Virus record (IMG/VR): IMGVR_UViG_3300044615_000144
Location: 1-24,320 of that record
Length of the DNA stretch: 24,320 nt
Reading direction: 5' to 3' (one strand)
DNA from: a virus
Part shown: piece after piece, positions 1-24,320 of the stretch
How the letters are laid out: each line of letters begins with the position of its first letter
Position numbering within the stretch: the stretch's first letter is position 1
Program-made: the position numbers and the translations under genes
The notes under the pieces: model-generated
The model's input: only the letters and a program-made list of their open reading frames with translations
Told to the model about the DNA's origin: nothing
Databases searched by the model: none

Positions 1-261
1 GGCATCGCTGCCGGTCAGCCCGCTTCGCTGCTCGGCTATCCGGTCGCGTCCTTCGAGGACATGCCCGATCCGGCCACGGACTCGCTCTCCATCGCCGTTG
101 GCGATATGCGCGAAGCCTATCAGATCGTGGACCGTCTCGGCATCCGCACTCTGCGCGATCCCTACTCTGCCAAGCCCTACGTTGAGTTCTACACCACGAA
201 GCGTGTGGGCGGCGATGTCGTGAACTTCGAGGCTCTCAAGCTGATCGAGTTCACTGCCTAA
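1..261 (+). CDS. Phage major capsid protein, HK97 fold (C-terminal fragment)
   Basis: The reading frame is open from base 1, so the gene begins outside the window; about 86 C-terminal residues are seen. The fragment has the layout of the end of HK97-type major capsid proteins: a LLGYPV segment, an acidic stretch with MPDP, then SIAVGDMREAYQIVDRLG, an RDPY motif and a final VEFYTTKRVGG...NFEALK strand and helix ending at the stop. In the family this part forms the end of the axial domain and the P-loop region of the shell subunit that builds the icosahedral head. A 10-bp hairpin follows the stop. The position ahead of neck and tail genes fits the usual head-to-tail order. Whether a protease or delta domain precedes it cannot be seen. 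Confidence 0.93.
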   Translation, partial: GIAAGQPASLLGYPVASFEDMPDPATDSLSIAVGDMREAYQIVDRLGIRTLRDPYSAKPYVEFYTTKRVGGDVVNFEALKLIEFTA

Positions 262-270
262 AGCACTAAC

Positions 271-296
271 GCGGGGCGGCAATAACGCCGCTCCGC
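271..296 (+). other. Stem-loop between capsid and next gene
   Basis: GCGGGGCGGC (271-280) pairs with GCCGCTCCGC (287-296) with one G-T wobble, giving a 10-bp stem with a 6-base loop (AATAAC). No T-run follows, so it is not a standard intrinsic terminator. It may act as an mRNA stabiliser at the 3' end of the capsid message or as an attenuator; that role is inference. Confidence 0.6.
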
Positions 297-324
297 AACC
301 ACGCCGATAAGAAGGATTCTTGAG

Positions 325-768
325 ATGCGTGATATGCTTTCAAACAAGCAGGTTGTTCTGCTTGGCACCGTGACCCTCTCTGGCACCACTGCCGGAGCTA
401 CTTCGTGGGTTGATACTCGTGGCTTCGACGCCGTGACGCTCATGCTTGCCACCGATACCGTGACCGATGCTGGCGCTACCGCTGGCTTCACCTTCACGGC
501 TCAGCACTCCGACACGACCGTTGCTGGTGACGCTGCGGCTATCGTCGCGGCTGATTCGGTTAATGGCACGATTGCCCTGTCTGTCACTGCCGATGGCGAT
601 GACAACAAGATCATCGGCGGCATTGGCTACAAGGGTTCCAAGCGTTATGTTCGCATGAACGGCGTTGGCACCACCGGCACCGATGCGACCGTCAAGGTCT
701 ACGGCATCCTCAATGTGCCGCACCGCGTTGCCACCACCTTCGTCGGCAGCAACGTGGCCGCTACCTAA
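325..768 (+). CDS. Small virion protein, possible head decoration protein
   Basis: A 147-residue protein not assigned to a named family. It lacks Cys, is rich in Thr, Ala, Gly and Val, and looks all-beta (GTVTLSGTTAGATSW, DAVTLMLATDTV, TVKVYGILNVPH), in keeping with a structural virion component. Its place directly after the major capsid gene suggests a capsid-associated or decoration protein, though a tail role is possible. The start is supported by an AAGGAT Shine-Dalgarno sequence about ten bases upstream. The gene is isolated from its neighbours by a 10-bp hairpin upstream (271-296) and a UUCG-loop hairpin downstream (780-799), unlike most later genes, which overlap. This suggests separate dosage control together with the capsid gene. 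Confidence 0.72.
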   Translation: MRDMLSNKQVVLLGTVTLSGTTAGATSWVDTRGFDAVTLMLATDTVTDAGATAGFTFTAQHSDTTVAGDAAAIVAADSVNGTIALSVTADGDDNKIIGGIGYKGSKRYVRMNGVGTTGTDATVKVYGILNVPHRVATTFVGSNVAAT

Positions 769-779
769 ACTTGACTAAG

Positions 780-804
780 GGGCGGGCTTCGGCTCGCCCT
801 ATTT
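780..804 (+). terminator. UUCG-tetraloop hairpin, weak intrinsic terminator
   Basis: GGGCGGGC (780-787), loop TTCG (788-791) and GCTCGCCC (792-799) form an 8-bp stem with one G-T wobble, capped by the very stable UUCG tetraloop and followed by TATTT. The T-tract is short, so partial termination (attenuation) between head genes and the downstream neck/tail genes is more likely than a full stop. Confidence 0.55.
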
Positions 805-827
805 ACTCCCTTATGAGGCAATGATAT

Positions 828-1328
828 ATGCCCGATCAAAAACTTGTTGACCTCGCCTCCGGCGCTCCAGCCGTATCAACTGACATCATATATGCGGTTA
901 AAGACCCGAGTGGAACGCCAGCCGATGCCAAGCTAACGCTTGGAGAGGTTAAGACATTCATCGTCGGAAAATCAGCTATCGGCTATGCTATTGATGGTGG
1001 CGGCGAGGCAATCTCAACAGGCGTGATTGGAACTGGACTGACCATTCCTTTTAACTGTACGATCAATAAATGGACGCTTCAAGCTGATCAATCTGGCTCC
1101 ATCGTGATCGACATCTGGAAAGACACTTACGCTAATTTCCCGCCAACGGTTGCAGACACGATTACAGGTTCTGCCAAACCTACGATTTCAGCCAGCAACA
1201 AAGGCAACAGTTCCACACTGACTGGCTGGACAACTACAATTACAGCGGGCGACATCCTTTATTTTAACGTAGACAGTTGCTCTACTATCACTCAAGTTAC
1301 GCTTACGATGGAAGTGACCAAGACATGA
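828..1328 (+). CDS. Fibre-like virion protein with N-terminal anchor-like module
   Basis: A 166-residue protein. Residues 1-45 (KLVDLASGAPAVSTDIIYAV...LTLGEVKTFI) resemble the N-terminus of the tail-region protein at 9997 (KISALSELTGANTATDDLYVV...KQTRAELFQNV). The shared pattern is a short lead, 'T/S-D-x-I/L-Y-V/A-V', a basic Thr-rich link and a short helix. Such modules start many phage appendage proteins and are thought to attach them to the virion. The rest is beta-rich with Ser/Thr runs, as in fibre or receptor-contact domains. It begins a cassette of translationally coupled genes (828-3712) inserted between head and neck genes. An AATGATAT leader precedes the ATG; the nearby GAGGCA can serve as Shine-Dalgarno. 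The exact function is unknown. Confidence 0.65.
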   Translation: MPDQKLVDLASGAPAVSTDIIYAVKDPSGTPADAKLTLGEVKTFIVGKSAIGYAIDGGGEAISTGVIGTGLTIPFNCTINKWTLQADQSGSIVIDIWKDTYANFPPTVADTITGSAKPTISASNKGNSSTLTGWTTTITAGDILYFNVDSCSTITQVTLTMEVTKT

Positions 1329-1615
1329 GCGCACTTAGATACGCAGTGCTTGATGCAAACGGCGTCAAACTGAATGGCATCCTTGTGAACGATCCGTATC
1401 CGCAGGATTACTGGCCAGGGTATGGTCGCTATATAACTTGCGAGTTTGGCGAACTTGACCCAACACCTCCCGCCAACCACGAAATAAAACCGCCGCCGCG
1501 CGAGTTTTCCTACCTGGCCGTGCGCCCGCTTGCGTCCATGAACATTGGCGACACAATGAACTTGGCGACAGGTGAAGTCACACCCGCGCCCGCACCGGAG
1601 CCACAGCCGGAATGA
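1325..1615 (+). CDS. Small fibre-associated hypothetical protein
   Basis: A 96-residue protein. The ATG at 1325 is chosen over the upstream in-frame ATG at 1277 because it overlaps the previous stop as ATGA, as in the next several genes. The protein is rich in Pro, Tyr and aromatic residues (NDPYPQDYWPGYGRYITC) and ends in a Pro/Ala/Glu tail (TPAPAPEPQPE) that looks like a flexible linker. No catalytic motif or membrane segment is seen. It lies between a fibre-like gene and two glycine-rich adhesin-like genes. A chaperone or small connector for these fibres is possible, but that is inference. Confidence 0.6.
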   Translation: MSALRYAVLDANGVKLNGILVNDPYPQDYWPGYGRYITCEFGELDPTPPANHEIKPPPREFSYLAVRPLASMNIGDTMNLATGEVTPAPAPEPQPE

Positions 1616-2523
1616 GTATTGACGTTCAAATCTTTACTTCTGGCAGCGGCAACTGGACAAAACCAACCTGGGCCACGCTTGTGCGGGTTGTTTGCGTTGG
1701 CGGAGGCGGGGGCGGCGGCGGCGGCGACACGGCTGCATCTGCGACTGCCGTTTCCGGCGGGGGCGGCGGTGGCGGTGCTTCTCGTACTGAAACTTGGTAT
1801 TCTGCCTCCGATCTTGGCAGCACTGAACCTTACTCTGTTGGGTCCGCGGGCACGGCTGGAACTGCTGGCACTGGCGCTGGCGGCGGCAATGGTGGTCAGG
1901 GTGGCAACTCTACGTTTGGCGGCAACGTGATGACCACTATCCAGACTGGATACGGTGGCGGCGGCGGGTCTGGCGGCTCCACCGCAAGCTCAAGCGGTGG
2001 CGGCGGCGCTGGCCTTGCTGGCGCAGGTGGTAATGCTTCCGGCGCAACCCCGGGTGCTGCGGGTGCCAACGGCGGCATTGTTGGTTACATCACGGGTGGA
2101 CCGCGAAGCGACCAATTAAACCTTGGTGGCGCAGGTGGCGCAGGAGCGACCACTGCAAGCGGCGTCGGGATAGGAGGTTCCAGCATTCTAGGTGGTGGTG
2201 CGGGTGGTCCCGGTGGCGTTAAAACTGCGGTACCTGCTTATGGTAGCGGAGGAAATGGTGGGCAGTCTCGCGCTGCCAGCCTTGATGGTCCGCCGGGCGG
2301 CACCAACGCTGGTATTGGGCCATTTGCAGGAGGCACTGCACCGCTTGGTTTTGCGGGTGCTGGAGGCTCTGGCGGCGGTGCCAACGCAATTGCGGCATAC
2401 GCTGGCGGCGCAGGTGGTTTCCCCGGCGGCGGCGCTGGTGGTGGTGGCTCATCAATCACAGGCGGCGCTGCCGCAGCAGGCGGCGTAGGAGGGGCGGGCA
2501 TCGTGATCGTCATCAGCCAATGA
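1612..2523 (+). CDS. Glycine-rich adhesin-like virion protein (copy 1)
   Basis: A 303-residue protein that starts at an ATGA overlap. Residues 1-30 form a conserved lead (IFTSGSGNWTKPTWATLVRV followed by VCVGGGGGGGGG). The remainder is glycine runs separated by short Ala/Ser/Thr/Asn segments, and the C-terminus is a hydrophobic GGAGIVIVISQ strand. This is the layout of phage glycine-rich domain proteins (the Gly_rich type in Pfam), where polyglycine helices can pack into a receptor-binding tip, as in the Salmonella phage S16 long-tail-fibre adhesin. The next gene is a clear paralogue. Its position in the head/neck area is unusual for a tail-tip adhesin, and a head-fibre role is an alternative. 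The gene is very GC-rich because of Gly and Ala codons. Confidence 0.75.
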   Translation: MSIDVQIFTSGSGNWTKPTWATLVRVVCVGGGGGGGGGDTAASATAVSGGGGGGGASRTETWYSASDLGSTEPYSVGSAGTAGTAGTGAGGGNGGQGGNSTFGGNVMTTIQTGYGGGGGSGGSTASSSGGGGAGLAGAGGNASGATPGAAGANGGIVGYITGGPRSDQLNLGGAGGAGATTASGVGIGGSSILGGGAGGPGGVKTAVPAYGSGGNGGQSRAASLDGPPGGTNAGIGPFAGGTAPLGFAGAGGSGGGANAIAAYAGGAGGFPGGGAGGGGSSITGGAAAAGGVGGAGIVIVISQ

Positions 2524-3482
2524 CAGCTTCATCTCAGGTTAAGGTTACAAAATACACCTCTGGCTCTGGCACGTTCAGCAAGCAAAGCTGGGCGCAGGCA
2601 ATCCGGCTTGTGCTGATTGGTGGCGGTGGCGGCGGTGGTGGGTCTGGCCAACGTGTCGCTGGCGCAGTGTCAACTGCGGGCGCTGGAGGAGGTGGCGCGG
2701 GCGTTTTAGACATCACGCTTGCCGCATCTCAATTCGGTATATCAGAAACTTATTCAATTGCTTCCGGTGGGAGTGCTGGTGTCGGGGTTGCCGCCACAAC
2801 CGGGGCCACAGACGGCGGACAAGGCGGAACCACCACATTCACCATTGGTAGTGGTGTAATAGTTCTTTCTGCATACGGCGGAGGTGGTGGGCGCGGGGCA
2901 ATTTCCACCTCTGGCGGGGGTGGTGGCGGTGCTGGACTTTCCGGCTCTGGGCAAACTGCGGCTTCAACCAATGCTGGTGTTGCTGGTTTGAACAATGGAG
3001 CAACTGGCAATGTAACAAGCACAAGCATTCAAGGCGGCGGAGCAGGAGGTGGAACTGCGGGCGGCGGTGTAACAAACCCCGGCGGTTCTGCTCCATTCGG
3101 AGCGGGTGGCGGTGGGAGTGGCGGTAATAAGGACGCTTCTGACAACTTTCAAAATGCGGCAAACGGCGGCGCATCACGCTACATTTTAGGTGGCGCAGGA
3201 GGCACCACAACTGGCACTCTCAATGGCACCGCAGGAAGCCCCGGCATCGGTACGCAGCCGGGTTCCGGCGGTGGCGGAGGTGCAGCCGCAGCACCAACAG
3301 CAGGAAATGGTGGCAACGGTGGGACGCCCGGAGGTGGCGGGGGTGGAGGTGGCGCAACTCTGGCTTCCGGCTCCAACCGGGGCGGCGATGGTGGGGCTGG
3401 TGGGCGCGGAGAAATCTGGGTCATTGAGTACGAGAGCGACCCTTCTGGCGGCACTGTTGGATACGGGTTGATAATTGGATGA
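2520..3482 (+). CDS. Glycine-rich adhesin-like virion protein (copy 2)
   Basis: A 320-residue paralogue of the preceding gene, joined by an ATGA overlap. It has the same lead (KYTSGSGTFSKQSWAQAIRL, then VLIGGGGGGGG), a long glycine-rich body and a C-terminal beta strand (GEIWVIEYESD) with a short tail (GTVGYGLIIG). The two copies align at both ends, while the glycine-rich bodies differ in order and spacing, as expected for surface-exposed, diversifying binding tips. They might form a heteromeric adhesin or be alternative tips. Family-level recognition is good; location in the virion is inference. Confidence 0.75.
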   Translation: MTASSQVKVTKYTSGSGTFSKQSWAQAIRLVLIGGGGGGGGSGQRVAGAVSTAGAGGGGAGVLDITLAASQFGISETYSIASGGSAGVGVAATTGATDGGQGGTTTFTIGSGVIVLSAYGGGGGRGAISTSGGGGGGAGLSGSGQTAASTNAGVAGLNNGATGNVTSTSIQGGGAGGGTAGGGVTNPGGSAPFGAGGGGSGGNKDASDNFQNAANGGASRYILGGAGGTTTGTLNGTAGSPGIGTQPGSGGGGGAAAAPTAGNGGNGGTPGGGGGGGGATLASGSNRGGDGGAGGRGEIWVIEYESDPSGGTVGYGLIIG

Positions 3483-3712
3483 CGCAAGCTCGTATCACTC
3501 GTCCTTATTCTATCGCCCCGGACGGACACACCACGTTGCACTACATATTAGGATCGCTCGTGACAGGGCGCGTGGCGCAACTTGCGATAGCCGATGGCGC
3601 AGCTATTTTGGAGAATCCAACCGAACAAGCAGGGCCGTCCGAAAACAAGGTGATAACGTTCACTGAAACTAAGCGACCGCGTGGACGTCAACGCAAGGAT
3701 AGCAAAGAATGA
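3479..3712 (+). CDS. Small basic hypothetical protein
   Basis: A 77-residue protein, ATGA-coupled to the genes on both sides. It has an N-terminal part with mixed beta character (ITRPYSIAPDGHTTLHYILGSLVTGRVAQLAIADGAA) and a strongly basic C-terminal tail (KRPRGRQRKDSKE). No known family is recognised. It closes the inserted fibre cassette and precedes the head-tail connector gene. Confidence 0.6.
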   Translation: MTQARITRPYSIAPDGHTTLHYILGSLVTGRVAQLAIADGAAILENPTEQAGPSENKVITFTETKRPRGRQRKDSKE

Positions 3713-4389
3713 GCCTCCGCCCCGCCGTCTCTCTGTACCAGCAACGCGGTTCTGTTCTTATCACGGCTCCCGGCTCCGAGCCGGTAACGGCTGCGGAACT
3801 CCGCACGCATCTTCGCACTGATTCAACGGAACTTCCCGACGCGGAGGCAAATGCGCTCATCACGGATGCCAGGACCGAGATCGAGAACATGACCGGCCTT
3901 GCATTCATCACGCAGTCGTGGCGGCTCTCGCTTGATCGCTGGCCCGCTGGTGGCGAGGCCTGGTGGGATGGCGTGCGTGAGATGTCGATCACAGAACTCT
4001 ATCGCACCAGCACCATTCAATCTGTTGTTCTACCGCGTTGGCCGCTTGCCTCGATCACCTCGATCACGACATTTGACGAGAACAGCAATTCCACATCCGT
4101 CACGACCGCCAATGTCTTCGACGTTGACATCTACCAGACGCCCGGACGCATCACACTCAAGCGGGGCCAGACTTGGCCGGTTGCTCTGCGCGCCAATAAT
4201 GCCATCCAGATCATCTATGTGGCTGGCTATGCCAACGCAGCGGCTGTCCCGTCTCCGATGAAGCGTGCCATCAAGCAGCTTGCGGCCTTCCTCTATAGCA
4301 ACCGTGGCGATGATTGCGATCCCAAGGACGCCTATGACGCATCCGGCGCGGCGGGCATTATTGCTCAATATAAAGTTGCGCGAGTATGA
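3709..4389 (+). CDS. Head-tail connector protein (gp6 / phiE125 gp8-like)
   Basis: A 226-residue protein with the hallmark start of gp6-type connectors: an ITAPGSEPVTAAELRTHLR segment followed by an acidic helix (DAEANALITDARTEIENMTGLAF) and 'QSWRLSLDRWP'. These proteins form a ring below the portal that seals the packaged DNA and links head to tail. The C-terminal half has the usual region with 'GYANAAAVPSPMKRAIKQLAAFLYSNRGD', a helix found near the end of phiE125 gp8-like proteins. The start is ATGA-coupled to the upstream gene. The gene would normally lie just after the capsid gene; here about 3 kb of accessory genes lie between. Confidence 0.85.
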   Translation: MSLRPAVSLYQQRGSVLITAPGSEPVTAAELRTHLRTDSTELPDAEANALITDARTEIENMTGLAFITQSWRLSLDRWPAGGEAWWDGVREMSITELYRTSTIQSVVLPRWPLASITSITTFDENSNSTSVTTANVFDVDIYQTPGRITLKRGQTWPVALRANNAIQIIYVAGYANAAAVPSPMKRAIKQLAAFLYSNRGDDCDPKDAYDASGAAGIIAQYKVARV

Positions 4390-5156
4390 GCTATCCCAGC
4401 AGTCTCGACATTGCGCGCGGGCTGGCTTCTGGTTGTCGGTCATTCAACAAGTTCGGACGCAATATTTCCATCGGTTCTAACTTCACGCCTGTCACACGTT
4501 CCGGCTTCTATCGCACGCCCCAAGCGAACGCAGCGGTTCGTCTCCGCATCAAGGCAGGTGGCAATGCGAACGACACGGCCAACGGTTCCGGCGGCAGAGA
4601 GGTCACGCTTGTAGGGATCGATGCCAATGGCAACCAGCAAGTTGAGGCACTTGCCACGGCTGGGGCTTCGGCCAGTGCGGCAACCACCACATCATTCATC
4701 CGGTTGCTCGATGCCTATGTCTCGAAGTCTGGAACCTATGCGACCCAATCCGCCGGATCACATGCCTCTACAATTGTCATTGAGAGGTCTACAGGCGGCG
4801 AGGATTGGGCAACCATTGCGGATGGCGCACTAGGTCGTGGCAAGACTGAGATGGCGGTTTACACAACGCCGCGTGACCGAAGCGCCGCAATTCGCAATGT
4901 GACCATTTCGAGCGATGCCGACAAGAAGGCGAACATCGTCCTGTACAAACGCGAAAATATCCTTGAGACGGCGGCACCATATACCTCGCTGCTGCTTGTC
5001 ACCGAGTATCCGCAAAGTGCCGGACTGTTTGACGTTATTTTCGATCCGCCGCTCTACTTCCCGCCGCTGTGCGACTTTGGCTTCCTCGCCAATGTATCGG
5101 CCAGCACCGTTGACGTTTCCGTGAATATGGACATCGTGGAGTTCACCATCCGATGA
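4386..5156 (+). CDS. Virion structural protein of unknown role
   Basis: A 256-residue, beta-rich protein with no family recognised. Features seen are an N-terminal basic/hydrophobic lead (GRNISIGSNFTPVTRSGFYRTP), a Thr/Ala-rich middle (ALATAGASASAATTTSFIRL) and C-terminal beta segments (LLLVTEYPQSAGLFDVIFD, then FPPLCDFGFLANVSASTVDVSV). The middle segment (GGREVTLVGIDANGNQQVEAL) resembles decoration or appendage domains more than enzymes. It is ATGA-coupled between the head-tail connector and the head-closure gene, so it is probably a neck-region or head-decorating component. Confidence 0.65.
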   Translation: MSYPSSLDIARGLASGCRSFNKFGRNISIGSNFTPVTRSGFYRTPQANAAVRLRIKAGGNANDTANGSGGREVTLVGIDANGNQQVEALATAGASASAATTTSFIRLLDAYVSKSGTYATQSAGSHASTIVIERSTGGEDWATIADGALGRGKTEMAVYTTPRDRSAAIRNVTISSDADKKANIVLYKRENILETAAPYTSLLLVTEYPQSAGLFDVIFDPPLYFPPLCDFGFLANVSASTVDVSVNMDIVEFTIR

Positions 5157-5500
5157 TAAAATGTTGCGACATGAATTCCGGCAAGCTGAAAGAGCCGGTG
5201 ACGTTCCAGCGCCGCACCTTGACCAGCGACGGAGCAGGAGGCCAGACGGAATCCTGGGCCACCGTTTCCGGAGCACCGACCCGCGCTTATGTGGTGCCAG
5301 TTGGCGGCTCGGAGCGATTTGCCCATGACCGCACCGAGGCAACCGTTCGGTTGCGTCTTGTGGTGCGCTACACCTCAACATTGCTGGATTCCGACCGCGT
5401 GCAGATCAGGAACAAGATTCACAACATCCGGTTCCTCGATAACATGGAGTTCGCGAACAAGTGGCTTCAGATCGACGTTGATGGCGGGGTCGCGGCGTGA
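5153..5500 (+). CDS. Head closure / head-tail adaptor protein
   Basis: A 115-residue protein of the phage head-tail joining (SPP1 gp16-like) type. Recognisable features are 'SGKLKEPVTFQRRTLTSDGAGGQTESWATV', an invariant-like Ala-Tyr-Val strand (TRAYVVPVGGSERF), 'EATVRLRLVVRYTS' and 'DRVQIRNKIHNIRFLDNMEF'. The protein plugs the connector and forms the tail docking surface. Two starts are possible: 5153 (ATGA overlap with the preceding gene, GGAG 11 bases upstream) or 5171 (MNSGKL), which matches the family's usual N-terminus better but has a weak ribosome site. The coupled start is given. Confidence 0.82.
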   Translation: MIKCCDMNSGKLKEPVTFQRRTLTSDGAGGQTESWATVSGAPTRAYVVPVGGSERFAHDRTEATVRLRLVVRYTSTLLDSDRVQIRNKIHNIRFLDNMEFANKWLQIDVDGGVAA

Positions 5501-5961
5501 CGGATGTCAAGGTCGAGATCAAGGGCTTAAAAGAGGTCAATGCGGCCTTGCAAGCCTATGGGAAAGACCTTGGCAACTCTCTGGCCCTCATTGTCGATGC
5601 TAGCGCCTTGGAGGCCGTCACGGACGTTCGCAAGGCCATACAGGGGCCACCGAAGACCGGCAGGGAATATGCCAGAGGCGTGAACAATGACAAGGTTCAC
5701 CGAGCATCTGCTCCGGGGGAAGCACCGGCAACCGATACCGGCACACTGGTGAATTCCATCTACAACGAAAACCGGGGCAAGTATGCCAAGGCCATCGGAA
5801 GCCGTCTTGACTATGCTTACTATCTTGAGTTCGGCACCTTCAGAATGGGCAAACGTCCGTCTTGGATTCCCGCCGTCGAGCGGGCTATTCCAAAGATGCT
5901 GAAACGGGTCGAGATTGCAATCGCCAAGGCCAAGGCACGCGCGGAGAAGACAACGAAATGA
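5497..5961 (+). CDS. HK97 gp10-like neck/tail terminator protein
   Basis: A 154-residue protein that begins with GTG in a GTGA overlap. It shows the gp10 family pattern: 'VKVEIKGLKEVNAALQAYGKDL', a proline-rich loop 'PPKTGREYARG', 'HRASAPGEAPATDTGTLVNSI', then 'YAYYLEFGT' and 'RPSWIPAVERAIPKM', and a Lys/Ala-rich C-terminal helix. The 'ASxPGExPxxDTGxLxxSI' and 'YxxxLEFGT' signatures are typical. In tailed phages this protein sits at the neck and helps to terminate and join the tail. Confidence 0.87.
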   Translation: MTDVKVEIKGLKEVNAALQAYGKDLGNSLALIVDASALEAVTDVRKAIQGPPKTGREYARGVNNDKVHRASAPGEAPATDTGTLVNSIYNENRGKYAKAIGSRLDYAYYLEFGTFRMGKRPSWIPAVERAIPKMLKRVEIAIAKAKARAEKTTK

Positions 5962-6386
5962 AATCCGATGACCTCCAGACGGCAGTGTACAACCGGCTTA
6001 ACGATAGCGCCGTCACCAGCCTTCTCAGCACCTACTACAGTCCGCTCGTGGCGATCTTCACCGATGTCCCACAGGCTGCTGACAGTGAGTTGGAATCGGC
6101 CTTTCCCTTCATTACCATCGGTGCTGACACGATCAATCCTTTCGACAGCAAGGATGATCTTGGCGGATCGGCCATCGTTCAGATTGATGTATGGGACCGT
6201 GCCGCATCCATGCTCGATCTCAAGACCGTAGTCGATGCCGTGGATGGCCGGATGCGCCGCCAGCCGCTTTCCATTGCGGGCGTCACGCATATCACCACGG
6301 AGCTGGATAGTTGCAATTTCTCGCGCGATCCTGACGGCAAGACCAAGCGCGGCCTCATTTTGTACCGTGTATTGTGGATTGCATAG
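5958..6386 (+). CDS. Tail completion protein, DUF3168 family
   Basis: A 142-residue protein. The ATG at 5958 overlaps the previous stop (ATGA); a longer in-frame ORF from 5862 exists but would run inside the gp10-like gene. DUF3168 features: 'DLQTAVYNRLNDSAVTSLLS', 'IFTDVPQAADSELESAFPFITIGADT', 'AIVQIDVWDRAASMLDLKTVVDAVDGRM', and an end strand 'RGLILYRVLWIA'. Members form the tail-terminator/joining ring between head and tail. A short spacer with a hairpin and a possible promoter follows. Confidence 0.85.
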   Translation: MKSDDLQTAVYNRLNDSAVTSLLSTYYSPLVAIFTDVPQAADSELESAFPFITIGADTINPFDSKDDLGGSAIVQIDVWDRAASMLDLKTVVDAVDGRMRRQPLSIAGVTHITTELDSCNFSRDPDGKTKRGLILYRVLWIA

Positions 6387-6406
6387 TTTCCGTGATATAA
6401 TCACGG
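6373..6406 (+). promoter_or_regulatory. Candidate internal promoter and 7-bp hairpin before tail tube genes
   Basis: A perfect TATAAT (6396-6401) lies 17 bases after TTGTGG (6373-6378, three of six matches to the -35 consensus), ahead of the major tail tube gene. The same bases lie in a perfect 7-bp inverted repeat, CCGTGAT (6390-6396) / ATCACGG (6400-6406). The predicted transcript would start near 6408 and leave an AAGAGG Shine-Dalgarno before the ATG at 6426. One of the few spacers in the late block holds this element; activity is not proven. Confidence 0.35.
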
Positions 6407-6425
6407 CCAAAGAAGAGGTTCTTGC

Positions 6426-7106
6426 ATGGCTATTTCTGGCCGATCAGTTCGCATAAGCCGCAACGGCTCCAACATCGTGGGCGCTCGTGCTGACAGCGTG
6501 ACGATCAATAATGAGCCGCTCGACATCACGGACAAGGATGATGCTGGCTGGCGCACCATGCTGGGCGATGTTGGCTTGCGCTCCGTCTCTTGCGAGATCG
6601 AAGGCGTGCTGAAGGATACCGTCCTCTTGGCGGATTCCGTAGGCACCGCCACCACGGCGCTCCTCAAGGAGTGCGTGGTCACGATCTCTGGTATCGGCAC
6701 CTTAACCGGCGACTTCATGCTCCAAGGTCTCCAGATCGGCGCGGAACAGGCTGATGTCACGACATTCACCGCCACTCTTGAGAGCGGCGAGAACATGACG
6801 GCCACCATTGGTCCCTACAATACCGTTCTCCCGGCGATCACCGGAACGCTCTCTGGAACCAACGTCCAGACCACCACGAATGGCACATGGGCTGGCGATG
6901 CCACGATCACTTTCGCCCGCCAGTGGCAGCGCGCCAATGCTGCCGATCCCAATGACCCGTCATGGTCCAACATCGCATCTGCTACCGGAACGACATACAC
7001 ACTCACAGGCTCCGACACCGGAAAGTATATCCGGTGCCGTGTAACCGCCACCAATAGCGTAGGGTCTACGGTGGCCTTCTCCAACATCCGTGGACCCGTG
7101 ACCTAA
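6426..7106 (+). CDS. Major tail tube protein with C-terminal Ig-like domain
   Basis: A 226-residue protein. Residues 1-125 are a TP901-1/phage tail tube domain, with a signature almost the same as the next gene: 'AISGRSVRIS', 'GARADSVTINNEP', 'DITDKDDAGWRTMLGDVG' and 'EQADVTTFTATLESG'. Residues about 133-226 add an Ig-like domain ('PAITGTLSGTNVQTTTNGTW', 'RQWQRAN', 'TYTLTGSDTGKYIRCRVTATNSVGS'), as on lambda gpV and other tube proteins, where it decorates the outer tube surface. The tube subunit polymerises around the tape measure protein. SD AAGAGG lies upstream. It is probably co-assembled with, or an alternative to, the Ig-less paralogue at 7122. Confidence 0.88.
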   Translation: MAISGRSVRISRNGSNIVGARADSVTINNEPLDITDKDDAGWRTMLGDVGLRSVSCEIEGVLKDTVLLADSVGTATTALLKECVVTISGIGTLTGDFMLQGLQIGAEQADVTTFTATLESGENMTATIGPYNTVLPAITGTLSGTNVQTTTNGTWAGDATITFARQWQRANAADPNDPSWSNIASATGTTYTLTGSDTGKYIRCRVTATNSVGSTVAFSNIRGPVT

Positions 7107-7121
7107 GAAAGGAACTGAAAC

Positions 7122-7511
7122 ATGCCCGCAATCTCTGGCCGCAAAGTGCGGATCAAGCGCGGCTCGACTGCCGTAGCTGGTGCTCGTGCCGATAGCTTCA
7201 CCATCAACAATGAGCCGATTGACATCACCGAAAAGGATGACAACGGCTGGCGCAAGATGCTGGCTGATGTCGGTGTTCGCTCCATCGATGCAGAAGTCGA
7301 AGGCATCCTTGAGGATACCACCTTCCTGGCGCTTGCCGTTGGCACCGCCTCGGCGCTGCTGGAATCCTACACCATCGAACTGCTTGGCCTCGGATCGTTC
7401 ACCGGCAACTTCTTCCTTGCCAGCTTCGCCGTCACCGGCGAACAGGCAGATGCCACGACCTTCACGGCCTCGATCCAGTCCTCTGGCACGATTACGTTCA
7501 CGGCGTCATAA
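7122..7511 (+). CDS. Second tail tube protein (no Ig-like domain)
   Basis: A 129-residue paralogue of the N-terminal domain of the preceding gene; by eye somewhat over half of the residues match over the full length (AISGRKVRIK, GARADSFTINNEP, ITEKDDNGWRKMLADVG, EQADATTFTAS). It stops where the tube domain ends, with no Ig-like extension. SD AAAGGA precedes the ATG. The two genes are separated by 15 bases and are a tandem duplication; both look intact, with no frameshift. Other phages make decorated and bare tube subunits from one gene by frameshifting; here two genes could do the same. Which is the main tube protein cannot be told from sequence. Confidence 0.87.
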   Translation: MPAISGRKVRIKRGSTAVAGARADSFTINNEPIDITEKDDNGWRKMLADVGVRSIDAEVEGILEDTTFLALAVGTASALLESYTIELLGLGSFTGNFFLASFAVTGEQADATTFTASIQSSGTITFTAS

Positions 7512-7513
7512 TC

Positions 7514-7891
7514 ATGGCAATTTTTCGGGAGCTAACAATCAAGTGGAAGGGTGAAGAATATCGCTTCGTCCCTTCCATGAAGCTGATGCGATCAATTGAG
7601 ATGGGCGACATATCCTTCACGGACATCGCCGTTCGCACAAGCCAAGGTCGCCCGCCTGTCAGCCACATCGCTTTCGTTCTGTCCAAGATGTTGCAGTCGG
7701 CAGGTGCCAAGGTCACGGACGAACAAGTCTATGAGGAACTTGTAACGGGCGATCAGGAGAGCATCACTTCCTTGATCAGCCTTGTGCTGACATCGTTCTC
7801 TCCGACTGAGGACAAGTCAAAAAATCCAGACGCCCAGACCGAAAGCCAGTCGAAGGCGAGGGCGAAGATCATGGAGACTATGGAGAACTAG
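7514..7891 (+). CDS. Tail assembly chaperone, gpG-like (zero-frame product)
   Basis: A 125-residue protein between the tail tube and tape measure genes, the invariant place of the lambda gpG/gpGT-type chaperones that coat the tape measure protein before tube assembly. It has a compact N-terminal domain (FRELTIKWKGEEYRFVPSMKLMRSIEMGDIS), a helical region with 'GAKVTDEQVYEELVTGDQESITSLISLVL', and a hydrophilic tail from about residue 97 (SPTEDKSKNPDAQTESQSKARAKIMETMEN) in which the slippery sequence lies. There is no strong ribosome site; translation is probably coupled to the tube gene ending two bases upstream. See the -1-frame entry for the longer product. Confidence 0.82.
   Translation: MAIFRELTIKWKGEEYRFVPSMKLMRSIEMGDISFTDIAVRTSQGRPPVSHIAFVLSKMLQSAGAKVTDEQVYEELVTGDQESITSLISLVLTSFSPTEDKSKNPDAQTESQSKARAKIMETMEN
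7819..7825 (+). promoter_or_regulatory. Slippery heptamer A AAA AAT for programmed -1 frameshift
   Basis: Read in the chaperone frame the codons are TCA AAA AAT (7817-7825), so bases 7819-7825 form the canonical X XXY YYZ heptamer A AAA AAT. The -1 frame has a stop (TGA) at 7807-7809, just upstream, and is then open to 8080, so the slip lies at the very start of the open window. A purine-rich TGAGGA (7807-7812) lies six bases before the heptamer and might act as a stimulatory Shine-Dalgarno-like element, as described for dnaX. Confidence 0.72.
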
Positions 7892-8082
7892 ACTGGAACG
7901 GGATGTATCTATGGGCGAGGGAATGGGGAATTCAACCTAGCGAGTTCTGGGAGATGACCATTCCCGAGTGGTGGTTGGAATACGAGTTGAAAAAACCGAA
8001 AGAGCCAGGCGAAACATACGCCGGGAAACTGACTAGGGCCGATGTAGAGGAATTAAAGGAACTGTTACATGGCTCAAGGTAG
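7822..8082 (+). CDS. -1-frame part of tail assembly chaperone (gpGT-like fusion); TAC domain
   Basis: After the slip at 7819-7825 the -1 frame adds 86 residues to the first 103 of the gpG-like protein, giving a 189-residue product, join(7514..7822,7822..8082). The extension contains 'LDWNGMYLWAREWGIQPSEFWEMTIPEWWLEYEL', the pattern of the small GTA/Rhizobiales tail assembly chaperone (TAC, gpT-like; P-x-x-F-W-x-x-T-x-x-E). It ends with a charged helix (TRADVEELKELLHGSR) 14 bases inside the tape measure gene. An alternative is separate initiation at ATG 7903 (59 residues), but its ribosome site is weak. In lambda the T part recruits tube subunits to the tape measure; the same is inferred here. 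Confidence 0.72.
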   Translation, partial: KSRRPDRKPVEGEGEDHGDYGELDWNGMYLWAREWGIQPSEFWEMTIPEWWLEYELKKPKEPGETYAGKLTRADVEELKELLHGSR

Positions 8083-9997
8083 CGGAATCGAAGTCAACAT
8101 TACCGGCAATTCGTCTGGCCTTGATCGAGCTTTAGGCAAGGCTGAAGCTTCACTAATCAGGTTTGCGAAGGGCGCTGCGGCTGGGATCGCCGGGGCACTT
8201 TCTGCTGGTGTGTTCGTTGCGGCTGGGAAGGCGGCGATCAACTATGCCGACAGCATTGATGAGATGGCCGAGAAAGTCGGCATTGCTGCCGAGGAGCTTT
8301 CCGCGCTCACCTATGCCGCAAAAGTAAATGGCGTATCGACAGAGCAACTGCAAACTGGGCTGACCATGCTCATCCGCAGCATGGGAGAAGGTGCCGAAAA
8401 GTTTGATGCACTAGGCGTCTCGATCTATGACAGCAACGGCCAGTTGCGTTCTGCCAATGATGTTCTTGTTGATGTCGCGGACAAGTTTGCATCAATGCCA
8501 GAGGGCGTTGGGAAATCCCAATGGGCGCTTGAGCTTTTCGGACGTTCCGGTCTCAATCTCATTCCGATTTTGAACCTTGGCGCTCAAGGGCTTGCGGATG
8601 CTACGGAGCAAGCGCGATTGTTCGGGCTTGTAGTATCCGGCGAAACAGCAAAAAGCGCCGCAAATTTCAATGACAATCTTGTCAGGCTTCAACAATATGT
8701 ATTGGGGGCAACAACCAGTTTTGCAACTGGAATGCTCCCTGCACTGGAAGGCATTACATCCGCTCTCATTAATAGCGCATCGTCAACTGATAGCTTCAAG
8801 TCTGCGGGAGAAGCGGCTGGGCGCATCCTTGAAGGCATGGCCCGAGCCGTCATTGTAGTGAAGGATAATCTCGGCCTTCTGAGCGATGTCCTCAAATGGC
8901 TTGGGCTTGTTCTATTCACCCGCTACATCTTTGGCGCGGCGGCGGGTTTCGTGGCGTTTGCACAAGCAGTAAAAGCCGCGACCATAACAATGACGGCATT
9001 TAACGCCGCCAAGAAGATTGGCCTTGTCGGGTTCATTACATTAGCAGCTGGCATTGCAATCGCCACCGACAGCGTAGATGAACTCAAGAAGGGTTTAGAT
9101 TTCGTTTATCAGACTGCTCAAGACATGGTGCCAGGAATGGCAGAATTCGGGAAGCAGATTTCTGACGCAATTGGAATAGACTTATCAGGTCTTCAAGCTG
9201 ATCTTTCTGCGGCTCGTGCGCTGGTCGAGAAGTCAAATGCTGGCGCTTTCATTCCGGCGATCCCCGGAAAAGATGGCGAAGCTGGCAAAACGAAAGAGCC
9301 TGGTATCTATCGAGAGGAAGACCCGTTCTTCGTTGATAGACTCCAAACTATTCGTGACCAGTTCGCAACCGAGCGTGAAATCCTTGCGGAAGAATACACG
9401 CTCAACCAAGAAACTCTTGACGGCGCACTGGCAAACAAGCTGCTTTCCGAGCAAGAGTACTATGATCTGTCACGCAAGCTGGCGGAAGATCATGCTACAT
9501 CTCTCGCATCCATTCAGTCTCAACGTCTTGATGGTGATCTGACTGCTGCGTCTTCCTTCTTTGGCTCTATGGCCCAAGTCGCACAAGCGGGCGGAAAGCG
9601 TCTGCTTAAAGTGGCGAAGGCCGCAGCAGCCGCACAAGCAATCGTTGACACCATTCGCGCAGCCGTTAGCGCGATGAATGATCCGACCGCCATCACGCCC
9701 ATTCAGAAGTTCGCCAATTATGCCGCCGTCTTTGCCAAGGGCATGAGCGCCGTTGCGGCTATCAAGGGCGTCTCCGAAGGCGGTGGGGGCGGCGGTGGTG
9801 GAGGCGGCGGTGGTGGACGTCGAGGCGGTGGCGGTGGTGCATCCGCAGCCCCGGCAGCGGCATCGCCAACGACCACTTTCCAGTTTACAATGATGAATGA
9901 TCCGATGGGCTTTGGCGAGAAGTTCGCCAGGCAGTTCATCGATCAGCTTAACAGCACGCAGCGCAACGGCGGCACAATTCGCGGAGTTATAGCCTGA
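8069..9997 (+). CDS. Tail tape measure protein
   Basis: A 642-residue protein of tape-measure type, placed just after the chaperone pair. Residues 1-70 hold an Ala/Gly-rich hydrophobic region (FAKGAAAGIAGALSAGVFVAAGKAA) and the typical 'YADSIDEMAEKVGIAAEELSALTYAAKVNGVS' segment. Residues about 150-180 have 'QWALELFGRSGLNLIPIL', a phage_min_tail motif. Residues 270-335 form several hydrophobic helices; 410-500 are charged coiled coil; a G-rich linker (13 Gly, RR, 5 Gly) lies near residues 573-595. The length would set the tail length; at 642 residues it implies a moderately short tube of about 100 nm by the usual rule. SD AAAGGA is upstream. It overlaps the TAC frame by 14 bases. Confidence 0.92.
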   Translation: MAQGSGIEVNITGNSSGLDRALGKAEASLIRFAKGAAAGIAGALSAGVFVAAGKAAINYADSIDEMAEKVGIAAEELSALTYAAKVNGVSTEQLQTGLTMLIRSMGEGAEKFDALGVSIYDSNGQLRSANDVLVDVADKFASMPEGVGKSQWALELFGRSGLNLIPILNLGAQGLADATEQARLFGLVVSGETAKSAANFNDNLVRLQQYVLGATTSFATGMLPALEGITSALINSASSTDSFKSAGEAAGRILEGMARAVIVVKDNLGLLSDVLKWLGLVLFTRYIFGAAAGFVAFAQAVKAATITMTAFNAAKKIGLVGFITLAAGIAIATDSVDELKKGLDFVYQTAQDMVPGMAEFGKQISDAIGIDLSGLQADLSAARALVEKSNAGAFIPAIPGKDGEAGKTKEPGIYREEDPFFVDRLQTIRDQFATEREILAEEYTLNQETLDGALANKLLSEQEYYDLSRKLAEDHATSLASIQSQRLDGDLTAASSFFGSMAQVAQAGGKRLLKVAKAAAAAQAIVDTIRAAVSAMNDPTAITPIQKFANYAAVFAKGMSAVAAIKGVSEGGGGGGGGGGGGGRRGGGGGASAAPAAASPTTTFQFTMMNDPMGFGEKFARQFIDQLNSTQRNGGTIRGVIA

Positions 9998-10602
9998 TGA
10001 CAGACATCAAAATTTCCGCACTATCAGAACTGACCGGGGCCAACACGGCCACCGATGACCTCTATGTGGTGGTGGACACAAGCGTCCCCGAGACCAAGAA
10101 GCAGACGCGCGCGGAACTGTTTCAGAATGTTCCTGCGGCATCCTTCGCAGGGGCCAACGTCTTCAATGATGCTGGCGCAGACGTAGATCAACGCATCGAG
10201 GGTGACACAGATGCTAACCTTGTCTTCGTAGACGCTTCTACGGATCGCGTTGGCATCGGCACGGCAACTCCAACGGCGAAGCTGCAAGTCAACGGATCGT
10301 TTGCCCTTGCTGCTCCGGTGACTGTCACAACAGACTACACGGTCGCAGCTGGTGTGACATTCATCATCTCTAATCGTGGATCATCACCTAATACAATCAC
10401 GCTTCCTGCCGCCGCTTCTAGTGCTGGTCGCATTCTCGTGATCTCAACAATCCAAGCATTTACCGTTATATCTGCGTCATCTAATGTTGTGCCGCGTGAA
10501 GGAGGTTCAGCAGGAGCCGCTATTCTACCAGCGACAGATGGCGCATGGGCATTGCTTGTTTGTGACGGGACCAACTGGATTGAAATGGCAGGAACGCCGT
10601 GA
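9997..10602 (+). CDS. Tail fibre-like protein with anchor-like N-terminus
   Basis: A 201-residue protein joined to the tape measure gene by a TGATG overlap. Residues 1-50 (KISALSELTGANTATDDLYVVVDTSVPETKKQTRAELFQNV) resemble the anchor-like start of the 828 gene. Residues about 81-100 carry 'STDRVGIGTATPTAKLQVNG', the NVGIGT-type motif widely seen in phage and bacterial fibre stalks ahead of terminal domains. The rest is a beta-rich C-terminal domain (TITLPAAASSAGRILVIST...WALLVCDGTNWIEMAGTP). It is probably an accessory tail fibre or a stalk piece. Its place before the tail-tip genes rather than after them is unusual. Confidence 0.72.
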   Translation: MTDIKISALSELTGANTATDDLYVVVDTSVPETKKQTRAELFQNVPAASFAGANVFNDAGADVDQRIEGDTDANLVFVDASTDRVGIGTATPTAKLQVNGSFALAAPVTVTTDYTVAAGVTFIISNRGSSPNTITLPAAASSAGRILVISTIQAFTVISASSNVVPREGGSAGAAILPATDGAWALLVCDGTNWIEMAGTP

Positions 10603-11381
10603 CCATAAGCACAGCCGGATATACCGTCTCCACGAATGAGCCGCTAAACCATGCCCGCATCTTGTGGGACATGATAACCGGCACTGTCTCTGGAGATGGA
10701 ACCAATCCGGCTTATGCTGCCAATGATTACACCTCGCAGCGGTGGGAACTTGCACCAGGCTCCAATAATTGGACGCTTGTGGCAGCGGCAGACGTATCTA
10801 TCGATTGCGTTTTCATTGCAGCGCATAACCTATCTGGCAAGACTGTCACGATCTCCACGGCGGCAACAGTTGGCGGTGGTCATACCACTCGTGCGACGAT
10901 CTCGCCAACAGACAACTCCACTATCGCGGTGTTCTTCAACAACGCTGGGGCGCTCTATACCGTCCGCGAAGTTCGGGTGAACGTAAACAATGGAACGGAT
11001 ATCGCCATCGGCATCATCCGCGCGGGCGCTGCATTGCAAATGCCAATCCCGATATACGGAGGACATAGGCCGCTCAACCTCAACCGCGTCACGGAAGCAC
11101 AGCAACAGTTCTCCGAGACCGGCCAATGGCTTGGGCGCATCATCAAAAGGCGTGCCGTCACCACATCTTACGATTGGGAATATCTGACAACGGCTTGGTA
11201 CGATACCTACTTCGAGCCATTCGCCCAGACGATTCCATTGCAGCCATTCTTCATCGCTGGCAATCCATCGAAGATCACGACAGATGTCGGATTCGTCTGG
11301 ACAGACCGAGACGTTGAACCAGTGAACATGGGCATCAACGCTTATCGCTCTGTCAGCCTCGGCGTCACAGGATACTACTGA
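10599..11381 (+). CDS. Tail tip protein, probable distal tail / minor tail component
   Basis: A 260-residue protein with a GTG start in a GTGA overlap. The N-terminal half is a beta-rich, Thr/Asn-rich domain (TSQRWELAPGSNNWTLVAAADVSIDCVFIAAHNLSGKTVTIS) that resembles a jelly-roll or discoidin-like fold. The C-terminal half has 'QFSETGQWLGRIIKRRAVTTSYDWEYLTTAWYDTYFEPF...IPLQPFFIAGNPSKITTDVGFVWTDRD'. The position between the tape measure and the hub candidate fits a distal tail or lambda gpM/GTA gp12-like role, but no family is certain. It ends in a TGA that overlaps the next ATG by one base. Confidence 0.68.
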   Translation: MTISTAGYTVSTNEPLNHARILWDMITGTVSGDGTNPAYAANDYTSQRWELAPGSNNWTLVAAADVSIDCVFIAAHNLSGKTVTISTAATVGGGHTTRATISPTDNSTIAVFFNNAGALYTVREVRVNVNNGTDIAIGIIRAGAALQMPIPIYGGHRPLNLNRVTEAQQQFSETGQWLGRIIKRRAVTTSYDWEYLTTAWYDTYFEPFAQTIPLQPFFIAGNPSKITTDVGFVWTDRDVEPVNMGINAYRSVSLGVTGYY

Positions 11382-13276
11382 TGACATTCGCCGCACGCCC
11401 CATCGAGATAATCGAGATCATCCAGCCGCTCTGCTCCCGCACCTTCGGCGTCTCGCCTTGCAATGCCACCGGCGATGCCTGTTGGAACACAGACAAGACT
11501 TGCAAGTTCCTATCGGCTCTTGATCTGAGCAAGTCATTGACGCTGCGATTCGTCAACGATGACGTTTACGAGTGGCAAGATAACAACATCAATCTGCTGA
11601 CAGAAAGCGGTGATTACATCATCGCAGAACAGGTTGTTTCAGCAACAGGCTCATTAACTTTAGTCAATGGTGTGGATCATCTTTTGCTTGTTGATGGGAC
11701 TTCATCTCTGCTTTTTTCAGCAGAAACAACATTTCGGCTTTTGGTCGATGTATTATATCAACCATCCTTGGCCATCCCGGCGATGCAGAATTATCAGACG
11801 GCTCCGACTGTCCTCAACGTGGCCTCTGGATCGCGCAATAAAAGCCCGCTAGGCTATCGCGCTGTTAGCAATGTCCGTATTAAAGACTTCCCTTGGAATG
11901 ACGTAGGCACCGATCCATACGTCTCCACGAGGGCTTATGATCCAGACCAGATCGGCAGCTTCTGGAGCAAGTGGCTTGCCCGCAATCCGTATCACATTGG
12001 ATACACGCTCAACATCTACGAAGGGCTGATAGGCCAGCCGCTTTCAGCCATGACGCAGCGTGAATATGTGATCGAGAAGATCGACGCTGGTCGCAATGGC
12101 GTTTCGATCACAGCCAAGGATATCCTGCGAAAGATCACCGACACCAACCTGACGGCACCGTATTTAAGCCGTGGAGAACTTGCCTCGAACATCACGAACG
12201 TAGCAACGGCCATGACCGTGGCTGGCGCAACCTTGAGCGACTATCCTACGGCTGGCTATGTCAGGATCAACAGCGAGGTGATCCAATATGCCCAGCGTTA
12301 CGAAACGACCGGCGGCAACATCTATTTCGACGGACTGACACGAGGTCTGGCAGGAACAACGGCAGCGGCTCAAAGTCAGAACGACCGCGTGCAGCGCGTT
12401 CTTTATTATAACGCCACGCCATTCCACGAAATCCTCTATGACCTTCTTGTCAATTGGGGCGGCATCCCTGCGAAATACATCAACTTGGCGGATTGGGCAG
12501 CAGCAAAGACCACCTATCGGCCAGACTACAATTTCACGGCGTGGATCACCGATCCCGACAAGATCGAAGAACTTCTAGCCGAGGTGTGCCTCCAGGCCGT
12601 CTCGAATCTATGGTGGGATGAGCGAGTCCAGAAGATTCTCATGGAGCCGGTCAGGCCGCAGCCGTCTCCTACGATTTTGACTGATGACGATGCGATTGTT
12701 GCTGGCAGCTTCTCAATCGAGGAGAAGCCGGAAGAGCGTGCATCTCAGACGCATGTTTACTACTTGCAACGCACGCCGATCCCGAGCGTGACCGAGAAGA
12801 GCAATTACTCCCGCGTCTCGGTCTACATCGATGTCCTGAAGCAAGTGCAGTATGGCGGCGAGCCGCAGATCAGGGAATTGTTCTGCCGGTTCATTAGCAC
12901 ACAAGCAATCGCCAACTCCCTCGCACAGAACTATCTTGACCGCTTCTCCGATGTTCGCAAGGAAATCACCTTCGACCTATCGGCCAAGGATGCAGCGAAT
13001 ATCTGGACCGGATCGGTCGTGCAGATACGGCATTATCTAGATGTCGATTTTACAGGTGCGCCGCGCGATGGCGAGTGGCTTATCACCTCGGCAGAAGTAG
13101 CCCGCAACGGCCTGACGTACCGCTTTACGGCGGAAGATAACGAAAAGGGCGGCGTGATTTGGTCTTGGCTCACCGATGCTGGGCTTGACGTTAATGGCGT
13201 AGCTCAGCCGTGGCGTTGGCTCAACGATAGTGGTAATGATGGAAGCGGTACTCCTCAACCGTATAGGTGGCTTTGA
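11381..13276 (+). CDS. Tail hub / minor tail protein (gpL- or GTA gp13-like candidate)
   Basis: A 631-residue protein. The N-terminus has four regularly spaced cysteines: C18-x8-C27-x6-C34-x6-C41 (PLCSRTFGVSPCNATGDACW, then TDKTC). This recalls the iron-sulfur cysteines of lambda gpL and the RcGTA hub protein, although those families place them elsewhere. The middle part carries 'GSRNKSPLGYRAVSNVRIKDFPWND', 'FWSKWLARNPYHIGYTLNIYEGL' and 'REYVIEKIDAGRNGVSITAKDILRKITDTNL', a pattern common to tail hub proteins that bind the tube end. An AT-rich segment near 11570-11780 may be an insertion. The C-terminus has a 17-residue WxWL repeat. Likely a tail-tip hub that carries fibres; function inferred. 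Confidence 0.7.
   Translation: MTFAARPIEIIEIIQPLCSRTFGVSPCNATGDACWNTDKTCKFLSALDLSKSLTLRFVNDDVYEWQDNNINLLTESGDYIIAEQVVSATGSLTLVNGVDHLLLVDGTSSLLFSAETTFRLLVDVLYQPSLAIPAMQNYQTAPTVLNVASGSRNKSPLGYRAVSNVRIKDFPWNDVGTDPYVSTRAYDPDQIGSFWSKWLARNPYHIGYTLNIYEGLIGQPLSAMTQREYVIEKIDAGRNGVSITAKDILRKITDTNLTAPYLSRGELASNITNVATAMTVAGATLSDYPTAGYVRINSEVIQYAQRYETTGGNIYFDGLTRGLAGTTAAAQSQNDRVQRVLYYNATPFHEILYDLLVNWGGIPAKYINLADWAAAKTTYRPDYNFTAWITDPDKIEELLAEVCLQAVSNLWWDERVQKILMEPVRPQPSPTILTDDDAIVAGSFSIEEKPEERASQTHVYYLQRTPIPSVTEKSNYSRVSVYIDVLKQVQYGGEPQIRELFCRFISTQAIANSLAQNYLDRFSDVRKEITFDLSAKDAANIWTGSVVQIRHYLDVDFTGAPRDGEWLITSAEVARNGLTYRFTAEDNEKGGVIWSWLTDAGLDVNGVAQPWRWLNDSGNDGSGTPQPYRWL
13160..13273 (+). repeat. 17-residue tandem repeat at the C-terminus of the hub protein
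   Basis: Residues 594-631 read WSWL-TDAGLDVNGVAQP, WRWL-NDSGNDGSGTPQP, YRWL: three copies of [WY]xWL at exact 17-residue spacing, each linked by a [TN]D-x-G-x-D-x-x-G-x-x-QP spacer. The DNA copies are not identical. The repeat gives an aromatic, acidic surface, possibly a contact for fibres or host sugar. Confidence 0.75.
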
Positions 13277-13863
13277 TGGCGACATGGACTAGCATTTCAA
13301 ACGCAGCGGTTGCCGTTGGCGGCATACCGTCAAGCACGACCGTGACGGCGTTGCGCGACAATCCTTCGGCTATTGCAGAAACTGCAAGCGGTGCACCTGT
13401 TGTGTTTTCTGGTTGGCATCCGTATGACAAGGTAACGATTGGCGATGGCAAAGACGGTGTTATCTATGATTTTTCTGTTAGTGGTGCATCGACAAATTTA
13501 GAAACGCCAAATTTTGTTGATGGCTATGAATACAGATTGTTTGGTACTCTAGATGGTTTTACCTCTATAGAGTTGTATAGAGAAGTAGCTGCTGATTGGA
13601 TTTCATCAAGCACGACGACTGCATTTACTGGCTGGCATGACTATGAAATATCCATGCCTCGTGTGCCAAAACTTCAACACCTGGTTAGGGGTGCTTACTC
13701 ACGCACAGGTACGAGCACAGGTGTTTCTGTTGCGGCAAAATTTCCATCTGGAACAGATGGCGCATTTTTGCGTAAAATTCTCAAGGCTCGCTTTGTTGGG
13801 ACGGGTTCATCTGGTGCAAAAATCTGGATGTTCCGCCGCCGCGAATATGCCTCCTCTCCGTGA
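13276..13863 (+). CDS. Minor tail / fibre protein
   Basis: A 195-residue protein. The ATG at 13276 overlaps the preceding stop as TGATG; an in-frame GTG at 13267 is less likely. It begins 'ATWTSISNAAVAVGGIPSSTTVTALRDNPSAIAETASGAP', a lead seen in phage tail accessory or fibre proteins. The body is beta-rich with many aromatic residues (FVDGYEYRLFGTLDGFTSIELYREV, TAFTGWHDYEISMPRV) and ends with a strand (SSGAKIWMFRRREYASSP). Base use is clearly richer in A and T from about 13440 to 13760 than in neighbouring genes, which suggests horizontal exchange, as is common for receptor-contact proteins. It is the last tail gene before the lysis cassette. Confidence 0.72.
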   Translation: MATWTSISNAAVAVGGIPSSTTVTALRDNPSAIAETASGAPVVFSGWHPYDKVTIGDGKDGVIYDFSVSGASTNLETPNFVDGYEYRLFGTLDGFTSIELYREVAADWISSSTTTAFTGWHDYEISMPRVPKLQHLVRGAYSRTGTSTGVSVAAKFPSGTDGAFLRKILKARFVGTGSSGAKIWMFRRREYASSP

Positions 13864-13872
13864 GACAAGGCC

Positions 13873-14115
13873 ATGATTGATGATCAAACCTTCAAAGTGC
13901 TCGGGGCCATCATGCAATGGATCATCGCGCCAGTGGCCGCGTTTGTCTGGGTGATCTACCGCCAGCAACAGGCTCATGAGACGGCCATTGCTGTTCTGCA
14001 AGCACAGACTGAAACGTCGCGTACAGCGCACGACCGAGAGATCAAGGAAATCCGCGAGACGAGTCGCGCCATCATGGCGAAGCTGGACAGCATTGAGGAG
14101 GCATTACGCAAATGA
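13873..14115 (+). CDS. Small membrane protein with coiled coil, lysis cassette
   Basis: An 80-residue protein with one membrane segment (residues about 8-29, VLGAIMQWIIAPVAAFVWVIY) followed by a soluble amphipathic helix (residues 32-78, RQQQAHETAIAVLQAQTETSRTAHDREIKEIRETSR...LDSIEEALRK) that looks like a coiled coil. It resembles the small XhlA-like or antiholin-like proteins beside endolysins. It precedes and is ATGA-coupled to the endolysin gene. Role in lysis timing or holin control is inference; an i-spanin role is less likely because it is short and no o-spanin partner with a lipobox was seen. SD ACAAGG precedes the ATG. Confidence 0.65.
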   Translation: MIDDQTFKVLGAIMQWIIAPVAAFVWVIYRQQQAHETAIAVLQAQTETSRTAHDREIKEIRETSRAIMAKLDSIEEALRK

Positions 14116-14534
14116 AGCTCAACAGCGCGTCCTTCGCCAAGCTCAAGGGCGTCCATCCCGATCTGGTGCGTGTGGTCAATCGATGCGCTGGCGATTGGAA
14201 GGATGCCGACACAGGCTTCATTGTGACCTGCGGCGTTCGCACTCTTGAGGAGCAGAAAATACTCAAAGCGAAGGGCGCATCAAAGACGTTACGCTCTCGC
14301 CATATTCCTGCGGCAAATGGTTTTTCACACGCTGTTGATTTGGCTTGCACGATCAAAGGCCATGTGCGCTGGGACTGGCCTTTATACGATAGCCTTGCCA
14401 AGCGAATGAAGGCAGCGGCAAAGGCTGAGAACGTGTTGCTAGAGTGGGGCGGTGACTGGGTTTCGTTCAAGGACGGGCCACATTTTCAACTGCCGTGGAA
14501 GCAATATCCCGGCACAACAAAAGGAAGTAAGTGA
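14112..14534 (+). CDS. Endolysin, M15 peptidase (L-alanyl-D-glutamate type)
   Basis: A 140-residue protein of the M15 zinc peptidase family that cleaves the peptide stem of peptidoglycan. Motifs: 'LKGVHPDLVRVVNR' at the start, 'TCGVRTLEEQK' (residues 39-49), 'SRH' with H64, 'SHAVDLACTIKG' with H73 and D76, and 'EWGGDW...FKDGPHFQLPW' with E111 and H124. H64, D76 and H124 are the expected zinc ligands, and E111 the likely general base. There is no signal peptide, so release through a holin is expected; the next gene is a holin. The gene lies in a compact lysis cassette with ATGA and TGATG overlaps. Confidence 0.93.
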   Translation: MKLNSASFAKLKGVHPDLVRVVNRCAGDWKDADTGFIVTCGVRTLEEQKILKAKGASKTLRSRHIPAANGFSHAVDLACTIKGHVRWDWPLYDSLAKRMKAAAKAENVLLEWGGDWVSFKDGPHFQLPWKQYPGTTKGSK

Positions 14535-14695
14535 TGACAAAGGAAATGGTTTGGGGCGTTGTTCGCGCAGTTCTCGCAGCTGGTGGCGGCTATGTTGTCG
14601 GCACCGGCGTTATTGACGCCACCGCCATGAACGAGATCATCGGTGCGCTCGGCGTCATCTTCGCCGCTGGCTGGTCTATCTGGGCCAAGAAGTGA
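14534..14695 (+). CDS. Small holin (Pam3_gp28-like)
   Basis: A 53-residue protein, MTKEMVWGVVRAVLAAGGGY, followed by a Gly-Ile-Asp loop and 'NEIIGALGVIFAAGWSIWAKK'. The layout 'RAVLAAGGGYVVGTGVID...GALGVIFAAGWSIWAKK' matches the small holins with two membrane segments common in prophages. The first segment runs from about residue 8 to 25, the second from about 34 to 50, and the end is basic. It starts with a TGATG overlap at the endolysin stop and shares a GTGA with the next gene. Holins form membrane pores that free the endolysin at a set time. Confidence 0.82.
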   Translation: MTKEMVWGVVRAVLAAGGGYVVGTGVIDATAMNEIIGALGVIFAAGWSIWAKK

Positions 14696-14922
14696 ACTGG
14701 CTTGAGATTGCCGCCATCGTCGTGCTGTTGATCGGCATTGGCGCTGGCGGCTTTCTCGTTGCCCAACGGCCATCTTTCTGGTTCGGCCTTGGCGTTGTTA
14801 TGTTCAAGGCATCTTTGCCTTTTCTGGCGAAGCGCATGACGCCTGAGAAGGAACAAGAGTGGCGCGACTGCATCCGCCGCGGCGGCGAGTGGGATCATCA
14901 TCGGAAGCGATGTAAGAGGTAA
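14692..14922 (+). CDS. Small membrane protein in lysis cassette
   Basis: A 76-residue protein with a GTG start in a GTGA overlap with the holin stop. Residues about 4-24 are a strong membrane segment (LEIAAIVVLLIGIGAGGFLV) and residues about 30-46 are a second, weaker one (FWFGLGVVMFKASLPFLA). The C-terminal half is charged with two cysteines (EKEQEWRDCIRRGGEWDHHRKRCKR). It is probably a lysis accessory protein; no family is recognised. Confidence 0.65.
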   Translation: MNWLEIAAIVVLLIGIGAGGFLVAQRPSFWFGLGVVMFKASLPFLAKRMTPEKEQEWRDCIRRGGEWDHHRKRCKR

Positions 14923-14926
14923 TACT

Positions 14927-15175
14927 ATGGCACGCCGCAAGATCACCATCGAATGGAAGACCTGTGAGCGTGCTTGGGGCTGGGCTTATATTGGCGAAGA
15001 TCACATCCAGCTAGATCCGCGCCTCCTCCAGAAGCCGAAGCTTCTCTTGGAGATCGCCGCACACGAGGTGGCGCATCTTGTCTTCCCAGAAGCAGAAGAA
15101 AAGCAGATCGACACGTTCGGCAAGCAAGTCGCAGACGTGATCTGGCGGTTGAACTTCCGCCGCGCTCAGGAGTAG
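14927..15175 (+). CDS. Small zincin-like protein (HEVAH motif)
   Basis: An 82-residue protein with 'LLLEIAAHEVAHLVFPEAEE' (residues 39-58), a classic HExxH zinc-binding motif (H46, E47, H50) followed by an acidic residue pair that may give the third ligand (E55 or E57/58). The spacing HExxH-x-x-x-P-x-x-E is typical of small phage and prophage mini-zincins. The N-terminus is a short beta region with a conserved-looking 'WGWAYIGEDHIQLDP'. A peptidase role, or an inactive scaffold, is possible. SD AGAGGT precedes it. The gene lies after the lysis genes and before the phosphoesterase gene. Confidence 0.72.
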   Translation: MARRKITIEWKTCERAWGWAYIGEDHIQLDPRLLQKPKLLLEIAAHEVAHLVFPEAEEKQIDTFGKQVADVIWRLNFRRAQE

Positions 15176-15178
15176 CGA

Positions 15179-16135
15179 ATGACTAAGAGGTACTCCGATC
15201 AAGAGTTCATTGACGCATGGAAGCGTCTAGGCTCACCGTCTGCCGTATCCAAAGAATTAGGCCTCAACTTGCGCGGCGTCAATGCTCGACGGGATAGACT
15301 TGAGCGCAAGCATGGAATCATTCTGAACACGATCTCGCAGCCAGCCCAGCGGATCAAGATCGAAGTGCCGACAAAAGGTTTCCGCGCCTTAAAGGAAAAT
15401 GTTGTCGGCTCCGTCATCATTGGCAGCGATGGGCATTTCTGGCCGGGAGAGCGAAGCAAGGCTTTCGCTGCCATGATCGAGATCATCAAGGATTTGCAGC
15501 CATCAATGATCATCATGAACGGCGACAGCTTCGACGGTGCAAAGATCAGCCGTCATCCGCCAGGCGCTCGTGTGCAGACACCAAGCGTGGCCGAAGAACT
15601 AGAAGCCGTCAAGGAACGTCATGCAGAGATCGAAGCCTATGCGCCTCCCGGTTGCTATCTGATCTGGACAGACGGAAACCACGACAACCGTTTCATGGCG
15701 AGACTGGCTCAAGCAGCGCCGGAATATGTACAGGTGCAAGGATTCGACATCGCAGACCACTTCCCTGCGTGGCAGTTCTGCACAAGCCTGTGGTTGAACG
15801 AGCATACGGTCGTGAAGCACCGCATTCATCAAGGCGTGCATGGGGCCTATAACAACACATTGAAGAGCGGCAAGTCTATTGTGACCGGCCACACGCATCG
15901 GCTCCAGGCGACCATGTTTGCGGATTACAATGGCCTTCGATGGGGCGTGGAGTGCGGAACGCTTTCGGATTACGGACCTGATAACGATAAGTTCGCTTAT
16001 GCGGAGGACAACCCCGTGAACTGGTCACAGGGTTTTGTGGTGTTGCATTTTGCGCCTAGCGGCATGTTGCTCGAGCCAGAGTTCTGCCGCGTCATCAACG
16101 GTCAGACTTGGTTTCGAGGTCAGCCGGTGGTGTGA
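15179..16135 (+). CDS. HTH-metallophosphoesterase fusion
   Basis: A 318-residue protein. Residues 1-45 look like a DNA-binding HTH module (SDQEFIDAWKRLGSPSAVSKELGLNLRGVNARRDRLER). Residues about 75-300 are a calcineurin-like phosphoesterase with all metal motifs: D84-x-H86 (IGSDGHFW), G-D116 (MNGDSFDG), GNHD (166-169), H217 or H221 (HQGVHG) and GHTH (237-240). These enzymes cleave phosphomono- or diesters, including DNA or nucleotide substrates. It is the last gene of the rightward block, with SD AGGAG. Its stop overlaps the converging DUF6378-like gene by 41 bases. The substrate is not known; a DNA phosphodiesterase or repair nuclease role is inferred from the HTH. Confidence 0.88.
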   Translation: MTKRYSDQEFIDAWKRLGSPSAVSKELGLNLRGVNARRDRLERKHGIILNTISQPAQRIKIEVPTKGFRALKENVVGSVIIGSDGHFWPGERSKAFAAMIEIIKDLQPSMIIMNGDSFDGAKISRHPPGARVQTPSVAEELEAVKERHAEIEAYAPPGCYLIWTDGNHDNRFMARLAQAAPEYVQVQGFDIADHFPAWQFCTSLWLNEHTVVKHRIHQGVHGAYNNTLKSGKSIVTGHTHRLQATMFADYNGLRWGVECGTLSDYGPDNDKFAYAEDNPVNWSQGFVVLHFAPSGMLLEPEFCRVINGQTWFRGQPVV

Positions 16136-16376
16136 GCCACCGTTCGATCAACGTTGCATAGCCCGCGATGTCACGCCAGTGATCGATCTCGTGCGGGTTG
16201 CCTGACAGGATGCGGCCAATCTTGCTGGCGATTATCTCCAGCGACTCACGTTGAGGATCATCAAGTTCCCCCCAATTTTTTCCATGACGCATAGCGTCTT
16301 TTAACGACTGAGCCATTGTAGACACAGAGAAATAACTGCCGTGGGTCTTCTCACGTTCGTCTAGGATGTCAGTCAT
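16095..16376 (-). CDS. DUF6378-like phage protein
   Basis: A 93-residue protein: 'ILDEREKTHGSYFSVSTMAQSLKDAMR', 'LDDPQRESLEIIASKIGRILSGNPHEIDHWRDIAGYATLIERWL'. The pattern 'E-R-x-x-THG...KIxRILxGN...DHWxDIAGYATL' is typical of the small all-alpha phage protein family DUF6378. These acidic helices resemble MazG-type NTP pyrophosphohydrolases, so a nucleotide-pool role is possible but not shown. It is the last gene of the leftward block and overlaps the 3' end of the phosphoesterase gene by 41 bases in opposite orientation, without an obvious terminator between the blocks. It overlaps the upstream gene by eight bases. Confidence 0.8.
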   Translation of the reverse strand: MTDILDEREKTHGSYFSVSTMAQSLKDAMRHGKNWGELDDPQRESLEIIASKIGRILSGNPHEIDHWRDIAGYATLIERWLTPPADLETKSDR

Positions 16377-16638
16377 TCTTCTTCTCCTTCAACGCAACGG
16401 TGGCCGGATTATACGCCACAGCCTTCGCCAGTTCCTTCTGGCTGTATGGATGGTCGCCCGGATATTCCATTCGGTAGTAGGCATTCAATTCCGCCTCACA
16501 CTCACGCAGCGCCGCCTTCAGCTTCTCGTTCTCTGCGGTGAGACGGGTGATCTCCGCAGAGGCTTTGCTTACTATAGCTGGATGGGAGCAATCGTGACGC
16601 TCAACAATTTCGTTTAGTACTTCTACAATTTCACTCAT
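16369..16638 (-). CDS. Coiled-coil hypothetical protein
   Basis: An 89-residue protein. Residues about 25-52 are a heptad-like helix (KASAEITRLTAENEKLKAALRECEAEL), followed by 'YYRMEYPGDHPYSQKELAKAVAYNPATVALKEKKND'. It is linked by an ATGA overlap to the upstream gene and by an eight-base overlap to the next. No known family or catalytic motif is seen. The three neighbouring small genes share a coiled-coil character and might work together. Confidence 0.65.
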   Translation of the reverse strand: MSEIVEVLNEIVERHDCSHPAIVSKASAEITRLTAENEKLKAALRECEAELNAYYRMEYPGDHPYSQKELAKAVAYNPATVALKEKKND

Positions 16639-16898
16639 CCCTGCGCCCCCTGTTCACCCACCCCACCCACTTGATCATCACCCAGAGGATCACTGCCTCC
16701 AGCCTGTCTGCCCAGCGCACCATCGATGTACCCCTTAATCATTGGCGATCCAAAGCGGCGCACACGCTGCAAGACGCCGCGCAGCTTGTCGATCTCAGCC
16801 GAAGCCTCGCGCAGGGCGATGGTGACGTTCTGCGGGGCGTGCTGGTCCTCGAACTGCTGGGCATACAGCAACAGAAGCTTGCTCAGCGAATGGCTCAC
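16635..16898 (-). CDS. Small hypothetical protein with helical core
   Basis: An 87-residue protein. The GTG at 16898 is chosen because it forms a GTGA overlap with the preceding stop and has GGAGG five bases upstream; a TTG codon at 16901 would add only one residue. The N-terminal part is helical (SHSLSKLLLLYAQQFEDQH, EASAEIDKLRGVLQRVRRF) and the C-terminus is Gly-rich (GGSDPLGDDQVGGVGEQGAQG). No family is recognised. Confidence 0.55.
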   Translation of the reverse strand: MSHSLSKLLLLYAQQFEDQHAPQNVTIALREASAEIDKLRGVLQRVRRFGSPMIKGYIDGALGRQAGGSDPLGDDQVGGVGEQGAQG

Positions 16899-17059
16899 CA
16901 ATCCCTCCCAGATGCTAGTGCCGCTGCTCTGTGCGCCTCTGCCAACTCCTCTCGAAGCCGCCGGATTCTTCTGTCAGCATCAGCCAAGTCTTGCTGCAAT
17001 TTTCTCACCGTCTCGCCCAATGCGCGATTGACGGTTTCAAGATCAGGTTCTCTGGTCAT
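16895..17059 (-). CDS. Small coiled-coil protein
   Basis: A 54-residue protein starting at ATG 17059 (GAGGAGG Shine-Dalgarno seven bases upstream); a longer ORF from 17197 would run deep inside the upstream muramidase gene. It is almost a single charged helix (LETVNRALGETVRKLQQDLADADRRIRRLREELAEAHRAAALA), predicted coiled coil from its heptads of Leu, Val and Ala. Function unknown. Confidence 0.6.
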   Translation of the reverse strand: MTREPDLETVNRALGETVRKLQQDLADADRRIRRLREELAEAHRAAALASGRDW

Positions 17060-17454
17060 CAACGCCTCCTCTTCTTTTTGCCGTACAACACAGACACGCC
17101 AACCTGGTGGCATCGTTTCGCCAAGGCCGCATTGCCTCGTGCTCCGCGCCAGCACATAGCCAGATGCTTCATGCCGTAATGCGTCTGCGTAGCACACGAT
17201 GCGCGCCGGATGTCACCACGGTAGCCCATAGCCCGCGCTGTGCCGCGAAGCACCTGCAAGGGGCCGGATGCACTGCTTCGCTTGTTGTGGTTGTGGCATC
17301 GAACACCGCTCTCGATCTTTGCCATCTTCAAGGCGAATCCAATCGGCACGCCTTGCCGTCTTGCCTCCGATGTAACCAATCGAGTCGCATCCGAAGCATG
17401 TGCCAAGACACTTCCAGCCGTCATTGCGGCGATCAAAACTAGATATCTCATCAC
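17059..17454 (-). CDS. Secreted lytic transglycosylase-like protein (SLT domain)
   Basis: A 131-residue protein. It has a clear signal peptide (residues 1-20, MMRYLVLIAAMTAGSVLAHA; A-x-A cleavage site). Then comes an SLT-like core: 'GFALKMAKIESGVRCHNHNK' with the probable catalytic E48, 'SSASGPLQVLRGTARAMGYRG', and 'THYGMKHLAMCWRGARGNAALAKRCHQVG'. Family members cleave the glycan strands of peptidoglycan. Five cysteines in the mature part suggest periplasmic disulfides. The C-terminus is basic (YGKKKRRR). It is encoded leftward with early genes, away from the lysis cassette; a role in DNA entry, wall remodelling or early infection is possible. Confidence 0.78.
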   Translation of the reverse strand: MMRYLVLIAAMTAGSVLAHASDATRLVTSEARRQGVPIGFALKMAKIESGVRCHNHNKRSSASGPLQVLRGTARAMGYRGDIRRASCATQTHYGMKHLAMCWRGARGNAALAKRCHQVGVSVLYGKKKRRR

Positions 17455-17663
17455 GGCCAGTAAACTCCCATCAGGAAGCCAAGACCGACCATGATTGGAC
17501 CGCAGATCAGCCAGTCGATCAGGGAGAGCCGAGGGGCACAGCTCTCCCTGACCTGGGTAGACTTGGCATACCGCTGATCAGCAGCGGCCACTGAACCGGA
17601 CAGCACGCCCGGATCACCATGAAGCCACTGGTCTTGTGTGGCATCGTATTCATATTTGGCCAT
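17451..17663 (-). CDS. Small membrane protein with C-terminal TM segment
   Basis: A 70-residue protein. The first 45 residues are soluble and charged (KYEYDATQDQWLHGDPGVLSG...RYAKSTQVRESCAPRL), and residues 46-68 are one membrane segment (LSLIDWLICGPIMVGLGFLM). A strong AAGGAGG Shine-Dalgarno precedes the ATG. It is ATGA-coupled to the secreted muramidase, so the two may act together at the envelope. No family is recognised. Confidence 0.6.
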   Translation of the reverse strand: MAKYEYDATQDQWLHGDPGVLSGSVAAADQRYAKSTQVRESCAPRLSLIDWLICGPIMVGLGFLMGVYWP

Positions 17664-17725
17664 GATGTTCCTCCTTGAAACTATGGCAAGCCTAGACTAG
17701 AGTTCTCAATCAATCGTTAATGTAA

Positions 17726-17750
17726 GCATCCGGTTTGCTCCCCCGGATGC
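17726..17750. repeat. Perfect 8-bp inverted repeat (hairpin) in intergenic gap
   Basis: GCATCCGG (17726-17733) and CCGGATGC (17743-17750) form an 8-bp stem with a 9-base loop, in the 99-base gap between the VRR-NUC gene and the small membrane protein gene. No good T-run follows on either strand, so it may be an attenuator, a processing site or a protein-binding site for the 3' part of the leftward operon. Confidence 0.6.
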
Positions 17751-17762
17751 TAGGGGCGGTGG

Positions 17763-18134
17763 CTATCCTCCTTTAGTCGCCGCCCCGCTCATATTCAACA
17801 AAGACAGCAGTTTGTCGCTGGCATCGGTTGCGCCATAGCCAACAATAACGTGATGGCCGATGCTTTCCAAGTATGAAATCATGTCATCCTGATCGGATGA
17901 TGTGCGCCCGCCTTTCTGGCGTTTCATCTCGATCCAGATTCCCCATGCCGGAATAAACAAGTCTGGAACGCCAGGAACAACGCCTTCGGCCTTCATCTTC
18001 TTTGCCGTCGAGATGTTGCGCTTGCCGCCATTAGGTATTGCAAAGATCAATACACGAGGCCATTTGGCGCGAAACCATTGCACGAATCCGGCTTGTTCTT
18101 CATGCTCAGAAGGGAGGGAAACCGTTAAACGCAT
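17763..18134 (-). CDS. VRR-NUC domain nuclease
   Basis: A 123-residue protein with the VRR-NUC fold. Motifs: 'HEEQAGFVQWFRAKWP' at the start with the conserved acidic and Gln residues, 'FAIPNGGKRNISTAKKMKAEGVVPGVPDLF' with the catalytic Asp (D58), 'WIEMK' (E69, K71), and 'SSDQDDMISYLESIGHHVIVGYG'. VRR-NUC proteins act as structure-specific nucleases, often on branched DNA or Holliday junctions. The start at 18134 has AGAAGG five bases ahead; an upstream ATG at 18197 would add 21 residues with no family match. It stands next to the helicase and fits a recombination/replication set. Confidence 0.88.
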   Translation of the reverse strand: MRLTVSLPSEHEEQAGFVQWFRAKWPRVLIFAIPNGGKRNISTAKKMKAEGVVPGVPDLFIPAWGIWIEMKRQKGGRTSSDQDDMISYLESIGHHVIVGYGATDASDKLLSLLNMSGAATKGG

Positions 18135-18309
18135 CGCAGCCTTCTTTCTGTACCTCATCAGGTACAACGTCACGCCAATGAGTGCAATATCGAGCATCGT
18201 ACAGGCTCACGCAATCAGAACAGCGGTTCTTGGAGTTCTGCCAACTCTTCGGCGGTGAGGCGCTTGGGCTGGCTATAGTCGAGTTGTACAATGTCGTGGA
18301 ACTTGTCAT
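18106..18309 (-). CDS. Candidate small cysteine-rich protein overlapping its neighbours
   Basis: A 67-residue ORF that overlaps the 3' end of the helicase gene (to 18215) and the 5' end of VRR-NUC (from 18134). The second half reads 'RCSDCVSLYDARYCTHWRDV' then 'VPDEVQKEGCDAF', a CxxC-x(8)-C-x(15)-GC pattern common in small phage zinc-binding proteins. The N-terminal part is low complexity (Thr, Ser, Pro). An AGGTGA lies about six bases before the ATG at 18309. The cysteine half fills the 80-base gap between helicase and VRR-NUC. It could also start later; expression is uncertain. Confidence 0.45.
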   Translation of the reverse strand: MTSSTTLYNSTIASPSASPPKSWQNSKNRCSDCVSLYDARYCTHWRDVVPDEVQKEGCDAFNGFPPF

Positions 18310-19840
18310 TCGGCTTCACCTTTATCCTGCGCGGCTTGATCCAGTGGTCGCACTCTTGCATGGCGTCCTCGGTGGTCATGGCAGACGCCCCCAGCGATGG
18401 CATCCGTTTCTCGTATCGCTCCGAAGCATAGCCTCCGTGGTCAGGGCATAGCCACTCAGAGACCTTGATCAGGCCGCAATAATAGGTGACGCGGATGCTG
18501 TCTGGCTTGCCCTCTTTGCGCCAGCGGGAATAGCCCACATCGTCAACGTCAACCCATTCGGCCTGTACCTGTGTGGAGATCATCGCGCCAGAATATGCCT
18601 TCGTTCCGTGGTTGAACTGCGGAGGCGGGAATTGATGGCCGCACTCGATGCACACTCTAACGGCGGCATGATTGACAGTCAAACATTCCGGGCATTTCTT
18701 GACGGGCGCTTCGCCGTCTTCGGTGCGACCTTTGATCTTCGGCTTGATCTGATCAATGAATCCGTGGCGCATCACGTTGTCGCCGTAGTCTAGCACCAGG
18801 CAGTTGTCTTTCCCCGGCGCGATGCGTGTGCCACGCCCGACAATCTGGATGTACAGGCCGGTGCTTTCGGTAGCCCTTACGATTGCCACAAGATCGACAT
18901 GCGGAACATTGAAGCCGGTGGTCAAGACGTTGACGTTGATCAGGCACTTGCTTCCGCCACGCCGGAACCGCTCGATCTTGTCGGCGCGTGCGCTCATGCC
19001 ATCGGAACCAGTCACCACATCCGCCGCGATGCCATGCGTCTCGAACTCGGCGCGCAACAACTCAGCGTGATTGACGCCGCAGGCAAAGACCAGCCATGCC
19101 TTGCGCTCCGCACCATAGCGCACGATTTCAGCAACCGTTTCTGTTACCAATTCCGGATCGGATGCAGCCTTGGCTAGTTCGCTCTCAATATATTCCCCGC
19201 CGCGTTTTCCGACATTCGAGAGGTCGATGGTCTTGACTCCGCTCTTGCTAATCACCGGAGCCAAGAAACCCTGTTCCATGAGATCGGCAACCGGGATGTC
19301 GTATGCGATGCCGTCGAAGATCGCGTTATCACCTTCGTGCAGCCAGCCGCTGTCGAGCCGGTAGGGCGTGGCCGTAAGACCGACCACCTTCACACCGCGA
19401 TTGCATATGCGAAGGTCCGAGAGGAACTTGTTGTAGCGTGTGCCGTAGTTCTTCGGGATCAGGTGCGCCTCGTCTACGATCACCAGATCAGGCGCTGGGA
19501 CCATCTGATAGGCCTTCTTGTGGATCGACTGAATGCCCGCGAACGTGATCGGCTTCCGCAGCACTTTCTTCTTGAGGCTGGCGCTGTAGAAGCCGACATC
19601 TGCCTCGGGATAAAGCGCCACCAACTCGCTAGCGTTCTGCTCCAGCAACTCCTTGACATGCGTCAAGATCAGAACGCGCGTGCCGGGATAACTCATCGCA
19701 TCCTTGATCAAGTGTGCGATGATTAGGCTCTTGCCCGAGCCAGTCGGAGCGACGATGATCGGGTTGTCGCCCTTCTTGTCTGACCAATAATTGTATAGGC
19801 CATCAATCGCGGCGCGTTGATAGGGGCGGAGTTCTAGCAT
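18215..19840 (-). CDS. SF2 DNA/RNA helicase, DEAH-type, with zinc ribbon
   Basis: A 541-residue superfamily 2 helicase. Motifs: Q-like 'LRPYQRAAIDGL' (4-15), Walker A 'APTGSGKS' (31-38), DEAH (123-126), 'TATPYR' (156-161), 'NVLTTGFNVPHVD' (motif V, about 304-316) and 'QIVGRGTR' (motif VI, 332-339). A zinc ribbon lies near residues 383-400 (CPEC-x10-CIEC), after the helicase core, and a C-terminal domain of about 140 residues follows. This arrangement is common in phage DNA replication or recombination helicases. ATP-driven DNA unwinding or branch migration is likely. It overlaps the nuclease gene by seven bases, and acts probably with it. Confidence 0.93.
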   Translation of the reverse strand: MLELRPYQRAAIDGLYNYWSDKKGDNPIIVAPTGSGKSLIIAHLIKDAMSYPGTRVLILTHVKELLEQNASELVALYPEADVGFYSASLKKKVLRKPITFAGIQSIHKKAYQMVPAPDLVIVDEAHLIPKNYGTRYNKFLSDLRICNRGVKVVGLTATPYRLDSGWLHEGDNAIFDGIAYDIPVADLMEQGFLAPVISKSGVKTIDLSNVGKRGGEYIESELAKAASDPELVTETVAEIVRYGAERKAWLVFACGVNHAELLRAEFETHGIAADVVTGSDGMSARADKIERFRRGGSKCLINVNVLTTGFNVPHVDLVAIVRATESTGLYIQIVGRGTRIAPGKDNCLVLDYGDNVMRHGFIDQIKPKIKGRTEDGEAPVKKCPECLTVNHAAVRVCIECGHQFPPPQFNHGTKAYSGAMISTQVQAEWVDVDDVGYSRWRKEGKPDSIRVTYYCGLIKVSEWLCPDHGGYASERYEKRMPSLGASAMTTEDAMQECDHWIKPRRIKVKPNDKFHDIVQLDYSQPKRLTAEELAELQEPLF

Positions 19841-20763
19841 GTGCTAAACTCCCTGCCCTTGTTCCGCACGATCTCGCCGTCTTCGTTGATGTAATCGATC
19901 CAATCCTCGCCGCTGTCATGCACCGGCAGCTTCACCAGTGCCGGATTGTATATGTGATCACCGCAGCCGCTGCGCTGGTCGATTTCATCGAGTGCCTTCT
20001 TGTGCCTGGCGCATGACCAGCCTTCGGCCTCTGCCGTCGAGAAGGCGCATGTGCGGCAGTTTATTTCAGATGCATCGTCTCCGTGGCAGATCGAATGATA
20101 TGGACAGAACTTACATTCGAACCATGCCGGATCGTTGCTGATTCCAAGCGGTGGCCGTTCGGTCGATATGATCGCTCTGGCCTTCTCAATAAGCCCCTCT
20201 GCAAAGGCATGATCGACCTTGAGCCGCTCCGCATAAATCTCGTCGGTGTTCTTGTTGACCGAAATGAACAGGCAGCGATCCAGCCCACTCAAGTGCATTC
20301 CGATCTGGCACTGTGCATAATAGACCGGCTTCGCCTTCTCGACGCCAAGGTTGCACAACACCTTGAAATACTTCTCGCTCATAGTCTTAACTTCGAGCAT
20401 GTGGACCTTGGAACTTTCCGGCAATCCCTCGACCACTCCGTCCAGGCTCAAGGCGAAATGCCCGCCAACCGCCGTATATCGGAACTGCTGGCCTGTTGCC
20501 GGATCGCGATCCCAGACCGTGCAACCGGCGGCTCGTAGATTCTGGATCACGCGCAGTTCCTCGCGTTCGCCAGTCTCGAAGAGGCGCAAGATGCGGCCTT
20601 CGTGCTTCTCGGTATAGGTCCACCGGAACTGATACCAAAGCGCACGGGCGCAAGTGTTGCCGATCTGAGACCCGCCAAGATGCGGCCTGTGTGCGTTGCG
20701 GCGGTTGTCTTCGTATCGCTGATAGATCGCCTTTACGATTGGCGATGTCATGTCTAGTTTCAT
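19834..20763 (-). CDS. Cas4-like PD-(D/E)XK exonuclease with cysteine clusters
   Basis: A 309-residue nuclease. Seen: 'SQIGNTCARALWYQFRW' (C38), D108 in 'LSLDGVVEG', 'LEVKT' (E124-V-K126) and the Gln-motif-like 'YYAQCQIGMHLSG', which form a PD-(D/E)XK active site. C38 with C217-x2-C220-x5-C226 (ECKFCPYHSIC) matches the 4Fe-4S ligand pattern of Cas4/AddB nucleases. A second set, C236-x2-C239-x11-C251-x15-C267 (NCRTCAFS, WSCARH, GCGDH), looks like a zinc-binding module. It probably resects DNA ends. It is ATGA-coupled to the upstream gene and overlaps the helicase start by seven bases, so these two may form a complex. Confidence 0.86.
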   Translation of the reverse strand: MKLDMTSPIVKAIYQRYEDNRRNAHRPHLGGSQIGNTCARALWYQFRWTYTEKHEGRILRLFETGEREELRVIQNLRAAGCTVWDRDPATGQQFRYTAVGGHFALSLDGVVEGLPESSKVHMLEVKTMSEKYFKVLCNLGVEKAKPVYYAQCQIGMHLSGLDRCLFISVNKNTDEIYAERLKVDHAFAEGLIEKARAIISTERPPLGISNDPAWFECKFCPYHSICHGDDASEINCRTCAFSTAEAEGWSCARHKKALDEIDQRSGCGDHIYNPALVKLPVHDSGEDWIDYINEDGEIVRNKGREFSTC

Positions 20764-21230
20764 TCGTCTTCCCTCCCGGTAATGCTCTCGATCATCATTC
20801 GATCATAGTGCATAAACATGCTAATTGCTTTTGCATTGACGCCTTCGTCGTGCATCCACTTGATGATCTTCATCCGCCTGATTGTGACTTCTTTCGTCAT
20901 GTTCTCGTTTTGCTGGGCAATGACACGCTTGTAGAAGTCGCTCGTGGCCGTCTCGCTTGCACCGAAGTTCTTGGCAATTTGATTCCAGAATCGCCTCTTG
21001 ATCCGCAGCTTCTCGATCCGCCGGAAGTCATCCATCGACCAATCACGGCGAACCATTTGCGCCTTTGGCCGATTTTCCTCTCCATCTGTCCACGTGTAGC
21101 GTTTGAATTGCGGGATATAGTCAACTGGCACATCGTTCCAGACGATGCGGCCTTCGACATCAAAGCTCCAGAAGTTGCCGTCCAGCTGCTGCTTCATGAA
21201 GCGTTCGACTGCATAGGTGTCGGTGGTCAT
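20760..21230 (-). CDS. Hypothetical protein with HTH/Myb-like segments
   Basis: A 156-residue protein with no named family recognised. Two segments look DNA-binding: residues 64-101 (WSMDDFRRIEKLRIKRRFWNQIAKNFGASETATSDFYKRV), which resembles the Myb/GcrA type, and residues 114-150 (EVTIRRMKIIKWMHDEGVNAKAISMFMHYDRMMIESIT). The N-terminus is a mixed beta region (FDVEGRIVWNDVPVDYIPQFKRYTW). SD AAGGGA precedes the ATG. Being between recombination genes, it could be a DNA-binding helper, but function is unknown. Confidence 0.62.
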   Translation of the reverse strand: MTTDTYAVERFMKQQLDGNFWSFDVEGRIVWNDVPVDYIPQFKRYTWTDGEENRPKAQMVRRDWSMDDFRRIEKLRIKRRFWNQIAKNFGASETATSDFYKRVIAQQNENMTKEVTIRRMKIIKWMHDEGVNAKAISMFMHYDRMMIESITGREDE

Positions 21231-21254
21231 TCTTAATCCCTTTTAGTGGTACAC

Positions 21255-22145
21255 TTAGACATAACGACGGTCGCTGCCAGCAACACGCATCGCGTCGCGC
21301 TCCGCAATGAACTTGTCGGTTTGTTCCATGTCAAAACGGGCAGGAATGATTTCGCAGTTAAAGCCGCGCCAGTCGAACTGCGTGCCGCCGCGCATATGCT
21401 TGCGAACATATATCTCAACATCTGGATCGCGACGGTTCTGCCGCCAGTGATCTGACACCCAATTCATCAACGCGTCACGACGATCCCTACCTGGCTGCAC
21501 GTCACGGAGACGAAATAGTTCTTTCATACCCGTTGGGTCTGTCGCTATCCGAACCGATGGTGTGTTTGAAAATCCAACGTTGACCGCCCACTCATAACGC
21601 TGGCGCAATGCTACGCCGATGGCCACCCCGCCTAAATCCAGATAGCCATCAGAAACATTACCCGTGCGCGCAGGGATAGGATTGTCTGCCGTTCCTTCCC
21701 AGAGTGTTCTTTTTTGTGCATCTGACCAACGACCGCCAAAAAAAGAAAGGAGACCAGATGCCGTGATAAGCTTGCCTCTGTCGTGAACTGCAACATCTTT
21801 CCTAAGCATGAATGGGCTTATCCGCGAGGCATAGCCTCTCACTTCTTTCGGCGTCACAGACCTAAGCCGCATCATATACATATCATAAAGATCAGCACTG
21901 CCGCGTATTAGACAGACATCAATCGGCCATACGATGCTTGGTGTGCATTCTCTAACATTAAATATCCACCAGTCATCTCCTTCGTAAAGCAAAGCTGGGT
22001 CAACGCCTCTGAATGACGACATAGGTGGCGGGGCAAGAAAATCTTTTCGTGCATTGTTAACTTTAAGTGAAGGAACATCTAAAACGCGCCGAATCACATC
22101 AAATACCCTAGCGCGAATTTTGGATTCATCATTCATAGTGCTCAT
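21255..22145 (-). CDS. Unknown 296-residue protein, AT-richer than neighbours
   Basis: A 296-residue protein with no family recognised. It contains conserved-looking blocks: 'YEGDDWWIFNVRECTPSIVWPIDVCLIRGSADLYDM', 'AVNVGFSNTPSVRIATDPTG', and 'RDRRDALMNWVSDHWRQNRRDPDVEIYVRKHMRGG', followed by 'FDWRGFNCEIIPARFD'. There is no membrane segment or signal peptide. A strong AAAGGAGG Shine-Dalgarno precedes the ATG at 22145. The coding sequence, notably around 21700-22140, is clearly richer in A and T than the genes on both sides and is preceded by an AT-rich gap with a hairpin, so it may be a later insertion (a moron) in the recombination operon. It is not the usual partner of DUF669. Confidence 0.65.
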   Translation of the reverse strand: MSTMNDESKIRARVFDVIRRVLDVPSLKVNNARKDFLAPPPMSSFRGVDPALLYEGDDWWIFNVRECTPSIVWPIDVCLIRGSADLYDMYMMRLRSVTPKEVRGYASRISPFMLRKDVAVHDRGKLITASGLLSFFGGRWSDAQKRTLWEGTADNPIPARTGNVSDGYLDLGGVAIGVALRQRYEWAVNVGFSNTPSVRIATDPTGMKELFRLRDVQPGRDRRDALMNWVSDHWRQNRRDPDVEIYVRKHMRGGTQFDWRGFNCEIIPARFDMEQTDKFIAERDAMRVAGSDRRYV

Positions 22146-22176
22146 TATTGCCTCCTTTGTTGCATTTATATTAGTT

Positions 22177-22205
22177 GCGAGCGTCCGTAGACGCCCGCGC
22201 TTTTT
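22177..22205 (+). terminator. Plus-strand hairpin and T-run inside the leftward operon
   Basis: GCG-A-GCGTC (22177-22185), loop CGTA, GACGC-C-CGC (22190-22198) and then GC and TTTTT (22201-22205). On the plus strand this is a credible intrinsic terminator with one A/C mismatch in the stem. On the minus strand there is no T-run after the stem, so leftward transcripts would pass. It could stop antisense transcripts. Confidence 0.5.
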
Positions 22206-22218
22206 GTCCAGTATCTAA

Positions 22219-22668
22219 TTACTTCTTCTTCCAGGGTGGCGTTGCAGCCGCAGGTGCCGCAGCCGGTGCGCCGCCTTCGCACGGCTCGTATCCGGCGATC
22301 TCGTTCGATGCCTGATACTGACCTTCTGCGGGCTTGACCTTGACCGTGATCATGAGCGGCTTGTCATGGAGGTCAGAACTTTCGTTCGGCATCATGACAC
22401 CAACCGAGCGGCAAATGGCCGAGAGCGTCCTCTGGGCAATCTCTTCTGCCGTCTTGTTCGGGTTGTTGAGGTTAAGCCGGTCCATCAGGCTAACGCCTTG
22501 GTGCGGCCCTTCGATGATCTGGCAGGTCAGCACCAGCATCGAGCCGGTCTGTGCCTTGGTGGGGCGCTCCTCGCTCTTGGTGATCACAGCCTTGTACTTG
22601 CCAGCCGGGATCGTTTCGCGCGGCGCACTCGGCTCCACGACATTCGCATCAAATCCATTCAGTCTCAT
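22219..22668 (-). CDS. DUF669 protein, probable phage ssDNA-binding protein
   Basis: A 149-residue protein with the DUF669 pattern: 'LNGFDANVVEPSAPRETIPAGKYKAVITKSEERPTKAQTGSMLVLTCQIIEGPHQGVSLMDRLNLNNPN', 'AEEIAQRTLSAICRSVGVMMPNESSDLHDKPLMITVKVKPAEG', then a Gly/Ala/Pro linker and a terminal 'PPWKKK'. DUF669 proteins have an OB-like fold and are linked with Sak4 recombinases and SSB function in phages. SD AGGAGA is seen. The pairing with the upstream Sak4-like ATPase supports the role. Confidence 0.85.
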   Translation of the reverse strand: MRLNGFDANVVEPSAPRETIPAGKYKAVITKSEERPTKAQTGSMLVLTCQIIEGPHQGVSLMDRLNLNNPNKTAEEIAQRTLSAICRSVGVMMPNESSDLHDKPLMITVKVKPAEGQYQASNEIAGYEPCEGGAPAAAPAAATPPWKKK

Positions 22669-22677
22669 TCTCTTCTC

Positions 22678-23433
22678 CTACTTTGCTACAAATGCTTCAA
22701 AAGGGTTGCCGCTCTCGAAGGTGAACGGCAGCGGCTGGGTGATGTTAAAACGGTTCTTCGTCACGCTCGAGGCTTGCGGGAAGCAGATGATCTCCCGGTC
22801 GCCTGTGCTGATCGCCCGCTTCTTGTCGCCATCACCTCGGACGTAGGTCTTGAGCCGGATCAGGCCCACGAGGTCCACGTTGTCGGTGTAATGCGGCAGT
22901 GACTTCTTGTGCATCCGCACCGTGTATCTGGCGAATGGATCAAAGTCTGGCAGATCTAGCGTCTCGGTATCAGCGTGGCCGATGAAGACCACGTTCATGC
23001 CGCGTTCGTAAGCCAGTGCGCCAGCCCATTCCCGCACCTGCCGGTGCTTCTCGGCGGCGGTATTATAGCCAGCGCCGTAACCGCCACCGGCTTGGTTGAT
23101 GCTCTTGGCCTTGGGATCGGCTGCAACAATCTCATGCTCGATGAGCGTAGCAAGCTGCGTGATGCTATCAATCACCACCGTCTTGAAGTCATGCTCCTGC
23201 GTTGCCAGTGCTTCGATCTGGTCAAGCACTTCCTGGCTCGATGAGACCAGCGGAAAAAGCATCACTTCATCGTTGCCAGCAAGCGAAGCCGTGCCGTCCT
23301 CGGTGCGGATAAACACCGGCCTCGGGAACATCGCAGCCAGTGTGCTCTTGCCCATGCCGCCTTCACCGAAAACTGTTGCGATGATGGGGCGTTGCCCTTT
23401 CGGGCGCTCCAGTTTCTTTAGATCAATTGCCAT
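22678..23433 (-). CDS. Sak4-like RecA-fold ATPase (phage annealing recombinase)
   Basis: A 251-residue protein with a P-loop near the N-terminus (FGEGGMGKST, residues 22-31), a Walker B strand ('FKTVVIDSITQLA'), and 'NVVFIGHADTETLDL' further along. This is the minimal RecA-like ATPase of the Sak4 type, which in phages supports single-strand annealing recombination with a DUF669/SSB partner. The start at ATG 23433 has AAGGAGG nine bases ahead; a longer reading from GTG 23454 would place this Shine-Dalgarno inside the gene. The stop lies nine bases before the DUF669 gene. Confidence 0.87.
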   Translation of the reverse strand: MAIDLKKLERPKGQRPIIATVFGEGGMGKSTLAAMFPRPVFIRTEDGTASLAGNDEVMLFPLVSSSQEVLDQIEALATQEHDFKTVVIDSITQLATLIEHEIVAADPKAKSINQAGGGYGAGYNTAAEKHRQVREWAGALAYERGMNVVFIGHADTETLDLPDFDPFARYTVRMHKKSLPHYTDNVDLVGLIRLKTYVRGDGDKKRAISTGDREIICFPQASSVTKNRFNITQPLPFTFESGNPFEAFVAK

Positions 23434-23596
23434 CGTTCTCGGCCTCCTTAACACCGAGTATCCTCATTGCCTCTCGCAGGTTCTCAACAGCGCACCGCAC
23501 ATGATGGTCACGGTTCACCTTGTCAGTCTTTGCAATGACCAAATGATCGCGGGCATACTGCAAGGCGTCTGCTGCTCCGTAGATGTCCCTACTCAT
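23423..23596 (-). CDS. Small hypothetical protein
   Basis: A 57-residue protein (MSRDIYGAADALQYARDHLV at the start; KVNRDHHVRCAVENLREAMRILGVKEAENDGN at the end). The ATG at 23596 overlaps the previous stop as ATGA; the longer ORF to 23695 would run inside the upstream gene. It is mainly helical, with no known family. Its stop overlaps the start of the Sak4-like gene by 11 bases, so the two are translated together. Confidence 0.6.
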   Translation of the reverse strand: MSRDIYGAADALQYARDHLVIAKTDKVNRDHHVRCAVENLREAMRILGVKEAENDGN

Positions 23597-23973
23597 TCCG
23601 CCACCACCTTGACGCCGATCTTCCCCGGCGTGGCCGTGATTGCCTTGGCTGCGATGGACCAGAGTTCGGGGCGTTCTTTTGCAAGCCACTTGCATCCGGC
23701 ATCATCCACTTCAATCTTGACCTTGATAGGCCAAGCCTCGGCGGGGAGATCGTGCTTGACGGTCTCCCAGATTGCCAGATCAATCTTGCGATAGATCGGC
23801 TGGGTGAGCGTCACCCGATATGGCTCGACCTTGTGCGTGATCGCGCCTTCGGTCTTGGCGTCCAGTGCTTCGGTGATGTCTTGCTCGATCTTCCGACGCG
23901 CCTCGATGGCTTCGTCTTCGCGGCGTTTGGCTTCAAGCCAGGCCCCGCAAAGGCCCGTGATGTTGCTGCTCAT
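23593..23973 (-). CDS. DUF7173-like early phage protein
   Basis: A 126-residue protein starting at ATG 23973, with AAAGGAGG six bases ahead (an in-frame upstream TTG at 23994 is less likely). Residues about 5-45 are a charged helix (LCGAWLEAKRREDEAIEARRKIEQDITEAL), and the rest is 'EGAITHKVEPYRVTLTQPIYRKIDLAIWETVKHDLPAEAWPIKVKIEVDDAGCKWLAKERPELWSIAAKAITATPGKIGVKV'. This pattern ('KxxYRVTLTxxIxxKxDxxxW...P.K.K.ElD..G...L..ekPelw......T..K..V') fits a family of small phage proteins beside Sak4 genes, often annotated DUF7173. A Gam-like host-nuclease inhibitor is a possible but weaker idea. It is the first gene of the leftward operon. Confidence 0.72.
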   Translation of the reverse strand: MSSNITGLCGAWLEAKRREDEAIEARRKIEQDITEALDAKTEGAITHKVEPYRVTLTQPIYRKIDLAIWETVKHDLPAEAWPIKVKIEVDDAGCKWLAKERPELWSIAAKAITATPGKIGVKVVAE

Positions 23974-24006
23974 GTCAGCCTCCTTTTCTCTCAACGGAAT
24001 GGCTTA

Positions 24007-24046
24007 TTGCATATTTCTGAAATGCGTGCAATAGAAAAAATTGCAA
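24007..24046. promoter_or_regulatory. Divergent operator/promoter region with nested dyads
   Basis: In the 94-base gap between the leftward operon and the Cro-like gene lie: a perfect ATTTC-T-GAAAT dyad (24013-24023, centre 24018); an outer TTGCA (24007-24011) / TGCAA (24027-24031) pair almost concentric with it; and a TTGCAA palindrome (24041-24046). The outer pair fits promoter-like boxes in both directions (TTGCAT then AATAGA with 17 bases between on the plus strand; weak). These are the kinds of sites where a Cro/CI-type switch binds; the exact promoters are not fixed. Confidence 0.5.
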
Positions 24047-24067
24047 TCACCAAGCAGGAGACTGACC

Positions 24068-24238
24068 ATGTTATCCATCGAAGAGATTCGCGCCCGCCTT
24101 GCCGGGGCTGACATTCCCGAGATCGTTAAGGCCACCGGCCTTTCCTACAACACCGTGAAAGCGATTCGGGATGGGGCTCCCGGCGCTCGATACGAGACGA
24201 TCAAGCTGCTCACGGAGTTTTTTGAAGGCCGTGCATAA
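24068..24238 (+). CDS. Cro-like HTH regulator
   Basis: A 56-residue protein starting at ATG 24068 (GGAG Shine-Dalgarno nine bases upstream); a TTG start at 24041 is less likely. 'MLSIEEIRARLAGADIPEIVKATGLSYNTVKAIRDGAPGARYETIKLLTEFFEG' is a compact helix-turn-helix: helix 2 at about residues 16-23 (IPEIVKAT), recognition helix at about 26-34 (YNTVKAIRD), and a dimer helix after it. Small Cro-like regulators of this type are common in alphaproteobacterial prophages. It lies next to the divergent dyads and one base before the primase gene, so it probably regulates early genes and itself. Confidence 0.85.
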   Translation: MLSIEEIRARLAGADIPEIVKATGLSYNTVKAIRDGAPGARYETIKLLTEFFEGRA

Positions 24239-24320
24239 ATGAGCATCATTGAGAGCATCAAGCAGTACACCGAACTCGGCTGGTATCTTGTCCCGATCCC
24301 GGCAGGGCAAAAGGGGCCGA
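24239..24320 (+). CDS. Bifunctional DNA primase/polymerase (N-terminal fragment)
   Basis: Twenty-seven residues are visible: 'SIIESIKQYTELGWYLVPIP' then 'AGQKGP'. The pattern 'Y-x-x-L-G-W-x-L-V-P-I-P...K-x-P' is the usual start of archaeo-eukaryotic primase/polymerase (PrimPol) proteins of phages and plasmids. The gene starts one base after the Cro-like gene stop. The catalytic residues lie beyond the window edge. Confidence 0.68.
   Translation, partial: MSIIESIKQYTELGWYLVPIPAGQKGP

Follow-up and report, generated by a model that had tools for sequence, protein, structure and literature searches.

An accessory gene of an apparently undescribed protein family at an exchangeable junction of a phage recombination operon

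Introduction

Phage morons, in the stricter definition, carry their own promoter and terminator, and they are further recognised by expression from a repressed prophage or by a benefit to the host. The gene described here, gene X, lies in a 24,320-nucleotide stretch of viral DNA (IMG/VR record IMGVR_UViG_3300044615_000144, positions 1 to 24,320), the whole of which is referred to as the window. It resembles morons in being present or absent between conserved neighbours, in its lower GC content and in standing outside the core module. It differs from them in lying inside an early operon, in belonging to a family that the searched libraries do not describe, and in that the scans gave it neither a promoter nor a terminator.

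Free-standing homing endonuclease genes of the GIY-YIG and HNH types occupy the same kind of slot, and a GIY-YIG gene is present in the identical junction of one related locus (L066); unlike these, gene X and its relatives match no nuclease family. Homing endonucleases of phages are often encoded close to essential genes, according to an excerpt of PMC10448857. Hotspots of phages and their satellites can carry antiviral systems (excerpt of PMC9122126), and they are like the present site in their fixed borders and small exchangeable contents, whereas here the hotspot lies within a recombination operon and gene X matches no known defence family. A further point of comparison is the 7-deazaguanine DNA-modification genes of phages (excerpt of PMC6884629). 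A Vut_1 gene with a TGT-like gene forms cargo at the neighbouring Cas4-helicase junction, and a homologue of gene X sits inside a QueE-GatQueC-FolE-DpdA-like cluster; by profile, however, gene X is none of the enzymes of this pathway, and the phage Quinobequin-P09 has the genes without gene X. What is known is the kind, an accessory gene in a phage hotspot, while the protein family itself matches nothing in the libraries searched.

Gene X and its operon

Gene X starts with ATG, and an AGGAGG sequence stands 5 nt upstream of this codon. On the minus strand the operon reads Sak4 - SSB (DUF669) - gene X - U156 - Cas4-like exonuclease - helicase - VRR-NUC, with the following features.

22678..23454, minus strand: Sak4-like annealing protein (phrog_124, E 2e-45)
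22219..22668, minus strand: DUF669 / phage SSB gene, bordering the junction upstream (Pfam PF05037, E 6e-19; phrog_6015, E 7e-42)
22177..22198, minus strand: hairpin with a 9-pair stem and UACG loop, after the SSB gene (fold z -4.3; a hairpin at 39 of 43 SSB junctions)
22151..22156, minus strand: AGGAGG, likely ribosome-binding site of gene X (from the sequence)
21255..22145, minus strand: gene X, accessory protein of 296 aa (open reading frame without family match; homologues in IMG/VR; dN/dS 0.20-0.24 against two relatives)
20760..21230, minus strand: U156, 156-aa protein, downstream border of the junction (no convincing family; also downstream in close relatives)
19834..20763, minus strand: Cas4-like exonuclease (phrog_1990, E 2e-94)
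18215..19840, minus strand: DNA helicase (phrog_16, E 1e-101)
17763..18197, minus strand: VRR-NUC-like nuclease (phrog_824, E 1e-38; Pfam VRR_NUC weak, E 0.006)

The profile matches of these neighbours confirm the original prediction that gene X splits the DUF669/Sak4 part of the operon from its nuclease/helicase part. The same prediction held that the 296-residue protein has no recognised family and a different base composition, and both statements were borne out. Pfam, PHROGs and PADLOC returned no match to it at E≤1, and NCBIfam, the fourth library, gave a single meaningless one (E 0.12). The gene is AT-richer than its operon, its GC3 of 0.465 standing against 0.69-0.73 in five neighbours (SSB, Sak4, U156, Cas4-like exonuclease and helicase), and the first 300 nt have a GC of only 0.43-0.44. 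Measured against the window its GC is only moderately low, since both GC (0.498) and GC3 rank third lowest among 29 chosen genes (z -1.6 and -1.7). A promoter scan, which covers the sigma-70-like type, found none for gene X, and the single terminator-like site in the scan lies inside gene X on the opposite strand.

U156 shares 74-95% identity with its counterparts in near relatives and about 26-35% with those in more distant phages. The nearest cultured relatives of the helicase are the Roseobacter phages CRP-901 and CRP-902. In CRP-901 the annotation divides the DUF669 gene into two overlapping ORFs (gp15, gp16), and gp17 (L188:3209-4153), annotated as an oxidoreductase, looks by eye like the Cas4-like exonuclease of the window. 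Elsewhere in the window, positions 1612-3482 hold, one after the other, two glycine-rich ORFs (303 and 320 aa) that are tail-fibre-like.

The junction in related phages

Relatives were taken as the best 80 of 216 IMG/VR stretches encoding a relative of the Cas4-like exonuclease, and the operon genes were located in each. Gene content was examined in 51 loci (L043-L093), 43 of which have both SSB and U156 and so count as complete junctions. Gene X occupies two of the 43, another 12 hold no more than 70 nt, and 29 contain other DNA. Among the 33 junctions from phages with 90% identity or more in the Cas4-like exonuclease, gene X is present in two, nine are empty and 22 have other content. The two that carry it (L047 and L065) lie on the same contigs as L003 and L002, respectively. 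Most of these phages keep the same SSB end and the same U156 start, and it is the stretch from stop to start codon that is exchanged. Scans of the whole IMG/VR collection with patterns derived from gene X found no further copy in this lineage, so that, as far as these patterns reach, the gene does not reside elsewhere in those phages.

These counts establish gene X as an accessory gene with little room for doubt, and they support the moron-like insert of the original prediction. This support does not extend to the stricter sense of a moron, the sigma-70 scan giving no promoter and the terminator-like site being antisense. For the anti-host or anti-phage role also suggested there, a candidate one, no matching defence model (PADLOC, gene X), no transmembrane-like stretch (40 members) and no conserved partner gene (within 3.5 kb) came to light. 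Conservation in the same place and with the same composition across all related phages did not occur.

The gap before gene X had been described as AT-rich and hairpin-containing, as though part of the inserted piece. It is 73 nt long with a GC of 0.45 and does contain a stable hairpin (-20.1 kcal/mol, z -4.3, none of 200 shuffles as stable). A GC-rich hairpin of at least 7 pairs, usually GGGGCGGC...GTCGCCCC, however stands close to one end in 39 of the 43 junctions, whether these are empty or carry cargo; the finder also takes stems that are unrelated, and a handful of these 39 (e.g. L063, L082) look so. In the phages bearing gene X a stem of different sequence stands at the same place, and by eye a similar stem follows SSB in CRP-901. 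Since it is found whatever the cargo, and at the same place with another sequence in the bearers of gene X, this hairpin is a feature of the SSB end. Having no T run, it falls short of a textbook terminator. A cassette made of hairpin plus gene was considered and rejected, as the hairpin exists without gene X. Within the clade of eight members described below, no common hairpin ahead of the gene was seen by eye; L141 has a strong hairpin ahead of its gene X homologue, of different sequence.

The other contents of the SSB-U156 junction include the GIY-YIG gene of L066 (Pfam E 3.3e-6), an ORF of equal length in the same junction of L071, and a 688-nt version, 2 nt longer than the L066 content, in L053, L054 and L064, where the full ORF is missing. 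These last forms are as expected of decaying homing genes. L084 gives a weak Pfam match to GIY-YIG, and four other scanned contents (132, 102, 269 and 253 aa) have no Pfam match.

Other junctions of the same operon vary as well. A second hotspot is the Cas4-helicase junction (window 19834-19840), where the two genes overlap in some loci and are separated by inserts of 281-1187 nt in others; inserts occur in L049, L055, L057, L084 and L088. Its cargo includes a Vut_1 transporter (E 3e-10) paired with a gene of 226 aa read as TGT/DpdA-like, a reading with no Pfam match and weak BLAST support, and also a gene of 178 aa whose methyltransferase match lies below threshold. The DUF7173-Sak4 junction varies in L046, L050, L083 and L089, with an HNH/AP2-like gene by eye in L089, and the U156-Cas4 junction varies in L076 and L084, both with a PAPS-reductase-like gene by eye.

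The protein family

Iterated searches and one degenerate pattern placed homologues of gene X on at least 54 IMG/VR contigs. The pattern recovered 51 stretches, of which 50 contain a member (49 by HMM, together with L019) and one (L171) does not; the contigs L007, L008, L009 and L042, found by the relative search alone, complete the count. Forty varied sequences were aligned, excluding L176 (179 aa) and near-identical copies.

In the other collections searched, no member came to light. A tblastn search of 50,697 phage records with eight members gave no match (gene X at E≤10, five members at E≤1, two at E≤0.01). Against plasmids gene X had one chance-level match (E 0.5) and L035 and L132 had none, and in genome contigs patterns derived from the profile of gene X's own subfamily confirmed no relative. 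PHROGs and Pfam, searched with gene X alone and with 7 and 40 aligned members, returned just scattered matches to single members at E 0.02-0.5. The PDB, searched by sequence, gave nothing with 40 members and two matches at E above 1 with 7. The family thus appears undescribed, judged by the libraries searched. No paper on it was found, and since it has no name to search by, absence from print is not claimed.

A linked partner gene was sought within 3.5 kb of the members, and none is conserved across lineages. The candidate was rejected, the shared genes being limited to near pairs or to general helicases, methyltransferases and the like. Two distant members, L019 and L132, have in common an upstream helicase (36% identical) and a methyltransferase (43%). 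None of the 40 members has a transmembrane-like stretch (19-residue window over 1.6, Kyte-Doolittle).

Conservation and predicted structure

The protein falls into two parts.

21540..22145, minus strand: N-terminal part, residues 1-202, a helix and then a beta-rich domain, sequence-variable (AlphaFold2; 17% pairwise identity)
21342..21539, minus strand: C-terminal module, residues 203-268, conserved, made up of three helices and a beta hairpin; one more helix comes after it at 270-289

The C-terminal module carries the motif TDPxG..RDxPxGxxRRxALxHWVxxHxR..VRxHxRG..FxWxG..C.I.P. Eight residues are invariant in all 40 members (R214, R222, R223, L226, W229, H233, R235 and G253), and a further five are present in 39 (W186, D215, G219, A225 and R252). 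Mean pairwise identity is 17% for residues 1-170, over 780 pairs, and 45% for residues 186-268. The net charge of the module averages +4.2 over the 40 members, but is only +2 in gene X itself.

The same division is visible at short evolutionary distance. The frame is intact in both close relatives that carry the gene, against which dN/dS is 0.20-0.24 overall (N part 0.33-0.38, C part 0.09-0.13); purifying selection thus acts on the protein. Synonymous divergence of gene X (0.13-0.15) is below that of the other comparable operon genes (0.16-0.34); the Sak4 row of L047, which was out of frame, was dropped. That the ORF is a functionless frame, arisen by chance or in decay, finds support only in a composition unlike that of the neighbours, and is a very remote possibility indeed given these ratios, the intact frames, the motifs kept across 40 members and a confident model.

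That model was built by AlphaFold2 from the 40-row alignment and has a mean pLDDT of 80 and a pTM of 0.78; an earlier one from 7 sequences (pLDDT 40) was not used. The predicted chain opens with a helix, continues as a beta-rich domain up to residue 202 and closes with three helices, a hairpin and one further helix. Foldseek found nothing at E≤0.001 in the PDB or among viral models (best E 0.2 and 0.03, respectively), and VIA-align gave at best Z 2.8, for 54 residues. The structure prediction proposed for this protein yielded a confident model without a clear fold match, the C module being barely reached by the searches, and a new fold is not claimed from it. The last elements of the model resemble a winged helix in their order, a likeness that no search supports.

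Mobility and neighbourhoods

In the tree gene X belongs to a clade of eight members (support 100/100) that are spread over about six different neighbourhoods, as follows; many of the neighbour-gene names are readings by eye rather than profile results.

Window and L002: SSB and Cas4
L004: DUF932-like and RecT-like genes, by eye
L005: serine recombinase and primase-like genes, by eye
L027: DNA polymerase
L007: short unknown ORF
L028 and L029: deazaguanine cluster

Further members are found behind an integrase (L038) and behind the large terminase (L042), and the family occurs in unrelated phage operons. In L029, a queuovirus-like phage, the order is QueE-GatQueC-QueD-FolE-X-DpdA-like-clamp-Pol. 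The cultured Pseudomonas phage Quinobequin-P09 has FolE and the DpdA-like gene separated by 58 nt and no gene X, with seven neighbour pairs 36-68% identical and in the same order. As far as sequence comparison goes, this shows a second insertion site, between FolE and the DpdA-like gene of L029.

Low GC is a property of the family at large. After 8 near-identical loci had been dropped, 12 of the remaining 39 were skipped for flanks under 1,000 nt; of the 27 members left, 22 have a GC below that of both flanks, a pattern shown by 26 of the 107 control ORFs drawn from these loci (Fisher p 7e-8), the members not being fully independent and the controls being mechanical ORFs. The other five of the 27 are not AT-richer than both flanks. 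Gene X is, very probably, horizontally mobile.

Possible function

Gene X is best read as a mobile accessory gene of the early operon, and its product as a protein acting on nucleic acid, with counter-defence as the likeliest role; as a whole this reading is given a probability of about 0.45. The gene has come to lie in the early recombination operon, with SSB on one side and the gene for the 156-aa protein on the other. Its arrival was probably by exchange of the stretch between the two conserved flanking genes rather than by a dedicated integrase, through homologous recombination and perhaps by means of the phage's own Sak4 system. Once in place, it would be transcribed early together with the operon. 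The Arg/His/Trp-rich helical C module may then touch nucleic acid, the fast-evolving beta-rich N part might recognise a variable partner, and the protein could serve early in infection as a factor of counter-defence or host takeover.

The later steps draw on the conserved Arg/His/Trp-rich module, the fast-changing N part, the soluble make-up, the early-operon site and the nuclease and modification genes found as alternative contents. From sequence and model together, binding of nucleic acid has about an even chance; against it stand the charge of only +2 on the module of gene X itself and the lack of any fold or profile match for DNA binding. A role in counter-defence or host takeover is put forward tentatively, as somewhat less than an even bet, and it has against it that no PADLOC model matches gene X.

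A selfish nuclease of homing type, so far unrecognised, which would cut the empty junction and be copied in, could account for the sporadic presence between conserved genes and for the low GC. The same slot holds the GIY-YIG gene of L066, the ORF of equal length in L071 and the broken form, 2 nt longer, of L053, L054 and L064, and the frequent siting of phage homing endonucleases close to essential genes, as excerpted from PMC10448857, fits as well. Yet no nuclease family was matched (Pfam, PHROGs and NCBIfam on gene X, Pfam and PHROGs on the 40 members), the eight invariant columns consist of Arg, His, Trp, Leu and Gly with none acidic, and the members lie in unrelated sites with no common target visible. 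On balance homing is unlikely.

Equally doubtful is an optional recombination or replication helper of the adjacent annealing protein, SSB and exonuclease. Gene X is co-directional within the operon, and PHROG matches identify neighbours of other members as Erf-like (L036), RecT-like (L035, L037), RecE-like exonuclease (L036), polymerase (L027, L028), clamp (L028) and primosomal protein (L035). That members often adjoin annealing, polymerase or exonuclease genes also fits such a helper and counts against the counter-defence reading. Conversely, gene X is missing at the junction from 31 of the 33 close relatives that have this module, other members follow a terminase (L042) or an integrase (L038), and no partner gene is common to the lineages.

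Protection of the infected cell from other phages, by superinfection exclusion or anti-phage defence, is less probable still. Hotspots in phages and satellites can hold antiviral systems (PMC9122126, as excerpted), and gene X is AT-rich and accessory. Against this, the scan of gene X with PADLOC gave no match, a transmembrane-like stretch is found in none of the 40 members, and the gene sits in an early recombination operon with no promoter of its own in the scan.

Significance

The phages compared here offer a clean natural comparison, one operon with and without gene X, its proteins over 90% alike, and the junctions of the Sak4-SSB-Cas4-helicase operon emerge as hotspots for exchangeable genes. 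On a bold and improbable reading, the RRxALxHWVxxHxR...VRxHxRG module might mark a new virus-borne DNA-targeting class, in which the conserved module joins diversifying recognition domains; as an early-operon cassette across dozens of unrelated phage lineages it would be a general anti-restriction or homing device, overlooked because it is absent from the cultured phages searched. If gene X is a homing device, it points to an unknown nuclease. If the counter-defence reading is true, it points to a defence target that has so far gone unseen.
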